Program-made: the position numbers and the translations under genes
Shown here: in pieces, positions 1 to 64,000 of the stretch
How positions within the stretch are numbered: the stretch's first letter is position 1
Layout of the letters: every line of letters starts with the position of its first letter
The notes under the pieces: generated by a model
Told to the model about the DNA's origin: nothing
Databases searched by the model: none
Seen by the model: only the letters and a program-made list of their open reading frames with translations
DNA from: Larkinella soli
GTDB taxonomy: Bacteria > Bacteroidota > Bacteroidia > Cytophagales > Spirosomataceae
Reading direction: 5' to 3'
Length of the DNA stretch: 64,000 nt
Assembly: GCF_003703975.1 (NCBI RefSeq)
Contig: NZ_QTJY01000011.1
Coordinates: 124,001-188,000 of the forward strand

Positions 1-575
1 TTCTCAACTACCGGAAACGCCAGGGCCTTTCGCAGGAAGAACTGGCCGACAAGGCTTCCATCAATCTCCGGACGCTGCAACGGATCGAACAGGGACAGAC
101 CGAACCGCGTGGGCAAACGCTGCGCCTGCTCGCCGAGGCCCTCGGCGTCACGCCCGAGGAACTGGTCGAAGTTCGGGCGGAGGTTCGGAGAGATCAGGCC
201 ACGCTTCAGATTCTCAACCTGTCGGCGCTGTCTTTCTGGCTCATTCCCTTCGGCAACCTGATCGCTCCGGCCCTGCTCTGGTGGCTGAAACGGGACTCGG
301 TGGCCGAGGTGCGGGAGCTGGGCATCCGGATTCTGAATTTTCAGCTGACCTGGACCGTCCTCTGCTTCGCCTTCGTCGGAACGGCCCTGTTCCTGATCTT
401 TTACCAGCCGCAGGGGATGAACCCCTTTCTTCCCTTCTACCTATTGGCCGGGGTGGGCGTCCTCTACGTAATCAATTCGGTGCTGATCCTTCTGGCCTCG
501 GTCCAGTTGAGAAGGGGCCGGATGCCCCTGTTTTTAGCGGCACCGGCCCTTTTCCGGAAACCGGCCGCTTCCTGA
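1..575 (+). CDS. Xre-type HTH regulator with C-terminal membrane domain (5' partial)
   Basis: The reading frame is open from base 3 to the stop at 573-575; the start lies outside the window. The first visible residues form a helix-turn-helix of the Xre/HTH_3 type (LSQEELADKASINLRTLQRIE followed by a second helix ending in LGVTPEELVE). After a short linker come about three hydrophobic segments (around FWLIPFGNLIAPALLWWL, the TWTVLCFAFVGTALFLIF stretch and LLAGVGVLYVINSVLILL). Known proteins of this layout couple a cytoplasmic HTH to a DUF4870-like membrane domain. The role is probably a membrane-tethered transcription regulator; the ligand is unknown. Confidence 0.8.
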   Translation, partial: LNYRKRQGLSQEELADKASINLRTLQRIEQGQTEPRGQTLRLLAEALGVTPEELVEVRAEVRRDQATLQILNLSALSFWLIPFGNLIAPALLWWLKRDSVAEVRELGIRILNFQLTWTVLCFAFVGTALFLIFYQPQGMNPFLPFYLLAGVGVLYVINSVLILLASVQLRRGRMPLFLAAPALFRKPAAS

Positions 576-646
576 TGTCCCGGCAGAGTTAGCATTTAAC
601 CCATCTGTTTTTTGGGAATCGACCGTTTTTGGTTAGGTTTCCCGCC

Positions 647-1141
647 ATGAAGACCCAACCTGAATTTCGTCCGGCTACCTCCTCCGACCACGATGCCCTC
701 TGGGCCATTATTCACGAGGTCATCTCCGGGGGCGACACCTACGTTTTCGACCCGCAAACCCCCCGTGACCAGATGCTGGCCTACTGGTGCGGACCCGACA
801 AACATACCTACGTCGCCACCCTCGACGGCCGAATCGTCGGCACGTTTATGCTGAAAGACAATCAACCCGGTTTGGGGTCGCACGTCGCCAACGCGGGCTA
901 CATGGTCGCATCGGACGCCGGCGGTCGGGGCATCGGGCAGGCCATGTGCGCATTCTCCCTCGAAGAAGCCCGGCGGCTGGGCTACCGGTCCATGCAGTTC
1001 AACATCGTGGTCAGTACCAACGAGCGGGCCGTGCGGCTCTGGCGGAAAATGGGCTTTGAAATCATCGGGGAAATCCCCGAAGCCTTCCGGCACCGCAACC
1101 TGGGACTGGTGAGTGCTTATGTGATGTACCGGAAGCTTTGA
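647..1141 (+). CDS. GNAT family N-acetyltransferase
   Basis: This 164-residue protein has the GNAT fold: an N-terminal FRPATSSDHDALW block, a central strand with GRIVGTFMLKDN, the acetyl-CoA pyrophosphate loop GGRGIGQAMCAFSLEEARRLG (R/Q-x-x-G-x-G/A type) and the C-terminal VVSTNERAVRLWRKMGFEIIGEIPEAF block. Members acetylate small molecules or protein amines; the substrate cannot be told. I chose the ATG at 647 rather than a TTG 18 bases upstream because the family alignment starts at FRPA. It stands alone, convergent with the DUF1080 gene 13 bases beyond. Confidence 0.85.
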   Translation: MKTQPEFRPATSSDHDALWAIIHEVISGGDTYVFDPQTPRDQMLAYWCGPDKHTYVATLDGRIVGTFMLKDNQPGLGSHVANAGYMVASDAGGRGIGQAMCAFSLEEARRLGYRSMQFNIVVSTNERAVRLWRKMGFEIIGEIPEAFRHRNLGLVSAYVMYRKL

Positions 1142-1154
1142 ACCACCCCCGGCC

Positions 1155-2084
1155 CTACCGATACCGGCAGCTTTCCCGGTCGTTCACCTTGTAATATGCC
1201 TTGTAATTCAGCGCCTTCCGGTCCATGCAGCCTTTCAGGTTCAGCAGTTCGACCTTTCGGAAATCGATGGCGTGGCTTTCCGACTGAAGGGCGATAAAGC
1301 CTTCCCGAAGCGGGGTATTGTCCTTTTTCATCCACTCCTCCGGATTGGCGACTTTGCCGGAAGCGAAGTCGTACTGCCTGCTGACATACCCTCCGCCGAC
1401 CTTCGGTTTTTCGTAGGTCAGGACGGTGTCGCCCTCGATGATGTGGTGAATGATGGAATCGCCCAGGACGACGGCCGTGACCGTAACCCACTGATCACCG
1501 TCGTAGGTTTTGGACTGCGAATCGATGCAGTGGGCCGGGTTTACCTTGCCGTTCATCTCCACGATGGTGCCGGGGGTGCAGAGATTGGCCGTATGACGGA
1601 CCCCCTTGCCCAGCCCGCCCAGCGTCTGGATTTCGAGCGAGATCGGAAAGTCCTGATCCCGGCCCAGACTCCGGGCCGACTGTGAGTGAATCATGACCCC
1701 GCTGTTGCGGACGTTCCAGTTGGCCCCGCCGGGCACCTGTTCCCCCAGAAACCGGTATTCGAACCGCAGGATGTAATAGGAAAACGGCTTTTCGTAGTAG
1801 ATATGGCCGTATTTGTTATCGAAAGTTTTGTACTGGTCGTAGGCGATGCGCAGCATGCCGTTCTCGACCCGGAAGGTATTTTTGTAGTTATCGTTCACCT
1901 CGTGGCCGGCAATCTTGATGTCCCAGCCCTTGAGGTCTTTGCCGTTGAACAACTGAACCCATTCCTCCTTTCCGGGATCGCTCTGGGCCAAAGCCGACAG
2001 GGAAAGGAGCAGACCGGCGGCAATAGGCAAAAAGCCGGCACACAGACGGCGGAGACGGGACGGCTTTTTCAGAGAAAACAGCAT
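1155..2084 (-). CDS. DUF1080 (3-keto-disaccharide hydrolase-like) exported protein
   Basis: This 309-residue protein has an N-terminal signal peptide (basic MLFSLKKPSRLRRL, then a hydrophobic stretch ending LSALAQ). A concanavalin-like DUF1080 domain follows: WVQLFNGKDLKGWDIK at the N-edge, a central NSGVMIHSQ strand and SLEIQTLGG. The family is widespread in Bacteroidota; characterised members hydrolyse 3-keto-glycosides in the periplasm. The C-terminal tail (LLNLKGCMDRKALNYKAYYK) carries two cysteines and looks like an added short module. The gene is monocistronic. A function in glycoside breakdown is inferred from the family only. Confidence 0.85.
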   Translation of the reverse strand: MLFSLKKPSRLRRLCAGFLPIAAGLLLSLSALAQSDPGKEEWVQLFNGKDLKGWDIKIAGHEVNDNYKNTFRVENGMLRIAYDQYKTFDNKYGHIYYEKPFSYYILRFEYRFLGEQVPGGANWNVRNSGVMIHSQSARSLGRDQDFPISLEIQTLGGLGKGVRHTANLCTPGTIVEMNGKVNPAHCIDSQSKTYDGDQWVTVTAVVLGDSIIHHIIEGDTVLTYEKPKVGGGYVSRQYDFASGKVANPEEWMKKDNTPLREGFIALQSESHAIDFRKVELLNLKGCMDRKALNYKAYYKVNDRESCRYR

Positions 2085-2137
2085 ACGGGTTGAGGTTGAT
2101 TAAGCCCCTAAAGAAGCACCCGGGCGGCCCGGCCTAC

Positions 2138-3067
2138 TCACCTACCGTCCCGGCGAATCGGTTCGGCGCGGTTTTTTAAAGCCGGTTTCAGCTTTTCCGG
2201 GCCCAGGTCCTCGATGGCCGGAAGACCCTTTCGGTACGAACGGTAGAGTGTATTTTCCACCAGGGTCGGATAGGGTTTGAAGGTGATCAGCTTCAGCGGC
2301 CATTTCCGCAGCCAGAGCGCCCCTTCGATCAGCCCGCGAAACAGGGCCGACGGCTTTTGGTACCCGAAGGCTTCCCGCAGTTTGTCGTTGATCAGGGCCG
2401 CGAACGTCGGCTGGACCACGGGCCGGAGCGGTCCGGGAAACCAGCCTTCCACGATCTTCACCGTCGCGTCGGCAATCCGGCGGTTGCTCTCGGCATAGCG
2501 GAAATGCTCGGCTTCGTAGGCGTCCGTAAAAGCCTTCAGGCCCTCGATGGTTTGCGGCACGTCCCTGAGATGCATATGGTGGCCGACTTCCCGAAAAAAC
2601 AGGAACAGCGCTTTCTCCTCGGTCTTCGTCAGCTTCCGCCATCCGTACCGGTTGATCCAGTTGATCGGATAAAAGACGAACGTCGCCAGCACCATCAGAA
2701 AATCCTCGTTATGAATCTGATACATGCCGTGAATGCGGTTCATGTGGGTGATGGCCCGCTGCCCGGCCTCCGTATCCAGGCCGTACTGCATGAACCAGGC
2801 GATCAGCATACTGGTGTCGTCGTAGCGTTTCTGACCGTGCCGTTCGAACTCGCCGGTGCGGGCCAGCAGGGCCGAGGTGCGGGGGCTGGCGTAGGTATGA
2901 AACAGGGCCAGTTCGAGGGCACGGGTTACGTCGAACGGAAATTCATAGCCCACCAGCAGCTGCACCATCCGCTGATACTCCCGGTCCGGGTCCATGCCGG
3001 CGAGGTCGCGACGCACGGCCGGGTTGCGGAACAGACCGGCTATTTTCGAATATTCCTGGGGGAGCAT
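2138..3067 (-). CDS. MpaB / rubber-oxygenase-like (DUF2236) oxygenase family protein
   Basis: The protein is all-helical, 309 residues, and matches the oxygenase MpaB family (DUF2236), which includes the heme-b latex-clearing protein Lcp. The R-x-x-x-T signature is seen in KRYDDTSMLIAWF. A downstream histidine in HMNRIHGMY lies where Lcp carries its axial heme ligand; that placement is my inference from spacing. I chose the ATG at 3065-3067 (MLPQEYSKIAG) over a GTG 42 bases upstream because the extra residues are not family-like. There is no signal peptide, so it is probably cytoplasmic. Its substrate is unknown. It is divergent from the molybdenum hydroxylase genes. Confidence 0.75.
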   Translation of the reverse strand: MLPQEYSKIAGLFRNPAVRRDLAGMDPDREYQRMVQLLVGYEFPFDVTRALELALFHTYASPRTSALLARTGEFERHGQKRYDDTSMLIAWFMQYGLDTEAGQRAITHMNRIHGMYQIHNEDFLMVLATFVFYPINWINRYGWRKLTKTEEKALFLFFREVGHHMHLRDVPQTIEGLKAFTDAYEAEHFRYAESNRRIADATVKIVEGWFPGPLRPVVQPTFAALINDKLREAFGYQKPSALFRGLIEGALWLRKWPLKLITFKPYPTLVENTLYRSYRKGLPAIEDLGPEKLKPALKNRAEPIRRDGR

Positions 3068-3231
3068 AGAGGGAAGGTTTTTGGCATACGTACAGCACAG
3101 CCGGGCCACTTGGTTTGTTTTTTTATTAAATAGCGGTCAAAATCACCCGGATTCCGAATTACGGAACGCTAATATCTTCAAATTTGGTAAATTAGTACCC
3201 AAAGTTAGTCCTAAACTCAACTAACGCCAGT

Positions 3232-3693
3232 ATGTCTGTATACAAGCTGCAAATCAACGGAAAAACGGTTCAGGCGGATGTCGAGCCGGATACCCCGCTT
3301 CTCTGGGTTCTCCGCGACCACCTCGGGCTGGTAGGAACCAAATACGGCTGCGGAATCGCCCAGTGCGGGGCCTGTACGGTCCACCTGAACGGACAGGCTA
3401 CCCGCTCCTGCGTGCTGCCGGTATCGTCCGTCGGGAACTCGAAGGTCACCACCATCGAAGGCCTTTCCAAAAACGGCGATCACCCGGTTCAGCAGGCGTG
3501 GAACGAGGTCGACGTGCCGCAGTGCGGCTATTGCCAGGCCGGTCAGATCATGACGGCGGCCGCCCTGCTCAAACGCAACCCGAAGCCGACCGAGGAAGAG
3601 ATCGAAACGACCATGTCGGGCAACCTCTGCCGCTGCGGAACCTACCACCGCATTCGCGAAGCCGTCAAACTTGCCGCCACCAAAACCAAATGA
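3232..3693 (+). CDS. (2Fe-2S)-binding small subunit of a molybdenum hydroxylase (isoquinoline 1-oxidoreductase alpha-like)
   Basis: This 153-residue protein has both 2Fe-2S domains of the xanthine oxidase family. The plant-ferredoxin-like cluster uses C40, C45, C48 and C60; the second, all-helical cluster uses C98, C101, C133 and C135 (CGYC ... CRC). It passes electrons from the molybdenum centre of the partner subunit to an acceptor, which would be a periplasmic or membrane cytochrome in this group because no FAD subunit is present. The stop codon overlaps the start of the large subunit, so the two are translationally coupled. It has no signal of its own and would be exported with its Tat-carrying partner. 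Confidence 0.93.
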
Positions 3694-5834
3694 CCATGCA
3701 GTCCATCCCTAATCCCAGCCGGAGAAACTTTCTCAAGATTGCGGCCGCGGCCGGCGGAGGCCTCCTGCTCGGTTTCAACTGGTCCGGCTCCGAAGCCGCA
3801 CCTGCCGTGCTGAACGGGCCGGCGGCCGTGCCCGGCGTCGATTTCAACAGCTACCTGTCCATCAGCCCGCAGGGCATCATCACGATCCTGTCGCCCAACC
3901 CGGAAGTCGGGCAGGGCATCAAAACCGCCTTCCCGATCATCGTTGCCGAAGAACTTGACGCCGACTGGAAGAAGGTCGTCGTGGAGCAGGCTCCGCTGGA
4001 TACCAAAAAATTCGAACGGCAGGTCGCCGGGGGCAGCGGTTCCATTCCGCACTCCTGGAAGCGCCTGCGCGAAGCCGGAGCCACCGCCCGCCAGATGCTG
4101 ATCGAAGCCGGGGCCAAACGCTGGAGCGTGCCGGCCGCCGAGTGTTCGACGGACAAGGGCTTCGTGGTCCATGCCGCCAGCAACCGCAAACTCAGCTACG
4201 GCGATCTGGCGACGGATGCGTCCAAACTGCCGGTTCCGGCCGACGTCAAGCTGAAGGAAATCAAGGATTTCAAGCTGATCGGCTCCACGGTCCGGAACGT
4301 CGATAACCCCGGCATCCTGACCGGAAAGAACCTGTTCGGCATCGACTTCCACCGGGAGGGCATGCTTATCGCCATGCTCCAGCGCCCCGCCTTCGGGTAT
4401 AAACTGAAAAACCTCGACGCCACGGCCGCCAAAGCCATGCCGGGCATCGTCGACGTGGTGACCTTCAATAACAACGTGGCCGTGGTCGGCAAATCGACCT
4501 GGCAGGTCAAAAAGGCTAAGGACGCCCTGAAGATCGAGTGGGAAAAGGCCGACAACCTCGAAAGCACCCCTGATCACAACCGGCTGTTTAAGGAACTGCT
4601 CGACACCGGCACCCCGACGGTGCGCCGGAAAGACGGCGACGTGGATGCGGCCTTCAAAAATGCCGCCAGGGTGGTGAAGGCCGAATACCAGTGCCCGTTC
4701 CTGCCCCACAGCCCCATGGAGCCGATGAACTTCTTCGCGCACGTCAAAGCCGACGGCGCCGAACTCGTCGGACCCACCCAGACGCCGGAACTGGCCCGCA
4801 ACGAAACCGCCAAACTGCTCGGGTTACCGCCCGAGAAGGTAACCGTGGCCCTGACCCGGATGGGCGGTGGCTTCGGCCGCCGGCTCAAAACCGACTATGT
4901 GCTGGAAGCCGTCAACGTGTCGAAGCTGGTCAACGCCCCGGTGAAGCTGATCTGGTCACGCGAGGACGACATGACCGGCGGAAGTTACCGCCCGGCCGTT
5001 CGGTATCGCTTCGAAGCCGCCCTCGACGCGCAGAACAACCTGATCGGTTACAAACTCCGGGGGGTCGGCATCAACTCGGGCAACCCGACGCGGGAGGACA
5101 ACTTCCCCTCGGGCGCCGTCGATAACCTCCTGATCGATTCGGTGGAACATAAATCCCCGATCACGACGGGTGCCTGGCGGGCTCCGATCACCAACTTCCT
5201 GGCCTTTGCCGAGCAGGCGTTCATCGATGAAGTGGCGCAGGCCGCCGGGAAAGACCCGGTTCAGTTCCGGCTCGACCTGCTCGAAAAAGCCAAAAAACAG
5301 CCGACCGGCGCCATCAAGTACGACATCGACCGGATGATCGGGGTGATCAAACTGGCGGCCGAGAAATCACAGTGGGGTAAGAAGAAAAACGTGGCCCAGG
5401 GCTTCAGTGTCTACTTCTCGCACCGGTCTTATGTGGCCCAGGTCGGCGAGGTAGTGATGGAGAAAGGAAAACCCCGTGTGGCGAAGGTCTATTCGGCCGC
5501 CGACTGTGGGGTGGTCGTCAACCAGAGTGGCGCCCGCCAGCAGGTGATGGGCTGCATCGTCGACGGCATCGGCCACGCCATGTACGGCCAGCTGACGTTC
5601 AAAGAGGGGGTGCCGGAGCAGAAAAACTTCAATACCTACCGCATGATCCGGATGAACGAGATTCCGGAGGTCGAGGTGCATTTCGTCCAGAACGAGATCG
5701 AACCGACCGGCCTCGGCGAACCGTCGCTCCCCCCGGCAGGTGCGGCCGTGGCCAATGCCATCTTCAAGGCGACCGGCAAGCGGCTTTACAACCAGCCGTT
5801 TGTGCAGGAAGACGTTTTGAAAGGCATATCCTGA
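3690..5834 (+). CDS. Molybdopterin cytosine dinucleotide large subunit of molybdenum hydroxylase (isoquinoline 1-oxidoreductase beta-like)
   Basis: The ATG at 3690 overlaps the TGA of the small subunit, giving 714 residues. An N-terminal Tat signal is visible ([20 protein letters not shown]). The rest is the molybdenum-binding domain of the IorB/aldehyde dehydrogenase type: [21 protein letters not shown], the [17 protein letters not shown] loop, MGGGFGRR and the C-terminal [11 protein letters not shown] block, which holds the catalytic glutamate. The enzyme hydroxylates an aldehyde or N-heterocycle using water. No XdhC-like maturation factor or cytochrome c lies next to it, so electron acceptor and substrate cannot be named. 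Confidence 0.92.
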
Positions 5835-5878
5835 TCATTTCTGAAAATAGCTCGCCGTCCCCCGACGCGAGCCGGCAG

Positions 5879-5908
5879 GAAGGGCGCCACAAGCGCCCTT
5901 CTTTTTTT
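5879..5908 (+). terminator. Intrinsic terminator after the molybdenum hydroxylase genes
   Basis: A 9-bp perfect stem (GAAGGGCGC at 5879-5887 with GCGCCCTTC at 5893-5901) and a 5-base loop are followed by seven T residues. It closes the two-gene transcript. Confidence 0.9.
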
Positions 5909-5998
5909 ACACCATTCCGAAGACCGGCTCTCCGGCCGTAGGATGGTATCGGCAACCGGCGGGGCCTTCCGGTGGTTGTGTAGAAAACCAACACTCCT

Positions 5999-6523
5999 AT
6001 GAGCAGGGCATTTCTGAAAAATGAGACGGCCGACGACCCGGTGGTGATTCCCGCCCGGGCGCCCCTCCCTCCCGGCGTCACCAACTACGTGACGCCCCGC
6101 GGCCTGAATCTCCTTAGAGCCGAACTCGACGACCTGGAGGCCGAACGGGCCGGGGTGCAGACGACGGAAGCCGACGAAAACGAACGCTCCCGCCAACTGG
6201 CGCTGCTGAACGGGCGGATTGCCCTGCTCAACCAGCGGATCGCGAGCGCCCGCGTCGTCGATGCCCACGACCATCCGGCCGATGAAATCCGGTTCGGCGC
6301 CACCGTCATGCTCCGGACCGTCAGCGACCGGCAGGCGGGGGAGGAACGGCGGCTGACCATTGTGGGCGTCGACGAAGCCGATGCCTCGAAGGGCTGTATT
6401 GCATTTACGTCTCCCATCGCCCGGGCCATGACGGGAAAGAAAATCGGCGAAATAGTCAGCCTGCGGACCGGCCGTGGGGAAGAAGTGTTCGAGGTGCTGG
6501 GAATTGTGTACGAGCCGGGGTAA
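5999..6523 (+). CDS. GreA/GreB-family transcription elongation factor-like protein
   Basis: This 174-residue protein contains a Gre-type N-terminal coiled coil (YVTPRGLNLLRAELDDLEAER ... ALLNGRIALLNQRIASARVVD) and a C-terminal FKBP-like domain (FGATVMLRTVSD ... YTSPIARAM-like segment, GKKIGEIVSLRTG). Gre factors enter the RNA polymerase secondary channel and stimulate transcript cleavage. The acidic loop tip here is TTEADENERS, not the canonical GDLSENAEY, so cleavage chemistry may be kept but is not certain. The first 28 residues (rich in P, before YVTPRG) are an extension. It may be a paralogue acting as a regulator rather than the housekeeping GreA. Confidence 0.8.
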   Translation: MSRAFLKNETADDPVVIPARAPLPPGVTNYVTPRGLNLLRAELDDLEAERAGVQTTEADENERSRQLALLNGRIALLNQRIASARVVDAHDHPADEIRFGATVMLRTVSDRQAGEERRLTIVGVDEADASKGCIAFTSPIARAMTGKKIGEIVSLRTGRGEEVFEVLGIVYEPG

Positions 6524-6569
6524 CTTAAGGACCTGGGCCGGAGAGCCCTGATCTTAACACCATAACGAT

Positions 6570-7139
6570 ATGATTGCTCTCCTGGAAAAACATCTCCGCT
6601 CCGTTCTGGGCGGCAACACCGACCGTTTGGAGGACGTTCTGATCCATTTTCGGGAAGGCAGGGCCGAACGGAACGAATTGCTTCTTCAGCAGGGACAGGT
6701 CTGCCGGCACGTCTATTTCATCGGGAAAGGCTGCCTTCAGGTATTCGGCACCGACGAAGCCGGATCGGAAACCACCCGTGAATTTTATTTCGAAAACCAC
6801 TGGGTCACCGATATCTTCGGTTTTCAGCATCAACTCCCCAGCGCGGAGAGCATCCGGGCGCTGGAACCTTCCGACCTGGCCCTTATTTCCTTCTCCGACT
6901 TTCAGAAACTGGTGGGTGCGGTGCCGCAGTTTGCCGCCGTCTACCGGCAGATTCTTGAAATCTCCTATAACCGGACGGTTTACCGCGTCAATACGCTCAT
7001 TTCGCTCGACGCCCTCGGCCGGCTCCGTTGGCTCCTGGAAAACCAGCCGAAAATCCTGACCCGTCTCTCCAGCAAACAGGTAGCCTCCTACCTCGGCATC
7101 TCCCCCGAAACCCTCACCCGGCTGAAAGCCCGATTGTAA
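6570..7139 (+). CDS. Crp/Fnr family transcriptional regulator
   Basis: This 189-residue protein has a cyclic-nucleotide-binding-like beta-roll at residues about 20-120 (LLLQQGQVCRHVYFIGKGCLQVF) and a C-terminal winged HTH (LSSKQVASYLGISPETLTRLKARL). The family usually binds a small ligand or redox cofactor and activates transcription. No cysteine cluster typical of Fnr is seen, so oxygen sensing is unlikely. In Bacteroidota such regulators commonly sit next to the enzyme gene they control; here the downstream neighbour is a decayed YCII-family gene, so the regulator may have lost a local target. Confidence 0.88.
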   Translation: MIALLEKHLRSVLGGNTDRLEDVLIHFREGRAERNELLLQQGQVCRHVYFIGKGCLQVFGTDEAGSETTREFYFENHWVTDIFGFQHQLPSAESIRALEPSDLALISFSDFQKLVGAVPQFAAVYRQILEISYNRTVYRVNTLISLDALGRLRWLLENQPKILTRLSSKQVASYLGISPETLTRLKARL

Positions 7140-7226
7140 CAACCCTTGACAAAGGTCAGGAGTCTCGGCCGGCCCGGGCGGTACTTTTACAGGGTCATCA
7201 CACGTTTCACCGTTTACACATCGACC

Positions 7227-7427
7227 ATGAAAACGTATCTTCTCCTGTTTCGCAACGCGCCCGGCAACGGCCAGTAGCACATTTCCGCCAATGCGATCGT
7301 GGCCGGCTATGTTCTCTGTAAAGCCGATTCCGTGGAGAAGGTGATCGGGTGGAGCGAAACCTGCCCCATTCTGAAATACGAAAACGGGAGTGTCGAAATC
7401 CGGGAGATCATGTCGTTTGCGGCCTGA
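7227..7427 (+). pseudogene. Remnant of a YCII-related (DGPF domain) protein gene
   Basis: From ATG 7227 the frame reads MKTYLLLFRNAPGNGQ, then TAG at 7275-7277, then continues in frame to 7427 as HISANAIVAGYVLCKADS, EKVIGWSETCPILKYE and NGSVEIREIMSFAA. The first part matches the start of YCII/DGPF-domain proteins and the second matches their C-terminal block (GG-Y-KADS-E-A-CP-GSVEVR). The middle of a normal 110-125 residue member, including the DGPF segment, is missing. I read this as a gene that lost an internal piece and gained a stop. No other explanation fits the two family-like ends in one frame. Confidence 0.65.
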
Positions 7428-7545
7428 AATTTGTAAACCCTGCCGAACAGGAATCCGAAAAGTCTCGGATTCCTGTTCGCGTTTTTGGGGCGGAGGGGTG
7501 GGTATTTTAAAAAAACCGCTTACTTTATACGACAACGCCCTGACC

Positions 7546-8892
7546 ATGAAAAAGCGAACGTTTCTGAAACTATCATCGGCCGCCATGGCTGCTCCCATGC
7601 TTGCACCCCTTACCGACCTGCTGCCGGCCGAGAAGCTCAAAAACTGGGCCGGTAATTATGAATACGGAACCACGAACCTGTATTCGGCCAAAACCCTGGA
7701 CCAGGTGAAGGCGTTCGTGAAGAAGGAAGAAAAATTCAAGGTCCTCGGCACGCGGCACTGCTTCAACGGAATTGCCGACAGCGACCGGCAGTTTCTATCG
7801 GTGCTGGCGCTCGAAGAAGCCGTCGATCTGGACAAGGATTCCCAAACGGTGACGGTCCCGGCCGGGGTCAAATACGGCCAGCTGGCGCCGGTGCTGGAGA
7901 AGCGGGGGTTCGCCCTGCACAACCTGGCCTCGCTGCCCCACATCTCCGTGGCCGGGGCCTGCGCCACGGCCACCCACGGCTCCGGGGTTAAAAACGGCAA
8001 CCTGTCGACGGCCGTCACGGCCATGGAACTGGTCACGGCCAAGGGAGAAGTAGTGCAGCTTTCGCGCACCCGGGATAAAAATACGTTTGAGGGGGCGGTG
8101 GTTCACCTCGGCGGTCTGGGGGTGGTGACGAAAGTGACCCTCCAGGTGCAGCCTACCTTCCAGATGCGGCAGTACGTCTACGAAAATCTGCCGCTGGACC
8201 AGTTGAAAGACCATTTTGAGGAGATCATGTCGGCCGGCTACAGCGTCAGCCTGTTTACCGACTGGCAGAAAAAACGGATCAGCGAGGTGTGGGTGAAAAA
8301 CCGGATGGGTAAGGACAAGGACCGGAATCAGAAAGATACTTTCTTCGGCGCCACCCCGGCGAAACGCAACCTCCACCCCATTGTCGAGTTGTCGGCCGAG
8401 AACTGCACCGAGCAGATGGGCGTGGCCGGCCCCTGGTATGAACGGCTGCCGCACTTTAAAATGGGCTTTACGCCCAGCAGCGGCAAGGAACTTCAATCCG
8501 AATATTTTGTGGACCGGAAAAACGCGGTGGAAGCCATTCTGGCGGTGGAAAAGCTTCGCAATCAGGTCAGCCCCCACCTGTTTATCACGGAGTTACGAAC
8601 CATCGATAAAGACAACTTCTGGCTCAGTCCGTGTTACGAGCGTGCGAGCCTGGCGATCCACTTTACCTGGAAACAGGATTGGCCCGCCGTCCGCAAACTC
8701 CTGCCCGTGATTGAGCGCGAACTCGCGCCCTTCCAGGCCCGGCCGCACTGGGGCAAGCTCTTTACCCTCACCCCTGATCGCCTGGAATCGCTGTATCCGA
8801 AAATGCAGGCCTTCCGGCAACTGGTGAAGCAGTATGACCCGAAGGGAAAGTTCAGGAATGAGTTTCTGGGTAAGACGGTGCTGCCGGCTTAA
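7546..8892 (+). CDS. Alditol/xylitol oxidase-like FAD-linked oxidoreductase
   Basis: This 448-residue protein closely follows Streptomyces AldO (EC 1.1.3.41): NWAGNYEYG at the start, GTRHCFN with H71 where AldO links FAD covalently, ASLPHISVAGACATATHGSG in the FAD-binding domain, and active-site positions E349, R351 (ELRTID) and K404 (HWGKLF). The enzyme oxidises a sugar alcohol at C1 and makes hydrogen peroxide. The N-terminus (MKKRTFLKLSSAAMAAPMLA) resembles a weak Tat leader, so a periplasmic location is possible. The ATG at 7546 was chosen because the frame upstream runs through non-coding-like sequence. It has its own terminator. Confidence 0.9.
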   Translation: MKKRTFLKLSSAAMAAPMLAPLTDLLPAEKLKNWAGNYEYGTTNLYSAKTLDQVKAFVKKEEKFKVLGTRHCFNGIADSDRQFLSVLALEEAVDLDKDSQTVTVPAGVKYGQLAPVLEKRGFALHNLASLPHISVAGACATATHGSGVKNGNLSTAVTAMELVTAKGEVVQLSRTRDKNTFEGAVVHLGGLGVVTKVTLQVQPTFQMRQYVYENLPLDQLKDHFEEIMSAGYSVSLFTDWQKKRISEVWVKNRMGKDKDRNQKDTFFGATPAKRNLHPIVELSAENCTEQMGVAGPWYERLPHFKMGFTPSSGKELQSEYFVDRKNAVEAILAVEKLRNQVSPHLFITELRTIDKDNFWLSPCYERASLAIHFTWKQDWPAVRKLLPVIERELAPFQARPHWGKLFTLTPDRLESLYPKMQAFRQLVKQYDPKGKFRNEFLGKTVLPA

Positions 8893-8894
8893 AT

Positions 8895-8931
8895 CACCCC
8901 CCGGCCGGAGCGCCGGTCCGGCCGGGGGGTG
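8895..8931. terminator. Strong hairpin between convergent genes
   Basis: A 15-bp perfect stem (8895-8909 with 8917-8931, GC-rich) lies in the 42-base gap between the alditol oxidase gene and the DUF3817 gene. On the plus strand it is followed by GTTTTA, so it mainly serves the plus strand. Confidence 0.75.
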
Positions 8932-8934
8932 GTT

Positions 8935-9237
8935 TTACCGCTTCGACAGAATCCGCCGGTCGATATAAAACGTTCCGAAGGGAATGAAACAGGCCAGGAT
9001 GACTTTCCAGGTCGTATCCCGGAAGTTCCATTTCCGCTCCACCCCGACATGCAGCGTCTGAAAGATAAACAGCAGAAACAGCAGGCCGTGAACCGGCCCG
9101 ATGAGCCGAACCAGCGACGGGTCTTTCCAGACGTATTTCAGCGGGACGGCGATACCGATCAGGAGCAGCAGGGAAATGCCTTCCAGGAAACCGAGCAGCC
9201 GAAGCCGCCCGATGGGGGTCGTAAGCAGGTGTGTCAT
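8935..9237 (-). CDS. DUF3817 small integral membrane protein
   Basis: This 100-residue protein has three hydrophobic segments and the DUF3817 pattern: LRLLGFLEGISLLLLIGIAVPLKY at the N-terminus, GPVHGLLFLLFIFQ in the middle and FIPFGTFYIDRR near the C-terminus. The family is a membrane module of unknown function, often annotated YdzA-like. It is the second gene of a pair; the upstream gene ends 2 bases before its start, so they are co-transcribed and probably coupled. Confidence 0.85.
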   Translation of the reverse strand: MTHLLTTPIGRLRLLGFLEGISLLLLIGIAVPLKYVWKDPSLVRLIGPVHGLLFLLFIFQTLHVGVERKWNFRDTTWKVILACFIPFGTFYIDRRILSKR

Positions 9238-9239
9238 GG

Positions 9240-9704
9240 TTAAAAAGAGCGGAAATAGGGACGATTGGCCAAAGGAGAAAACGGCCAGGGAACGGCCAGA
9301 AAAATGAGCACCAGCGCGGCTACGTACCAGCCCGTCATGGTCCGGAATTTCGAGCGGGGGGTGGGCTTCCGTTTGGCGGCCGCCGAGCCGATGGTGATCA
9401 GGACGATGGCGAGCGTCATCAGAATGACGTGGATCAGCCCGAAAAAGCGAAAATCCGGCACCCGCACGGCCTCGGTGTAGTTCGAACGAAAATACCGGAT
9501 CAGGGGGCTGGAAAAATAAAGGGTATACCCGACCATCAGCTGGAGGTGGGCAATGGTGGCCGTCAGGTGCCGGATGCGGTTATCGAAAGCCGTGAACGGG
9601 ACCCGCCCCGACCAGCCCCGGACCCCCCGCCAGATAGCGTAGGTCAGACTAAGAAGAACCAGCCAGCGAACGGCCGAATGAACCACTAACAGAATCGAAC
9701 TCAT
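9240..9704 (-). CDS. Four-helix integral membrane protein, cytochrome-b-like family of unknown function
   Basis: The 154-residue protein shows four predicted membrane helices (residues about 2-25, 45-65, 86-108 and 125-145). Histidines fall at helix positions (VVHSAVRW, TIAHLQL, LIHVILM), as in small b-type cytochrome-like membrane proteins of Bacteroidota. Heme binding is only a suggestion. It is the first gene of the pair with DUF3817. I do not recognise a named function. Confidence 0.7.
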   Translation of the reverse strand: MSSILLVVHSAVRWLVLLSLTYAIWRGVRGWSGRVPFTAFDNRIRHLTATIAHLQLMVGYTLYFSSPLIRYFRSNYTEAVRVPDFRFFGLIHVILMTLAIVLITIGSAAAKRKPTPRSKFRTMTGWYVAALVLIFLAVPWPFSPLANRPYFRSF

Positions 9705-9776
9705 GGGTACGGTGTTTATTCCGCCACAAAGTTCGATTCCGGAAAGGGACCCACGTTAGGACAAACGGGGCCACCT

Positions 9777-10694
9777 TCAGGACATTTCAATCCTTTTACG
9801 AAAAGCCGTCGGCGTCAGACCTTCGTATTTCCTGAAAAGCCGGGTGAAGTAGGAGGAGTCCGACAGCCCGACCTCGGAGGCAATGGCCCCGACGGAAAAA
9901 TCGCTCTGACTGAGCAGCACCTTCGCTTCGGCCAGGATGGCCTCGTCGATCCAGCGGGTCGGGGATTTGCCGGTAACCGACCGGACGGTTTTGTTGAGGT
10001 GATTGGGCGTTACACCGAGCTGGGCGGCATAGTCGCTGACGAGGTGCCGGGTTCGGGCCTGGGTGAACACCAGCTCCCTGAACCGGTTGGTCAGCATCAC
10101 GGCGGTGGTCCGGCCGGAGGGCGAAACCGGGTGGTAGGCCCGGCTGACCTCGATCAGCAGCGCCGTCAGGTACGCATGAATCAGGTCCGGGTTCTGAAGC
10201 CCCTGGCGGGAATATTCCGTCCAGAGCCGCTCCAGCAGATTCCGCACAAAACCGGACGTTTCGGCATCGGGGACAATCCGGGGATTGCCCCACACCTTCA
10301 GAAATTCAAATGGTTTCTGAAACCCGGACCGGCCGTTCATTCCATAGAAAAAGTCGTCGTGGAAATTGAACAGGAAGCCGCAGTTGACGTCATTTTTCCC
10401 GAAAGAAAATACCTGACCAGCCGGCACGAACAGCATCTGCCCGGCCTGAATCCGGTATACCTCCGCTCCGATTTTCATGGCCGCTTCGCCTTCCGTCAGA
10501 TACAGGCCCGAATGGGTCAGAGAACGGGAAGCCGGCACCGCCCGCCGTAAATGTCGGTACATCTCCTCCACCCGGACGATGAAGAAATGCGTAAAGTCCT
10601 GCCGGAGAAGGCTTTGCAGGCGCTCCTGCGGCAAAAATTCCCGGGTCCACCGCTGCGGGTCGTAGACTTTGATGCGACTATCCTTCGAATCCAT
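9777..10694 (-). CDS. AraC family transcriptional regulator
   Basis: This 305-residue protein has an N-terminal cupin-like sensor (residues about 55-130, with GAEVYRIQAGQMLFVPAGQVFSFG) and a C-terminal double HTH (residues about 205-303). The first HTH is DYAAQLGVTPNHLNKTVRSVTGKSP and the second IASEVGLSDSSYFTRLFRKYEGLTPTAFR, the AraC signature. Proteins of this layout sense a sugar or aromatic compound and activate a nearby operon. The closest candidate targets are the membrane pair downstream on the same strand. It starts 9 bases after the HxlR gene stop. Confidence 0.9.
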   Translation of the reverse strand: MDSKDSRIKVYDPQRWTREFLPQERLQSLLRQDFTHFFIVRVEEMYRHLRRAVPASRSLTHSGLYLTEGEAAMKIGAEVYRIQAGQMLFVPAGQVFSFGKNDVNCGFLFNFHDDFFYGMNGRSGFQKPFEFLKVWGNPRIVPDAETSGFVRNLLERLWTEYSRQGLQNPDLIHAYLTALLIEVSRAYHPVSPSGRTTAVMLTNRFRELVFTQARTRHLVSDYAAQLGVTPNHLNKTVRSVTGKSPTRWIDEAILAEAKVLLSQSDFSVGAIASEVGLSDSSYFTRLFRKYEGLTPTAFRKRIEMS

Positions 10695-10703
10695 CGCGTC
10701 CGG

Positions 10704-11171
10704 TTATCTGCCTTTTCTGCGGGAACTCCGGCGCGCATCCAGAATGGAGGTGCCGTTGAGGGTGGCCCATTCGGTCAGCAGGGATACCTGCTCCATCAGG
10801 CTGCGGCCCAGCGGGGTCAGGTCATATTCCACCCGGGGCGGCACCTCGGCATAGATCCGGCGGCTCACCAGACCGTCTTCTTCGAGGTGGCGGAGGGTGA
10901 CCGTCAGCATCCGCTGGGAGATGTCCCCGATGCGGTGGCGGATTTCGTTGAACCGCAGCGTGCCGTAACCGCCCAGGAGCAGGATCGTCAACAGACTCCA
11001 TTTATCCGAGATGCGGGCGATGACGTCCCGAACCGGGCAGGGGCCGTTGCGGGTCTGCTGGGCCTCCTCGAAAATTTTCCGAAATTTTTTTTCGCCGGAA
11101 CCCCCGTCAAATTCAGCAATAGTTACAGCCGTGTGCCTATCGAACACCGCTGTGCCTTCTTGTGGTGCCAT
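10704..11171 (-). CDS. HxlR-type winged-helix transcriptional regulator
   Basis: The 155-residue protein carries the HxlR domain: GPCPVRDVIARISDKWSLLTILLL, LRFNEIRHRIGDISQRMLTVTLRHLEEDGLVSR and the wing PPRVEYDLTPLGRSL. The cysteine in GPCPV is at the place used for thiol or electrophile sensing in YodB/HypR/QorR-type members. It is divergent from an NmrA-like reductase gene across a 60-base region with an inverted repeat, the classic layout of an HxlR repressor and its target. The N-terminal 40 residues are an extension of low complexity. Confidence 0.9.
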   Translation of the reverse strand: MAPQEGTAVFDRHTAVTIAEFDGGSGEKKFRKIFEEAQQTRNGPCPVRDVIARISDKWSLLTILLLGGYGTLRFNEIRHRIGDISQRMLTVTLRHLEEDGLVSRRIYAEVPPRVEYDLTPLGRSLMEQVSLLTEWATLNGTSILDARRSSRRKGR

Positions 11172-11206
11172 TGGTTACTATTTAGCTTTGAGTTCCTAAA
11201 AGTAAC
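11160..11206 (+). promoter_or_regulatory. Promoter of the NmrA-like gene with overlapping inverted-repeat operator
   Basis: TTG (11160-11162), a 20-base spacer and TAGCTTTG (11183-11190) form a perfect Bacteroidota -33/-7 promoter ahead of the NmrA-like gene. Arms GTTACTATTT (11174-11183) and AAAAGTAAC (11198-11206) flank the -7 box as an inverted repeat. This is where a repressor such as the divergent HxlR protein would act. Minus strand TACTTTTA (11197-11204) may be the -7 box of the HxlR gene. Confidence 0.7.
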
Positions 11207-11231
11207 TATTGAAAGTAAAAATCACGAAAAA

Positions 11232-12101
11232 ATGGCACAGAAAATTCTGGTAACCGGTGCCACCGGTACCATCGGCCGGCCGCTGGTCCGGCAGCTTCAG
11301 CACCTGGGAGCTTCCTTCGTTGCGGGCGTTCGTCAACCCGAAAAAGCCGCCGAAACCCTCGGGCTTTCCGCCGACCGGATCGTTTCGTTCGACTTCTCCG
11401 ACCCGGCCACGTTTGCCGGAGCCGTCGAGGGGGTCGACCGCATTTTTCTGCTCGGCCCGCCCCTGCGGCTGGACCTGACCGAACTGGTAGCCCCCTTCAT
11501 CGATTTCCTGCGGGACCGCGGCATCCGGCGGGTGGTTTACCTTTCGGCCCTCAGGGAAGAAAAGATGGGCGACCAGCTGAACTTCCACAGCCGAATCCTG
11601 AAGAAACTGGAGAACGACGGTTTTGAAACCACGGTGCTCCGGCCGACCTTCTTCGCTCAGAATTTCCGGAATTTCGAATGGGAGAACATCACCCTTCGGG
11701 GAATCACCTACGTTCCGGCCGGAACGGGGCGGGTAGCGTTTGTGGACGCGGAGGACATTGCCGCCGTGGCCGCTGCGGCCCTGACGCAGGAAGGCCACAT
11801 CGGAAAAACGTATGAACTGACCGGCCCCGAATCGCTGACCCATTTCGAAGCCGCCGACCGGCTGACGGAGGTAACCGGGCGCACGGTAGTCTACCCGAAT
11901 CCGAGTCCGGAAGAGTATACCGAAACGCTCCGGGCTTCCGGCGCTCCGGATTTTATCGCCCCCTACATGATTACCGCTTATTCGCTGGTGCGAAACCATC
12001 TGGTCGATCTGGTCACATCGGATGTGGAGAAGGTCACCGGCCGGAAACCGACTTCGCTGAAAACCGTTCTGGAACGGGAGTTCCAGTCGGTACTTTCCTG
12101 A
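11232..12101 (+). CDS. NmrA-like NAD(P)H-dependent oxidoreductase (atypical SDR)
   Basis: This 289-residue protein begins with the nucleotide-binding motif ILVTGATGTIGRPLVRQL (GATGxIG), continues with VEGVDRIFLLGPPL and VVYLSALREE, and has the NmrA-like C-terminal half (VLRPTFFAQNF, FVDAEDIAAVA, GKTYELTGPESLTH). E. coli QorB/YtfG is a relative: an NADPH quinone reductase next to an HxlR-type regulator. The divergent HxlR gene here suggests the same redox or electrophile response. The ATG at 11232 sits about 36 bases from the predicted transcription start. Confidence 0.9.
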   Translation: MAQKILVTGATGTIGRPLVRQLQHLGASFVAGVRQPEKAAETLGLSADRIVSFDFSDPATFAGAVEGVDRIFLLGPPLRLDLTELVAPFIDFLRDRGIRRVVYLSALREEKMGDQLNFHSRILKKLENDGFETTVLRPTFFAQNFRNFEWENITLRGITYVPAGTGRVAFVDAEDIAAVAAAALTQEGHIGKTYELTGPESLTHFEAADRLTEVTGRTVVYPNPSPEEYTETLRASGAPDFIAPYMITAYSLVRNHLVDLVTSDVEKVTGRKPTSLKTVLEREFQSVLS

Positions 12102-12109
12102 TCAAAAAA

Positions 12110-12138
12110 GGACTGCACGACGAATCGTCGTGCAGTCC
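12110..12138 (-). terminator. Perfect 14-bp hairpin with T-run on the minus strand
   Basis: Arms GGACTGCACGACGA (12110-12123) and its complement (12125-12138) form a perfect stem. On the minus strand it is followed by six T residues (plus strand A-run 12104-12109). It terminates the minus-strand gene at 12356-13081 and lies directly after the NmrA-like stop codon. The rest of the 254-base gap to 12355 holds an isolated TAGGTTTG (12234-12241) with no matching -33 box and no recognisable gene. Confidence 0.85.
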
Positions 12139-12355
12139 ACCGGTTCCAGCGGCTTTTCCCATCACCTCCGGGATCGGCCCTCCCGACCGGCCGCGGGGGC
12201 GGTTCCGGCCGTCACGCATTGGTTAGGTTTGAAAAGCAAAGCTAAGGACCCGACGGCACCCCGGTTACCGATTCAGGCCCAACCGTTTCTGTCATTATTT
12301 AAACCAGCGGGTCCGAAGTACGAAGTGCCGGCCCCCGGTTTTCAGGCCGGTACCG

Positions 12356-13081
12356 TCAAACCGGTTTTTCCCGTTTGGGCCGGGGGGGATGGAAGGGCGA
12401 AATCCGGTCTTTACGGGTCAGCATCCGCCAGAAGTCCGTCGCCATGGCCGGATACACCGTGATCCCGAAGCTGTAATAAATGCCGTTGAAATTCTGGTCG
12501 ATCGCCGTCTGGAAGACCGAATACCGGTAACCCATCTGCACGCTGAATCCGACCCAGCGGGTGGCTTTCCACTGGCCGTAACCCCCGACCTGGACGGGCA
12601 CGAAGAAATCCCGGCGCGTTCGGTCCACTGGCAAATCCCGGGTCAGGTCGCGGGGCATGGCGTAGGCCACTCCCCCACCCACCTCCACCGGGATGCTCAC
12701 CTTCCAGCGCCGGTTGTTGGTCAGATTGTACCAATACAGAAGGCTGAGGAACCAGAGATCGGTGCGGGTGTAGTAGTCGAGGTTGATGCGCCGGGCGGCA
12801 TCCCGTCGCCAGTCGATGAGCCGCAGGTAGACCGCGTAATTCAGCCAGTAGTAGCCCAGGGTAACCTGATGCCGCTTGGCCCCGTATTCAATGCCCGCGT
12901 TGACGCCCCAGACGTTGACCCGCCGTTTTTCGAGAAAGGAAGTCCGGAAATCGAGGTTGAAAGCCGGAGTGACCGGATGCCGGGCCGGCCGGACCGAGTC
13001 GGCGGGCAGGGCCGATACTCCCCCCGACGAATCCGCCGGATTCGAAAACCACAAACAGACGCTGAGAACAAAAGCAACCAT
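12356..13081 (-). CDS. Predicted outer-membrane beta-barrel protein, unknown function
   Basis: This 241-residue protein has an N-terminal hydrophobic leader (MVAFVLSVCLWFSNPADSS) followed by alternating aromatic strands typical of a small barrel: NVWGVNAGIEYG, HQVTLGYYWLNYAVYLR, WFLSLLYWYNL, VSIPVEVGGGVAYAM, FFVPVQVGGYGQW, FSVQMGYRYSVF and IYYSFGITVY. About eight strands can be counted. The C-terminal tail is basic and proline-rich. I do not recognise the family. It stands alone with a strong terminator. Confidence 0.65.
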   Translation of the reverse strand: MVAFVLSVCLWFSNPADSSGGVSALPADSVRPARHPVTPAFNLDFRTSFLEKRRVNVWGVNAGIEYGAKRHQVTLGYYWLNYAVYLRLIDWRRDAARRINLDYYTRTDLWFLSLLYWYNLTNNRRWKVSIPVEVGGGVAYAMPRDLTRDLPVDRTRRDFFVPVQVGGYGQWKATRWVGFSVQMGYRYSVFQTAIDQNFNGIYYSFGITVYPAMATDFWRMLTRKDRISPFHPPRPKREKPV

Positions 13082-13177
13082 AGACCCGGACGACCCGGCA
13101 CCGATTTCGGTGGGGGTTTTCGATATAAAACTCCGAAAAAGGGCTAAACTCCCGATGAAAGTGAGATTAAAAGTAGT

Positions 13178-13576
13178 TTAAACCAGCCACCCTTTTTCTT
13201 TCAGAGCATCGAAGATCAGCCGGTCGACCTCCGAAATCCGGTCTTTGTCGGCGTAGGTAAGCCACCGCACTTCCTCGATTTCGGAATCGGCCCGGAGGGA
13301 ACCTGAGTAGGTGGCCCGGTAGCAGGTCATCTGCACGAGGGTTCCCTCCGGGTGGCCGTGGGCCTGGGCGGTGAAGACCCCGAACAGGTCCAGGGAGCCG
13401 GGGTGCAGATCGATGCTGAGTTCTTCGCGGACCTCCCGGCAGAGGGCCTCCTGATCGGTTTCACCGGGCTCCCGTTTCCCGCCGGGGATGTAATAGGTGT
13501 CCTTTCCCCGGGACCGGGTTGACAGGATGGTGTTGTCTTTCAGCTCGATCCAGGCCAGTTTGTCGATCAGTTTCAT
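13178..13576 (-). CDS. NUDIX hydrolase
   Basis: The 132-residue protein has a complete Nudix box (GKREPGETDQEALCREVREEL: G-x5-E-x7-R-E-x2-E-E), preceded by DTYYIPGG and followed by LFGVFTAQAHGHPEGTLVQM. Nudix enzymes cleave nucleoside diphosphates linked to a second group; the layout is like MutT/YjhB-type members. The ATG at 13574-13576 (MKLIDKLAWIEL) was preferred over one 60 bases upstream, since the family begins with this strand. The upstream side abuts the AT-rich island. Confidence 0.88.
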   Translation of the reverse strand: MKLIDKLAWIELKDNTILSTRSRGKDTYYIPGGKREPGETDQEALCREVREELSIDLHPGSLDLFGVFTAQAHGHPEGTLVQMTCYRATYSGSLRADSEIEEVRWLTYADKDRISEVDRLIFDALKEKGWLV

Positions 13577-13652
13577 GAAGCAGTGGGATTTGCGCAAAAG
13601 TACGGAAAAGGCAGGCAGGTTAAACCGATGCTCCATTAAACAGAAACCTTAT

Positions 13653-13660
13653 TATATTTG
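13653..13660 (+). promoter_or_regulatory. Bacteroidota -7 box (TATATTTG) for the island gene at 13709
   Basis: TATATTTG matches TAnnTTTG exactly and lies 48 bases before the ATG at 13709. I find no clear TTG at the right distance upstream, so only the -7 element is supported. Confidence 0.45.
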
Positions 13661-13708
13661 CTTGCGCACACATTTTTTAGCAACTAATTGCTCATTTTCG
13701 TAAATTAG

Positions 13709-14239
13709 ATGTCGACACCAGAGAATCCTACGGAGCTTGAATTTGAAATTGACCGATTAACCAATTCCGTTCAGGATACCGTTTCCGGGGAGTCTTTTGA
13801 AACAGAAGTTCATCTCATCACTCGAACCGACTTGAAAATGGTTACCAGAAAAAACGGATGGAAATTCAACTGGAGGAAAGAATTTGGTGATGGCCGAAAA
13901 ACCGTATGCAAGCTCACCCTGTTTAATGACCCAGAACTTATTCAGGGATTGCTCAGTATCTCTATTGAGCCTGACCATGTCTACATGCACTTACTTGAAA
14001 ACGCACCATTCAACGTTGGTTCGAAAAAACGTTTCAATGGGGTTGCCGGAAACCTGGTGGCGCATGCATGCCGGGTTTCGTTCCAGGAAGGTTTTGATGG
14101 ATTCGTAGCGTTCACTTCAAAAACACAATTAATTGACCACTACAGAATTGTACTTGGGGCAGTTTTGCTAAATGGACAGCGAATGATCATTCCGGAGAAT
14201 GCGGCTCGGCAGTTGGTCCGTAAATATTTCAAACAATAA
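13709..14239 (+). CDS. Uncharacterised GNAT-like protein of an AT-rich island
   Basis: This 176-residue protein has no signal peptide or membrane segment. The C-terminal half (residues about 105-170) reads like a GNAT acetyltransferase core: KRFNGVAGNLVAHACRVSF as the acetyl-CoA loop and helix, EGFDGFVAFTSKT as the next strand, then LIDHYRIVLGAVLLNGQRMII. I recall similar hypothetical proteins in Bacteroidota encoded beside a very short gene, as here. The base composition is clearly lower in GC than the flanks, suggesting transfer. It could be an acetyltransferase toxin or a modifying enzyme; nothing proves either. Confidence 0.6.
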   Translation: MSTPENPTELEFEIDRLTNSVQDTVSGESFETEVHLITRTDLKMVTRKNGWKFNWRKEFGDGRKTVCKLTLFNDPELIQGLLSISIEPDHVYMHLLENAPFNVGSKKRFNGVAGNLVAHACRVSFQEGFDGFVAFTSKTQLIDHYRIVLGAVLLNGQRMIIPENAARQLVRKYFKQ

Positions 14240-14244
14240 CATGT

Positions 14245-14412
14245 ATGGCAATTATCAAAGAACCGAACGGCATCGATTTTTCAATTAAAAGCATGCCGCT
14301 TACCGATCAGGCCCGAAGCGAAATCAGCAATTTCATCCAATCTTATAAGGCGGCTTCCCGTAAAAAGAAAGGGAGTGCAAAAGGCAAAGCCTCAGGTCTG
14401 AAACCCCTTTAG
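14245..14412 (+). CDS. 55-residue partner protein of the GNAT-like gene
   Basis: A short frame starts at ATG 14245, only 5 bases after the upstream stop, and ends with TAG 14410-14412. It encodes MAIIKEPNGIDFSIKSMPLT, a helical DQARSEISNFIQSYKAA segment and a lysine-rich tail (SRKKKGSAKGKASG). The tight spacing, similar AT-rich codon use and absence of other frames support a real gene translated with its neighbour. The size and basic tail are compatible with an antitoxin or a nucleic-acid-binding adaptor, but the function is unknown. Confidence 0.6.
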   Translation: MAIIKEPNGIDFSIKSMPLTDQARSEISNFIQSYKAASRKKKGSAKGKASGLKPL

Positions 14413-14486
14413 AACCAAGCTTCTCCCGGTTTTGCTTTTGCTGGTCGGGGTATGCATTCCTGTTCAGCGCTGTAGGAAAACTTTCG

Positions 14487-14513
14487 ATATATAGTAAGTT
14501 TCCGCTACCTTTG
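14487..14513 (+). promoter_or_regulatory. Promoter and possible operator of the Xre regulator
   Basis: TACCTTTG (14506-14513) is a perfect -7 box 18 bases before ATG 14532. ATATATAG (14487-14494) lies 11 bases upstream of it and recurs at the next promoter (14768-14775). The box covers the upstream TTG codon at 14511, which rules that codon out as the start. Confidence 0.55.
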
Positions 14514-14531
14514 CTGCAAACTTATGGTTTG

Positions 14532-14741
14532 ATGCCTGACATTATCCATGAAGTTGGTCACCTAATAAAAAAAGCCAGGATCGAAGCCGGGTTAACTCAA
14601 AAAGAACTTGGTGAACGATTGGGCGTGGGTGAACCAACGATCAGTAAATATGAGAGAAACGGTCAAAATCTTACCATTCAGACCCTGAAAAAGGTGGCTG
14701 ATGCTTTAAATGTCGAACTTAAAATCACTTTCCATAAATAG
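14532..14741 (+). CDS. Small Xre/HTH_3 transcriptional regulator
   Basis: The 69-residue protein is essentially one HTH_3 domain: VGHLIKKARIEAGLTQKELGERLGVGEPTISKYERNGQ, then LTIQTLKKVADALNVELKITF. Such single-domain proteins are usually repressors or the antitoxin part of HigBA/HipBA-like systems. No HigB- or HipA-like partner is adjacent. Base composition matches the AT-rich genes before it. The start at ATG 14532 is fixed by the -7 box at 14506-14513. Confidence 0.88.
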   Translation: MPDIIHEVGHLIKKARIEAGLTQKELGERLGVGEPTISKYERNGQNLTIQTLKKVADALNVELKITFHK

Positions 14742-14762
14742 AATATTTTTTTAACGCTTTAC

Positions 14763-14792
14763 TTGCCATATATAGAAACTAAAGTATTTTTG
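14763..14792 (+). promoter_or_regulatory. Complete Bacteroidota promoter for the gene at 14868
   Basis: TTG (14763-14765), a 19-base spacer and TATTTTTG (14785-14792) match the consensus exactly. The spacer contains ATATATAG (14768-14775), the same octamer found at the promoter of the Xre gene, which suggests common control by that regulator. Confidence 0.65.
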
Positions 14793-14867
14793 CCCACAGA
14801 AAAACCCCAACGCGTATGTCTGGACAACTCGGCGATGGGGCACGTGCTACAAAAAACCAGTCAGTTT

Positions 14868-15230
14868 ATGAACACGGAACAAAAATACGGAGCATCCGGC
14901 TTCGGTGCAAATCATTCTGCTTCAAATCCTAAAAAAACCGAATCTTCTTCGGAAACCGGGCCACTCCCCCACCTTCTCATCCGCTCCTCCGGCCCACCGC
15001 GCGACGGCATCCCCGGCCTCCTCGACGATTTCTTTCAGGCCAAAGGCATCGGCCCCGTGGTCGATACCCTCTGCGAAAACCTATACCGCTGGCTGCACTG
15101 GGCCGAAACCTCCGAAGACACCGTGCCGGCCGACGTGCGGCTCAACCACCTCTGGCTTTCCCTCGAAGTCCTGAAATTTCAGGTCGACCTTTACGAACGC
15201 TGGGCGGCCGGGGCCTCTCACTCAAACTGA
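14868..15230 (+). CDS. Hypothetical protein
   Basis: From ATG 14868 the product has 120 residues. The N-terminal third is low in complexity (NTEQKYGASGFGANHSASNPKKTESSS); the rest looks globular and helical (GIPGLLDDFFQAKGIGPVVDTLCENLYRWLHWAE ... LNHLWLSLEVLKFQVDLYERW). I do not recognise the family. ATG 14835 is a possible earlier start in frame. GC content rises sharply at about 14940 inside the gene, so the 5' part and promoter belong to the AT-rich island while the 3' part matches the chromosome. The 3' end overlaps the convergent bicupin gene by 13 bases. Confidence 0.55.
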   Translation: MNTEQKYGASGFGANHSASNPKKTESSSETGPLPHLLIRSSGPPRDGIPGLLDDFFQAKGIGPVVDTLCENLYRWLHWAETSEDTVPADVRLNHLWLSLEVLKFQVDLYERWAAGASHSN

Positions 15231-15991
15231 AACGCGAAATACAGACAACGGGTGGCGCTGGTGTTGCGGATGGCGTGGGGAACGTTGGATTCCAGGAAAA
15301 TCAGGTCCCCGGCGGTGGCTGCGTGAAGCTTCCCGTCGATGCTTTCCTCGGCGCTCTGCTCGATCATCAGCAGGATTTCGGCGGCCCGGTGCGTATGGGG
15401 CGGGTGGCTCCACAGGCCCGGATTCAGCGTCGTCACGTGCATCTCGAAACGTTGCGTCATGGCCGTGGCGCGGTCGAACATCCGGCGGATGCCGCCCTTG
15501 TCGTGGCCCTGAAACGGGACTTCGTTCCAGTCGATCCAGAAGGAGCCGCCCGCCTTCCGGCCCCGTTCCGAATCGGCCGGGGCGCGGGATTCGTAGCGCA
15601 TGACGTAGTAGGTGGCCGGCCCTGATCCCCGGTTTTCAAAGCCGTGTTCGTCGCCCGGCATGATGAGCGCGACGCTGCCCGGGCCGAGCGTTTGGGTCCG
15701 GCCCGCAATCGTCACGGTCAGTTCGCCTTCCTTCATGAGGATCAGTTCCTCGTCGGCGTGCCGGTGGGCCGGATGGGGGGCCTGCCGGGCGGGCAGGGTG
15801 GTCGCGTGGATTTCCAGCCGACGGAAATCCCGGGTCGGCCCCTTCAGCAGCTGCCGTTGATCCGAAGTCCCTTTCCGGACGACCGGCGTTTCATTCCACA
15901 CGTAGACGCCCGAGGCCACCGAGTCCACGGTCTGGGCGTTCAGCCGGAGGCCGATCAGGAGCAGGATACCGAGAATCGAAAATGCTTTCAT
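15218..15991 (-). CDS. Exported bicupin protein
   Basis: This 257-residue protein has a signal peptide (MKAFSILGILLLIGLRLNAQ) and two cupin domains. Cupin 1 has metal-site residues in HPAHRHADEELILMKEG and GDEHGFENRG. Cupin 2 has SHPPHTHRAAEILLMIE and NVPHAIRN. The arrangement recalls ureidoglycine aminohydrolase-like bicupins, but the leader peptide makes a periplasmic enzyme or binding protein more likely. It is monocistronic. The metal site appears intact in the first domain and less complete in the second. Confidence 0.8.
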   Translation of the reverse strand: MKAFSILGILLLIGLRLNAQTVDSVASGVYVWNETPVVRKGTSDQRQLLKGPTRDFRRLEIHATTLPARQAPHPAHRHADEELILMKEGELTVTIAGRTQTLGPGSVALIMPGDEHGFENRGSGPATYYVMRYESRAPADSERGRKAGGSFWIDWNEVPFQGHDKGGIRRMFDRATAMTQRFEMHVTTLNPGLWSHPPHTHRAAEILLMIEQSAEESIDGKLHAATAGDLIFLESNVPHAIRNTSATRCLYFAFQFE

Positions 15992-16014
15992 TCCGAAGGG
16001 TTTAGACCCTCAAG

Positions 16015-17106
16015 TTACCACAAAAACCGGTCATACCACACCTGCAAAGACGCAGGCAGTTCCGGACATTCTCCGCTCCGCTTCGGCTCTTGCCGCAGAA
16101 TAAACCAGTGGTCGAAATCCCGGAGAAACCGATCCGGCAGCCCGGTTTCGGCGGGCGCCTGCGGACTAAGGATCATCAATGAGCCGGCCGGCCCGAAGGC
16201 CAGCAGGGAATACCGGCTCAGAAAGCGACGGCAGGACGGATGGCCCGGGTCGAGCAGCAGGAACCGGTATCCGAATCCGGAAGGCCCGGCCTGTACCCGC
16301 CCGCCCCATTTGGCTTTGAACCGGAGAACGCCGTTTTCCAGGTAGGCAGGGGTGCCTCCGAGCTGAAGTTCGGTTTTTCCGAGGGCTATCGCCCGGCGGA
16401 TCGTGAACCAGTAGGCGGCCGGAATGGCCCCGGCCTGCACCCAATGCGGGTCGTTGTCGAGCCAGCCGAGCCGCATCAGCTCATAGTCGCTCTCCCCGAT
16501 TCGGTTCAGAAATGCCGCCACACAGCGCCCTTCCAGCCAAACCTGGATGAACTCACAGGCTCCGGACCGCATCAGGTCGGTGACCCCGGCTTCGGGCATG
16601 ATGTAGGCTTCGTCGCCGTGGCGACCCCGCATCGAGGGTTCGTAATAGCGACGGTAAAATTCGCCCGCCCAGCCGGGATCGGTCGTAATTTCAAAGGCAA
16701 ACGAGCTTCTTTCGGCTTTCCGGACATCATTTTTCCCGGACCGGGGCAGGTGTTCGAAAAAGATCCGGGGATCATCGGGAAGCGGAATGGTCAAAGGCAC
16801 ATACCGGGGAACCCGCAGGGCCTTTTCCGCCCGATCCTCCGGCAGGTCAAGGTCCGAGACCACCACCAGGCCGTGTTGTTTCAGGAGGCCCGGGGCCAGG
16901 GCCGTCCCTCCGCCGTAGAGGTGGCTCCGGGTCACCGGCGGTTCGTGTCCGTTCGGGTAAAGCCGGTTGTAGGGATGCAGGTCCCGCGGATTTCCCAACA
17001 GAGCGAAACCGTCTGGACCGGCAGCCAGGGTCCAGTAGGTATGGTTCCGGCGGAAGAGGCTCAGCCGGTTTTTCAATGGCCGGAACAGGGCCGGGAACGC
17101 AATCAT
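16015..17106 (-). CDS. BioF2/FemAB-like GNAT acyltransferase
   Basis: The 363-residue protein lacks a leader. Its C-terminal half (residues about 120-290) carries the BioF2-like acetyltransferase domain: SGKNDVRKAERSSFAFEI, FYRRYYEPSMRGRHG, EFIQVWLEGRCVAAFLNRIGES and the late LQLGGTPAYLENGVLRFKAKWGG. The family is often tied to exopolysaccharide or cell-envelope synthesis, where it moves an acyl or aminoacyl group. No envelope gene cluster surrounds it here, so the acceptor is unknown. Confidence 0.75.
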   Translation of the reverse strand: MIAFPALFRPLKNRLSLFRRNHTYWTLAAGPDGFALLGNPRDLHPYNRLYPNGHEPPVTRSHLYGGGTALAPGLLKQHGLVVVSDLDLPEDRAEKALRVPRYVPLTIPLPDDPRIFFEHLPRSGKNDVRKAERSSFAFEITTDPGWAGEFYRRYYEPSMRGRHGDEAYIMPEAGVTDLMRSGACEFIQVWLEGRCVAAFLNRIGESDYELMRLGWLDNDPHWVQAGAIPAAYWFTIRRAIALGKTELQLGGTPAYLENGVLRFKAKWGGRVQAGPSGFGYRFLLLDPGHPSCRRFLSRYSLLAFGPAGSLMILSPQAPAETGLPDRFLRDFDHWFILRQEPKRSGECPELPASLQVWYDRFLW

Positions 17107-17147
17107 TCAGCAATCAGGTTCAGGAACCGCAAAGGTAGCGAATCCTT

Positions 17148-17957
17148 TTACCGAAACCGTGAACTCATGCCGCCGTCCATGATGAGGGAATGCCCGGAAA
17201 GATATGGCGTCCCTTCCGAACAGAGCCACAGGATACCCTCCGCGGCTTCGTCCGGGGCGCCGATCCGGCCGGCCGGAATCATCTGAAGGTATTGACTGCG
17301 AATCGCTTCCAGCGCTTCCGCACTGCCGTCGGTCTGCCCCTGAAACGCTTTTTGCAGCAGGGGCGTGTCGAATGCGCCCGGAACCAAGGCGTTGATTTTA
17401 ATGCCGAAGCGGCCGTATTCCTGGGCCGCCGATTTGGTCAGCGCCAGGGCAGCCGCTTTTCCGGCCGCATACAACGACCCGCCCGCCACCCCGCCCAGCG
17501 CATTGATGGTCGAGACATTGACGATGGACCCGCCGGCGGGCTTCTGTCCCAGCATTTGGGTAATCGCCCGTTTCATCAGCCGCCAGACCGCCTTGCAATT
17601 GACGGCCAGAGCCTCCTCCAGCTCCTCTTCCCCGAATTCATGAAGCGGTTTTCCTACTCCTGCCTCCCCGGCCGCGTTGTTCACCAGCACATCCAGCCGG
17701 CCATGCCGATCGGTCAGCGTCCCGAACAGGGCGTCGACGTCCCGGGCGATAGCCAGGTCGGCAGCCACAAAATCAACCTTCCCGGCCATTCCGGCACCGT
17801 TAAGGGCCGCGGCCACCTGCCGGCCGCGGTCGGCATTTCGGGCCGTGATCATCACCGTGGCCCCGGCCTGGGCGAAGGCGCGGGCGGTCGCTTCACCGAT
17901 CCCGGAGGTTCCGCCGGTAATCAGGGCCACTTTTGCCGTAAAATCAAATTGAACCAT
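17148..17957 (-). CDS. SDR family NAD(P)-dependent oxidoreductase
   Basis: This 269-residue classical short-chain dehydrogenase shows TGGTSGIG (cofactor loop, residues about 14-21), NNAAG, and the active-site Tyr and Lys in SLYAAGKAA. The C-terminal part NALVPGAFDTPLL and GHSLIMDGGMSSRFR is typical. A serine of the catalytic triad lies in IVNVSTINALGG. The substrate is unknown. It is divergent from a second SDR gene across about 190 bases. Confidence 0.92.
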   Translation of the reverse strand: MVQFDFTAKVALITGGTSGIGEATARAFAQAGATVMITARNADRGRQVAAALNGAGMAGKVDFVAADLAIARDVDALFGTLTDRHGRLDVLVNNAAGEAGVGKPLHEFGEEELEEALAVNCKAVWRLMKRAITQMLGQKPAGGSIVNVSTINALGGVAGGSLYAAGKAAALALTKSAAQEYGRFGIKINALVPGAFDTPLLQKAFQGQTDGSAEALEAIRSQYLQMIPAGRIGAPDEAAEGILWLCSEGTPYLSGHSLIMDGGMSSRFR

Positions 17958-18146
17958 CGGTCGTTTTTTAGGACAAAGGAAAGCCGTTAACCGGCTGATG
18001 GTAGTCGGTTTACCCGGCGATTTTATCGGTATTTCTTGAGACAGACTGCGGGTGGAAGCGGGTTGGGAAGCCGGAAAGCGGAAACTTTCAAACGGACGGG
18101 GGAGTTATCACCGCAGTCTTTTTACTCTTACCGGTTTACACACAGC

Positions 18147-18863
18147 ATGGCAGAAATCATCAAAACCGCCCTCGTCACGGGGGGCACGAAGGGAATCGGC
18201 TACGGCATCGCCGAAGCGTTGATCCATCAGGGAATTCGGGTAGCGATCACGAGCCGGTCGCAGGAAGCCGCCGACGAGGCCGCAGGCGCACTGAACGGGA
18301 TTCGCGAGGGTTTCGCGCTCGGCATCGGCGCCGACGTGCGCGACCTGACCTCCCAGCAGCGGGCGGTCGATGCGCTGCTTCAGGCCTGGGGGCGCCTGGA
18401 TTACGTAATCGCCAACGCGGGCGTCGGGCACTTCGCTCCCATTCAGGACCTGAGCGCCGAAGAGTGGCATGAAACCATCGACATCAACCTGACGGGCGTG
18501 TTCTATACGCTGAAAGCCGCCGTCGATCAGCTGAAGCAGAACGAAGGGTATTTCATCACCGTCGCCAGTCTGGCCGGCACCAACTTCTTCGAGAACGGAG
18601 CCGCCTACAATGCCAGCAAATTCGGACTCGTGGGCTTCACCCAGGCCGCCATGCTCGACCTCCGGAAGTTCGGCATCAAGGTGACCACCATCATGCCCGG
18701 TTCCGTCGCCACTTATTTCAACAACCACCAGCCGAATGAAAAGGATGCCTGGAAAATCCAGCCGGAAGACATCGGCCGGATGGTCGTGGATCTCATTCGG
18801 ATGCCGGCCCGGACCCTCCCGAGCAAGATCGAGGTGCGGCCGACGATTCCGGGCGGCCGTTGA
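18147..18863 (+). CDS. SDR family oxidoreductase
   Basis: This 238-residue short-chain dehydrogenase has TGGTKGIGYGIAEALI at the N-terminus, ANAGVGHFAP, catalytic Ser in TVASLAG and Tyr/Lys in AAYNASKFGLVGF, then IMPGSVATYF. The ending, with EDIGRMVVDLIRMPARTLPSKIEVRP, is that of the YdfG/FabG-like subgroup seen in Bacteroidota. The ATG at 18147 was chosen because the family starts 10 residues before the TGG motif. It is divergent from the SDR at 17148-17957 and convergent with the lipoprotein gene 2 bases downstream. Confidence 0.92.
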   Translation: MAEIIKTALVTGGTKGIGYGIAEALIHQGIRVAITSRSQEAADEAAGALNGIREGFALGIGADVRDLTSQQRAVDALLQAWGRLDYVIANAGVGHFAPIQDLSAEEWHETIDINLTGVFYTLKAAVDQLKQNEGYFITVASLAGTNFFENGAAYNASKFGLVGFTQAAMLDLRKFGIKVTTIMPGSVATYFNNHQPNEKDAWKIQPEDIGRMVVDLIRMPARTLPSKIEVRPTIPGGR

Positions 18864-18865
18864 GC

Positions 18866-19234
18866 CTATTTGCTTACCACCTGGACCAGATACCTCTTGC
18901 GCACTTTCCCCGGACCGGCTTCTCCGGCCGGTTTTTCGCTGAAGACCACCCGCGCCGTACCGTTGGTGACGCCCTTGATCTCGAAGACCGAAGGGCCGGC
19001 GTTGCGAGGCTGGAGGGTGTCGACCGCCGGACTCACCAGCCGTTTCGACACCTCGACGACCTCGTTGTTTTCGGAGGTACCGATAAGCTGGAGGCTCGCG
19101 TCGCCCCGGCCGGAGAGTTTCACCTCACGGACTTCGCCGACCTCCACCCGGATGCGCTGCTGGCGTCCGGAACTACAGGCGGTCAGCAGACTGAGGCCGA
19201 GTGCGGAAAAAAGAAGGGTTCGATATGCTTTCAT
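18866..19234 (-). CDS. Small lipoprotein with an I42/Ig-like beta domain
   Basis: The 122-residue protein has a lipobox (LSLLTAC, C20) and so is predicted to be a lipoprotein. The mature part is all-beta: IRVEVGEVREVKLSGRGDASLQLIGTSEN, VVEVSKRL, PSVFEIKGVTNGTARVVFSE and KRYLVQVVSK. The order of strands and the G-x-ARVVF segment recall chagasin-type (I42) peptidase inhibitors, but without the full family motifs I give this only as a possibility. Its gene ends 2 bases after the convergent SDR. Confidence 0.7.
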   Translation of the reverse strand: MKAYRTLLFSALGLSLLTACSSGRQQRIRVEVGEVREVKLSGRGDASLQLIGTSENNEVVEVSKRLVSPAVDTLQPRNAGPSVFEIKGVTNGTARVVFSEKPAGEAGPGKVRKRYLVQVVSK

Positions 19235-19299
19235 ACCGCTATAACCGGGTCGGGGGGGCTGCGGTTTGAATTCCGCCGGATCGGGACAAAAACGGCCTT

Positions 19300-20628
19300 T
19301 CAGGGCCGGACAAGCTCGATCCGGTATTTTTTTCCTTTCAGTTTCTCCTCCCGAACCCGGTCGAGAACCCCGGTGGCACGGTCGGCTTTTACGGCGGCAA
19401 AGGAGAGAAAATCACCCACTTCGACCCGCCCCAGTTCTTCTTTCTCCAGCCCCCCCTTCTGAAGCAGAAACCCGACGATGTCGCCCCGGGCTATCTTGTT
19501 TTTGCGCCCCCCGCCGATGGAGAGGGTGCGGAATTCGGGCGGCCCGGGCAGGTCCGGATTTTCCGGAAGGGGAACGGTTTCCAGATCGGCCGGGACGTAG
19601 GAAGGCCGTTTTTCCTCTCCGTACAGCATCAGGTAGGCGGTGCCGGTGGCGTGCATCCGGGCGGTGCGGCCGTTGCGGTGCAGAAATTCGCTTTCCTGAA
19701 CCGGAAGCTGATAGTGAATGACATGTTTCATTTCGGGAATATCCAGCCCCCGGGCCGCCAGGTCGGTCGTGACCAGATACCGGACGCTGCCGTTGCGGAA
19801 CAGAATCAGCGCCCGCTCGCGGTACGCCTGCTCCATTCCGCCGTGGTAGACCGTCGAGCCGATGCCTTTGCGGTTCAGCGACTCACTGATCCGTTCGGCG
19901 GCCTCGCGGTGGTTGCAGAAAATCAGGGCCGGTTCGGAATGCAGGGTTCCGAGCAGCCGGTACAGGGTCTCGGTTTTATCCTTCTCCTCCGATACGACCA
20001 GCCGGAGCGTCAGGCCGGAAGCCTCCGCCGACCCGGCCGGAAAGGAAAGCCGTTGTGCTTCCTGCAACCCGGTAAAAGCCGGTATTTCGGTTCCGGCCGT
20101 GGCCGACACCAGCACCCGTTTCCGCAAGCCGGGCAGGGCGCGGATCACCTTCTCCATCTGTTCCTGAAACCCCAGTTCCAGCCCCTTGTCGAATTCGTCG
20201 AGAACGAGAGTCTGCACTCCGCTGAGGTCCACGGTGGAACGTTCGAGGTGATCGGCCAGGCGGCCGGGGGTGCCGATCAGGAGAGCCGGCGGCTCACTCA
20301 GGTTGCGGATTTCGGTCGCCATCGGGTGTCCGCCGTAGCAGACATTTACCTTGAAACCGGTCGCCATGGTTTTCCAGACCTGTTCGATCTGCATCGCCAG
20401 CTCGCGGGCAGGCACGATCACCACGGCCTGGACACCGGCCCCGTTCGGGTCGAGAAGCCGGTACAGGGGCAGCAGGTAAGCCAGCGTTTTGCCCGTTCCA
20501 GTCGGGGCATCCAGGATCACGTCGCCGGGTTGTTCCAGGATGGCCCTTCCGGCGGCTTCCTGCATCGGATTCAGGGCCTCGATGCCGAATTTTGGCAGGA
20601 TTTGTGTGTAAGACGGTTGGGGATTCAT
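19300..20628 (-). CDS. DEAD-box ATP-dependent RNA helicase
   Basis: This 442-residue protein contains the ordered helicase motifs: Q-motif region (FGIEALNPMQ), motif I APTGTGKT, Ia VPARELAMQIEQVW, Ib TPGRLADHL, motif II DEFD (a variant of DEAD), motif III SAT, then IV-VI in FCNHREAAERISE, VTTDLAARGLDIPE and HRNGRTARMHATG. The C-terminal 80 residues (NKIARGDIVGFLLQKGGLEKEELGRVEVGDFLSFAAV) look like the DbpA-type RNA-binding domain. A role in ribosome assembly or RNA remodelling is expected. Motif II reading DEFD is a mild oddity. Confidence 0.92.
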   Translation of the reverse strand: MNPQPSYTQILPKFGIEALNPMQEAAGRAILEQPGDVILDAPTGTGKTLAYLLPLYRLLDPNGAGVQAVVIVPARELAMQIEQVWKTMATGFKVNVCYGGHPMATEIRNLSEPPALLIGTPGRLADHLERSTVDLSGVQTLVLDEFDKGLELGFQEQMEKVIRALPGLRKRVLVSATAGTEIPAFTGLQEAQRLSFPAGSAEASGLTLRLVVSEEKDKTETLYRLLGTLHSEPALIFCNHREAAERISESLNRKGIGSTVYHGGMEQAYRERALILFRNGSVRYLVTTDLAARGLDIPEMKHVIHYQLPVQESEFLHRNGRTARMHATGTAYLMLYGEEKRPSYVPADLETVPLPENPDLPGPPEFRTLSIGGGRKNKIARGDIVGFLLQKGGLEKEELGRVEVGDFLSFAAVKADRATGVLDRVREEKLKGKKYRIELVRP

Positions 20629-20683
20629 GAAGTAAAATTAATCCGAACGATTCGTTTACTTTGCAACGGACACCCTCGATTTT

Positions 20684-21502
20684 ATGAAGAAAAATCTACC
20701 CGACTTCTCCCGGCATCTGCTTTTCCCGGCTCTATTCCTGCTGACGGGCTTCGGCTGGAACGGCTGCTCCCGCAAAATCGAGCCGGTGCCGGAGGACGAC
20801 ACCCTCGACTTCGTCTACCAGTATTCGGTCATCAGCGCCCTTCAGGCCGGTGTATTCGACGGCAACCTCCCCTTCGGACGGCTCAAGACCAAAGGGGATT
20901 TCGGTCTGGGAACGTTCAACCGGCTCGACGGCGAACTGGTGATCGACCAGGGCAACCGCTACCGCGTCCGCTTCGACGGAACGGTAAAGGACGTTTCGGA
21001 CCTGGATACCACCTCCTTCGTGGTGGTGAAATTTTTCAAACCCGATACCACCTTCACCGTCAACACCCCGGCGACCCGGCTTGACAGCCTGCAAAAACAG
21101 ATTGCCGGGGCGCTCCCGGCCAACCAGCTGTACGCCATCCGCATCAAAGGGCGGTTTCCGACCGTGACGGCCCGGGCCCCGGCTCCGGCGGCCAAACCGT
21201 TCCCGACCCTGACCGAGCACCTCATGCGGAACCAGTACCTGTTCAACCTCACCAATACCAGTGGGGTGGCGGTCGGTTTTCTGGTGCCGAAGTATATGGA
21301 AAAGACCAACCCGCCCGGCTTTCATTTCCATTACCTTTCCGACGACCGCAAAACGGGGGGCCATGTCCTCGACCTGACGGCGGGCAGCGTCGTCGTGGAA
21401 ATCGACCGGGCACAGGGCTACATCGTGGAAGCCAATACCCATGCCGGTTACAACCGGGTGAAGCTGGAGTCAGGGAACGACTCCCTTCCCGTTTCGTTTT
21501 AA
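20684..21502 (+). CDS. budA: Alpha-acetolactate decarboxylase, predicted exported
   Basis: The 272-residue protein follows acetolactate decarboxylase (EC 4.1.1.5): VYQYSVISALQAGVFDG, GDFGLGTFNRLDGELV and GFHFHYLSDDRKTGGHVLD. H214, H216 and H227 match the zinc-binding spacing of the Brevibacillus enzyme (2 and 11 residues). It converts acetolactate to acetoin. An N-terminal leader (MKKNLPDFSRHLLFPALFLLTGFGWNGC) ends with a cysteine, so export and possibly lipidation are predicted, although the lipobox is not classical. No acetolactate synthase or butanediol dehydrogenase gene is adjacent. Confidence 0.9.
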   Translation: MKKNLPDFSRHLLFPALFLLTGFGWNGCSRKIEPVPEDDTLDFVYQYSVISALQAGVFDGNLPFGRLKTKGDFGLGTFNRLDGELVIDQGNRYRVRFDGTVKDVSDLDTTSFVVVKFFKPDTTFTVNTPATRLDSLQKQIAGALPANQLYAIRIKGRFPTVTARAPAPAAKPFPTLTEHLMRNQYLFNLTNTSGVAVGFLVPKYMEKTNPPGFHFHYLSDDRKTGGHVLDLTAGSVVVEIDRAQGYIVEANTHAGYNRVKLESGNDSLPVSF

Positions 21503-21557
21503 ACCGGAATGCCGGGCCGGAGGGGCGGTAGCCTGCCGGAAATCCCGCCCGAATCTT

Positions 21558-21565
21558 TACCTTTG
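21558..21565 (+). promoter_or_regulatory. -7 box (TACCTTTG) for the glutamine-synthetase-like gene
   Basis: TACCTTTG matches TAnnTTTG exactly and lies 43 bases before ATG 21609. No convincing TTG is found about 20 bases upstream. Confidence 0.45.
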
Positions 21566-21608
21566 CCCGCCGGCCGGCAAGGCCCGCCCGGAACAGCCAC
21601 CGGTTCGA

Positions 21609-22982
21609 ATGCAGAAGACCGCCATGACGCCACAGCAGATTGCCGAATACATCCAGCAGAACGACGTTCAGAAGATCCGATTTGCCTTTGCCGACATCGA
21701 TGGGGTACTGCGCGGAAAGATCATCCATCGGAAAAAATTCCTGGAGGGGCTGGAAGCCGGATACGGTTTCTGCGACGTGGTCTTCGGCTGGGACATCCAC
21801 GACGCCCCGTATGACAACGTCCGGCTGACGGGCTGGCATTCGGGCTACCCCGACACGCCGACCCGCATCGACCTCGGCACGTTCCGTCGGATACCCTGGG
21901 AAGACGATCTCCCGTTTTTTCTGGCGGATTTCAGCCGTCCCGACGGTCCCGACCTGCCCGCCTGCCCGCGCAGCCTGCTGAAGCGAATTGCCGCCCAGTG
22001 CCGCGACATGGGCTATCACGCCGAATTTGCCCAGGAGTTCGAGTGGTTCAACTTCCGGGAAACCCCGCAGACGCTGCACGAAAAGGGGTTCCGCAATCCC
22101 GAGCCGCTCACGCCCGGCATGTTTGGTTATTCGATCCTCCGCCCCTCGCTTGAAAGCGCCTTTCATCAGGACCTGTTCGATCTGATGGCCGGTTTCGATA
22201 TTCCGCTGGAAGGGCTGCATACCGAAACCGGGCCGGGCGTTTATGAAGCCGCCCTCTTCCACGACGAGGTGGTCCGGGCCGCCGACAAGGCCGTCCTTTT
22301 CAAAACGGGCGTAAAGGAAATCGCCTACCGTCATGGTCTCGTGGCCACGTTCATGGCAAAGTGGAACGCCGACCTGCCCGGCTGCTCCGGCCACATCCAC
22401 CAGAGCCTTTGGGACCCGGAAAACACCCGGAATCTGTTTTACGCGCCCGACCGGCCCAATCGCATGAGCGAGCTGTTCGAGCATTACGTGGCCGGCCAGC
22501 TTCACTGCCTGCCGCAGATTCTGCCCATGTTCGCCCCGACGATCAACAGCTACAAGCGGCTGGTGGAAGGCGCCTGGGCGCCGACGACCGTTACCTGGGC
22601 CATCGGGAACCGGACGACCGCCCTGCGGGTGCTGAACGATTCGGAGGCTCATACGCGGGTCGAACACCGGGTGGCGGGGTCCGACTCCAACCCCTATCTG
22701 GCGCTGGCCGCTTCGCTGGCGTCGGGTCTGTACGGCATCCGGAATCGTCTGCCGCTGACCATCCCGCCGACGGAAGGCAACGGCTACGCCGACCTGCGCA
22801 ACGGCCGGCTGCCGGCCAATCTGTGGGAAGCCACGCAGGTTATGAAGACCTCCGAACTGGCCGCCGACCTTTTCGGAACCGGTTTTGTGGAGCATTTTAC
22901 CGCCACCCGCGAATGGGAATGGCGGCAGTACGCCCGCGCCGTGAGCGACTGGGAACTGAAACGATATTTTGAACTGGTATAG
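21609..22982 (+). CDS. Glutamine synthetase family protein (gamma-glutamyl ligase type)
   Basis: This 457-residue protein has the N-terminal beta-grasp (VQKIRFAFADIDGVLRGKII) and the catalytic domain: EGLHTETGPGVYEAAL (metal-binding glutamates), CSGHIHQSLWD, NRTTALRVL and RVEHRVAGSDSNPYLALAASLASGLYGI. It lacks the adenylylation-site loop of housekeeping GlnA and resembles PuuA/GlnA4-like gamma-glutamyl-amine ligases. The likely reaction is ATP-dependent ligation of glutamate to an amine. The kinase gene follows 47 bases downstream on the same strand, so co-transcription is likely. The amine substrate cannot be predicted. Confidence 0.88.
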   Translation: MQKTAMTPQQIAEYIQQNDVQKIRFAFADIDGVLRGKIIHRKKFLEGLEAGYGFCDVVFGWDIHDAPYDNVRLTGWHSGYPDTPTRIDLGTFRRIPWEDDLPFFLADFSRPDGPDLPACPRSLLKRIAAQCRDMGYHAEFAQEFEWFNFRETPQTLHEKGFRNPEPLTPGMFGYSILRPSLESAFHQDLFDLMAGFDIPLEGLHTETGPGVYEAALFHDEVVRAADKAVLFKTGVKEIAYRHGLVATFMAKWNADLPGCSGHIHQSLWDPENTRNLFYAPDRPNRMSELFEHYVAGQLHCLPQILPMFAPTINSYKRLVEGAWAPTTVTWAIGNRTTALRVLNDSEAHTRVEHRVAGSDSNPYLALAASLASGLYGIRNRLPLTIPPTEGNGYADLRNGRLPANLWEATQVMKTSELAADLFGTGFVEHFTATREWEWRQYARAVSDWELKRYFELV

Positions 22983-23029
22983 CGGACGGGCAGGTTTCCC
23001 GTCTCCTACCAGCCAACCCCTGAAAATGT

Positions 23030-24073
23030 ATGCGAATTATCGATTACCCGGCGATTATCCGGAAGGCGTGGGAAGGGTTCGACGCCACGCAGACCATCCA
23101 GACCATTGAAGACATCAGCGCCCGCGTTTCCACCAACCACGTGTTCCGCGTGCGGCTGGACAGCGGGGATATCGTGATTGCCAAGCTGTCGTATTTCGGG
23201 AAGTACGAACATTTCAAGGAAGACCACCGCATTATCCAGGCCCTCGCCAACAACCTGCTTTACCCCTTCGAGAATGTGCTCGCCAAATCGCTGCTGAAGA
23301 ATAACCAGGTTTATACCTTTCGCTATAAAGAGGGTCTGGTGGATGCCTGGGTGGTATTTTACAATCCGATCCGGACGATGCACAAGATGCCGCGCCGGCT
23401 CGACGAACACCACATCCGGCGGCTGGGCCAGGAGATCGGGCGGTTCCACAAGGCCTGTGCGCGGGTCAGCCCGGTGCTGCCGAAATCCTCCAAAACGCTG
23501 CGGTCCGACATCCGCGACCTGCGCGAAATCCTGGACACGGAGGAAGGCCAGTATGAACACCGGATGCACATCGGCATCCTGAAGCGGCAGTGCGATGTAT
23601 TTCTGGAAAACCGCCAGAAGCTGGTGGCGGGGGTGGTCGAAACCATGCCGGTATTCGTCGACTGGAACATCGGTAACTTCTCGGTGACGGAAAACCTGGA
23701 GCTGTACTCCCGCTGGGATTATGACTGGTTCCGGATCAGTTACCGGGTGATGGACTTTTACTTTTTCAGCCGGGTGGTTTCCGACATCGGAGACCGGACG
23801 GTGTTCAGCTACGTCATCGGGCCGCTCATGGAAGACCGCTTCCTGCTGTTCCTGAAAGAGTATCATCAGGTTTACCCGTTGACGCCCAACGAAATATATT
23901 TCATGAAGGAAGCCTACCGGTTTTTCATCCTGAATTACGTGATCAAATACGGCCGGTATTTTTTCCACCGGACCTACGCCACTAAATTACAGCATGAAGC
24001 CTTCGAGACATATTTCCGATCCATCGACGAGCAGTTCGACGCGGAGAAGATTCTGAGGGCTTTGAATATTTAA
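23030..24073 (+). CDS. Aminoglycoside-phosphotransferase-fold kinase
   Basis: The 347-residue protein shows the APH/choline-kinase core: a nucleotide-binding lobe with IVIAKLSYFGKYEHFKEDHRII, the catalytic loop VFVDWNIGNFSV (D-x4-N) and the metal-binding WDYDWFRI segment. The catalytic loop has VD in place of the usual HGD, as in some small-molecule kinases. It probably phosphorylates a hydroxyl or amino group of a small molecule. Its place between a glutamine-synthetase-like ligase and a HAD-family protein suggests a common pathway, but the gap to the HAD gene contains a repeat. Confidence 0.75.
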   Translation: MRIIDYPAIIRKAWEGFDATQTIQTIEDISARVSTNHVFRVRLDSGDIVIAKLSYFGKYEHFKEDHRIIQALANNLLYPFENVLAKSLLKNNQVYTFRYKEGLVDAWVVFYNPIRTMHKMPRRLDEHHIRRLGQEIGRFHKACARVSPVLPKSSKTLRSDIRDLREILDTEEGQYEHRMHIGILKRQCDVFLENRQKLVAGVVETMPVFVDWNIGNFSVTENLELYSRWDYDWFRISYRVMDFYFFSRVVSDIGDRTVFSYVIGPLMEDRFLLFLKEYHQVYPLTPNEIYFMKEAYRFFILNYVIKYGRYFFHRTYATKLQHEAFETYFRSIDEQFDAEKILRALNI

Positions 24074-24298
24074 TTTCCAGCCCCTACAGGGATTGGGAAG
24101 CCCTTTGTCATCCCCGCCGGTTTGTCATCCCGGGAAACGAGGGATCTGGCGGCTGAATGACCCATCTGACCGGGCGCCGAAGCACAAGATCCCTCCTCCG
24201 TCGGGATGACAAAAGGAGTGGGATGACAAAACCCCTTCCCCAAACAACCTCTCAGGGGTTTAGGGGTAAAACCGCATACAACCAAATAGCACACAGGT
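24074..24298. repeat. Intergenic imperfect inverted repeat with TGTCATCCC/GGGATGACA ends
   Basis: The 225-base gap holds two copies of TGTCATCCC on the left (24107-24130 region) and two copies of GGGATGACA on the right (24203-24231 region). Between them GAGGGATCT and AGATCCCTC form matching inner arms. The result is a long imperfect hairpin. Repeats with these ends are common between genes in many bacteria. The right flank also contains CAAAACCCCTTCCCCAAAC, which recurs in inverted form near 63793. Confidence 0.75.
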
Positions 24299-25147
24299 AT
24301 GGAACTGACCGATTTCAAAACGATTGTCGCGGATTACAAAGTGATTTTCTTCGATGCCTTCGGCGTACTGAAGACGTACAACGGTTTGATTCCGGGTATC
24401 CAGAAGACTTTTTCTTACCTGAAGGAGAACAACAAGGACTTCTACGTGCTGACGAACGATGCGTCGCGCAGCCCGGAGCAGCTGGCCGAGTCCTACCACC
24501 GCATGGGCCTGACCGACATCGTTCCCGACTGCATCATCTCGTCGGGTATGCTGGCCCGGGAATACCTCGAACTGAAAGTCAACCATGGGACGGTGGCCTA
24601 CCTCGGCACGGAGGACTCGGCCCATTACATCGAAACCGCCGGCCTGACCACCCTGTCCATCCGGGAGTTATCTCTCGAATCCATTTCGGAAGTGAACGCC
24701 CTGGTGCTGCTCGACGACGAGGGTTTCGACTGGAACACCGACCTGAACAAGACGGTCAACCTGCTCCGCAAGCGGAACATCCCGGTGATCGTCGCCAATA
24801 CGGACGAGACCTATCCGGTGTCGAAAAACCGCATCGCCATCGCCATCGGCGGGCTGGCCGAAATGATCGAAACCATTGTAGCCAAGCGCTTTATCCGGTT
24901 CGGGAAGCCCGACGCCCAGATGTTCATCTTCGCCTACGAGCACATCCGGAATGCGCCTTCCATCCACAAGAAAGACATCCTGATGGTCGGCGACACGCTG
25001 CATACCGACATCATCGGCGGCAACAAGTTCGGGCTGGATACGGCGCTGGTCCTGACGGGCAACACCCAGGCAGAAGACGCCGAAATCCGCATCCGCTCGA
25101 CGGGCATCATCCCGACCTACATCTGCGAGTCGGCGGTAATTGAGTAA
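24299..25147 (+). CDS. HAD-IIA family protein with altered catalytic motif
   Basis: The 282-residue protein has the HAD-IIA layout: motif I FFDAFGVL (D19), motif II VLTNDAS, the alpha/beta cap, then motif III GKPDAQMF and motif IV MVGDTLHTDIIGGNKFGL. The second acidic residue of motif I (D-x-D) is F21, as in the TIGR01459-like subgroup, where it is also aromatic. The nucleophile is present but the general acid is missing, so activity may be weak or different. It could dephosphorylate the product of the upstream kinase; that is inference. Confidence 0.82.
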   Translation: MELTDFKTIVADYKVIFFDAFGVLKTYNGLIPGIQKTFSYLKENNKDFYVLTNDASRSPEQLAESYHRMGLTDIVPDCIISSGMLAREYLELKVNHGTVAYLGTEDSAHYIETAGLTTLSIRELSLESISEVNALVLLDDEGFDWNTDLNKTVNLLRKRNIPVIVANTDETYPVSKNRIAIAIGGLAEMIETIVAKRFIRFGKPDAQMFIFAYEHIRNAPSIHKKDILMVGDTLHTDIIGGNKFGLDTALVLTGNTQAEDAEIRIRSTGIIPTYICESAVIE

Positions 25148-25234
25148 GCGAAAGCCGATTTACTTCATCGAAAACCATTTAATTCCACTCTCCGATCGGA
25201 TAATCCCGTACCTTTACTCCTTTCCAGTTCACCG

Positions 25235-26962
25235 ATGATTCAGGAAAGGAACAAGGGGGTGCCGGAGCAGACGCCCGCCCGGTTCGACGCCATCGTGGTC
25301 GGGTCGGGAATCAGCGGGGGCTGGTCGGCGAAGGAGCTGTGTGAGAAGGGATTGAAGGTGCTGCTGCTGGAACGCGGGCGCATGATCGAGCACGTGAAGG
25401 ACTACCCGACCGCCATGATGGCCCCCTGGGAGTTTCCGCACCGAAATCAGGTGATGCCGGAGGATCTGCTTAAAAAATACCCCGTTCAGAACCGCACCGG
25501 CTTCGCCATCACCGAAGCCACCCATCATCACTTCGTCAACGATCTGGAGAACCCCTATGTCGAGGAAAAGCCGTTCGACTGGATTCGGGGGTATCAGGTC
25601 GGCGGGCGCTCGCTCATGTGGGGGCGGTATTCGTTCCGATTCTCCGACCTCGACTTTGAAGCCAACGCCCGAGAAGGCATCGCCACCGACTGGCCCATCC
25701 GGTATAAAGACCTCGCCCCCTGGTACGACTACGTCGAGACATTCGCCGGGATCGCCGGTGACCGCGACGGCCTGCCCCACCTGCCCGACGGCCAGTTTCA
25801 GCCGGCCCTGCCCGACAACTGCCTCGAAGCCCATTTCCGGAAAACCGTCAACGCCCGGTTTCCCGACCGGAAGGTGATCTCGGCCCGGGCCGCCCACCTG
25901 ACCGCCCCGACGAAGGAACAAACGGCCCTGGGACGGGCCAGCTGCCAGTTCCGCAACCTCTGCATGCGGGGCTGCCCCTACGGCGCCTATTTCAGCACGC
26001 AGTCGGCCACGCTGCCGGCCGCCCGCCGGACCAGGAACCTGACCGTCCGGCCGCACTCGATCGTCAACTCGATCATCTACGACGAGAAAACCGGCAAAGC
26101 CGCCGGGGTCCGGGTCATCGACGAAACGACCGGCCAATGGCACGAATTTTACGCCAAAATCATCTTCCTGAATGCGTCGGCGCTGGGGTCCACGTTCATC
26201 CTGCTGAACTCCGGATCCGCCCGGTTTCCAAACGGCATGGACGACAGCGGGCAGTTGGGTCATAACCTCATGGACCACCATTTTCACGTCGGGGCGCGGG
26301 CAGATTACCTCCACGACCTTGACAAATACTACTACGGACGCCACCCGGCCGGGCTGTACATCCCCCGGTTCCGGAACCTGGGAACGGACCGGCAGCCGTT
26401 CAAACGCGGCTACGGCTTCGAAGTGTATACCAGCCGTTCCAACTGGGAGCATTCGCTCGACGAGGAGGGTTTCGGACCGGAATTCAAGGAGATGGCCGGC
26501 AGCTTCGGGGGCTGGAACATTACGCTCGACGCCTTCGGCGAATGCCTGCCCTATTTTGATAACCGGGTATACCTCACCGACGAGGTGAAAGACAAATGGG
26601 GCCAGCCGGTTTTGAAAATGGACGTTCACTACCGCGAGAACGAGACGCTGATGCGGAAAGATGCGCAGGAACAGGCGGTGCGGATGCTGGAAGCGGCCGG
26701 ATGCAGCCACATCGAAGGCTTCGACAGCCAGGCCCACCCCGGTCTGAGTATTCACGAAATGGGTACGGCCCGGATGGGCAGCGACCCGAAAACCTCGGTC
26801 TTCAACCGCTACAACCAGCACCACGCCGTCAAAAATGTGTTCTGCACCGACGGCGCCTGCATGACCTCCTCGCCCTGCCAGAATCCGTCGCTGACCTACA
26901 TGGCCCTGTCGGCCCGGGCCGCCGATTATGCGGTCAGGGAACTGAAAAAAGGCAATCTGTAA
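25235..26962 (+). CDS. GMC family FAD-dependent oxidoreductase
   Basis: The 575-residue protein begins with the FAD motif VVGSGISGGWSAKELCEKG, has YQVGGRSLMWGRYSFR, a CQFRNLCMRGCPYGAYFSTQ cysteine segment and the C-terminal HEMGTARMG and SPCQNPSLTYMALSARAADYA. This is the Bacteroidota GMC type related to glucose/gluconate dehydrogenase large subunits, which usually works with a small Tat-exported subunit and a cytochrome. No such partner lies next to it. The histidine in HEMGTARMG and asparagine in CQNPSL are expected catalytic residues. It ends at a hairpin terminator. Confidence 0.9.
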   Translation: MIQERNKGVPEQTPARFDAIVVGSGISGGWSAKELCEKGLKVLLLERGRMIEHVKDYPTAMMAPWEFPHRNQVMPEDLLKKYPVQNRTGFAITEATHHHFVNDLENPYVEEKPFDWIRGYQVGGRSLMWGRYSFRFSDLDFEANAREGIATDWPIRYKDLAPWYDYVETFAGIAGDRDGLPHLPDGQFQPALPDNCLEAHFRKTVNARFPDRKVISARAAHLTAPTKEQTALGRASCQFRNLCMRGCPYGAYFSTQSATLPAARRTRNLTVRPHSIVNSIIYDEKTGKAAGVRVIDETTGQWHEFYAKIIFLNASALGSTFILLNSGSARFPNGMDDSGQLGHNLMDHHFHVGARADYLHDLDKYYYGRHPAGLYIPRFRNLGTDRQPFKRGYGFEVYTSRSNWEHSLDEEGFGPEFKEMAGSFGGWNITLDAFGECLPYFDNRVYLTDEVKDKWGQPVLKMDVHYRENETLMRKDAQEQAVRMLEAAGCSHIEGFDSQAHPGLSIHEMGTARMGSDPKTSVFNRYNQHHAVKNVFCTDGACMTSSPCQNPSLTYMALSARAADYAVRELKKGNL

Positions 26963-26980
26963 GCCGGAAAACCGCCCGCC

Positions 26981-27028
26981 GATCCTGTCCAGATCCGTAC
27001 AACCGACTGTCCGTTTCTGGACAGGATC
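26981..27028 (+). terminator. Hairpin after the GMC gene
   Basis: Arms GATCCTGTCCAGA (26981-26993) and TCTGGACAGGATC (27016-27028) form a perfect 13-bp stem with a 22-base loop, followed by AACTTTTC. It probably ends the GMC transcript. Confidence 0.65.
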
Positions 27029-27131
27029 AACTTTTCAAGTCGGCTAAAATCGCTCTTTCTGCACTCAGATCGCACTTTTCTCAAATTGGCAAGGCATTTG
27101 TTTAGCAAATAATAATCAAATCGGAAGCACG

Positions 27132-27458
27132 ATGGGCCGGGCCTATTTAGGAGAATTTGAAGAACTGGTTCTACTGACGGTGGCGGTCCTGGACGGCAAC
27201 GCCTATGGGGTGACCATTGCCGCCGAACTCAAACAGCGCACCCGGCGAACCATCAGCCTGAGCGGGGTGCATATCGCTCTCTACCGACTGGAAGAAAAAG
27301 GGTTCGTGCGGTCGGAGCTGGGCGGAGCTACCTCCTCGCGGGGCGGCCGCCGGAAACGGCTGTTCGGGATAACGACGGCCGGCCGTCAGACGCTGGCGGA
27401 TATGCGGGACGTCCGCAACGACCTCTGGAACGCCATCTCCTCGCCGTCCCTCTCCTGA
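27132..27458 (+). CDS. PadR family transcriptional regulator
   Basis: The 108-residue protein has the PadR winged helix: LGEFEELVLLTVAVLDGNAYGVTIAAEL, the recognition helix LSGVHIALYRLEEKGFVRSEL, and RRKRLFGITTAGRQTL as the wing. PadR repressors often control a membrane transporter gene next to them. The downstream permease starts 3 bases after this stop, so the two form one transcript, and autoregulation together with control of the transporter is expected. The C-terminal dimerisation helix is short. Confidence 0.93.
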   Translation: MGRAYLGEFEELVLLTVAVLDGNAYGVTIAAELKQRTRRTISLSGVHIALYRLEEKGFVRSELGGATSSRGGRRKRLFGITTAGRQTLADMRDVRNDLWNAISSPSLS

Positions 27459-27461
27459 CCC

Positions 27462-30182
27462 ATGAAAAACCACCCCCAACTTCCTCCGGCCTGGGCCGAC
27501 CGGCTCCTGAAGTGGCTTACTCCACCGCACCTGCGCGAGGAACTGCTCGGCGACCTCCATGAACAGTTTGCCGAACAGGCGGAAGCCGTCGGCAGCCGGA
27601 AAGCCCGACGGCTTTATGCGCTGGAAGTATTAAAATTTGTCCGTCCCTTTTATATCCGGGAGCGGCTTCGGCACCTGGCCCGGCTGTCGGAACCCGACGC
27701 TGGATACGCACGAAAGGAAATTCATCGACCTGCCTTTTTCCACCCTACCGATATGTTCAGAAACTACCTGAAAATCGCCTTCCGCAACCTCTGGAAAAGC
27801 AAGGGGTATGCGGCCATCAATGTCGTCGGCCTTTCCGTGGCCTTCTGCATCTGCCTGTTCCTGTTCCTGACCGCTTACCTGCAACTCACCTACGACGCCT
27901 TTCACCGCGACGGGGATCGCATCTACCAAACCTATTTCGTTGCCAATGACCCCGAACGGGTCAGTAAAACCGGAGGGATGCCGCTTCCGCTGACCCCGGC
28001 CCTGAAGTCCGAATTTCCGGAGGTGGAAGCGGCTGCCCGGGTCCTTTCCGGCCGAAAAAGCTCCGTCGAGTGGAAGGGAAAAGGGTTTGAAAAGCTCGTC
28101 CTAATGACGGACCCCGACTTTTTCAAGGTCTTTACGTTTCCGATGGTTAAAGGGAATCCGGACGTAGCCTTGCTGGAGCTTTCCAGTATCGTGCTGAGCG
28201 AGACGACGGCCCGCACGGTGTTCGGATCGGAGGACCCGATCGGGAAGCCGATTCAGATCGGAACCGGTCCAGACCGAAAGCAGTATATCGTCAGCGGCAT
28301 TGTGGCCGATCCTCCCCTGAACTCTACCATTCAGTTCGATGCGCTGACGCGGATCGAGAACCGGCCGGGCTATGCGTCCGATAAGGACAACTGGAATGCC
28401 AATTCCTCCAGCGTTTTCATCAAAACCGCCCCCGGGGTGGCGCAGGCATCGGTCGAAAACCGCCTGAAACCGTTTATCCTGAAATACCTGGGCGGCACCA
28501 TCGAGGGCCTGAAAAAAAAGGGCGCCCGCCCGGACGACCGGGGCGACCTTTTCGCGCTGAGGCTTCAGAAACTGGCGGACGTTCATTTTAGCCGGGAGAT
28601 CAACGGTGGGAAAGGGGCGCCCATCGCCCTGATCTATATCCTGATCGGAATCGGAGCCTTTATCCTGCTGATTGCCTGCATCAACTTCATCAATCTGAGC
28701 ATCGCCCGCTCCTTCACCCGCGCCCGGGAAGTGGGCGTGCGGAAGTCGCTGGGCGCTTTGAAACAACAGCTTTTCGTTCAGATCTGGGGCGAGTCTTCGG
28801 TGGTCTGTTTCGTCGGTTTCGGCACCGGGCTGCTGCTGGCTTTTTTTCTCCTGCCGACCTTCAATGCCGTGTTTCAGAGCCGCCTGTCCCTCGACCATGT
28901 GTTCGAGCCGGGTTTTCTGGCCGTAATTCTGGGCGTTTTCCTGCTGGTCTCCCTGCTGGCCGGGGGCTACCCGGCGCTCCAGATGGCGCGGTTCAACCCG
29001 GTGGAGGTGCTGAAGGGCAAAGTCTCGCTGAAGCGTCCAGGCATTCTGCGCAATTCCCTCATCGTGACCCAGTTTGCCATGTCTACCCTGCTGGCCTGCG
29101 CCACGGTGGTGGCCATGCAGCAGGTGCGGTTTCTCCGCCAGCAACCGCTCGGATTTCAGTCCGAGCAGGTGGTCAGCCTTCCGGTCGGCAGCCAGTCGGA
29201 CGGACGGCAGGTGCTGCAACGGCTGCGGGCGCGGCTGGCCGACGACCCGGCGGTGGTCTCCGTAACCGGGTCCGGCGTCAACCTCGGCCGGGGCAAAGAC
29301 AGGGTCAGTTCCCGGAGCGTTTTCGGCTTTACCTATAAAGGCAAAGGCGTGGCGACGGACTGGCTGCTGATCGATTACGACTATTTGAAGACCCTGAATA
29401 TCAAGCTGCTGGCCGGCCGTGATTTCGACCCTGCCTACCGGACCGATTCCGTCAGCCGGATCATCGTAACCGAACGCATGGCCAAAGCGCTCGGCCTTAA
29501 AAACCCGGTCGGGGCCTTCATCAAAGACGATTCCGATACGACCGGCACCCCCATGCAGATCATCGGGCTGGTTCAGAATTTCCGGTTGTATTCGCTGTCG
29601 GAAGAAGAACGGCCCATTACGATGCACCTCTCCCACTCCGAACCGATCCACTATATTTTCGTGCGGGTGACGCCCGGGAGCCTGTCGGTAACGATGGACA
29701 AGCTGAAGGCGGTCTGGAGCGAGGTGGCCCCCCAGTCGGAATTCATGGCTTCGTTTCTGGATGAGAACATCGACGCCTGGTATCAGAACGAAGCGATGAT
29801 GTCGCGGCTGTTCAGCGTCGCGGCCGGCATTGCGATCCTGCTGTCCTGCATCGGCCTGTTTGCGGTGGCGCTGATGGTGATCGAACAGCGGACGAAGGAG
29901 ATCGGCATCCGGAAAGTGATGGGTGCGGGGGTAGCCGGCATCGTGCTGATTCTGTCGAGGGATTTCGTCAAACTGGTGCTGATTGCGCTGCTCATTTCCC
30001 TTCCGCTGGCCTGGTTCGGGCTGACGATGTGGCTGAATAATTACGCCCAGCGCATCGAACTGAGTCCCTGGGTGTTCGGCGGCATCGGCCTTTCGGCCCT
30101 CCTGATCGCCCTGGCGACGGTCAGTTACCAGAGCATCAAAACCGCCCTGATGAACCCCGTCCGATCCCTGCGGAGCGAGTAA
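27462..30182 (+). CDS. Large MacB/FtsX-type permease with prefix domain
   Basis: The 906-residue protein has a short cytoplasmic permease-prefix domain (residues about 5-75, WADRLLKWLTPPHLREELLGDLHEQFAEQ). It is followed by two MacB_PCD/FtsX units. First unit: MFRNYLKIAFRNLWKSKGYAAINVVGLSVAFCICLFLFL, periplasmic domain, then FILLIACINFINLSIARSFTRAREVGVRKSLGA. Second unit ends with KEIGIRKVMGAGVAGIVLILSRDF. This is an orphan ADOP-like permease: no ABC ATPase is adjacent, and PadR lies before it. It may export or extract a lipid, peptide or drug together with an ATPase encoded elsewhere. Confidence 0.88.
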   Translation: MKNHPQLPPAWADRLLKWLTPPHLREELLGDLHEQFAEQAEAVGSRKARRLYALEVLKFVRPFYIRERLRHLARLSEPDAGYARKEIHRPAFFHPTDMFRNYLKIAFRNLWKSKGYAAINVVGLSVAFCICLFLFLTAYLQLTYDAFHRDGDRIYQTYFVANDPERVSKTGGMPLPLTPALKSEFPEVEAAARVLSGRKSSVEWKGKGFEKLVLMTDPDFFKVFTFPMVKGNPDVALLELSSIVLSETTARTVFGSEDPIGKPIQIGTGPDRKQYIVSGIVADPPLNSTIQFDALTRIENRPGYASDKDNWNANSSSVFIKTAPGVAQASVENRLKPFILKYLGGTIEGLKKKGARPDDRGDLFALRLQKLADVHFSREINGGKGAPIALIYILIGIGAFILLIACINFINLSIARSFTRAREVGVRKSLGALKQQLFVQIWGESSVVCFVGFGTGLLLAFFLLPTFNAVFQSRLSLDHVFEPGFLAVILGVFLLVSLLAGGYPALQMARFNPVEVLKGKVSLKRPGILRNSLIVTQFAMSTLLACATVVAMQQVRFLRQQPLGFQSEQVVSLPVGSQSDGRQVLQRLRARLADDPAVVSVTGSGVNLGRGKDRVSSRSVFGFTYKGKGVATDWLLIDYDYLKTLNIKLLAGRDFDPAYRTDSVSRIIVTERMAKALGLKNPVGAFIKDDSDTTGTPMQIIGLVQNFRLYSLSEEERPITMHLSHSEPIHYIFVRVTPGSLSVTMDKLKAVWSEVAPQSEFMASFLDENIDAWYQNEAMMSRLFSVAAGIAILLSCIGLFAVALMVIEQRTKEIGIRKVMGAGVAGIVLILSRDFVKLVLIALLISLPLAWFGLTMWLNNYAQRIELSPWVFGGIGLSALLIALATVSYQSIKTALMNPVRSLRSE

Positions 30183-30221
30183 GCGGTTTGTTGATTCGAC
30201 AAGTTTTCGCATTCATTCCTG

Positions 30222-30279
30222 AAGACCAGCCAAAAATCAAGGGGAGGGCTGGCCCTCCCCTTGATTTTTGGCTGGTCTT
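30222..30279. repeat. 28-bp perfect palindromic hairpin
   Basis: Arms 30222-30249 and 30252-30279 are exact complements separated by only 2 bases. The stem is far longer than needed for termination and has no T-run after it. It could be a strong terminator for the permease gene or a relic of a small palindromic repeat. The 233 bases between it and the lipoprotein gene at 30512 are AT-rich and hold only a -7 box. Confidence 0.8.
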
Positions 30280-30478
30280 ATCTATTCCTGTAGGGCTATG
30301 AGAGGGCTTTCTTTTATCCAAGGCCGGATGGACTGGCTATATATCCAACTGATTATAAGTCATTTATTTACAAATTACTTCCGACTCCCTCCAAAGATTT
30401 CTCAAGGGCAATCAAAGCCTGATCAAAAATAATCAGACAATCCTTTGATTTTGGATAGCGATGAAAGTAGAATTTCTC

Positions 30479-30486
30479 TATATTTG
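30479..30486 (+). promoter_or_regulatory. -7 box (TATATTTG) of the broken lipoprotein gene
   Basis: TATATTTG matches TAnnTTTG and sits 26 bases before ATG 30512. A TTG at 30451-30453 is 25 bases away, longer than usual. The box lies after the upstream ATG at 30461, which argues against that codon as the start. Confidence 0.45.
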
Positions 30487-30511
30487 CTTGGTCAAACAAT
30501 TATTTAATATT

Positions 30512-31480
30512 ATGAAATTTTGCTACAAAACATCCACTGCTTTTTTCGCCTTTTTATTCTCCGCTCTTTTGATTGGTTGTAATAACAAACCATCGGCAAT
30601 TGAACCCACCTCAAAGGTTGTTACTTTTAGAGGACAATTAGTCAAAATACCGGATGGTTTCCCGGCAGAAGCTTTATACTACACAACAGAGGATTATGAA
30701 AGATTTTTTTTCTCCTTGAACGAATCGGCCAGAATTTCCAGCAAAACCGGACTAACCCTCGGGGAACTTAATCAAATTATAACTCCAATACGAAATCAGT
30801 TTCCCAATACCGCATTCCTTGACGAAAAAGCCAAAAAAAGAATTAAAATCGATTTTAATAGCCTCTCCGATTCTAAAATGAAAGAGCTTGCCGAGGTGAT
30901 TGATGAATTTTATGATAAACTGGCATCTTTTGAAATTATCATTTCATTGGCAAAGAAAAACATAAAGCCTGGGGCAAGGAAAGCCTATTTTGGATACGAA
31001 ACCAACCGAAAGGAAACGCTTCTTTTAGCTAATAATCCAAGAAACATATCCGGTACAGACAAAGCAACAACATAGGCTTTCGAATATGAAAAAGAACGGT
31101 TTGGAAGCAATTCCCAGGATACAAAAGGTGATGCTTTTAGACATGCTATTTGGGCAGCATTAGTTGCCAAATATGGAGGTACGCATTATGGGGATGTTTG
31201 GAAAGCCGCCAATTGGGCAAAAGAGTTCACCGATGCTCATGAATCAGACTCTCCCGAAGGACTTCCAAAAAGAATGGATCTTCAGAATAACGCAGTCGGG
31301 ATAGAGTATTTCCGACGAGTGGCCTGGGTACATCGCGTGAACTGGATCGATAAGGATGTTCACGCGCCTGAGGACAATCAGTTCAAGAATTATCTTCAGC
31401 CAAAAGCTCAAAGTGCGATACGAATTTCTGCAACGAATCAAATTCCCAATTCTAAAGATTTGTTAGTCCATATCAAGTAA
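30512..31480 (+). pseudogene. Lipoprotein with DUF6973-like C-terminal domain, broken by in-frame TAG
   Basis: ATG 30512 opens with a leader and lipobox (FAFLFSALLIGC), then a soluble region. A TAG at 31073-31075 stops translation after 187 residues. The same frame continues to TAA 31478-31480 with a coherent 134-residue domain: QDTKGDAFRHAIWAALVAKYG, EFTDAHESD, RMDLQNNAVGIEYFRR. That block (GDAFRHA-W, AHE, MDL-NN-G) is the DUF6973-type signature; the family is uncharacterised. The sequence is AT-rich, unlike its neighbours, so it was probably acquired. Either the gene is dead or the stop is suppressed; a sequencing error is also possible. Confidence 0.7.
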
Positions 31481-31490
31481 AAATTAAACA

Positions 31491-31511
31491 GCGACCGGCA
31501 AAGCCGGTCGC
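31491..31511 (+). terminator. Short hairpin after the broken lipoprotein gene
   Basis: Arms GCGACCGGC (31491-31499) and GCCGGTCGC (31503-31511) make a 9-bp stem with a 3-base loop. The tail CCTCTTCCT is only partly T-rich. Confidence 0.6.
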
Positions 31512-31520
31512 CCTCTTCCT

Positions 31521-32186
31521 ATGAAAACAAAGATATTCCTTCTTCTAATTTTTATCAGTCTAAATGCCTATTCCCAGCGCATCGGCACAAACCCGTTCTT
31601 CTCTCTGGACGGCAAATTCTCCTTGTTCTACGAGATTCCAGGGAAGCATTCTCAAACTTTCTTAACGGGAGGAATTCGATTCTATAATGTTAATTATGGC
31701 CTTTATTCTTATGTTTTCGCTCTCCCAGTCGAGCTTCGCTACTTAAAAGATATAGAAGTTGAACAAGGAATAAAACGCTTCTTGACCAAGAGACAAAATT
31801 TATTCGTCAGTGCAACTTTTAACGCAACCTACACTAAACTACAACTCACGAAAATTTCATACATAAGTCCTGACTCCATCGACGCGAAAGGCTTTGTCAT
31901 CAGCCCGGAGGTGAAGTTGGGCTATGACTTCAAATTCTTTAAAGGCCTACTCATTGTCCAGGCTGTTTTCGGAATCCGGAAGCGATTCAGTCTCATCAAT
32001 TTTGACCGGCTCACGTATGACGACCGGTCCTGGAGTGTAGGAACTGCCATTCCGGAATATTATCGTTCCACTCGCTATGAGATCACCCAGATCAGAAACC
32101 GGGCCTGCTTCGTGGGCGGCATCCATATCCTGGTCGACCTCTCACGACTCCGGGCCAAACCGAAGCTGAAGGAGTATTATCATTAA
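31521..32186 (+). CDS. Predicted outer-membrane beta-barrel protein
   Basis: The 221-residue protein has a signal peptide (MKTKIFLLLIFISLNAYSQ). Strands suggest a small barrel: FSLFYEIPG, FLTGGIRFYNVNYGLYSYVFALPVELRYL, NLFVSATFNATYTKLQL, FVISPEVKLGYDFKFF and LLIVQAVFGIRKRF. It is AT-rich like the broken gene before it, 40 bases away, so both may have arrived together. The start codon lies 9 bases after a hairpin. I do not recognise a family. Confidence 0.6.
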   Translation: MKTKIFLLLIFISLNAYSQRIGTNPFFSLDGKFSLFYEIPGKHSQTFLTGGIRFYNVNYGLYSYVFALPVELRYLKDIEVEQGIKRFLTKRQNLFVSATFNATYTKLQLTKISYISPDSIDAKGFVISPEVKLGYDFKFFKGLLIVQAVFGIRKRFSLINFDRLTYDDRSWSVGTAIPEYYRSTRYEITQIRNRACFVGGIHILVDLSRLRAKPKLKEYYH

Positions 32187-32233
32187 TTTTCTCCGGATTC
32201 TTACCAAAAGCCCATAGAAAACACTCCAGCCGT

Positions 32234-33346
32234 TTACACCGACGTTTTCTGTGCTGCCGTACCTGGTTCGGTTTCGGCCTTGTCGATGATTTTCTCCGTC
32301 TCGACGATGTCGTCTTTTTCAGGTTGTGGCAGTTCCTCCGAATCGGTTCGCTTTTCGGGGGCATAGGTCAGGGTAATCATGATCGGGAAGTGGTCGGAGC
32401 CGCAGTTCGGTAGTTTCCGAAGTTCGCGGATCTGAAAATGGGGCGAAACGAAAATATGGTCCAGCGGCCAGCGCATGAAGAAATACCGGGCATGAAAGGT
32501 GTTGAACAGCCCCCGGCCGATGCGCGGATCGAGCAGGCCGCTGACCCGCTGAAAAAGGCGGGTGGTGTGCGACCAGGCCACGTCGTTCAGGTCCCCGGCC
32601 ACGATGACCGGCCCCGTTAGTTTCCTGACTTCCTTTCCGACCACCAGCAGCTCGGCATCCCGCTCCGTCGAACGGTAATGTTCGGTGGGGCTGGGCGGCA
32701 TGGGATGAACGCCGTAAAACGTAATTTTTTGCCCTGAAGCCAGTTTCAATACCGCCCGGATGGACGGAATGTCGTCCTGAATCAGAAACCGGACCTCGTG
32801 TTCGAGCAGTTCCACCCGGGAATAGAACAGCATTCCGTAGGTATTTTCGAGCGGATGAAGGATGCGGTGGGGATACCTGTCCTCCAGCGGCTCCAGGGCT
32901 TTCTGCCAGGCGGCATTGCCTTCGAGAATCATGAATACGTCGGGATCGTACTTTTTGACCAGCGCCAGCACGTCGGGGGTATGGGTGTTTTCCATGTAGA
33001 CGTTGGCCGTCAGGATGCGGATCGTATTGGCGTCGGCGTCTTCGGTCCGCGCTTTCTTCTTCTGGTATTTCACCTGCTTGCGGTGCAGCGGGGTGAACGG
33101 GTAGATCAGCCAGCCTTCATACGCCAGGGAGGCCAGCAGGCCGACCGGAGCCAGAACCACCGGCCAGTCGGTGTTGCGGCTCAGGGCCAGCCAGGCCGCC
33201 ATACCGATCCCCGCCAGTACGGCCAGCTGGAAGTGCGGAAAGTCCCACATCCGGACCCACCAGTAATCCACCCGAATCAGATGGATAAACGATAAGGTGG
33301 TAACCACCAGAGCATAGATCAGCAGCGCGTTGTCAATGGCATTCAT
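32234..33346 (-). CDS. Membrane-anchored endonuclease/exonuclease/phosphatase (EEP) family protein
   Basis: From ATG 33344-33346 the protein has 370 residues. Three N-terminal membrane helices (residues about 3-20, 35-55, 60-80) precede an EEP domain with the metal and catalytic motifs: ILTANVYMEN, MILEGNAAW, FYGVHPMPP, VAGDLNDVAW and CGSDHFPIMITL. Proteins of this layout lie in the inner membrane with the domain outside; known EEP enzymes cleave phosphodiesters of nucleic acids, inositols or sphingolipids. The substrate is unknown. The acidic C-terminal tail is not part of the fold. Confidence 0.85.
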   Translation of the reverse strand: MNAIDNALLIYALVVTTLSFIHLIRVDYWWVRMWDFPHFQLAVLAGIGMAAWLALSRNTDWPVVLAPVGLLASLAYEGWLIYPFTPLHRKQVKYQKKKARTEDADANTIRILTANVYMENTHTPDVLALVKKYDPDVFMILEGNAAWQKALEPLEDRYPHRILHPLENTYGMLFYSRVELLEHEVRFLIQDDIPSIRAVLKLASGQKITFYGVHPMPPSPTEHYRSTERDAELLVVGKEVRKLTGPVIVAGDLNDVAWSHTTRLFQRVSGLLDPRIGRGLFNTFHARYFFMRWPLDHIFVSPHFQIRELRKLPNCGSDHFPIMITLTYAPEKRTDSEELPQPEKDDIVETEKIIDKAETEPGTAAQKTSV

Positions 33347-33523
33347 GGGAGGGGTCAATAGGTGTGTACGTGGACTAACACCTAAAACTCCGGAAGGCGG
33401 CATTCGGTTTTCGGCGGGCCGAAGCAGAGCGATGCTTCGAAGGATCGGGAAGCAGTAAATTCAGGAACGAATCTGGTTTTTTACCGCATTGTATACCAAC
33501 TTGCAGTTTAAACTTTCTGATTC

Positions 33524-34606
33524 ATGTCAACATCAACCCAAACGGTGCGGGTGCTGGTTGTCGGCTGCGGCAACATGGGCGCATCGCACGCGATAGCCTA
33601 TTCCACCCTCGACGGTTTTGAAATCTGCGGGATCGTCTCCACCGGAAAAAGCAAGGAAGTCCTCAACGAACAGCTGGGGGGCGGCTTTCCGCTGTTCAGC
33701 GGGATGGAAACCGCCCTGAAGGAAACCCGACCCGACGCGGTCTGTATCTCCACCTACCCCGATACCCACGAAGCCTACGCCGTCATGGCGCTGGAACACG
33801 GCTGCCATGTCTTCATCGAAAAACCGCTGGCCGATACCGTCGAGGGCGCCGAACGCGTGGTGGCGGCCGCGGAAAAGGCCGGGAAGAAAGTGGTGGTCGG
33901 TTACATCCTGCGGCATCATCCTTCCTGGGAAAAATTCGTCGAAATTTCGCAGGGGCTGGGCAAACCGCTGGTGATGCGGATGAACCTCAACCAGCAGAGC
34001 CACGGCAACATGTGGACGGTTCACCGGAACCTGATGAAAAGCCTCAGCCCCATCGTGGACTGCGGGGTGCATTACATCGACGTCATGTGCCAGATGACCC
34101 GCTCGAAACCGCTTCAGGTGAACGCCATCGGGGCCCGGCTGACGGAGGATATTCCGGCCGGCAACTATAATTACGGACAGCTGCAAATCCGGTTCGAAGA
34201 CGGCTCGGTGGGCTGGTATGAAGCCGGCTGGGGGCCGATGATGTCCGAAACCGCCTTCTTCGTCAAGGATGTGATCGGGCCGAAAGGCTGCGTCTCCATC
34301 GTCGCCAAAAATGCCGGGGCGGCCGGCAAATCGGACGACGTCGACTCCCACACGAAAACCGAATCGCTGCGGGTTCACCAGGCTACCCTCGACGCCAACG
34401 ACCAGTTCGAGAAGGAGGATGCCTGGATCGATATGCAGGACGAACCCAACCACCAGGAACTCTGCAACCGCGAACAGCGGTATTTCCTGAAGGCCATCCG
34501 CGAAAATATCGACCTGACCGACCACCTCCAGGATGCGGTCAACAGCCTTCGCATCGCCTTCGCCTGTGACGAATCCGTTCGGACCGGCCAGCCGGTAATG
34601 CTGTAG
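33524..34606 (+). CDS. Gfo/Idh/MocA family oxidoreductase
   Basis: The 360-residue protein starts with the Rossmann motif RVLVVGCGNMGASHAIAYSTLDGFEICGIV, has the EKP motif (HVFIEKPLADTVEGAERVV) and the C-terminal domain with VDCGVHYIDVMCQMTRSKP. Such enzymes oxidise or reduce sugars or inositols with NAD(P). No leader is seen, so it is cytoplasmic, in contrast to the second Gfo/Idh/MocA protein at 43651-45108. It ends at a strong bidirectional terminator. Confidence 0.92.
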   Translation: MSTSTQTVRVLVVGCGNMGASHAIAYSTLDGFEICGIVSTGKSKEVLNEQLGGGFPLFSGMETALKETRPDAVCISTYPDTHEAYAVMALEHGCHVFIEKPLADTVEGAERVVAAAEKAGKKVVVGYILRHHPSWEKFVEISQGLGKPLVMRMNLNQQSHGNMWTVHRNLMKSLSPIVDCGVHYIDVMCQMTRSKPLQVNAIGARLTEDIPAGNYNYGQLQIRFEDGSVGWYEAGWGPMMSETAFFVKDVIGPKGCVSIVAKNAGAAGKSDDVDSHTKTESLRVHQATLDANDQFEKEDAWIDMQDEPNHQELCNREQRYFLKAIRENIDLTDHLQDAVNSLRIAFACDESVRTGQPVML

Positions 34607-34624
34607 CCGTTTCGCAGGAAGCAA

Positions 34625-34669
34625 AAAAGGAAAGGTGCCCGATTTTAACGATTGGGCACCTTTCCTTTT
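34625..34669. terminator. Bidirectional terminator between convergent genes
   Basis: Arms AAAAGGAAAGGTGCCC (34625-34640) and its complement (34654-34669) form a 16-bp stem with T-runs available on both strands. It serves the Gfo/Idh/MocA gene and the MBOAT operon. Confidence 0.9.
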
Positions 34670-34678
34670 AAACCACTT

Positions 34679-36181
34679 TCAGAACTGGAAGTAAATAAAC
34701 GAGCTGGTGCTTTTCTGGGCCAGGACCAGCGAAATCAGCAGAATGGCCCAAACCATCCCCAGCGCCCACCAGGGAAGCCGTTCCATCAGGCGTTCCAGGG
34801 AACTGTTGCGCATCCGCCAGTGACAGACGATGATCCCGACCGTTACCAACCCGACGGTTAGAATGGCGGTGGTCGTCAGCATGGGTGCACCGTTTGGAAT
34901 CACGCCGAACATGGAAAGCAGCAGCAGACCGGCCCCCTTGAAAGTCGTCGCCCGGAAGAACACCCAGGTAATGTTGACCAGAAAAAGCGTCAGCAGGGCC
35001 AGCAGAAACTGCCCGGAGCGTCCGCGGAGCGACAAGGCCGGCCCCAGGGCGGCCCGGCTGATCACCGTGCCTTCGGAGAGGGCCCCCTCCTGGTGAGCCG
35101 CCGTCCGTCGCCTTCTCGTCCGGTCGAGGCCATCGCGGATCAGTCGCTCGATGCACAGGAACAGGCCGTGCAGGGCGCCCCAGACTACGAACGTCCAGGA
35201 GGCTCCGTGCCACAACCCGCCCAGCAGCATCGTCAGCATCAGATTCACGTAGGTCCGTGGACGCCCCTTCCGGTTGCCGCCCAGGGGAATGTAGAGGTAA
35301 TCCCGCAGCCAGGTGGAAAGCGTGATGTGCCACCGTCGCCAGAAATCGGAAAAACCGACGGCCGCATACGGATACCGGAAGTTATCGGGGAGGGTGATGC
35401 CCAGGCAGAGCGATGCCCCGATGGCGCAGGTGCTGTACCCCGCGAAATCACAGAAAATCTGTCCCGAAAACGCCAGCACTCCGATCCAGGCGTCAAGCGT
35501 CCGCACCGGGAAGGGCAACCCGAAAATCAGGTCGGCGGTGTCGGCCAGCAGACCGTCGGCGACGGTTACTTTCATGAACAGCCCCAGCGATAGCAGAAAC
35601 AGGCCCTGGTAGATCTGCCGGGCGGTGGCCTGACGGGGCGTCTTGAACTGGGGAATCAGGTCTTCGGGCCGCACGATCGGACCCGCCACGAGGTGCGGAA
35701 AGTAGGTGACGAACAGGGCGAAATTGAGGAACGACGGCTCCGGCGCAAATTTTTTCCGGTACACGTCCAGCGTGTAGGAGAGCGTCACGAAGGTGTAAAA
35801 GGAAATCCCGACGGGCAGGATGATGTCCGGGCGGGCAGCCTGAAACGTAACGCCCATCGCCGACAGGATGGCCGTAAAGTTTTCCAGCAAAAAGCCGCCG
35901 TATTTAAAATAACTCAGCATCCCCAGGTTAAGGACCAGACTGACCGTCAGCAGCATTTTCCGGCGGGCCGGTCGCTGTTCCTGCCAGATGAGCCGGGCCA
36001 TCTGGTAATCGACCACCGTCGACAGCCACAGGAGCAGGATAAACGGCGGATTCCAGAGGGCATAGAACAGATAGCTGGCCAGCAGCAGATTGATTTTTTT
36101 CGTCCTCCAGGCCAGGGGAAGGTAGTGGAGGAACAGAACGATCGCGAAGAAAACGACGAAAGTATAGGAATTGAAAACCAT
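34679..36181 (-). CDS. MBOAT family O-acyltransferase (AlgI-like)
   Basis: The 500-residue multi-pass protein has the MBOAT/AlgI pattern: MVFNSYTFVVFFAIVLFLHYLPL at the N-terminus, FVTYFPHLVAGPIVRPEDLIPQF, FSDFWRRWHITLSTWLRDYLYIPLGGN and MLLGGLWHGASWTFVVWGALHG, which includes the invariant histidine. These proteins carry acetyl groups across the inner membrane for O-acetylation of a polysaccharide. The SGNH-like gene ends 12 bases upstream in the same operon and is the likely periplasmic partner. The polymer modified is not identified. Confidence 0.93.
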   Translation of the reverse strand: MVFNSYTFVVFFAIVLFLHYLPLAWRTKKINLLLASYLFYALWNPPFILLLWLSTVVDYQMARLIWQEQRPARRKMLLTVSLVLNLGMLSYFKYGGFLLENFTAILSAMGVTFQAARPDIILPVGISFYTFVTLSYTLDVYRKKFAPEPSFLNFALFVTYFPHLVAGPIVRPEDLIPQFKTPRQATARQIYQGLFLLSLGLFMKVTVADGLLADTADLIFGLPFPVRTLDAWIGVLAFSGQIFCDFAGYSTCAIGASLCLGITLPDNFRYPYAAVGFSDFWRRWHITLSTWLRDYLYIPLGGNRKGRPRTYVNLMLTMLLGGLWHGASWTFVVWGALHGLFLCIERLIRDGLDRTRRRRTAAHQEGALSEGTVISRAALGPALSLRGRSGQFLLALLTLFLVNITWVFFRATTFKGAGLLLLSMFGVIPNGAPMLTTTAILTVGLVTVGIIVCHWRMRNSSLERLMERLPWWALGMVWAILLISLVLAQKSTSSFIYFQF

Positions 36182-36193
36182 GGTGGGTGCGGG

Positions 36194-37264
36194 CTACAGA
36201 GTGGAAGAAACAAGCGGTGGCGTGGCCGAATGGCGGGCGATCTTCCATCCGGTTTTCTGCTCCAGGATCGGGATGAGGGACCGGGTAAACGGGATGGCGT
36301 CGCGCGGAGTCAGGTGCGACCATTCGGGGCAGCGAAACCGGCTCAGTTCGGGATAGTCGGAGAAATAGATGCCCCGGCACCCGGTGTGCGACAGCAGCCG
36401 GTCCCAGTATTTAGAACGCGGAAAACCCAAGTTCTCCCCGATGTTCATCGGTCCGTCGGAAGGCGTCCGGATGAATACCACCTGACCGCCCCGGGTCCGG
36501 ATCTGATCGACCGATTTCTTCACCGAATTCAGGATGGCCTCCAGCAGCGGGCCGTCGACGGCCTGTTTGGGACTATGCTCCCGGACGTCGTTCCAGACGG
36601 CTTTCACCTGGTTCTGCATCACGGTATCCCGAAGAAACGCCCGGGTCATGGCGGTCTGCCGGTCGAACCGGTTGAGGGACCAGGCCAACGGAAATCGCGG
36701 CCCGGGCCAGACGCCGGGGCGGTCCTGAATGGGAAGCCGGCTAATGAGGGCGGGCAGGGAGAGCCCTTCCTCATCCAGAAAAAGCAGATTGCTCTCCAGA
36801 ACGCGGTTCATCCGGAAACTGATCTGCTGCGACAGGGACCAGTTCGGATAGGCTTTGACCCTCCGGGTCGCCTGTTTTTCGGGAAAAGCCCCGTCCGGGG
36901 TAAAAAATAACGGTTCGGTGACGTCCACCAGCAGAATCCCGCGAAAATTCGGATCATTGCCCAGATCGGTCAGCAGGGGGCGCGGGGAGGTGCCCACCAA
37001 GGAGAGCTGGATGGGTTTTTTCCCCGTGATCTGCTCCCACGTATTCTGGTCGAGGTCGAATTTGATGCGCGAAGAACCGATCACCACCGGCCGGGCCGGA
37101 CTGCTCTCATAAACCTGGCTTCGGTAATACGACCAAAGGCTTTCATCATCGTTAAAGGCGAGTTCATAATTCTGACTCCGCCAGTACCCTTCCCAGCCGG
37201 CGACAAAGGCCACCACCAGAAATACCGCCAGAAAGGCAGACTTTCTAAAACTAATCTGATTCAT
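36194..37264 (-). CDS. Membrane-anchored SGNH/AlgJ-DltD-like partner of the MBOAT protein
   Basis: The 356-residue protein has one N-terminal membrane anchor (SAFLAVFLVVAFVAGWEGYW), then a periplasmic region with the GDS-like block VVIGSSRIKFDL and a later WSHLTPRDAIPF segment that can supply Asp/His. This matches SGNH-hydrolase-like proteins paired with MBOAT acyltransferases (AlgJ/AlgX, DltD). It would transfer the acetyl group to the polymer in the periplasm. The Ser in GSSR is the expected nucleophile. It is the first gene of a two-gene operon. Confidence 0.75.
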   Translation of the reverse strand: MNQISFRKSAFLAVFLVVAFVAGWEGYWRSQNYELAFNDDESLWSYYRSQVYESSPARPVVIGSSRIKFDLDQNTWEQITGKKPIQLSLVGTSPRPLLTDLGNDPNFRGILLVDVTEPLFFTPDGAFPEKQATRRVKAYPNWSLSQQISFRMNRVLESNLLFLDEEGLSLPALISRLPIQDRPGVWPGPRFPLAWSLNRFDRQTAMTRAFLRDTVMQNQVKAVWNDVREHSPKQAVDGPLLEAILNSVKKSVDQIRTRGGQVVFIRTPSDGPMNIGENLGFPRSKYWDRLLSHTGCRGIYFSDYPELSRFRCPEWSHLTPRDAIPFTRSLIPILEQKTGWKIARHSATPPLVSSTL

Positions 37265-37673
37265 GAGAAATAATTTATGGATGCAAAAAACGAAGTATGC
37301 GAATCCGGGAGAAAAGCATTCAGAATGCGTTGAATCAGACGGCCCGGATGATTCCGGGTCTTTGAAGAATGGCCGCCACGGGATGGAAAAACTGCCTTCC
37401 CACTGTGGCCGGCCTTGTCGTTTAGAAGGTCATTAAAAGTAGCTAACTGCCTCATTAAAAGCAACAGGCATTGAGCGAACGGTAGTCCACCGGCCGTTTT
37501 TTTCAACAAGCCGGTACCCTCCGAGTGAGCAGCCCCTGCCGGTTCAGGCCCGGCTTCGGCCGGTTTAAGCGCCGATTCTTCAACCCGGACCGGTTTCCGC
37601 TTTCCGGCAGAGGCTGCGGCTGGTACCTTGCCGGCGGTTTACAACAAATACACACCTGCTTTTTCCGCCCGTT
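37265..37673. other. 409-base gap without a convincing gene
   Basis: A minus-strand open frame (37261-37509, 82 codons) has no family features and is not called. The 9-base direct repeat CATTAAAAG occurs at 37431-37439 and 37453-37461, 22 bases apart. A GC-rich stretch ending in CCGTTTTTTT (37492-37503 region) could be a weak terminator. No clear promoter is seen. Confidence 0.5.
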
Positions 37674-37871
37674 ATGTTAACACTGTCCTTTCAGTACATC
37701 GACCCGATCGTTCTGGCCCTCTGCCTTGTCATCTCCCTGATCGATACCGTCCGGTCCGTTCGCCCGGCCGAAACGAAGAAACCGGAAGGGACCGGCTCCG
37801 GAAATGCGGCCGAAACCGGGACAAATTCGTCGACATCCAATCCGGATATCTATTATTCGGGTATATTTTGA
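37674..37871 (+). CDS. Small single-helix membrane protein
   Basis: The 65-residue frame starts with a hydrophobic helix (FQYIDPIVLALCLVISLIDTV) and continues as a polar, Thr/Gly/Asn-rich tail. It ends 21 bases before the esterase gene on the same strand, which supports co-expression. The size and composition fit a small membrane protein, but there is no family match I can name and the frame may be spurious. Confidence 0.4.
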   Translation: MLTLSFQYIDPIVLALCLVISLIDTVRSVRPAETKKPEGTGSGNAAETGTNSSTSNPDIYYSGIF

Positions 37872-37892
37872 CGAAAGAAAAATCGTCACCGA

Positions 37893-38837
37893 ATGTCCGT
37901 TTCCCCGCTTCGGCTCCCAGGCCGTACCACCCGATCCCGCTACCACCTGCTCTGGCAGGTCCCGGCCGGGGTGCTGGTGCTGATGGCCGTCCTGACAGCC
38001 GCCAACGAGTGGGCCGTGGCCCGGTCGGTTCACCGCACCAAGGACCTGGCCTACGTGGAGGCTGGAAGCCCGGGGTTCCCAACCGAACGGCACCGGCTCG
38101 ACGTGTTTGCGCCGGCCGGTCCGACGACCGCCAAACGGCCGGTGGTGGTGTTCATTCACGGGGGAAGCTGGAACAGCGGCAGCAAGAACCTGTACGGTTT
38201 CATCGGCCGCCGGCTGGCCCACCGGGGCCTGGTGGCCGTGGTGATCAACTACCGGCTTTCGCCCTCGGTGCAGGTTCCGGCAATGGCCGAAGACTGCGCC
38301 CGGGCGGTAGTCTGGACGCAAAAGCACATCGGACGGTTCGGCGGGGACGGGGAACGGATTTTTGTGATGGGGCATTCGGCCGGGGGCGGGCTGGCCGCAC
38401 TGCTGGCGGTGGACGACAGCCTCTTCAGCCGGCTGGGATCGTCGAAAAATCCGGTTCGGGGCGCCGTCCTCGACGATCCTGCCGGGCTGGATATGCTGGA
38501 CTATTTGCGAAAAATGGAATATCCGGGCGATGAGCAGTATCTGGTTCCCTTCGGCCGCGACCCGGCGGTTTGGCGCTCCATGTCGGCGCTGTACCGGGTC
38601 CGGTCCGGAATACCCCCCCTGCTGGTTTACGTGGGCGAAAAAACGTACCCGAGCATCGCCCGCAGCACCCGAAAGTTCCGGGACCGCCTGCGGGAAACCG
38701 GCGCTCCGTTCCGCTTTACGGTCTTTCCGGGAAAGAAGCATGTGGGGATGGTGGCCCAGTTATTCTGGAAGAACAATCGGATTTACAAGGATTTACTGCA
38801 CCTGGTCGAAACCGGAGACCTTCCGAAGGCCGAATAA
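37893..38837 (+). CDS. Alpha/beta hydrolase (HSL/BD-FAE-like esterase)
   Basis: The 314-residue protein has an N-terminal membrane anchor or uncleaved signal (residues about 22-42, LLWQVPAGVLVLMAVLTAANEW). The catalytic domain shows the oxyanion motif VVVFIHGGSWNSGSKN, the nucleophile elbow GHSAGGGLAALLA, the acid in LVYVGEKT region and the histidine in FPGKKHVGMV. This is the carboxylesterase group that acts on acylated carbohydrates or small esters. The 3' end overlaps the convergent TruC gene by 45 bases. Confidence 0.88.
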   Translation: MSVSPLRLPGRTTRSRYHLLWQVPAGVLVLMAVLTAANEWAVARSVHRTKDLAYVEAGSPGFPTERHRLDVFAPAGPTTAKRPVVVFIHGGSWNSGSKNLYGFIGRRLAHRGLVAVVINYRLSPSVQVPAMAEDCARAVVWTQKHIGRFGGDGERIFVMGHSAGGGLAALLAVDDSLFSRLGSSKNPVRGAVLDDPAGLDMLDYLRKMEYPGDEQYLVPFGRDPAVWRSMSALYRVRSGIPPLLVYVGEKTYPSIARSTRKFRDRLRETGAPFRFTVFPGKKHVGMVAQLFWKNNRIYKDLLHLVETGDLPKAE

Positions 38838-39524
38838 CACCTCGAGCATCCGTCGAAATTCGGGCTGATACCCGGCCGAAATCGTGACCGGCGCGCCGGT
38901 GGTCGGATGTCGGAACCGGAGCAGGCCGGCGTGAAGCAGCATCGTATCCATGCCGAACCGATCCTTGAACATCCGGTTCTGTTTGTTGCAGCCGTGCGGA
39001 CGGTCGCCGATGATGGGGTGAAAAATATGGGCCATGTGCTTCCGCAGCTGGTGCATCCGGCCGGTGGTCGGGCGGAGTTCGACCAGGGAATACCGGGAAG
39101 TGGCGTGGCCGGCGGACGGCAGATCGACTTCCGTCCGGCGCAGGGTTTTCAGCTGCGTGAAGGCTTCCTGAAGCACCCCATCCTCCCGGCGAAGGGGGTA
39201 ATCGATCTCCAGCACCTCCGGCGTATAGCCCCGAACGACAGCGTGGTACGTCTTTTCGACCTGCCCTTCCGAAAACATTCCCTGAAGGGCCGCGTTCATC
39301 GGCTCCGAAAGGGCGAACAGCAGCACCCCGCCGGTTTTTCGGTCGAGCCGGTGGACGGGCCAGACCCGCCTTCCTAACTGGTCGCGGAGCCGCTGGACCG
39401 CAAATTCTTCGGCCTCTCTCGCAAGAGGTGAACGGTGAACCAGCAGGCCATGCGGTTTGTTGATCGCCACCATCTCCTCCGATTCGAAGAGGACCTGAAG
39501 GCCGGATGGATGAACTGCTTCCAA
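38793..39524 (-). CDS. truC: RNA pseudouridine synthase, TruC-like
   Basis: The 243-residue protein has the RluA-type core: MVAINKPHGLLVHRSP, the catalytic WPVHRLDRKTGGVLLFAL (Asp nucleophile in HRLDRKT), RPTTGRMHQLRKHMAHIFHPIIGDRPHGCNKQNR and LLHAGLLRFRHP. The HPIIGDRPHG-x-KQNR form is typical of TruC, which makes pseudouridine 65 in tRNA. It has no S4 domain. The 3' end overlaps the convergent esterase gene; a second gene, GH5, ends 10 bases upstream on the same strand. Confidence 0.88.
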   Translation of the reverse strand: MEAVHPSGLQVLFESEEMVAINKPHGLLVHRSPLAREAEEFAVQRLRDQLGRRVWPVHRLDRKTGGVLLFALSEPMNAALQGMFSEGQVEKTYHAVVRGYTPEVLEIDYPLRREDGVLQEAFTQLKTLRRTEVDLPSAGHATSRYSLVELRPTTGRMHQLRKHMAHIFHPIIGDRPHGCNKQNRMFKDRFGMDTMLLHAGLLRFRHPTTGAPVTISAGYQPEFRRMLEVLFGLRKVSGFDQVQ

Positions 39525-39534
39525 CGCCGGCGGG

Positions 39535-40680
39535 TTAATATTTCGCCATGAGATTCAGAAGCTTGCGGTCTAGTTTATGCCCTTTCCAGTCCTCGTAGGC
39601 CACATCCGCCCGACGCGAATCCAGCACGCCGAAGTCGCCGATAAATTCCCAGAGGGCAAAGCCGATGCCGTTTCTGGAGAGGATGTCCAGCACATCGCCG
39701 AACCAGGCCAGGAAGACGTCGTGCGGGGTTTTGTTCCAGCAGCCGCACTCCCCGCAATGCACCCCGACGCCCTTGTTGACCAGGTCGATCCAGGGCTGGT
39801 AAAAGGTTTCGAGCATGTCGCGGCTGAGGTATTTGTCGCCCACCTGCCCCGGCCACTTCGGCTCGGGCAGGTTTTCGGGATCTTTGTTGGCCCAGGGCGC
39901 CTTGTAATGGGAGATGATGCCCGGGTGGTAGCCCCGGCAGCTCTGGGCGATGTTCAGGTCCGTAATTTCCGGGATCACCTTCGTGCCGGTATCGTTGCCG
40001 TCGGCGATGATGAGGTGGTTCGGGTTTTCTTTCCGGATGGCTTCGGCGGCCGCTTTGGCCATTTTCCGATACACCTCCCCCGGAACCGTGCTGCGCCGGG
40101 AGTGCTGGTCGTTCATATCCTCCCGCATGCTCGGTTCGTTGAGCAGATCGAAGCTGATTTTTTCCGGCGACTCGCTGCGGTAACGCTTGGCCCAGTGGTT
40201 CCAGTGGAAGCAGAAGGCATCGAGCGCCTGCTGGTCGGTCCAGAGGTTATACGGTTCGTTGAACCCGGCATTGACGCAATAGCCCGGCGCCCGGTGCAGA
40301 TTCAGACTGACGTGCAGCCCGTTGTCCTGCGCCATCGTCACCAGTCGGTCGATCCGTTCGACAGCCATTTCGTCGATCTGATAGACCTCTTCCGGAGTAA
40401 TGTTTTTGGACCGGTCAAATTTCAGGTAAGCCGGGTAGGCCATCGGGAGCCGCACGAAATCGAAGCCCCAGTCCCGCATCCATTTCAGGTGATCCTCCTC
40501 GGTGGCCCGCCGGCCCTGAGCCGGGTTGGGCGAGAAGAAATCGAGCAGGTTGAAGCCTTTCCACTTCGGCAGTTTATTTTTCGCGCCTTTCGGCGTTCGG
40601 TCGGCCAGGACCGCCGGTCTGCCGGCCGAAACGGCCGCGGTCAGCATTCCGGTATGTTGTATAAAGGATCTTCGGTTCAT
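39535..40680 (-). CDS. Glycoside hydrolase family 5 (cellulase-like) protein
   Basis: The 381-residue protein has a Tat-like leader (MNRRSFIQHTGMLTAAVSAG). The GH5 barrel is clear: WKGFNLLDFF, WMRDWGFDFVRLPMAYP, LHVSLNLHRAPGYCVN, the acid/base E182 in ISFDLLNEPSM and the nucleophile E311 in VGVHCGECGCW, with GFALWEFIGDFGVLD at the end. It hydrolyses beta-linked glucans or mannans outside the cytoplasm. It forms a short same-strand pair with TruC downstream (10-base gap). Confidence 0.92.
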   Translation of the reverse strand: MNRRSFIQHTGMLTAAVSAGRPAVLADRTPKGAKNKLPKWKGFNLLDFFSPNPAQGRRATEEDHLKWMRDWGFDFVRLPMAYPAYLKFDRSKNITPEEVYQIDEMAVERIDRLVTMAQDNGLHVSLNLHRAPGYCVNAGFNEPYNLWTDQQALDAFCFHWNHWAKRYRSESPEKISFDLLNEPSMREDMNDQHSRRSTVPGEVYRKMAKAAAEAIRKENPNHLIIADGNDTGTKVIPEITDLNIAQSCRGYHPGIISHYKAPWANKDPENLPEPKWPGQVGDKYLSRDMLETFYQPWIDLVNKGVGVHCGECGCWNKTPHDVFLAWFGDVLDILSRNGIGFALWEFIGDFGVLDSRRADVAYEDWKGHKLDRKLLNLMAKY

Positions 40681-40701
40681 TCACGCAGAAAGAAGAATTT
40701 C

Positions 40702-40732
40702 TTGCCACCAAGGTACCCCTTTTGTAGCTTTG
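40702..40732 (+). promoter_or_regulatory. Perfect promoter placed directly before a start codon
   Basis: TTG (40702-40704), a 20-base spacer and TAGCTTTG (40725-40732) match the Bacteroidota consensus. ATG 40738 follows only 5 bases later, so transcription would start at or within a few bases of the start codon, implying a leaderless mRNA. Confidence 0.65.
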
Positions 40733-40737
40733 TTTCC

Positions 40738-40989
40738 ATGAGCATCATTCGAAAATCGGGGTCTTTCCCCGAAATTCCTGAATACGACAAAGCGTTTTGG
40801 TGGTCAAAAACACCTGAAGAACGGCTGGAAGCCGCGTTAAAGCTGATCCTTCAGGCAAAAATGATTTACCGGGCTAATCCCCTCAATCCTCCCCTCACCT
40901 CCCATGGAACCGGAATACTTAAGTCTCATACGCCTATTGAACGAAGAAGGGGTTACCTCGAAAATCTTCCCGGAGGAACGGAAGACTAA
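40738..40989 (+). CDS. Small hypothetical protein (83 residues), probably leaderless
   Basis: The product reads MSIIRKSGSFPEIPEYDKAF, then WWSKTPEERLEAALKLILQAK, and a polar C-terminus. The segment FW-x-TPEERLEAA is seen in short Bacteroidota proteins that I recall as unassigned and sometimes antitoxin-like. There is no adjacent toxin candidate. The start is supported by the promoter immediately upstream. The gene is divergent from GH5, whose start codon lies 57 bases away. Confidence 0.6.
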   Translation: MSIIRKSGSFPEIPEYDKAFWWSKTPEERLEAALKLILQAKMIYRANPLNPPLTSHGTGILKSHTPIERRRGYLENLPGGTED

Positions 40990-41040
40990 CGGTTTCCGGC
41001 CTGCCGCTTCCGCAATCGGATAACCAAATCGGAAATTGGC

Positions 41041-41060
41041 TTGTTTATGGGTATAAACAA
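41041..41060 (+). promoter_or_regulatory. Perfect 8-bp inverted repeat upstream of the metallopeptidase gene
   Basis: TTGTTTATGGGTATAAACAA is a perfect palindrome with a 4-base centre, 23 bases before ATG 41084. Its size and place fit an operator for a dimeric regulator. No binding protein can be named. Confidence 0.4.
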
Positions 41061-41083
41061 ACCTACGATAACCATTTAAAACT

Positions 41084-41935
41084 ATGCGCTGGATTGGCAG
41101 ACGCGAAAGCGGAAACGTGGAAGACCGCCGGGGCAGCGGGGGCGGTGGTTTGGCGGTCGGCGGGGGCATCGGCACCGTCGTCATCGCCATCATCGTGTAC
41201 CTGCTGGGCGGTGACCCGACTCAGATCACCCAGAATACCGGCATCGACCAGACGGCCAGCCAGCCCGTCGATCCGGCCAACGACGAAGCCGGGCGCTTCG
41301 TGAAAGTCGTCCTTGCCGATACCGAGGACGTCTGGACCAAACTCTTCGCCGATCAGGGCCAGACGTACCCGAAGCCGGTCCTCGTCCTGTTCCGGGGCGG
41401 CACCTCCTCCGGCTGCGGCATGGCCTCGGCGGCCTCCGGCCCCTTCTACTGCCCGGCTGATGAAAAACTGTACATCGACCTGTCCTTTTACGACGAACTG
41501 CGCGAGCGGTTCAACGCCCCCGGCGACTTTGCCATGGCTTACGTCATCGCTCATGAGGTCGGGCACCATATTCAGCACCAGCTGGGCCTGACCGATCAGG
41601 TCGACCGGGCCCGCGGACGGGTCAGCCGGGAACAGTACAACCGGATGTCGGTCCGGCTTGAACTACAGGCCGATTTTCTGGCCGGGGTCTGGGCCCACCA
41701 TGCGCAGAAGATGAAAAACATCCTGGAACAGGGCGACATCGAGGAAGCGATGGCGGCCGCCGGAGCCATCGGCGACGACCGGATTCAGGAACAGACCCAG
41801 GGACACGTCAATCCCGAGTCCTTCACCCACGGGTCGTCGGCCCAGCGGGTATACTGGTTCAAGAAAGGCTTCCAGACCGGTGACATGAAGCAGGGCGATA
41901 CCTTCAACAGCCGCGAGGACGCCAATCTTCAGTAA
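41084..41935 (+). CDS. Neutral zinc metallopeptidase (YpfJ-like)
   Basis: The 283-residue protein has a Gly-rich juxtamembrane N-terminus (RRGSGGGGLAVGGGIG), one membrane helix (TVVIAIIVYLLGG), then a periplasmic domain. The zinc site is H157-E158-x-x-H161 in AYVIAHEVGHHIQHQLG with a downstream acidic ligand likely in RLELQADFLAGVWAHH. GCGMASAASGPFYCPAD is a conserved family segment with two cysteines. The family (DUF pfam Zn_peptidase) is widespread but its natural substrate is not established. It ends with a terminator hairpin. Confidence 0.92.
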   Translation: MRWIGRRESGNVEDRRGSGGGGLAVGGGIGTVVIAIIVYLLGGDPTQITQNTGIDQTASQPVDPANDEAGRFVKVVLADTEDVWTKLFADQGQTYPKPVLVLFRGGTSSGCGMASAASGPFYCPADEKLYIDLSFYDELRERFNAPGDFAMAYVIAHEVGHHIQHQLGLTDQVDRARGRVSREQYNRMSVRLELQADFLAGVWAHHAQKMKNILEQGDIEEAMAAAGAIGDDRIQEQTQGHVNPESFTHGSSAQRVYWFKKGFQTGDMKQGDTFNSREDANLQ

Positions 41936-41957
41936 GGTCCGTTTGCGATCTTTCAAC

Positions 41958-41985
41958 AAGCCCGGGAGCCTGCTTCCGGGCTTTT
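41958..41985 (+). terminator. Intrinsic terminator after the metallopeptidase gene
   Basis: AAGCCCGG (41958-41965) pairs with CCGGGCTT (41976-41983), followed by TT. A second inverted repeat (GGAAAACCG 42014-42022 with CGGTTTTCC 42036-42044) lies between it and the next gene. Confidence 0.65.
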
Positions 41986-42072
41986 CTGCGTCTTTCTCCG
42001 TACATTGGCCTATGGAAAACCGCCCGACCGGCCGCCGGTTTTCCAACTTTCCGTTCAAGCTAAACCAACAGT

Positions 42073-43605
42073 ATGAAGAAACGATTGCTCATCCTTCTGG
42101 CGGGCTTCTCCCTCACCGCTCCGGTTCTGGGTCAGAAGGCCGCCGGCCCCGAAAAGGCACCCGCCCGCGAAGAAAAACCGGCCGGAAACACCCGGACACT
42201 CAACATTGATTCCCAAGTAGTTACGAAAGGTGAGGTAACCATCAAGGGGCAACGCGTCCCCTACCGCGCCACCGCCGGAACCCTGCCCGTCTGGGATGAG
42301 GAAGGCAAACCCATCGCCGGGGTGTTTTTTACGTATTTCGAACGGTCGGACGTGACCGACCGGGCCGCCCGCCCCCTGCTGATCTCCTTCAACGGCGGCC
42401 CCGGGACGGCTTCGGTCTGGATGATGATCGGCTACACCGGCCCCCGCATCCTGAAGATCGACGACGAGGGCTATCCCATCCAGCCCTACGGCATGCGCGA
42501 CAATCCGCATTCGGTGCTGGATGTGGCCGACATCGTGTTCGTCGATCCGGTCAATACCGGCTTTTCCAGACCCGTCAGCAAAGACGTTCCGACCAATAAA
42601 TTCTTCGGGGTCAACGCCGACATCCGGTACCTGGCCGACTGGATCAACACCTTCGTAAGCCGGTATAACCGCTGGGCCTCCCCGAAATACCTGATCGGCG
42701 AAAGCTACGGAACGGCCCGGGTTTCGGGTCTGGCCCTCGAACTCCAGAACAGCCACTGGATGTACCTGAACGGGGTGATTCTGGTATCGCCGACCGACCT
42801 CGGCATCAGCCGCGAAGGCCCGGCCGACGCGGCCCTGTCCCTGCCCTACTATGCCGCCACCGCATGGTACCACAAGATGCTGCCGTCCGACCTGCAAAAG
42901 AAGGACCTGACCGACATGCTGCCGGAAGTGGAGACGTTTACGATTCAGGAATACCTCCCGGCGCTGGCGATGGGCGGCTCCCTCGGCGACCAGCGCCGGA
43001 AGGAAATCTGCGCGAAGGTGGCCCGGTACTCGGGTCTGTCCGAAAAGTCCGTCATGCAGCAGAATCTGGCCGTTCCGACTTCGTTTTTCTGGAAGGAACT
43101 GCTTCGGGACAAGGGATTTACCGTCGGTCGGCTGGATTCGCGTTACCGGGGTATCGACAACCGGGATGCCGGGACGGCTCCGGATTTCAATGCCGAACTG
43201 ACCTCCTGGCTGCACTCGTTCACCCCGGCCATCAACCAGTTTATGCGGGAAGAACTGAACTACAAAACCGACCTGCGTTATTTCATGTTCGGACCGGTGC
43301 GGCCCTGGGACAGCTCCGGCAACCAGACCGGCGAGAACCTCCGGCAGGCCATGGCCCAGAACCCGTATCTCCACGTGCTGGTGCAGTCGGGGTACTATGA
43401 CGGCGCCTGCGACTATTTCAACGCGAAATACAACCTCTGGCAGATGGATGCCGGCGGCAAGCTGAAAGGCCGGATGGAATGGGAAGGCTACCGGAGCGGC
43501 CACATGATGTATCTCCGCAAGGAAGACCTCGCCACCAGCAACGAACACCTCCGCCAGTTTATCCGAAAAACGCTCCCGAAGCCGGAACAGCCGGCCCGGT
43601 ATTGA
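42073..43605 (+). CDS. S10 family serine carboxypeptidase-like peptidase
   Basis: The 510-residue protein has a signal peptide (MKKRLLILLAGFSLTAPVLGQ) and the S10 fold: LLISFNGGPGTASVWMM (oxyanion/substrate), the nucleophile S211 in YLIGESYGTARVSGLA, Asp in GYYDGACDYFNAKYNLW and His in YRSGHMMYLRKEDL. It would cleave C-terminal residues of peptides in the periplasm. A leading linker (PEKAPAREEKPAGNT) follows the leader. It ends in a strong bidirectional terminator shared with the convergent gene. Confidence 0.92.
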   Translation: MKKRLLILLAGFSLTAPVLGQKAAGPEKAPAREEKPAGNTRTLNIDSQVVTKGEVTIKGQRVPYRATAGTLPVWDEEGKPIAGVFFTYFERSDVTDRAARPLLISFNGGPGTASVWMMIGYTGPRILKIDDEGYPIQPYGMRDNPHSVLDVADIVFVDPVNTGFSRPVSKDVPTNKFFGVNADIRYLADWINTFVSRYNRWASPKYLIGESYGTARVSGLALELQNSHWMYLNGVILVSPTDLGISREGPADAALSLPYYAATAWYHKMLPSDLQKKDLTDMLPEVETFTIQEYLPALAMGGSLGDQRRKEICAKVARYSGLSEKSVMQQNLAVPTSFFWKELLRDKGFTVGRLDSRYRGIDNRDAGTAPDFNAELTSWLHSFTPAINQFMREELNYKTDLRYFMFGPVRPWDSSGNQTGENLRQAMAQNPYLHVLVQSGYYDGACDYFNAKYNLWQMDAGGKLKGRMEWEGYRSGHMMYLRKEDLATSNEHLRQFIRKTLPKPEQPARY

Positions 43606-43611
43606 GCGATT

Positions 43612-43651
43612 AAAAAAGAAAAAGCCGGAGGTTACCGGCTTTTTCTTTTTT
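43612..43651. terminator. Bidirectional terminator
   Basis: A 17-bp perfect stem (43612-43628 with 43635-43651) has an A-rich left base and T-rich right base, so it works for both convergent genes. Its last base overlaps the stop codon of the Gfo/Idh/MocA gene. Confidence 0.92.
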
Positions 43652-45108
43652 CACTTCTTGGTCGTCGCCACCGTTTTCTTGGCGACCACAGTCGATTTCC
43701 CTTTGGAAGCCGGCTTTTTGGTGACCGTGGAGGGCGGGGCGGTTTTGGTCATGGTGACGGGGTCCCAGTAGATCACCTTGTTGTCGAAATAGCTTTCGTT
43801 GGCGGCCAGCACCGGCGCTGCGGCCCGGAAGCCGAAGACCGGGTCCTCGATGGTACCCTGGCTGCCGCTGCGGACGTTGGCGAAAAAGTCGGCGAAATGT
43901 TTGGCGTGGGCGTCGTCGTCTTTCGGCGCTTCGAACTTCACCTCCTTCACCGGCTCGGCGGTGCGGGTTTCGGGCGGGTATTTGGCGTCATACTGCTTCA
44001 CAAATTCCCGTTGTACCTCTTCCGTGAACGTGAAATAGCTGTCGTAGTTGCCGTAACCGGGGGCGATGGGCAGTTTCTTTTTGGTCAGGATCAGGTTGTT
44101 TTCGGAGAATTCGATCTGGCCCTCGTTGCCGATGATCCGGGTGACGTTGCTGATCTTCCCGGCGTTGGCGAAATTGACCCGCAGCACCATCTGGAAGGCT
44201 TCGTGCTTATCGGTTTTCGGGTAATCCATGATGCTCGTCATAATATCGGGCACATCCCGGTTCTCCTTCCAGTAGGCCAGGTTTCCGGATGAAAAAATCC
44301 GGTTGGGGCCGAGGGTTTCGGTGACGAAATGGACTCCCGTAATCAGGTGGACGAACAGATCGCCGGCCACGCCGGTGCCGTAGTCTTTGAAGTTCCGCCA
44401 GCGGAAGAACCGGACGGGGTCGAACGGCCGTTTCGGCGCGTCGCCCAGGAAGCGGTCCCAGTCGACGGTTTCGGGGGAGGCATCCGTTGGAATGGAGTAG
44501 TTCCAGGCCCCGATGGAGTTGAACCGGTCGTTGTTGGATTCGATGTAGTTGATGGCCCCGATTTCACCGGCCTGAACCAGCCGCTTGGCTTCCTGGAATG
44601 CTGCGCTGCTGATGCGCTGGCTGCCCACCTGCATGGTCTTGCTGGATTTCTTCCAGGCGTCAATGACGGCCTTCCCTTCGTTGATGTGCTGCACCATCGG
44701 CTTTTCGCAGTAGACGTGCTTGCCGGCTTTCAGGGCCGCGATGGTGATGTGGTCGTGCCAGTGGTCGGGCGTCACGATCAGGACGGCGTCGACGTCGGGA
44801 CGGGCCAGGATTTCGCGGTAATCGCGGGTGGTGAATAGATCGGGGTTGAAGGCGGTTTTGGCGTGCTGCAACCGGCCGGTATACAGATCGGCCACGGCCA
44901 CCAGTTCCACGTCGGGGTTTCGCAGGGCCGCCATGGTATCGTAGTTGCCCTGAATCCCCATCCCGATGGTGGCGATGCGGATCTTATCGTTGGGGCTGAT
45001 CTTCTTCAGATCTCTGATGATATGGAAGGGTTTGGCAACGCTCTGGGTAGCGACCAGGGCGGAGGCCGCCGAAATTCCCTTGATGAATTTGCGCCGGGAG
45101 GGATTCAT
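43651..45108 (-). CDS. Exported Gfo/Idh/MocA family oxidoreductase with Lys-rich tail
   Basis: From ATG 45106-45108 the protein has 485 residues. A Tat leader is visible (NPSRRKFIKGISAASALVA). The Rossmann domain follows (KIRIATIGMGIQGNYDTMAALRNPDVELVAVADL), with the EKP motif (HVYCEKPMVQHINEGKAV) and the C-terminal alpha/beta domain (DLFVHLITGVHFVTETLG). The last 25-30 residues (SKGKSTVVAKKTVATTKK end) are Lys/Thr/Ala-rich and absent from usual members. NAD-dependent glycosidase or sugar dehydrogenase activity is possible. The upstream 292-base gap holds an inverted repeat. Confidence 0.9.
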   Translation of the reverse strand: MNPSRRKFIKGISAASALVATQSVAKPFHIIRDLKKISPNDKIRIATIGMGIQGNYDTMAALRNPDVELVAVADLYTGRLQHAKTAFNPDLFTTRDYREILARPDVDAVLIVTPDHWHDHITIAALKAGKHVYCEKPMVQHINEGKAVIDAWKKSSKTMQVGSQRISSAAFQEAKRLVQAGEIGAINYIESNNDRFNSIGAWNYSIPTDASPETVDWDRFLGDAPKRPFDPVRFFRWRNFKDYGTGVAGDLFVHLITGVHFVTETLGPNRIFSSGNLAYWKENRDVPDIMTSIMDYPKTDKHEAFQMVLRVNFANAGKISNVTRIIGNEGQIEFSENNLILTKKKLPIAPGYGNYDSYFTFTEEVQREFVKQYDAKYPPETRTAEPVKEVKFEAPKDDDAHAKHFADFFANVRSGSQGTIEDPVFGFRAAAPVLAANESYFDNKVIYWDPVTMTKTAPPSTVTKKPASKGKSTVVAKKTVATTKK

Positions 45109-45194
45109 ATCGATATCGGTTTTTGGGTTCCGTGAAATGGGTAACAATATACAAAGGAATTTCGGTATGTTGTTTCGTCGGATGACAAGCCTCA

Positions 45195-45219
45195 TAGTTA
45201 CATTAAAAAATAGTAACTA
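45195..45219. promoter_or_regulatory. TAGTTAC/GTAACTA inverted repeat
   Basis: TAGTTAC (45195-45201) and GTAACTA (45213-45219) are separated by 11 A/T-rich bases. The half-sites resemble those at the HxlR/NmrA region (GTTACT, AGTAAC). It lies 87 bases from the Gfo/Idh/MocA start and 182 from the DsrE-like gene, so it could act on either. Confidence 0.4.
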
Positions 45220-45400
45220 ATGTGCTGATAATCATAATCTTAATGCTCCTTTCCGCTGGCTCATAAGTTTTACCGGTAAGTAAACCTCCGGCACCGATCC
45301 CCTCCCTCTGTTCGTATATTCCTTACGTTCTGCCACGGGCCGGACGGCCCTTTTCGGTACTCTCTTTTTTAATCCCATTCCCCTTAACGCTGAGCAGGTT

Positions 45401-46084
45401 ATGGAACAGAATGAATTCAGTCAGCCCACCCCCCGCCGGGAGTTTCTGAGCACTCTCACCGGTGGTGCGGCCGCCCTCGGAACCGGCGCCTTTTTCTCTC
45501 CCCAACCGGCCACCGGGGCCGCGCCCGAAAGCCCGGATGCCTGGTTTGAAAATATTCGGGGAAAGCACAAAGTTGTTTTCGATGCCACCCAACCGCACGG
45601 GATGTTTCCGTTCGCCTGGCCGCGCGTTTTTCTGCTGACCAACGCGGCCACCGGAACCCCGGAGAAGGAGAACAGCGTGGTCGTCGTGCTGCGGCATGAC
45701 GCCATTCCGTATGCCTTCGAGGACCGTCTCTGGGCGAAGTATAAATTCGGTGAGGTGTTCAAGGCTGAAGATCCCGACTCCAAAGCGCCGTCCGTCCGGA
45801 ATCCGTTCTGGAAACCCAAACCGGGGGCGTTCAAGGTGCCGGGCTTCGGGGAGGTGGCGCTCGGGATCAACGAGCTTCAGGCCAGCGGGGTCATGTTCTG
45901 CGTCTGCGATGCGGCCATCACGGTCTACAGCGCCGCCGTCGCACAAGGCATGAACCTGAAGGCGGACGACGTCAAAAAAGACTGGATGTCCGGACTGATT
46001 CCGGGCGTTCAGGTGGTTCCGTCCGGGGTCTGGGCGCTCGGCCGGGCCCAGGAAAAAGGCTGCGCCTATATTTTTGCCGGCTGA
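45401..46084 (+). CDS. Tat-exported DsrE/DsrF-like protein
   Basis: The 227-residue protein has a Tat leader (TPRREFLSTLTGGAAALGTGAF). The mature part fits a DsrE-like fold: HKVVFDATQPHGMFPFAWPRVFLL, NSVVVVLRHDAIPYAFED, then GINELQASGVMFCVCDAAI with C167 and C169, and PSGVWALGRAQEKGCAYIFAG with C221. DsrE/TusD-like proteins carry persulfide sulfur on a cysteine. The gene lies 89 bases before the TSUP-TsdA fusion on the same strand. A periplasmic sulfur carrier working with it is a reasonable inference, not shown. Confidence 0.78.
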   Translation: MEQNEFSQPTPRREFLSTLTGGAAALGTGAFFSPQPATGAAPESPDAWFENIRGKHKVVFDATQPHGMFPFAWPRVFLLTNAATGTPEKENSVVVVLRHDAIPYAFEDRLWAKYKFGEVFKAEDPDSKAPSVRNPFWKPKPGAFKVPGFGEVALGINELQASGVMFCVCDAAITVYSAAVAQGMNLKADDVKKDWMSGLIPGVQVVPSGVWALGRAQEKGCAYIFAG

Positions 46085-46173
46085 TTCAGGCACCCTTCCG
46101 GCAGGCTGGTCACTGGTCCAGCCTGCTTCTCTTTGGTGTCATTGCCTTTCCTCTCTGTTCTACTTATTGGATT

Positions 46174-47889
46174 ATGGACATTCTGCAGGTTCTGGGTTTT
46201 CTCAGTTCCCTGCTGATCGGCATCAGCCTGGGACTGATCGGCGGGGGCGGCAGCATCCTGACGCTTCCCGCCCTGGTTTACCTGCTGGGGCTGAACCCGG
46301 TTACCTCCTCGGCCTATTCCCTCTTTGTGGTCGGGACCACCTCGCTGGTCGGCTCCGTTCATTACATCCGGACCGGCCGCGTCAGTTACCGGGTAGCCCT
46401 CTGGTTTTCGGTGCCTTCCTTCACGGCCGCCTTTCTCACCCGGCGGTATCTGGTGGAGGCCATTCCCGACCCCCTCCTCCGGTACGGCAACGGGTGGCTT
46501 TCGCGGGATATGGCCCTGATGGTGTTTTTTGCCCTGGTGATGCTGGGGGCCGCCCTGACGATGATTCAGAGCGGTCGGGAATCCCGGGTTCCGGACAGGG
46601 TCCGGTTCCGGGTCACGCACCTGCCGGTCGTCCTGATCGGGCTGCTGGTCGGGGCCGTGACGGGGCTGACCGGGGTCGGGGGCGGCTTTCTGATCATTCC
46701 GGTCCTGGTTCTCCTGGCCCGGCTGCCGATGAAAACCGCCGTCGGCACCTCCCTGCTCATCATCGCCCTGAAATCCCTGATCGGCTTCCTGGGCGATCTG
46801 CCCGCCACCCGCGTCAACTGGTTCTTTCTGCTTCCCTTTACGGCCACTTCCATCCTGGGAATTCTGGCAGGCACCTACTTTTCCCGCTTCGTTTCCGGCC
46901 AAAGCCTGTCGCGGGCCTTCGGCTGGTTTCTGGCCCTGCTGAGCCTGTTTATCCTGAGTCGGGAGACCCTGATTTCCACGGCCTTCGGGCAGCACCTTCC
47001 GGCGAACCGCCGGCCGGCTCCGGCACCGAAACCGCTCTGGAAAGCGCCGGATCTCCGGGAAGCCGACCTCCTGCCGGATGCCGGTCTGATCCGGTACGGC
47101 CGCGACCTCATCGTGAACACGGCCCGGTACCTGGGGCCATTGGGCACCATCGACCGGCTTTCCAACGGAATGAACTGCCAGAACTGTCACCTGGAAGCCG
47201 GCACCAAAGCCTGGGGCTATAATTTCGGGGCGGTTGCCTCGACCTACCCGAAATACCGGGAACGGTCCGGTACGAAGGAAACCATCGTCAAACGGGTCAG
47301 TGACTGCTTCGAAAGAAGTCTCAACGGCCGTGCGCCCGACAGTACCGGCCGGGAAATGCGTGCCCTCGTAGCCTACATCCGGTTTGTCGGCAGGGAGGTG
47401 CCGAAGGGAGTGAGTCCGGCCGGTGCCGGTGTCCGGGTGCCGCCCTATCTGGACCGGGCCGCCGACCCCGCCCGCGGGCAACGGATCTACCGAAGGAAGT
47501 GCGTTGCCTGCCACGGGCCGGACGGCCGGGGAGTTCCCGGACCGGACGGGGCCGGGTTTACGTTTCCTCCCCTCTGGGGACCGCACAGCTATAATACCGG
47601 TGCCGGGCTTTACCGGCTTTCCCGACTGGCCGGTTACCTCCAATCCAATATGCCGCTGGGAGCTACCTGGAATTCCCCCCAACTCACCTCCGGGGAAGCC
47701 TGGGACCTGGCGGCCTTCATCAATTCCGCTCCCCGACCGTCCAGACCCTTTCCGCAGGACTGGCCCGTCCGGCGCAGCAAGCCGGTCGATCATCCGGTCG
47801 GTCCCTATGCCGATCCCTTCTCCGAACGACAGCACAAATACGGGCCGTTCCAGCCCATCGAGGACTTCCGGAAGAAACAGGAAATCTGA
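46174..47889 (+). CDS. Fusion of TauE/SafE (TSUP) permease with diheme TsdA-type thiosulfate dehydrogenase
   Basis: The 571-residue protein has two parts. Residues about 1-275 are a TSUP/TauE-SafE permease with two internal repeats (SLGLIGGGGSILTLPALVYLLG and TGLTGVGGGFLIIPVLVLLA). Residues about 290-555 are a diheme cytochrome c like TsdA: DAGLIRYGRDLIVNTARYLG, heme site C335-x-x-C338-H339 in NGMNCQNCHLEAGT, C378 in VSDCFERSLNG (the cysteine heme ligand of TsdA), heme site C443-x-x-C446-H447 and M493 in SNMPLG as probable second ligand. TsdA oxidises thiosulfate to tetrathionate or runs the reverse. The fusion would put permease and enzyme in one chain, with the heme domain in the periplasm. 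Confidence 0.88.
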   Translation: MDILQVLGFLSSLLIGISLGLIGGGGSILTLPALVYLLGLNPVTSSAYSLFVVGTTSLVGSVHYIRTGRVSYRVALWFSVPSFTAAFLTRRYLVEAIPDPLLRYGNGWLSRDMALMVFFALVMLGAALTMIQSGRESRVPDRVRFRVTHLPVVLIGLLVGAVTGLTGVGGGFLIIPVLVLLARLPMKTAVGTSLLIIALKSLIGFLGDLPATRVNWFFLLPFTATSILGILAGTYFSRFVSGQSLSRAFGWFLALLSLFILSRETLISTAFGQHLPANRRPAPAPKPLWKAPDLREADLLPDAGLIRYGRDLIVNTARYLGPLGTIDRLSNGMNCQNCHLEAGTKAWGYNFGAVASTYPKYRERSGTKETIVKRVSDCFERSLNGRAPDSTGREMRALVAYIRFVGREVPKGVSPAGAGVRVPPYLDRAADPARGQRIYRRKCVACHGPDGRGVPGPDGAGFTFPPLWGPHSYNTGAGLYRLSRLAGYLQSNMPLGATWNSPQLTSGEAWDLAAFINSAPRPSRPFPQDWPVRRSKPVDHPVGPYADPFSERQHKYGPFQPIEDFRKKQEI

Positions 47890-47992
47890 CCCCGGCCGGT
47901 GACAGGCTCCACCGGCCGCCGGGAGGGCGGTCAGAACAGACCGCCGGAAACCGCCAGATATCGGCCGATACCCACCGGTTATTCATTGTCCG

Positions 47993-48023
47993 TTGTTGTC
48001 GGGCGATCAGCGGCTTACCTTTG
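47993..48023 (+). promoter_or_regulatory. Perfect promoter ahead of a short transcript
   Basis: TTG (47993-47995), a 20-base spacer and TACCTTTG (48016-48023) match the consensus exactly. Transcription should begin near 48029. No long gene starts before the terminator at 48079-48110. Confidence 0.7.
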
Positions 48024-48029
48024 TTCGAG

Positions 48030-48110
48030 GGTCCTGGAAAGGATAATCTTAGTGTGTATTTGTTGTAAACAACCTGACAAACCTCCCGGTCGCTGACGGG
48101 GAGGTTTTTT
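48030..48110 (+). ncRNA. Candidate small RNA or leader-peptide transcript
   Basis: The interval from the predicted start near 48029 to the terminator is about 80 bases. It lies between the fusion gene (ends 47889) and a small membrane protein gene (starts 48202). The only frame of interest is a GTG at 48053 encoding VCICCKQPDKPPGR, which ends inside the terminator hairpin. I do not recognise an RNA family. The exact promoter and terminator are the evidence; size and 5' end are predicted. Confidence 0.4.
48079..48110 (+). terminator. Intrinsic terminator of the short transcript
   Basis: AAACCTCCC (48079-48087) pairs with GGGAGGTTT (48099-48107); an 11-base loop separates them and the T-run extends to 48110. 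Confidence 0.85.
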
Positions 48111-48201
48111 ATGTAGGCCCGAATCCTAATTAAAAGCCGCCCTATTCGTCAAAACCGCCCGGAAAGGGTTGATGGTTGCATACCCAACAACGTTAGGAGT
48201 C

Positions 48202-48519
48202 ATGCTGATCGATCTTGGAGTTATCCTTATTTTCGCGGTGGGCCTGCTGGCAGGACTGCTCATCTACCTGTTCAGGGTTAGAAAAGCCCGGGACCTGAAT
48301 CCGACGGCCGTTTCCCGTTCGCGGGTCGGCCCTTTGAAGTGGCTGACCGTCGTCGTCGGCATCGGTGTTCTCGGCCTGAGCGCCGTCAGCCTGCAGACAT
48401 GCAGCGAGCAAAGAAATAAAACCGCCAAAAACTCGACCGAAAATAATTCGGACGAAAATCCGGGCCGGGGTGAAAACGAAGCCGGCGACCCGCACAACGG
48501 CGGCCGGGAAACGCCCTGA
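48202..48519 (+). CDS. Small membrane protein of unknown function
   Basis: From ATG 48202 the product has 105 residues. Two hydrophobic helices (LGVILIFAVGLLAGLLIYLF and LTVVVGIGVLGLSAVSL) are followed by a polar tail rich in Asn, Glu and Gly. I chose 48202 because AGGAG lies 5 bases upstream; ATG 48172 in frame is an alternative. It is convergent with the cytochrome oxidase gene; an imperfect hairpin (48502-48510 with 48523-48531) overlaps its stop codon. No family is recognised. Confidence 0.55.
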   Translation: MLIDLGVILIFAVGLLAGLLIYLFRVRKARDLNPTAVSRSRVGPLKWLTVVVGIGVLGLSAVSLQTCSEQRNKTAKNSTENNSDENPGRGENEAGDPHNGGRETP

Positions 48520-48539
48520 CGATTCCCGGCCCGCTGCCC

Positions 48540-50420
48540 TCAGTGGGGTTGATTGAACTGGTCGTTGAAGTTCCGGGTCTGGATTTCCTTTTCCTGAACG
48601 ATCAGTTCGTTCTCGTACGGCATATTGGATTCGGGCGTCTGCGAATAGGGCACATTCTGCGGAATGAAGTCCTCGCGGGCGCCCGGTTTGCTGTAATCAT
48701 ACGGCCAGCGGTATACGGCCGGAATCTCCCCCGGCCAGTTCCCGTGCCCCGGATGGACCGGCGCCGTCCACTCCAGCGTATTGGCGTTCCAGGGGTTTTG
48801 GGGGGATTGTTTTCCCCAGAACAGGCTGTGTATGAAATTATACAGGAAGATCATCTGCGCCCCGGCCGTCAGGAAGGCCGCAATGGAAATGAAGGCGTTC
48901 ATGTCCTGATACTTCTGGAAGGCGTCGAAGCTCGTGAAGGAATAATACCGTCTGGGAAAACCGGCGATGCCGAGGTAGTGCATCGGGAAAAAGACCAGAT
49001 AGACTCCCACGAACGTACACCAGAAGTGAATCTGCCCCAGCGTATTGTTCATCAGACGGCCGAACATCTTCGGAAACCACTGGTAGATGCCCGTCAGCAG
49101 GCCGAAGGCGGAGGCCGCCCCCATCACCAGGTGAAAGTGAGCTACCACGAAATAAGTGTCGTGCAGCGGAATATCCAGCGTGCTGTTGCCCAGAACGATG
49201 CCCGTCACCCCGCCCGAGATGAAAAAGGAAACCATCCCGATGGCGAAGAGCATCGCCGGGGTGAAGATGATGTTGCCCTGCCAGAGCGTGGTGATGTAAT
49301 TGAACGCCTTCACGGCCGACGGCACCGCAATGATCAGCGTCAGGAACATGAAGATCGACCCCAGGAAGGGGTTCATGCCGGAGACGAACATATGGTGGGC
49401 CCAAACGATGAAGGACAGAAAGGCGATCCCGATCATCGACACGATCATGGCCCGGTATCCGAAAATCGGCTTGCGGGCGTTGACCGAGATCACCTCGGAC
49501 GTAATGCCCAGCGCAGGCAGGATCACGATGTACACTTCCGGATGGCCCAGGAACCAGAACAGGTGCTGGAACAGAATCGGGCTGCCGCCGACATTCGGCA
49601 AAGCCTCGCCACCGATGTAGATTTCCGACAGGTAAAAGCTCGTTCCGAAATGGCGGTCGAAGATCAGCAGCAGTACCGCCGAAAACAGAACCGGGAAGGA
49701 AATAAGGCCGAGGACGGCCGTCAGGAAAAAGGCCCAGATGGTCAGGGGAAGTTTGCTGAAGGCCATGCCGCGCGTCCGGAGATTGATCACGGTGGTGATG
49801 TAATTGATGCCGCCCAGCAGCTGCGAAACGATGAACATCGCCATGCTGATCAGCCAGAGGGTCATGCCCTGCGCGGAACCCGAAACCGCCTGGGGCAGGG
49901 CGTTCAGGGGCGGGTACACGGTCCAGCCTCCCATCGGGGGCCCGGTTTCGATGAAGAGGGCAGTGAACATGATCAGGCTGGACACAAAGAAAAACCAGTA
50001 GGACAGCATATTCAGAAAACCGGAGGCCATGTCCCGCGCCCCGATCTGGAGCGGAATCAGGAAGTTGGAGAAGGTTCCGCTCAGGCCGGCCGTCAGCACG
50101 AAGAAAACCATGATGGTACCGTGCATGGTAACCAGCGCAAGGTAAAATTCGGGGTCGAGCGTTCCGTTGTCGGAAACCCAGTTGCCGAGAATGGGCCGCA
50201 GCCATTCCACTTTGGCGCCCTGAAATCCGAGCTGAATCCGGAACAGCAGAGAGAGCGCGATGCCGGTAACGGCCCAGAAGATGCCCGTCAGGAGGTACTG
50301 TTTTGCAATGGTTTTGTGATCTTCCGAGAAGACGTACTTTCGCCAGAACGACTGCGGTTCATGGTGTTCGTGTTCGGCCACCCCGGCGGTGGGGAGGGTG
50401 GAGTGTCCAGGTGTTGCCAT
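48540..50420 (-). CDS. ctaD: Cytochrome c oxidase subunit I
   Basis: From ATG 50418-50420 (MATPGHSTLPT) the protein has 626 residues and about 12-14 membrane helices. Heme-copper motifs are present: MHGTIMVFF (low-spin heme ligand), FWFLGHPEVYIVILP (Cu-B His and cross-linked Tyr), IVWAHHMFVSGM (Cu-B histidines), AVKAFNYITTLW (K-channel Lys) and DTYFVVAHFHLVMG (heme ligands). GARDMASGFLNMLSYW supplies D-channel residues. This is a type A oxidase core. Subunits II and III, normally adjacent in Bacteroidota, are not in the window, so it is an orphan copy or its partners are elsewhere. Confidence 0.95.
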   Translation of the reverse strand: MATPGHSTLPTAGVAEHEHHEPQSFWRKYVFSEDHKTIAKQYLLTGIFWAVTGIALSLLFRIQLGFQGAKVEWLRPILGNWVSDNGTLDPEFYLALVTMHGTIMVFFVLTAGLSGTFSNFLIPLQIGARDMASGFLNMLSYWFFFVSSLIMFTALFIETGPPMGGWTVYPPLNALPQAVSGSAQGMTLWLISMAMFIVSQLLGGINYITTVINLRTRGMAFSKLPLTIWAFFLTAVLGLISFPVLFSAVLLLIFDRHFGTSFYLSEIYIGGEALPNVGGSPILFQHLFWFLGHPEVYIVILPALGITSEVISVNARKPIFGYRAMIVSMIGIAFLSFIVWAHHMFVSGMNPFLGSIFMFLTLIIAVPSAVKAFNYITTLWQGNIIFTPAMLFAIGMVSFFISGGVTGIVLGNSTLDIPLHDTYFVVAHFHLVMGAASAFGLLTGIYQWFPKMFGRLMNNTLGQIHFWCTFVGVYLVFFPMHYLGIAGFPRRYYSFTSFDAFQKYQDMNAFISIAAFLTAGAQMIFLYNFIHSLFWGKQSPQNPWNANTLEWTAPVHPGHGNWPGEIPAVYRWPYDYSKPGAREDFIPQNVPYSQTPESNMPYENELIVQEKEIQTRNFNDQFNQPH

Positions 50421-50489
50421 ACGGAAAAAGGGGTTGCTTCCGCAGGCTAAACCGGCCGACTGAACGATCCGTAAAAAAATAATACCGAA

Positions 50490-50536
50490 AAAAGGCAACG
50501 GCCCCTTCAGGATAAACCAAAGGGCCGTTGCCTTTT
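50490..50536 (-). terminator. Terminator after the hypothetical gene at 50551-51168
   Basis: Arms AAAAGGCAACGGCCC (50490-50504) and its complement (50522-50536) form a 15-bp stem. On the minus strand it is followed by T residues, so it ends the gene at 50551-51168 before the oxidase gene. Confidence 0.85.
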
Positions 50537-50550
50537 CAAACCGGTCGCCG

Positions 50551-51168
50551 TCAGGCACCGACCAGAAAATCCGTCAGTTTTTCCCACTGCATTTTCTGGA
50601 AATAGGCCCAGCCGCCTTCGGCGATCAGCGTATTGACCACCGGCCGGTCGCCGGCTTCCGGCCCCTGGTTATTGATGAATTCGTTGCGGCCCAGTTCCAG
50701 CCCGAAGACGGTGTGGCCCCGCCGTTCGACCCGGAAGGTACTGCTGGCCTCCGGCCCGAAAAAGTGTTTAATCTCCTTCGGCCCCGGCTTCCCGTTCTCC
50801 TGCGGGTGCGGGCTCGGCTTCACCGTAAACTGGGCCTCGTTCTCGCCGGTCCGGATGTCGGTCACCTCGACCCAGTTCTCCGGGGTGGGTCCGGGCAGCC
50901 CGATCCGCACAAAATCACCGACTTCCAGCCCCCCGTCGGTCCGCGGGTTTCCATCGGGCCGGACGACCTCGAAGTCGGAGGAAATGCCCGGCAGATTCGA
51001 CCAGCGGTTCACGGCAAACAGCCTCTCCCGCGCCCGTTCGAAAGCCGTCCGGGCTGCCGTTTCGTCCGGGAAGGTTTTTTCGCTGGAAAACGTCTTGTCC
51101 TTCGACTCCTCGCCTTTGATCACTTTGGCCTCCTGCAAAATATCTTTGATCACTTTTCCGATTCCCAT
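50551..51168 (-). CDS. Conserved-looking hypothetical protein
   Basis: From ATG 51166-51168 (MGIGKVIKDILQEAK) the product has 205 residues with no leader or membrane helix. Core segments are FERARERLFAVNRWSNLPGIS, GLEVGDFVRIGLPGPTPENWVEVTD, EIKHFFGPEASSTFRVERRG and NTLIAEGGWAYFQKMQWEKL. The strand pattern with a central FGLELGRNEFINNQGP could be a helix-grip (SRPBCC-like) fold, but I do not recognise the family. It has its own terminator. Confidence 0.65.
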   Translation of the reverse strand: MGIGKVIKDILQEAKVIKGEESKDKTFSSEKTFPDETAARTAFERARERLFAVNRWSNLPGISSDFEVVRPDGNPRTDGGLEVGDFVRIGLPGPTPENWVEVTDIRTGENEAQFTVKPSPHPQENGKPGPKEIKHFFGPEASSTFRVERRGHTVFGLELGRNEFINNQGPEAGDRPVVNTLIAEGGWAYFQKMQWEKLTDFLVGA

Positions 51169-51294
51169 AGCACGTTCCGGTTGATTATTTCCCGCCGGCC
51201 GGCCAACGTATATCACTGACCGGTCCGGGGTTGTCTGCACAACCCGAAACCGGAACCGATTGTTGAAAATCCTTACGGTCCAGCAAAGCAATCG

Positions 51295-53505
51295 TTACAG
51301 CGTAAAGCCCAGCGAGATCACCCCGCTGCGGCCGTCGGACGGCCAGACGCCGGGGCCGGGATAAAAAGCCGGCCGCTTGGTGAAATAGGCCCGATTCATC
51401 AGGTTGTTCAGGCTCGCCCGGATCTGGTAGCGCCGGGCCGGCCGCCAGCTCAGATTCAGGTCCCAGAGCCCATAGGCCGGCACCGGCCCCCTGGCCCCGG
51501 TGGAAGTAGGTACCGGCGTATTCAGGGCGTCCGAAAACGTAGCCCCGACGTAGCTGAACTGGGTGGTAAACCGAATAGGTCCATACCGGACCGTCACCCC
51601 GTTCCGACTCGTCCACTCCGGCACCGACTCCACCCGGTTTCCTTCAAGATCGACGTTCTCCCGCCCGTTGCTCAGGACGGCGTTCCGGTATCGGGCATCC
51701 ATGAACGCCGTCGAACTGAAGCCCTGGAGGCTCCAGCCCCGGCCCAGCATCAGACCGGCTTCCAGCAGCGCTTCGACGCCCCGGCTGCGGCTGTCGCCGA
51801 TGTTGGTCCGCAGCACCGCCACCTGTCCTTCCGTTTCTCCGGTCACCAGGTTGCCCATCCGGTTTCGATACAGAAGGTCGAAGGCGGTCAGGTGAAGCCG
51901 GACGTTCCGGCCGTTCATTTCCACGCCCAGCTCGGCGTTATAGCCGCCTGCATCCTTCAGGTCGGCTGACACCTGCTCGTAGGGAGAAGCCGGGATCATA
52001 TCCTTGAACAGGACGGGCCGATACGCCATCGACCAACCTCCGTAAAACCGCACCGACGGATTCAGGCGGTATTGGGCGCCGACCCCCGCCAGCACGAACG
52101 CATGACGGACCACATTCGGAATCTTTTCAGGGGTATAATACCGAATGGTGCCGCTCATCCGGCTTCTCCCCTGTTCGGCCCGCAGCCCTCCGGAAACGAT
52201 GAGTTTTTCGGTCAGCTGAACCTGGTTTTCGGCAAACACGGCCAGGTTCCGGGTCCGGAAGTGCAGGTCGCGGCCCCAGTCGGGGCTGGTCAGGCTCAGG
52301 TCATAACCGGTGCCCGTCGTTCCCTGTCCCAGTTGCCGGCGGTGCAGGTCGTTGGCGATGCCCTGCACCCCGAGCGCCGTTGTGACCGGCCGCCCCAGAA
52401 ACGTCCACCGGTGGAGCAGACGCAGCTCCGAGGTATGGCTGTTGAACCGATCGATGTCCACCTGCCGGGGCCTGTAAAGGCCGGTCCGTTCATCCGGGCG
52501 GTCCGGAACCGTAGCGGGTGCATCGAACTGAACACTATTGCGGGAACCCAGAACGGCCGATGTCAGCCAGAGCAGCCGGGTCCGGTCGGAAATCGTCCAT
52601 TCCAGCCGTAGGGACGGAACCCGGATGTCGGGGCTGAAGAAGTTGCGGCTCCGGCCGGCCTGTCGGGGGTTCCGGTGGAAGGCGGAATCGGTCAGCGGGC
52701 CGGGAATCTGGTGGCGGTAAGTCGATCGGCCCAGCTCCGCACCGACCTTCAGGTTCCGGCCGGGGCAGTATTGCAGGCTGAAGAACTGGGCCTCGCCGTC
52801 CGACCGGCTGTTCTGCCGAAAGCCGTCGGAATGCCGCCGGGCGTCGTAGGCGTAATAGGTCCACCTCCCGATCCGGCCGCCGACGGCGTTGTACGTACTC
52901 CTCAGCCCAAAGGAACCGACGGAACTGATGCTTTCCAGGCCGAACCTCCGGCTGGTATCGGGGCCTTTCGTCACGTAATTGATCATCCCGCCGAACTGGG
53001 CTCCGTATTGCAGCGAGGCCGTCCCACGGACCAGCTCCACCCGTTCGATGCTTTCCAGGGGCGGAGAATAGTGGCTGGCCGGATAGCCGTACAGGTCGGA
53101 GTTGATAATGACCCCGTTCTGACGGCTGTTGAACTCCCACGACCGGTGCGGGTCGAGGCCCCGGGTGGCGATATTTACCTGATTGCCCGTCCCGTCCATA
53201 TCATAAACGAACACCCCCGGAATGCGGGCAAAAATCTGGCGGCCGGTTTTTTCGGCTACGTTGACGTCCAGGTCGGCCAGCCGGATCACCTCGGTCTTCC
53301 GGCCGGCGAGCAGCCAGGTGCCGTGGACGCCGGTCAGGGATTCGGCATGGGCAAGCCTCAGACCCCGGACGGTCACCTCGTTCAGATGCCGGGTGGAATC
53401 CGGCCGGGCGAATAGCTCACCGGAAGAAAGGAGCCATAAAACCGGCAACCCTTTCCGAAGAAACCAAAGGAGACAGTCGATGAGGGGAACGAAAAACGGA
53501 TTCAT
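51295..53505 (-). CDS. TonB-dependent outer-membrane receptor (siderophore/FecA-like)
   Basis: From ATG 53503-53505 the protein has 736 residues. A signal region (LIDCLLWFLRKGLPVLWLLSSGELFA) is followed by the plug: VAEKTGRQIFARIPGVFVYDMDGTGNQVNIATRGLD, ESIERVELVRGTASLQYGAQFGGMINYVTKG. The barrel runs to the end, ISLGFTL. Many plug features match ferric-citrate/siderophore receptors, so iron-chelate uptake is likely; no ExbB/TonB or FecR-like gene is near. The start codon overlaps the stop of the upstream acyltransferase (ATGA), so translation is coupled. Confidence 0.92.
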   Translation of the reverse strand: MNPFFVPLIDCLLWFLRKGLPVLWLLSSGELFARPDSTRHLNEVTVRGLRLAHAESLTGVHGTWLLAGRKTEVIRLADLDVNVAEKTGRQIFARIPGVFVYDMDGTGNQVNIATRGLDPHRSWEFNSRQNGVIINSDLYGYPASHYSPPLESIERVELVRGTASLQYGAQFGGMINYVTKGPDTSRRFGLESISSVGSFGLRSTYNAVGGRIGRWTYYAYDARRHSDGFRQNSRSDGEAQFFSLQYCPGRNLKVGAELGRSTYRHQIPGPLTDSAFHRNPRQAGRSRNFFSPDIRVPSLRLEWTISDRTRLLWLTSAVLGSRNSVQFDAPATVPDRPDERTGLYRPRQVDIDRFNSHTSELRLLHRWTFLGRPVTTALGVQGIANDLHRRQLGQGTTGTGYDLSLTSPDWGRDLHFRTRNLAVFAENQVQLTEKLIVSGGLRAEQGRSRMSGTIRYYTPEKIPNVVRHAFVLAGVGAQYRLNPSVRFYGGWSMAYRPVLFKDMIPASPYEQVSADLKDAGGYNAELGVEMNGRNVRLHLTAFDLLYRNRMGNLVTGETEGQVAVLRTNIGDSRSRGVEALLEAGLMLGRGWSLQGFSSTAFMDARYRNAVLSNGRENVDLEGNRVESVPEWTSRNGVTVRYGPIRFTTQFSYVGATFSDALNTPVPTSTGARGPVPAYGLWDLNLSWRPARRYQIRASLNNLMNRAYFTKRPAFYPGPGVWPSDGRSGVISLGFTL

Positions 53506-54659
53506 ACGGCAACGGAAACAGGTTCGGCGGATCGGCGTTTTTCCAACTTCGATTGCAGCCACCGGCGGCCCGGGATTTCCACAAAACGGTGGGTCAGGGA
53601 AGCCGACAGGAGGGTTCCGGCCACCACCCCGGCCATGAGCAGGAGTTTGACCCACTCCGGGATGGCCGATGGATCATGCGTCCGGCCCCAGACGAGCAGC
53701 CCGATCAGATACAGATTGAGCCAGAGCGACTGCATCATGTACACCGAATAGGAAATATCTCCCAGGTAGCGCAATGGTTTGACCGTCAGCCACCTCCGGC
53801 CAATCCCCTGGTTGGCGGCCGCACTCAGCAGCAGACCGCCGAAAGCCGGAATCAGCCAGAGGTCGGAACCGGAGCGGTGCAGGGCATACAGGCAGGCCGC
53901 CACCGAAACCAGAAAGCTCAGGTCGCTCCGGAGCAGGTCCCGGACCATCCGGCGACGGTACAGCTGGTACAGGACGATACCGATCGTAAATTCAAACAGA
54001 CACCGGAACTGCCCGAGACCCCAGGTCAAGTCGATGAGGTGTTTCGGGTGGCTGCCGATCAGCAGCCCCAGCCCCGCCATCGCCCCGGCCGCCAGCACCA
54101 GCGACCGCCCGAGCGGCTTTCGGTGAAGCAGCCGGAACAACAGTACGGCCAGCAGGTAAGTCCACCACTCGGCTCCTATCGACCAGTCCGGGACGTTCCA
54201 GGTGAACCCGAGGTCTCTGGAGATGTGCTGGAGCATCAGCAGGTGGACCGGCAGCGCTTCCCAGGGATAAAGGAAAGACAACTTCCGGGCGACCCCCTCC
54301 GGAAAGCCGCCGGCCAGAACCAGGGCCAGCGGGATATGAACCATCAGGCAAAAGAGATGGAGTGGATACAGCCGGGCAATGCGGGAAGTCAGGTACGTCC
54401 GGAAGCGGGCTCCGGAGTAGCCGTTTCCGAACCGGAACCCATCCCCGTATACGTGGGTCATGATGAAGCCGCTGAGCAGAAAAAAGAAATCGACCCAGCT
54501 ATATCCCTTCAGCAGCAGCCAGGTGGTGTCGGTGGTGGTCAGGGGGGCCATTCCGGCCATCTTCGCCAGGACTTCCACATGGTAGGCGACCACCCAGACC
54601 GCGGCAATTCCCCGGAGGGGGGTCAGCGTGGGCAGGTAATCAGGTAAACCGGTTTTCAT
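53502..54659 (-). CDS. Acyltransferase 3 family (OafA/YrhL-like) membrane protein
   Basis: The 385-residue protein has about ten membrane helices and the family motif LTPLRGIAAVWVVAYHVEVLAKM, which contains the conserved Arg and His. Further conserved parts are WVDFFFLLSGFIMTHVYGD, RIARLYPLHLFCLM and NVPDWSIGAEWWTYLL. It acetylates a surface polysaccharide, lipid or small molecule at the inner membrane. The gene is first of a pair with the TonB receptor. The pairing is unusual and may mean the acyl product is related to the receptor ligand, which is inference. Confidence 0.9.
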   Translation of the reverse strand: MKTGLPDYLPTLTPLRGIAAVWVVAYHVEVLAKMAGMAPLTTTDTTWLLLKGYSWVDFFFLLSGFIMTHVYGDGFRFGNGYSGARFRTYLTSRIARLYPLHLFCLMVHIPLALVLAGGFPEGVARKLSFLYPWEALPVHLLMLQHISRDLGFTWNVPDWSIGAEWWTYLLAVLLFRLLHRKPLGRSLVLAAGAMAGLGLLIGSHPKHLIDLTWGLGQFRCLFEFTIGIVLYQLYRRRMVRDLLRSDLSFLVSVAACLYALHRSGSDLWLIPAFGGLLLSAAANQGIGRRWLTVKPLRYLGDISYSVYMMQSLWLNLYLIGLLVWGRTHDPSAIPEWVKLLLMAGVVAGTLLSASLTHRFVEIPGRRWLQSKLEKRRSAEPVSVAV

Positions 54660-54686
54660 AATCGTGCGTATTTGTTGTGGTAAAAA

Positions 54687-54716
54687 TCATCCGGCAGATC
54701 AGCACCTGCCGGATGA
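54687..54716 (-). terminator. Terminator of the haloperoxidase-like gene
   Basis: TCATCCGGCAG (54687-54697) pairs with CTGCCGGATGA (54706-54716), an 11-bp stem with an 8-base loop. The minus strand then reads TTTTTAC. Confidence 0.85.
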
Positions 54717-54740
54717 CAAATCATCGAATACACTACTCAC

Positions 54741-56036
54741 TTATTTCAAAGCGCCGGTGGGTTTCAGGTAATTGCTGACCGTCCACTGGCCCACTTTGGC
54801 ACCGAGGTCCAGGCCGGCGTTGCAGGAGAACCGGAAGTGGATGCCCACCATCACCCGGGAGTCGGCGTTTTCCTTTGCGGCCTGGCTGAAGCTGGTGAAG
54901 CTCCGTTTCGGGTTGGACGGGTCGGCCGTGTTCGAGGTCATCGTGAAGCTGACGTTGTCGCCCAGCAACTGAGCCATGACGACGGCTGCGGCATTGCCGA
55001 GGGTGCTGTGCGTGGACGGATAGTCCTGCACCGGCGGAGTCGGCATCAGCGGTTCCCACTGGGGGTCGGCGGCCGTGGCGGGGTTGCCGTCGGTTTCAGC
55101 GGCCTGGATGGCGGTTTTCGGACGCCAGAAGTTGTAATGGAACTTGGAATCCCAGCCGGCCGTGTAGGAATCCGCCATGGCGATGTTGACCAGCGCGAAC
55201 AGCCGGGCGGTGCTGAGCAGGTCGAGCTTGCGGTCGGCGGCTACGACGCGGGCCACCCGGTTCCAGCCGATTTCGGAGAATTCATACCAGAATTTGCCGT
55301 AGTTGGTCTGGTCCGTCGAGCGGGTTTTGCTTTTGAGGTCGCCCAGCTGCTTCACCTCGTTGAACGCATCGGTATATTCCCTGCTGTTCAGCGCCGGTTG
55401 CGGGCCCACCCGGAACTGATCCGGTTTGCTCAGGCCGAACGGTTTCATCTGTTTCCAGAACGGGGCGAACAGGAAAGGCATCGGAGCGACGGCCTGATAC
55501 TCTCCCGGCCGGCTGGAAGGCGTCACGGGAGCGATCGGGTCCAGAAGGGCGCCGTCGTCTTTCCGCAGGTTCAGAATGGCCGTACCGGCTTCCTTCCCGA
55601 GCGTCACCCCCCGGTCGAACCGGCTGCCCGTCTGAATACCGGCCAGTGAGCGGGTCAGGGCCGAGTCCAGTTTCGCTTTCTTATCCGGAAACGATACCAC
55701 CAGCACCTCGTGGGCCGCCGTGGCCGCGGCTACGATCGGGTCGGCATCGGTATCCCGGCGTTTGAGGGCGTAGGTCTGGTAACTCCCGGTGATTCCGTTC
55801 AGGGCGTCGTGCATGGCCAGGTGAACCATGGCGTTGATCCGCGAAGCCAGGAGCGAGTGCTGGTAGGTGACGCCCCCCATGGCTTCAAACGCCATGACGT
55901 TCCAGTTCAGAATGACTTCGTTCGAATAGCCGGCCAGTTTCGGCTGTTTTTCACCGACCCCGACCCCGTCGGAGCGGTTACAGGCGAGCAGCATCAACAG
56001 ACTGAGAATGAGCGAACAAAGGGTTAACTTTTTCAT
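54741..56036 (-). CDS. Vanadium-dependent haloperoxidase-like lipoprotein (PAP2 superfamily)
   Basis: The 431-residue protein has a lipobox (LSLLMLLAC, C19). Active-site motifs of the vanadium haloperoxidase/PAP2 group are visible: KFHYNFWRPKTAI (Lys, Arg), VQDYPSTHSTLGNAAA (Ser/His) and SRVMVGIHFRFSCNAGLDLG (Arg, His). The protein is therefore probably periplasmic and anchored in a membrane. Relatives bind vanadate or phosphate; whether it is a haloperoxidase or phosphatase is not clear. It has its own terminator. Confidence 0.88.
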   Translation of the reverse strand: MKKLTLCSLILSLLMLLACNRSDGVGVGEKQPKLAGYSNEVILNWNVMAFEAMGGVTYQHSLLASRINAMVHLAMHDALNGITGSYQTYALKRRDTDADPIVAAATAAHEVLVVSFPDKKAKLDSALTRSLAGIQTGSRFDRGVTLGKEAGTAILNLRKDDGALLDPIAPVTPSSRPGEYQAVAPMPFLFAPFWKQMKPFGLSKPDQFRVGPQPALNSREYTDAFNEVKQLGDLKSKTRSTDQTNYGKFWYEFSEIGWNRVARVVAADRKLDLLSTARLFALVNIAMADSYTAGWDSKFHYNFWRPKTAIQAAETDGNPATAADPQWEPLMPTPPVQDYPSTHSTLGNAAAVVMAQLLGDNVSFTMTSNTADPSNPKRSFTSFSQAAKENADSRVMVGIHFRFSCNAGLDLGAKVGQWTVSNYLKPTGALK

Positions 56037-56166
56037 GGTGATGGTATAGTTTTTGGTTTACGGCTACAAAGTAACCACCCCCCGTCCACCCGCCGGATAT
56101 GCGAAAAGTATTACCACTTATGCAAAAGGTATTTTTTGAATCCAGCCGTCCGGGCACCTGAAAAAG

Positions 56167-56201
56167 CCGCAGGCCCCGAAGTATCACTTCGGGGCCTGCG
56201 G
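56167..56201 (-). terminator. Terminator of the AraC/kinase operon
   Basis: CCGCAGGCCCCGAAGT (56167-56182) pairs perfectly with 56186-56201 (16 bp, 3-base loop). On the minus strand it is followed by TTTTT. Confidence 0.9.
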
Positions 56202-56218
56202 AGGAAAGGACCGGTTTT

Positions 56219-57205
56219 TCAGGCGGACAGCCGCTTTTGAAAGGGAGGAGACGGTTCGGCGCGCAACACCGAAGGCGCATAACCGAACCGCCGGCGGAAA
56301 GCCGCACTGAAGTTGGAATAATGGGTGTAGCCGAGCAGGTCCGCAATGTCGCAGGGTTCCTGTTTTCCGTCCCGGAGCAATTGCCGGGCGAAGGTCATTT
56401 TCCGATCGTCGAGGAACCGCATGACCGGCATCCCGAACAGCTTCCGAAAGCCGTATTTCAATTTGAACGTATTGAGTCCGTAGAGACGGGCCAGCGCGTC
56501 GAGCGACAGGTCGTCCAGAAAGTGTTCCTCCAGATACCGCTTCAATTCATGAAGGGTCTCGATATCGCGCGGGTTCAGCCGGGCGTCCCGACTATCGCGC
56601 ACCGTCCGGAAGGTGCTGAGCTGGTCGATCAGCAGCGCCCGGGTCAGCCCTTCCTTGTACGACCGTCCGAGCCGGCCTTTATAGGGACAGTCCAGAATGC
56701 GCCGGGCCGTATCGGCCATGAAGGCGTTCATTTTCCGGCTTTCGTGCAGGGTGATGAACGGCTGGTCGGCCCCTTCCAGCAGCCGGAGCCAGGAGTCGTC
56801 CGGGATGCCTTCCTCCAGCAGCCGGGCGGCTACCTCACGGGGCCTGAATTTGATCGTCAGGTCGAGAACCCGGGAATGTTCCCCGACCAGGTAGGTCGAC
56901 TGGAGGGCCGGCATGAAATTCAGCGAATGGTGCAGCGCAGGTACCTTAAAATCCTGCTGCTGATGAAAATGGGCGCCCCCTTCGAGCTGGAAAAACATCA
57001 GCACCATCGGCTCCGGACGCTGGAGCGGCACCCGCAGGCGGCATTTTTCGGTCACGGTCCGGTGATGGATCAGGGTGGCGCCGGTCACCTCCTCGATCTC
57101 CACTTCGACACGGCCGATGGCCGGGTCCTCGAAGCGGTACACGGCCGGCCGGTTGACCCGGTAGGCTTCATGGAGCGTATGTTCAATTTCTTCGGTCGTC
57201 AGCAT
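56219..57205 (-). CDS. AraC family transcriptional regulator
   Basis: The 328-residue protein has a large N-terminal sensor region (residues about 1-210, with RRVPLQRPEPMVLMFFQLEGG-type strands) and a C-terminal AraC HTH pair: LSLDALARLYGLNTFKLKYGFRKLFGMPVMRFL and CDIADLLGYTHYSNFSAAFRRRFGYAPS. It has no receiver domain. The sensor histidine kinase gene lies 21 bases upstream on the same strand, so they share a transcript. It could be activated by a ligand or by a partner protein. Confidence 0.9.
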   Translation of the reverse strand: MLTTEEIEHTLHEAYRVNRPAVYRFEDPAIGRVEVEIEEVTGATLIHHRTVTEKCRLRVPLQRPEPMVLMFFQLEGGAHFHQQQDFKVPALHHSLNFMPALQSTYLVGEHSRVLDLTIKFRPREVAARLLEEGIPDDSWLRLLEGADQPFITLHESRKMNAFMADTARRILDCPYKGRLGRSYKEGLTRALLIDQLSTFRTVRDSRDARLNPRDIETLHELKRYLEEHFLDDLSLDALARLYGLNTFKLKYGFRKLFGMPVMRFLDDRKMTFARQLLRDGKQEPCDIADLLGYTHYSNFSAAFRRRFGYAPSVLRAEPSPPFQKRLSA

Positions 57206-57226
57206 ACGGCAACTCCTTACAATCGG

Positions 57227-58573
57227 TTACACGGATTTTTCGATCATCTCTCCGCGAGGGGCCGGAAGCAGCGGGAGGATCACCTGAAACCAGCCGTTCT
57301 TTTCCTGAATGACCGGCTCGGGCTGATTCAGCAGGCGGTATTTGACGGCGATATTGGAAAGGCCCACCCCATTGGACTCGATCCGGATGGTTTTGCGCTG
57401 GAGGTTGTTTTCCACGATCAACCGGTGTTCGGGCGTGGTCCGGATGCCGATGGTCAGCGGTTGTTCGGCCAGTGCCACGTTGTGTTTGACGGCATTTTCC
57501 AGCAGCAGCTGAAGCGTCAGCGGAGGAAGCAGGGCGTCGCGGAAGCGCTCGTCGATGTGGGTTTCCAGATGAATGCTGTTGCCGAAACGGGTCTTCAGCA
57601 GGTGAAAATACGACTGGATGAACCGCAGTTCGACCCCGAGGGTGGTCAGTTCGGTTTCGTTGCTCCGCAGCAGATACCGGTAGACGCTGGACAGTTCATC
57701 CACGAAGTCGCTGGCCTGCCGGGGGCTTTCGTCGATCAGGGACGACAGGGTGTTGAGGCCGTTGAAGAGGAAATGCGGGTTGACCTGGGTCTGTAACGCC
57801 CGCATCTGCACTTCGGTTTTCTCCTGCTGCACCCGCTGGAGGGCCAGATCGGCCTCGAGCTGTTCGCGGTACCGCTGCTCCCGTTCGCTGATGAGGTCCT
57901 TTTCCAGCACCGCCTTCCGGACGGCTTCCCGGCGGTGGCGGTACGAAATCCCGAGGGAGAAAAAAATCAGATCCAGCACCACCCCCGACTGGATGAACAG
58001 GTCCGGATGCTGCCAGAAGGGCAGTTTCAAATCCAGATTCGGCGATCGGACCAGCAGGACGAAGGCCACCGTATGGTTGGCGAGCAGGGCGGCCGTTCCG
58101 GCCACGAAGAACCGCGCCACCATGTCCTTCGAACGGATAAAGGAAAACACGATATACGTTCCGACGGCCAGGAGCGCCAGCCGGACCGGATGCAGCAGCA
58201 GGTCGTGAAGCCGGGTCTGCCAGAAGTCCGTGAAGAGATACACGTAGGTCTTGGCGACGATGTAAAACAGCAGCATCCACTGCACCCGATTCACCCAGCG
58301 GAGAAAGCGGGGCCGTTCGGGCAGGGTCAGAAAGATTTTAGCCAGTTCGAGGTAGGCGATGTATCCGGAGTAGGAAAGGATCACCTTGTAGAAGTTCCCG
58401 ATGTTCCGGGGCAGCCCGAAGTGGTTGATAATGAAATAAAACGCCCAGGTCAGGGTGTAGAGGGAATACAGTCCGTAAATCCGCTCCCGATACATGAACC
58501 ACTGGACGGAGTTCGCCAGCAGCATGGCGAGAACCATTCCCAGAAAAAGTGGAGACCATGCTTCGTAGCTCAT
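57227..58573 (-). CDS. LytS-type sensor histidine kinase
   Basis: The 448-residue protein has seven N-terminal membrane helices (residues about 8-210, 7TMR-DISM-like), a coiled-coil (RREAVRKAVLEKDLISEREQRYREQLEADLALQRVQQEKTEVQ region) and a His_kinase domain with the phosphoacceptor in QVNPHFLFNGLNTLSSLID, then LLLENAVKHNV (N-box) and SNGVGLSNIAVKYRLL (G-box). The family usually works with a LytTR response regulator encoded next to it; here the next gene is an AraC protein without a receiver. The cognate regulator must be elsewhere. Confidence 0.92.
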   Translation of the reverse strand: MSYEAWSPLFLGMVLAMLLANSVQWFMYRERIYGLYSLYTLTWAFYFIINHFGLPRNIGNFYKVILSYSGYIAYLELAKIFLTLPERPRFLRWVNRVQWMLLFYIVAKTYVYLFTDFWQTRLHDLLLHPVRLALLAVGTYIVFSFIRSKDMVARFFVAGTAALLANHTVAFVLLVRSPNLDLKLPFWQHPDLFIQSGVVLDLIFFSLGISYRHRREAVRKAVLEKDLISEREQRYREQLEADLALQRVQQEKTEVQMRALQTQVNPHFLFNGLNTLSSLIDESPRQASDFVDELSSVYRYLLRSNETELTTLGVELRFIQSYFHLLKTRFGNSIHLETHIDERFRDALLPPLTLQLLLENAVKHNVALAEQPLTIGIRTTPEHRLIVENNLQRKTIRIESNGVGLSNIAVKYRLLNQPEPVIQEKNGWFQVILPLLPAPRGEMIEKSV

Positions 58574-58727
58574 TATTGTATACTGCCGGACCCGTCGTCA
58601 GATTGGCGGCTTAAATGTACACAAAAGGTAATATCGTCTTGATTTATATTGATTTTACGTAAATCGGGAGGAAGACGGCAGGCATAAATTCTAAACCGGA
58701 ACGAATGATCCGGGCCGGTTTCCGGAC

Positions 58728-58940
58728 TCAGATTGTTATCGCTTCAAAAGCGAAAGGGCGGCCTTTTTCCTCTCCGGCTCTGAAATTCAGTTTTTCAAAT
58801 CCGATCACTTCTCCACGAGCGTTCTTCATCAGGATCATTTCTTCCCCAGTCTCTTCGCCAATAGTCTCCTCCTCCCGGTTTCCAAACCAGACGGTCAGGG
58901 TATTCCCTTCCGAATCGTAATATACACTTACCTTTTCCAT
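58728..58940 (-). CDS. DUF2283 domain protein, candidate antitoxin
   Basis: The 70-residue protein matches DUF2283: VSVYYDSEGNTLTVWFGN, then MILMKNARGEVIGFEKLNF. Its start overlaps the end of the preceding gene by 13 bases, so the two are translated together. DUF2283 genes are often found next to a small RNase-like or uncharacterised protein, in the manner of a toxin-antitoxin pair. The composition is slightly AT-richer than the flanks. Confidence 0.85.
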   Translation of the reverse strand: MEKVSVYYDSEGNTLTVWFGNREEETIGEETGEEMILMKNARGEVIGFEKLNFRAGEEKGRPFAFEAITI

Positions 58941-59248
58941 ATGATTTCGCCCTCTTTTATGGCATCCGTCGGATATGCTGTAATCAGGAAACCTGGTTCA
59001 TCGACCCGGCTTTTTACTACTGCACAAACCCACCGTTTCGCCTGAATCGTCTTATAAAACAAAAATACTGATTCATCGGATTTACTCCTTCGGACTTCAT
59101 CAGGAAAAGCAATGGTCTCCTGAACTACGTTTTCCTGGCCTTTCATCACGGGATGTTTCTGGGTGGTGATCAATTCCCAACGATGTTTATCCACGAACAC
59201 GGTAAAATCCAGAATAGTATCTATCCGGAATAAAATCTCTTTTTCCAA
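58928..59248 (-). CDS. Small protein with possible nuclease (BECR-like) fold, candidate toxin
   Basis: The 106-residue protein reads like an alpha/beta enzyme: LDFTVFVDKHRWELITTQKHPVMKGQE, ETIAFPDEVRRSKSDESVFLFY and VKSRVDEPGFLITAYPTDAIKEGEIIW. The H-P-x-M-x-G, F-P-D and TAYP segments resemble BECR/PBECR-like nuclease proteins linked with DUF2283, but I cannot confirm this. It is the first gene of an overlapping pair, so gene order is toxin-first if this is a TA system. Confidence 0.6.
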   Translation of the reverse strand: MEKEILFRIDTILDFTVFVDKHRWELITTQKHPVMKGQENVVQETIAFPDEVRRSKSDESVFLFYKTIQAKRWVCAVVKSRVDEPGFLITAYPTDAIKEGEIIWKR

Positions 59249-59436
59249 CCCGAACCCTCGTTATTGTTCCTCCAAATGTAAATAAATCAACCTGATAAAA
59301 CGCTTTCCAAAAAAATCATGTAGATACAACAATCTGCGAACCATTTCACTTTTACATTCATTATCCAAGAGAAGGATGGATTGTCAACCTGACCGTCTGA
59401 TCCCTGGGTAAATTGCTCAATATAACCTGAATCACT

Positions 59437-60144
59437 ATGAAAGTTGAAATATGGTCGGATGTAATGTGCCCATTCTGCTACATCGGAAAACGGAAGTTTG
59501 AGGCCGCCCTGGAACAATTTGAAGACCGGGAGGCCATCGAAATCGTCTGGAAAAGCTTTCAGCTTAACCCGGATCAGGAAACCGACCCGGAAGTGAATCT
59601 CCACCAGCACCTGGCGGACGTCAAAGGCTGGTCGCTCGATTACGCCCGCCAGATGAACGACTACGTGACCGGCATGGCCCGGGAGGTCGGGCTGGATTAC
59701 CACCTCGACAAGGCCGTGGTCGCCAACTCGTTCGACGCCCACCGGCTTATTCAGTTCGCCAAACAGCAGGGTTTGGGCGATGCCATGGAGGAACGCCTGT
59801 TCAAAGCCTACTTTACGGAGGGAGCTAATACCGCCGATCATGAAACGCTGCTGAGACTGGGCACCGAAATCGGCCTTCCCGCCGAACCGGTCCGTGCCGT
59901 GCTGGCTTCCGGCGAGTTTGCCGGCGCCGTTCAGGCCGACATTCACGAAAGCCGCCTTCTGGGCGTTCGGGGGGTTCCGTTCTTCGTCTTCAACCGGAAG
60001 TACGCGGTGTCCGGTGCTCAGGCACCCGAGACCTTCCTTGGTGCCCTCCGGAAAGCTTTCCCGGAATGGCGGCAGGCCAACCCGGTTCTGGTGGAACTTG
60101 CTTCCGAAGGCGCCGTCTGCGGTCCAGACGGAGAATGCAACTAA
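59437..60144 (+). CDS. DsbA family oxidoreductase (FrnE-like)
   Basis: The 235-residue protein begins MKVEIWSDVMCPFCYIGKRKFEAAL, with the redox motif CPFC at residues 11-14. The DsbA-like insert and the cis-Pro strand (LLGVRGVPFFVFN) are seen. There is no leader, so it is cytoplasmic and more like FrnE or HCCA isomerase relatives than the periplasmic DsbA. It may act on thiols or as an isomerase. The C-terminus has a separate Cys pair (GAVCGPDGECN), a small oddity. It ends at a bidirectional terminator. Confidence 0.92.
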   Translation: MKVEIWSDVMCPFCYIGKRKFEAALEQFEDREAIEIVWKSFQLNPDQETDPEVNLHQHLADVKGWSLDYARQMNDYVTGMAREVGLDYHLDKAVVANSFDAHRLIQFAKQQGLGDAMEERLFKAYFTEGANTADHETLLRLGTEIGLPAEPVRAVLASGEFAGAVQADIHESRLLGVRGVPFFVFNRKYAVSGAQAPETFLGALRKAFPEWRQANPVLVELASEGAVCGPDGECN

Positions 60145-60160
60145 CCCCCGGCCGCATGAC

Positions 60161-60205
60161 AAAAGCCGCCGAATCTTCTGATTATCAGAAGATTCGGCGG
60201 CTTTT
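60161..60205. terminator. Bidirectional terminator
   Basis: Two 22-base arms (60161-60182 and 60184-60205) are exact complements around a single central base. A- and T-runs flank the stem on both strands. It serves the DsbA-like gene and the convergent dehydrogenase gene. Confidence 0.92.
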
Positions 60206-60223
60206 CCGTCTGTATGGCTCCCC

Positions 60224-61414
60224 TCAGTTCGGGATCATGCCGTGCGGGTCGATGACGAACTTTTTGGCGGCTCCCTTGTCGAAATCCCGGTAGCCCTGCG
60301 GGGCCTGATCCAGGCTGATCACCTCCACATTGACGGCCTTGGCAATCTGGATTTTGTCATACAGAATGGCGTTCATCAGCGGCCGGTGGTATTTCATGAC
60401 GGGACACTGGCCGGTATAAAAGGCATGGGATTTGGCCCAGCCCAGCCCGATCCGGATGCTGAGGCTCCCCTCTTTGGCGGCCTCCTCCCTGGCTCCCGGA
60501 TCGCCGGTTACGTAAAGACCCGGTATACCGATCGCCCCGCCCGCCCGCGTCACCATCATGGCGGCATTCAGCACCGTAGCCGGGTGTTCGGTGCCGGCAT
60601 CCACCCCGTGGCCACGGGCCTCGAAGCCGACGCAGTCTACGGCCGAGTCCACTTCCGGCACCCCGACGATTTCGGCAATCTGCTGGGTCAGCGGGGTCTC
60701 CTTGCGAAGATCGACCACCTCGCAGCCGAAGCTCCGGGCCTGCTCCAGCCGCTCGGGAATGAGGTCGCCCACAATGACCACGGCCGCCCCCAGCAGGTGG
60801 CAGGAGGCCGCACAGGCCAGCCCGACCGGACCCGCTCCGGCCACATAAACGATGGAACCCGGACCCACCCCCGCCGATACCGCCCCATGATAGCCCGTAG
60901 GAAAAATATCCGATAGCAGCGTCAGGTCCCGGATTTTGGCCATGGCCTGGTCCTTGTCCGGAAACTTCAGCAGATTGAAATCCGCATACGGCACCATGAC
61001 GTATTCGGCCTGCCCGCCGACCCAGCCGCCCATATCGACGTAGCCGTAAGCCGCTCCCGGCCGGGAGGGGTTGACGTTGAGGCAGATGCCGGTTTGCCCG
61101 GCCTTGCAGTTCCGGCAGCGTCCGCAGGCGATGTTGAACGGCACCGAAACCAGGTCTCCCGGTTTGATGAACTCCACATCGCGGCCGGCTTCGATCACCA
61201 GACCCGTGATTTCATGGCCGAGAACCAGTCCGGTCGGGGCGGTGGTCCGGCCCCGGACCATGTGCTGGTCGCTGCCGCAGATGTTGGTGGAGACGATCTG
61301 AAGGATGACGCCGTGTTCGCACTTTCGGTCGCCCAGCGCCAGTTTGGGATACTCGATCGAATGAACCTCCACCACACCCGGTTCGATGTAGGTTACTCCG
61401 TGATTGTGACACAT
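60224..61414 (-). CDS. fdhA: Glutathione-independent formaldehyde dehydrogenase (zinc ADH family)
   Basis: The 396-residue protein closely follows Pseudomonas putida FdhA (EC 1.2.1.46): VSTNICGSDQHMVRGRTTAP, LVLGHEITGLVIEAG, AYGYVDMGGWVGGQAEYVMVPYADFNLL and PTGYHGAVSAGVGPGS. Catalytic zinc ligands C46 and H67, and structural zinc cysteines C97, C100, C103 and C111, are all present. It oxidises formaldehyde to formate with NAD without glutathione, a cytoplasmic detoxification step. It stands alone between a terminator and its promoter region. Confidence 0.93.
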   Translation of the reverse strand: MCHNHGVTYIEPGVVEVHSIEYPKLALGDRKCEHGVILQIVSTNICGSDQHMVRGRTTAPTGLVLGHEITGLVIEAGRDVEFIKPGDLVSVPFNIACGRCRNCKAGQTGICLNVNPSRPGAAYGYVDMGGWVGGQAEYVMVPYADFNLLKFPDKDQAMAKIRDLTLLSDIFPTGYHGAVSAGVGPGSIVYVAGAGPVGLACAASCHLLGAAVVIVGDLIPERLEQARSFGCEVVDLRKETPLTQQIAEIVGVPEVDSAVDCVGFEARGHGVDAGTEHPATVLNAAMMVTRAGGAIGIPGLYVTGDPGAREEAAKEGSLSIRIGLGWAKSHAFYTGQCPVMKYHRPLMNAILYDKIQIAKAVNVEVISLDQAPQGYRDFDKGAAKKFVIDPHGMIPN

Positions 61415-61559
61415 AGGGTTGAGGGTTTTTGTTGAAGATCAGCTATTTTGAAAAAAAGGGCCGTCGACAAATCTATAAAAACCCCTCACAATCCATGACC
61501 CAAACCCCGGAAATGTATTTAATGACCGATGCCGGTGGTGGGACCGCTTCCAACCGGCC

Positions 61560-62420
61560 TCAGTAAAAGCTTTCGATTTTCAGAATCTGCTCCTCCACCG
61601 CCGGGGGCACCACCCTCCGCTCCATCAGGATGCGGGGCGCGGCCCGCAGGGCTTCGATATACCCCCGCCGGATGTCCGCATCCCTCCCGCATTGCTTCAT
61701 GATGAGCAGCAGATGCTTCAGGGCGTACTTCCAGGGACGGCGGAGGCAGTAGTACCAGATCGTATCGCGGGTGATGGTTTTGGTCCGCTGGCCGGGGTTC
61801 CGGATTTTGGAAGGGTGATGGTATCCGACCACCTCCTCTACATAGGCCAGCGCCCAGCCCTTCGTCCGCATATCGACCGAAAACATCCGCTCTTCCCCGG
61901 CAATGCCGAAAGCCGGGTGAAAACCACCCACCTCCAGGAAAGCATCGCGCCGAACCACGGCCGCACAGCAGACGAATCCCAGAACGGCCGGTCCCGGCAG
62001 CGGCTTCGGGCTGGTGATCGGGCTGGTTCTCATGGCCTCGCAGACCGGGTCCTCGTGCTGATCCTCGCCAACCAGCACCCGGCCGGCCAGCACGCCGAGG
62101 TGCGGATATTGCCGGAAGTACCCGGCCGCCCGGGTCAGTGCCCCCGGCTCCCACCAGGAGTCGTCGTCACAAAAGGCGATCAGGGGCGTCCGGGCGTGTT
62201 TCACCCCAAAATTTCGGCCCGAACATCCGTGGTTTCTTCCCAGTTCCAGCACCGTAACCTGCGGAAATGCATCCCGGACCCGCTGCGGAGTACCGTCGGT
62301 GGACCCGTTGTCGGTGATGATGATCGGCGGATTTTCCGGCAGGGCCGTGAGTTGACCCAGAGTCCGAAGAAGCGATTCGATGCGGTTTCGAGTAACGATA
62401 ACTACCGTAATTTCATGCAT
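61560..62420 (-). CDS. Family 2 glycosyltransferase
   Basis: From ATG 62418-62420 (MHEITVVIVTRNRIESLL) the product has 286 residues. The GT-A fold motifs are clear: IIITDNGSTDGT, ARTPLIAFCDDDSWWEPGAL (DDD metal/sugar site) and the acceptor part GEERMFSVDMRTKGWALAYVEEVVGYHHPS. The family adds sugars to lipids or polysaccharide. An earlier in-frame ATG at 62520-62522 gives a 34-residue extension that is not family-like. It stands alone; the acceptor is unknown. Confidence 0.9.
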   Translation of the reverse strand: MHEITVVIVTRNRIESLLRTLGQLTALPENPPIIITDNGSTDGTPQRVRDAFPQVTVLELGRNHGCSGRNFGVKHARTPLIAFCDDDSWWEPGALTRAAGYFRQYPHLGVLAGRVLVGEDQHEDPVCEAMRTSPITSPKPLPGPAVLGFVCCAAVVRRDAFLEVGGFHPAFGIAGEERMFSVDMRTKGWALAYVEEVVGYHHPSKIRNPGQRTKTITRDTIWYYCLRRPWKYALKHLLLIMKQCGRDADIRRGYIEALRAAPRILMERRVVPPAVEEQILKIESFY

Positions 62421-62567
62421 ATTTCTCTCCACGTTTCCATTCGGTGTCGGCATCGAAACCCCGTCCGAAAGGAAATGTTGAAGCAAAATAAGAATGTGGT
62501 CACCAATCCGAACTCCCGGCATCCGGCCCCGGTTATGCCTCCGGATATAACCTGATTAGCGTCCTTC

Positions 62568-63749
62568 GTGAGTGATAAATCCGTACCCCTGCAATTCCCG
62601 GGTCTGCTGAAATCGCCCCGGCAGATCCGCATCGCCATTGCCGGTTTTTTCTTCATCTCCGGCTTCGGATTTTCTTCCTGGGCCTCCCGCATTCCCACCC
62701 TCCAGCAGCACCTCCGCCTGAACGAAGCCCAGTTGGGGGCCGTCCTGCTGGCCATGCCGTTGGGCCTGATCCTGACCCTGCCGCTGACGGGTCTGCTGAT
62801 CGCCCGCTTCAGCAGCCGGAACATGATGCTGTTCGGGGCGATTCTGCTCAACCTGATTCTGGTGGTTCTGGGGCTGGTCGATCAGACCTGGCAACTGGCC
62901 GTTCTGCTGTTCTGTTTCGGGGCGTCCCGCAACCAGCTCAGCATTTCGGTCAACGCGCAGTCCATCGGAGTGCAGTCGCTGTACAGCAAGTCTATTCTGA
63001 ATACGTTTCACGGCATCTGGAGCGTGGCCGGCTTTGCGGGGGCGGCCTTCGGGTCGCTGATGATTTCGATAAGCATCCCTCCGGCCTACCATTTTACGCT
63101 GGTCTGCCTCCTCCTGACGGGCCTGGCTCTGATCCTGTTTCCGGCCAGCCTGCCGGAACCGGAAAACCGGCAGGCCACCCGGACGGGCTTCGTGCTGCCC
63201 GACCGATCGCTGATGAAATTCGGGCTGATGTCCTTTTCCTCGATGGCCTGCGAAGGCACGCTGTACGACTGGAGCGGCATTTATTTTCAGAAGGTGGTAC
63301 AGGCTCCGAAGGAATTTACGGCCGCCGGTTTTGTGGTCTTCATGGTGGCGATGACGGCCGGACGGTTTTCGGGGGATTACGTCGTCAACCGGTTCGGGCG
63401 GAAGGCGGTGCTCTCCACCAGCGGGGCGCTGATGAGTGCCGGTCTGCTGCTGGCGGCTCTGTGGCCGACGGTCCTCACGGCGGGGCTGGGTTTTATGATG
63501 GTCGGGCTGGGGGTGTCGTGCGTGGTGCCGCTGGTCATCGCCATCGCCGGCCAGTCCGCCACCCTCGGCAACACGGGTTCGGTCATTGCGGCCGTCTCCA
63601 CCATTGCCTACGCCGGCTTTCTGATCGTTCCGCCCGTGGTGGGCTTTCTGGCCGAAGCCCTGAATCTGCAATGGTCGTTCGGGCTGATGTCGCTGCTCGG
63701 CCTGGGCCTGATGGCGCTGGTAAGCCGGGTCAATCCTCCGGCAGGCTGA
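62568..63749 (+). CDS. MFS transporter (YbjJ-like)
   Basis: The 393-residue protein has 12 predicted membrane helices. The N-terminal signature FFFISGFGFSSWASRIPTLQQHLRLNEAQLG and the central FHGIWSVAGFAGAAFGSLM resemble the YbjJ/FucP-related group; IYFQKVVQAPKEFTAAGF follows in the second half. It starts with GTG (62568), the only codon fitting the family N-terminus. The substrate is unknown. It is divergent from the glycosyltransferase gene. Confidence 0.9.
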   Translation: MSDKSVPLQFPGLLKSPRQIRIAIAGFFFISGFGFSSWASRIPTLQQHLRLNEAQLGAVLLAMPLGLILTLPLTGLLIARFSSRNMMLFGAILLNLILVVLGLVDQTWQLAVLLFCFGASRNQLSISVNAQSIGVQSLYSKSILNTFHGIWSVAGFAGAAFGSLMISISIPPAYHFTLVCLLLTGLALILFPASLPEPENRQATRTGFVLPDRSLMKFGLMSFSSMACEGTLYDWSGIYFQKVVQAPKEFTAAGFVVFMVAMTAGRFSGDYVVNRFGRKAVLSTSGALMSAGLLLAALWPTVLTAGLGFMMVGLGVSCVVPLVIAIAGQSATLGNTGSVIAAVSTIAYAGFLIVPPVVGFLAEALNLQWSFGLMSLLGLGLMALVSRVNPPAG

Positions 63750-63839
63750 TCGGGATCATCCGTTTCCAGTCTTCCTGGGGCGATTAGAGGGGGTTTGGGG
63801 AAGGGTTTTGCCCTTCCGGGCGGTTTGTCGTCCTGTTGA

Positions 63840-63940
63840 CCACCCCCCGACCCCCTCCTTGTTAAGGAGGGGGAGAGCGCTGCCCGATTCAAACCCTGCG
63901 AAGCCACCCCCTCCTTGACAAGGAGGGGGCTGGGGGGTGG
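63840..63940. repeat. Compound inverted repeat near the window end
   Basis: Left arm 63840-63873 and right arm 63907-63940 (34 bases each) are complementary with three mismatches. Each arm is itself a hairpin (CCCCCTCCTT and AAGGAGGGGG around 3 bases). The 33-base centre is unlike the arms. Together they form a nested cruciform-like repeat of a kind I know between genes in Bacteroidota. Bases 63941-64000 contain no gene I can support. Confidence 0.85.
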
Positions 63941-64000
63941 TCCGGCGGCTCTTGTTCCCCAGGATGACCATCCGAGCCGGAAGCAAAAAACGCTTCCTCA

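Follow-up and report, generated by a model that had tools for sequence, protein, structure and literature searches.

We found that, within the 64,000-nucleotide stretch of Larkinella soli DNA analysed here (the window), one gene encodes a TSUP (TauE/SafE) permease joined to a TsdA-type diheme cytochrome c (Table 1). The fused protein is real, conserved and apparently rare, and its function we infer. On balance, we lean towards reading it as a thiosulfate dehydrogenase bound to the membrane: its TsdA, which probably oxidises exported thiosulfate, would have a TSUP anion transporter as neighbour and anchor at once.

Table 1. Features of the fused gene, of its upstream neighbour and of short TSUP-like frames in related loci. 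Positions are those of the window unless a locus is named.
Feature	Position	Strand	Evidence
Upstream gene, Tat-type signal, weak ThioSDhTetH similarity	45401..46084	+	Same pair in L. humicola; adjoins TSUP or TsdA in some relatives
Fused gene, TSUP permease + TsdA-type diheme cytochrome c	46174..47889	+	571 aa; open frame, Pfam, second species
TSUP (TauE/SafE) domain, residues 1-267	46174..46974	+	Pfam PF01925, AlphaFold helices, BacA in Foldseek list, charge tallies
Last transmembrane helix, residues 242-267 (predicted)	46897..46974	+	AlphaFold model; positive loop before helix
Linker, residues 268-288	46975..47037	+	pLDDT <50; 1/21 residues identical between the two fusions
TsdA domain, residues 289-571	47038..47886	+	4wq7 TMt 0.89; phmmer E 4e-46 to 4wqc
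Heme 1 site CQNCH, residues 335-339	47176..47190	+	C, C, H in 61/61 relatives
R364, counterpart of AvTsdA Arg109	47263..47265	+	Alignment with A. vinosum chains; PMC4423706
R374, counterpart of AvTsdA Arg119	47293..47295	+	Alignment with A. vinosum chains; PMC4423706
C378, heme-1 cysteine ligand	47305..47307	+	Equals AvTsdA Cys96 (mature) / Cys123 (precursor); 61/61 relatives
S382, counterpart of AvTsdA Ser127	47317..47319	+	Alignment with A. vinosum chains; PMC4423706
Heme 2 site CVACH, residues 443-447	47500..47514	+	C, C, H in 61/61 relatives
Heme-2 distal pocket Q490-S-N492-M493	47641..47652	+	Alignment of relatives; comparison with C. jejuni and A. vinosum TsdA
Frames of 122-126 aa (perhaps half-size TSUP genes)	L075 7411-7788; L108 923-1300; L169 2260-2637 (-); L170 2536-2901 (-); L171 1221-1586		

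The open frame runs through 571 amino acids without an internal stop. Pfam placed PF01925 (TauE) at residues 9-258 (E 7e-40; profile positions 2-235 of 237, i.e. full-length), PF21342 (SoxA-TsdA cytochrome) at residues 330-409 (E 9e-9) and Cytochrome_CBB3 at residues 430-516 (E 2e-13). Together with both CxxCH sites, C378 and M493, these matches bear out the sequence-only reading, which had seen a permease and a TsdA-type cytochrome in one open frame. Larkinella humicola (P0002, G002) encodes the same TSUP and TsdA layout, also in 571 aa and 61% identical to the window's fusion. The TSUP parts of the two genes share 0.65/0.74/0.44 identity at codon positions 1/2/3, against 0.76/0.79/0.40 for the TsdA parts and 0.33/0.33/0.29 for the linkers; on these values both halves look constrained and the linker looks unconstrained. 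The separate genes lie head to tail elsewhere, with stop-to-stop frames 4 bases apart in four loci, which speaks for an assembly or frameshift artefact that merged two genes. The sequence-only reading had named this danger itself, and we consider its probability negligible: the L. humicola assembly holds an in-frame fusion of equal length and both halves are constrained. The fused second species already refutes the artefact, short of the same error in both assemblies. Opposite the fused gene we observed an antisense open frame of 589 aa (46066-47835, minus strand), probably a by-product of the high GC at third codon positions (0.78).

To describe the distribution of the fusion, we considered genomes at four levels as well as plasmids. 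Within the genus Larkinella, 2 of 9 genomes carry it (the window's and that of L. humicola). L. humicola was the only fused case among the best 80 of 565 confirmed stretches in the species-genome scan, from which the window's own genome was possibly left out. Among the matches listed by the family scan (222 genomes, at most 6 candidates scored per genome), only those of the window and of L. humicola were fused; among those listed by the phylum scan (395 genomes, at most 3 candidates per genome, the L. humicola genome lying outside the sample), only the window's was. None of the 101 plasmid records with a match has a single place that covers 80% of the query. No third fusion appeared in the 80 loci or among the listed matches of the species, family, phylum and plasmid scans. 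Long open frames at TsdA in the family scan (396-695 aa) were candidates for further fusions, but in none of the 12 places read (L096, L108, L121, L122 and L169-L176) do TSUP and TsdA share a frame; these proved to be either extensions on the upstream side or distinct genes with intervening stop codons. C. metallidurans gave one tblastn piece across 64% of the query, but this covers two adjacent genes. We found no paper on a TSUP-TsdA fusion in the open-licence literature, and none is described in the excerpts of PMC11582611, PMC6548844, PMC12423496 and PMC7608252. The sequence-only reading had named long-known homologues with another assigned function as evidence that would tell against it; that literature yielded none, and L. 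humicola is the one further species in which the fusion was seen.

We next consider the TsdA half. Its best solved relatives were A. vinosum TsdA chains (4wqc, E 4e-46 over residues 296-525, phmmer), followed by the TsdBA chain 5lo9 (E 4e-34), and the AlphaFold model compared with 4wq7 (TMt 0.89, rmsd 2.1) has the TsdA fold. Judged from the alignments, the TsdA residue set is complete: both CxxCH sites, C378, R364, R374 and S382 are present, as is M493, the heme 2 methionine ligand. In AvTsdA, Arg109, Arg119 and Ser127 bind thiosulfate (PMC4423706, excerpt). The Cys, Cys and His of the CxxCH sites, C378 and M493 were identical in all 61 unfused relatives compared. At the heme-2 pocket, 60 of the 61 relatives have Asn at the N492 position, and Q490 takes the place of a lysine retained in 59 of the 61 and in L. 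humicola. The pocket of A. vinosum TsdA is Lys/Met, whereas that of the window's fusion is Asn/Met, as in C. jejuni TsdA.

In the AlphaFold model (95-row alignment; mean pLDDT 90, pTM 0.68), the TSUP part forms two repeats of a helix plus half-helix pair and three long helices. In a fold search of the PDB (Foldseek), BacA ranked directly behind the TsdA chains (E 0.013, TMt 0.57, rmsd 6.3), and we took the range of this match to be the TSUP part of the model. The TSUP profile had zero matches among PDB sequences, and a viral fold library gave nothing below E 0.001. BacA is built of six transmembrane helices and two re-entrant pairs, and the positive-inside rule assigns both of its ends to the periplasm (PMC5852022, excerpt). 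With the chains in a BacA-like arrangement, Lys plus Arg averaged 11.9 on four inner loops and 1.2 on the outer ones, the inner side being higher in 35/35 rows (12 vs 2 for the window alone), in a tally whose loops were picked after the model was seen and which omits helix ends. With all residues 1-275 given a side, the averages were 12.1 inner and 5.7 outer, the inner side being higher in 34/35 rows (12 vs 7 for the window alone). This fuller tally is less lopsided than the loop tally, which counts against the reading we favour. A plain eight-helix alternation did not separate the charges (6.9 vs 6.2 on loops, 9.1 vs 8.7 on all residues), and the BacA-like arrangement is preferred for that reason.

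From the charges and the BacA-like fold we predict a periplasmic location for both ends of the chain and for the hemes. The periplasm is where c-type hemes are attached. The sequence-only reading had assumed a periplasmic heme domain and had named cytoplasmic hemes as a result that would contradict it; the prediction (charges in 34-35 of 35 rows, BacA-like model) agrees with the former and gives no sign of the latter. The loop before the last TSUP helix holds a mean of 3.7 Lys plus Arg, and the unfused TsdA relatives that were read have an N-terminal hydrophobic segment of their own. Our best reading is that the last TSUP helix (residues 242-267) replaces this N-terminal anchor.

We assessed the integrity of the fused TSUPs against unfused ones, and this comparison bears on an alternative that we think unlikely, namely that the TSUP half no longer transports and is merely an oversized membrane anchor for TsdA. 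The window keeps 72/82 near-invariant TSUP positions and L. humicola 69/82 (88% and 84%), compared with at least 77 of their 82-92 in 32 of the 33 other rows (leave-one-out; the exception is L006, 72/86). This lower count favours the anchor and, as far as alignment can tell, counts against the reading we favour, but by fraction some unfused TSUPs are as low (L090 79/92, L006 72/86). Similarly, the conserved G204 is lost in L. humicola and present in the window, but the glycine motifs G20, G23-G26, G164, G167 and G169-G171 are kept in both fusions. The end branches of the fused TSUPs are long (0.78 and 0.93, vs 0.08 for Spirosoma L008), but that of the unfused Larkinella TSUP L086 is equally so (0.77). 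The anchor is further favoured by a second TSUP in the same genome and by the state of the TSUPs next to the same upstream gene, which in some Spirosoma are disrupted or absent; the constraint on codon positions 1 and 2 across the TSUP domain opposes it. We read the fused TSUP as a probably working but changed transporter.

The linker is flexible in the model, with pLDDT below 50 at residues 271-280, and 1 of its 21 residues is identical between the window and L. humicola. Because the linker is unconserved, closeness is likelier than rigid coupling to be the benefit of the fusion. The sequence-only reading had suggested that transport is coupled to electron transfer, or that the protein is a sensor-like redox transporter; neither suggestion has gained support so far, and the flexible, unconserved linker favours a tether. 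A redox-gated transporter or sensor, whose permease would be controlled by the heme state or a cysteine thiosulfonate, seems to us very improbable. The two functions are physically joined, and some His/Cys-heme proteins have been suggested as redox sensors (PMC6879331, excerpt), but in addition to the nature of the linker, the catalytic residues are all retained and the neighbouring proteins scanned have no signalling domain.

We also assessed the surroundings of unfused TsdA genes. A TSUP of at least 100 bits was present at 37 of 80 loci: fused at 1, no more than 200 bases upstream of TsdA at 7, further upstream at 27 and downstream at 2. The two genes are on the same strand in 36/36 unfused cases. 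The other 43 loci have no TSUP of 100 bits in the surrounding DNA examined, some through a contig end, and this counts against the reading we favour. In C. metallidurans CH34, a TSUP (27% identical) ends ~48 bases ahead of TsdA (36% identical). The neighbourhood in many Bacteroidota loci and one betaproteobacterium supports the functional link between the halves that the sequence-only reading had proposed. Frames from the 80 loci and the window region (81 sources) were clustered, with partner names taken from one representative each. The island partners were two YeeE-like pieces (56 and 55 of 81 sources), an MBL-rhodanese (52/81), a small DsrE protein (38/81), a SoxB-like protein (36/81), SQR (14/81) and a Crp-type regulator (12/81). 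These island genes of the relatives point to sulfur oxidation, and Bacteroidetes are among the carriers of both tsdA and soxB (PMC7608252, excerpt). The islands in 47/81 sources also hold a conserved protein of ~470 aa, whose representative (L027 3062-4480) had zero Pfam or NCBIfam matches.

At another place, the window's genome encodes a further TSUP, next to MBL-rhodanese and YeeE genes. Because the genome retains this TSUP there, the fusion is not a substitute for the permease of the usual sulfur set. Searches of the same genome found no second TsdA. The fused gene lies outside its genome's sulfur gene set, and a SoxB query in the genus Larkinella gave only 27-30% identical matches over part of the protein; both observations count against the reading we favour.

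In trees, the fused TSUP halves were sisters (99/94), as were the fused TsdA halves (98/92), and Spirosoma proteins were among the nearest kin of both. This pattern fits one fusion of two genes already working together. Upon addition of two further Spirosoma TSUPs, the fused TSUPs were not sisters in the best tree, and their monophyly was neither shown nor rejected (p-AU 0.285). The unfused Spirosoma TSUPs were considered as decayed fusions, and zero TsdA remnant was found in the adjoining DNA examined. Some Spirosoma-type TsdA genes have directly upstream a frame of 122-126 aa with weak TSUP similarity (26-28 bits; Table 1), perhaps a half-size TSUP gene.

The gene ahead of the fusion in both fused species was found in 7 of 222 family genomes, and the plasmids held no match to its protein. 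Cysteines C167, C169 and C221 are identical in 9/9 members of this family. The ThioSDhTetH family (NCBIfam NF052225) was matched at E ≤0.01 by 8 of the 9, the window's protein scoring 28 bits (E 1e-6), below the 300-bit cut-off. The DsrE profile was unmatched by the window's protein and weakly matched (E 0.059) by 1 of 3 relatives scanned. The model of the protein was poor (pLDDT 67), and a fold search with it gave no meaningful match. By analogy, we guess at a role like that of DsrE3A of Metallosphaera cuprina, on which a Cys-S-thiosulfonate is formed from tetrathionate (PMC4175335, excerpt).

In the Spirosoma-group genomes L161 and L162, the upstream gene also stands ahead of an unfused TSUP that groups with the fused ones (97/93), and in L029 and L061 it stands ahead of TsdA. 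With the fused loci, every pairwise combination of secreted cysteine protein, TSUP and TsdA thus occurs. The TSUP that follows the upstream gene is split between two frames in L165 (2031-3031) and is a fragment in L164 (1293-1607), the upstream gene staying open; in L163 no TSUP follows it. These broken or absent TSUPs count against the reading we favour.

Between the upstream gene and the fusion we observed a terminator-like hairpin (46100-46127, plus strand); the promoter/terminator scan gave 7 sites vs 4.0 expected (sd 2.0), a weak excess. A cytochrome c oxidase subunit I gene (48540-50558, minus strand) is convergent with the fused gene, ~0.65 kb off. Plasmid pSLIN02 of Spirosoma linguale carries a cytochrome-c oxidase gene as well, three genes ahead of its TsdA; because both the window and this plasmid have one, an oxidase near TsdA may recur. 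Elsewhere in the window, 54741-56036 (minus strand) encodes a PAP2-superfamily protein with weak vanadium chloroperoxidase matches.

Under the reading we favour, the chain would begin and end in the periplasm with a transporter of ten membrane elements, and the loose linker would suspend the diheme enzyme at the outer opening of this transporter. In the cytoplasm, persulfide oxidation and rhodanese activity would yield thiosulfate (or sulfite, its precursor), which would leave through the TSUP half. TsdA would join two thiosulfates into tetrathionate via a Cys378 thiosulfonate, and the two electrons would pass from heme 1 to heme 2, then to cytochrome c and a terminal oxidase. The transporter's substrate, the direction of transport and the running of TsdA as an oxidase are what we infer here. 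TauE-family sulfite export beside sulfur oxidation is one current model (PMC12423496 and PMC11582611, excerpts). A stricter version is possible but doubtful as a whole: the TSUP half would export thiosulfate and the tethered TsdA would oxidise it to tetrathionate, a one-way export that feeds respiration, and the upstream Tat-exported cysteine protein would take thiosulfonate groups.

The TsdA half could also act as a tetrathionate reductase, with the transporter importing the resulting thiosulfate (or tetrathionate), which we consider quite improbable. Some TSUP members take up sulfur compounds, and we count this for import. YeeE is likewise a thiosulfate importer (PMC11073785, excerpt), and TsdA enzymes operate both ways (PMC5146829, excerpt). 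The Asn/Met pocket of heme 2 resembles that of the reduction-biased C. jejuni TsdA, but Asn alone does not set the direction: A. vinosum K208N retains the residual tetrathionate reductase activity of the wild type. Whether the pocket holds Lys or Asn, that residue alone does not decide the direction (PMC6879331, excerpt). Q490 falls at the position of C. jejuni K252, where K252G made the enzyme more active and biased it towards oxidation (PMC5146829, excerpt), which argues against a reductase; but L. humicola keeps the lysine. The relatives' islands, with their sulfur-oxidation genes SQR, MBL-rhodanese and SoxB-like, also oppose this alternative.

TSUP and TsdA in one chain is a new variation on the known architecture of each. 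To our knowledge, the TsdA enzymes known so far are periplasmic and lack a transporter domain, and we know of no substrates for most TSUP (DUF81) transporters. The fusion is a rare natural hint at a transporter's cargo, its partners being separate neighbouring genes in relatives. Together with the pairing of the unfused genes in two phyla, it indicates thiosulfate, sulfite or tetrathionate for this TSUP subgroup, and a single gene suffices to put this to a direct test. It also suggests a reason for TsdA to be at the membrane, where it would meet its substrate as this leaves the cell. If export and oxidation are indeed joined in this way, the fusion reveals what a whole class of orphan TSUP transporters carries.

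Among known systems, the TsdA-SoxB-Sdo pathway of Erythrobacter flavus 21-3 resembles the relatives' islands, which likewise hold TsdA, SoxB-like and MBL-rhodanese genes; it differs in that a good SoxB match is absent from the window's genus, and the excerpts of PMC7608252 describe no permease fusion. BacA/UppP shares the predicted membrane fold, with two inverted repeats and ends assigned to the periplasm, but it is a lipid pyrophosphatase and the Foldseek E is only 0.013. The TauE/SafE sulfite exporters (TSUP, DUF81) have the PF01925 domain that the fusion matches as a whole, and they have no cytochrome domain. Like TsdA of A. vinosum (4wq7) and C. jejuni, the fusion has a diheme fold, a Cys-ligated heme 1, the thiosulfate-site Arg/Arg/Ser and a heme-2 Met, whereas the solved chains are of 252-253 residues and the fusion is joined to a ten-element membrane transporter. 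In TsdBA of Marichromatium purpuratum (5lo9), TsdA also occupies the C-terminal half of a longer chain (match 260-491 of 526), the other half of which we take to be another cytochrome (TsdB), not a permease. The unfused TSUP-TsdA pairs of Bacteroidota and C. metallidurans CH34 consist of the same two proteins in the same order and on the same strand as in the fusion, but as separate genes, and the Bacteroidota unfused TsdAs that were read, unlike the fusion, have their own N-terminal hydrophobic segment.
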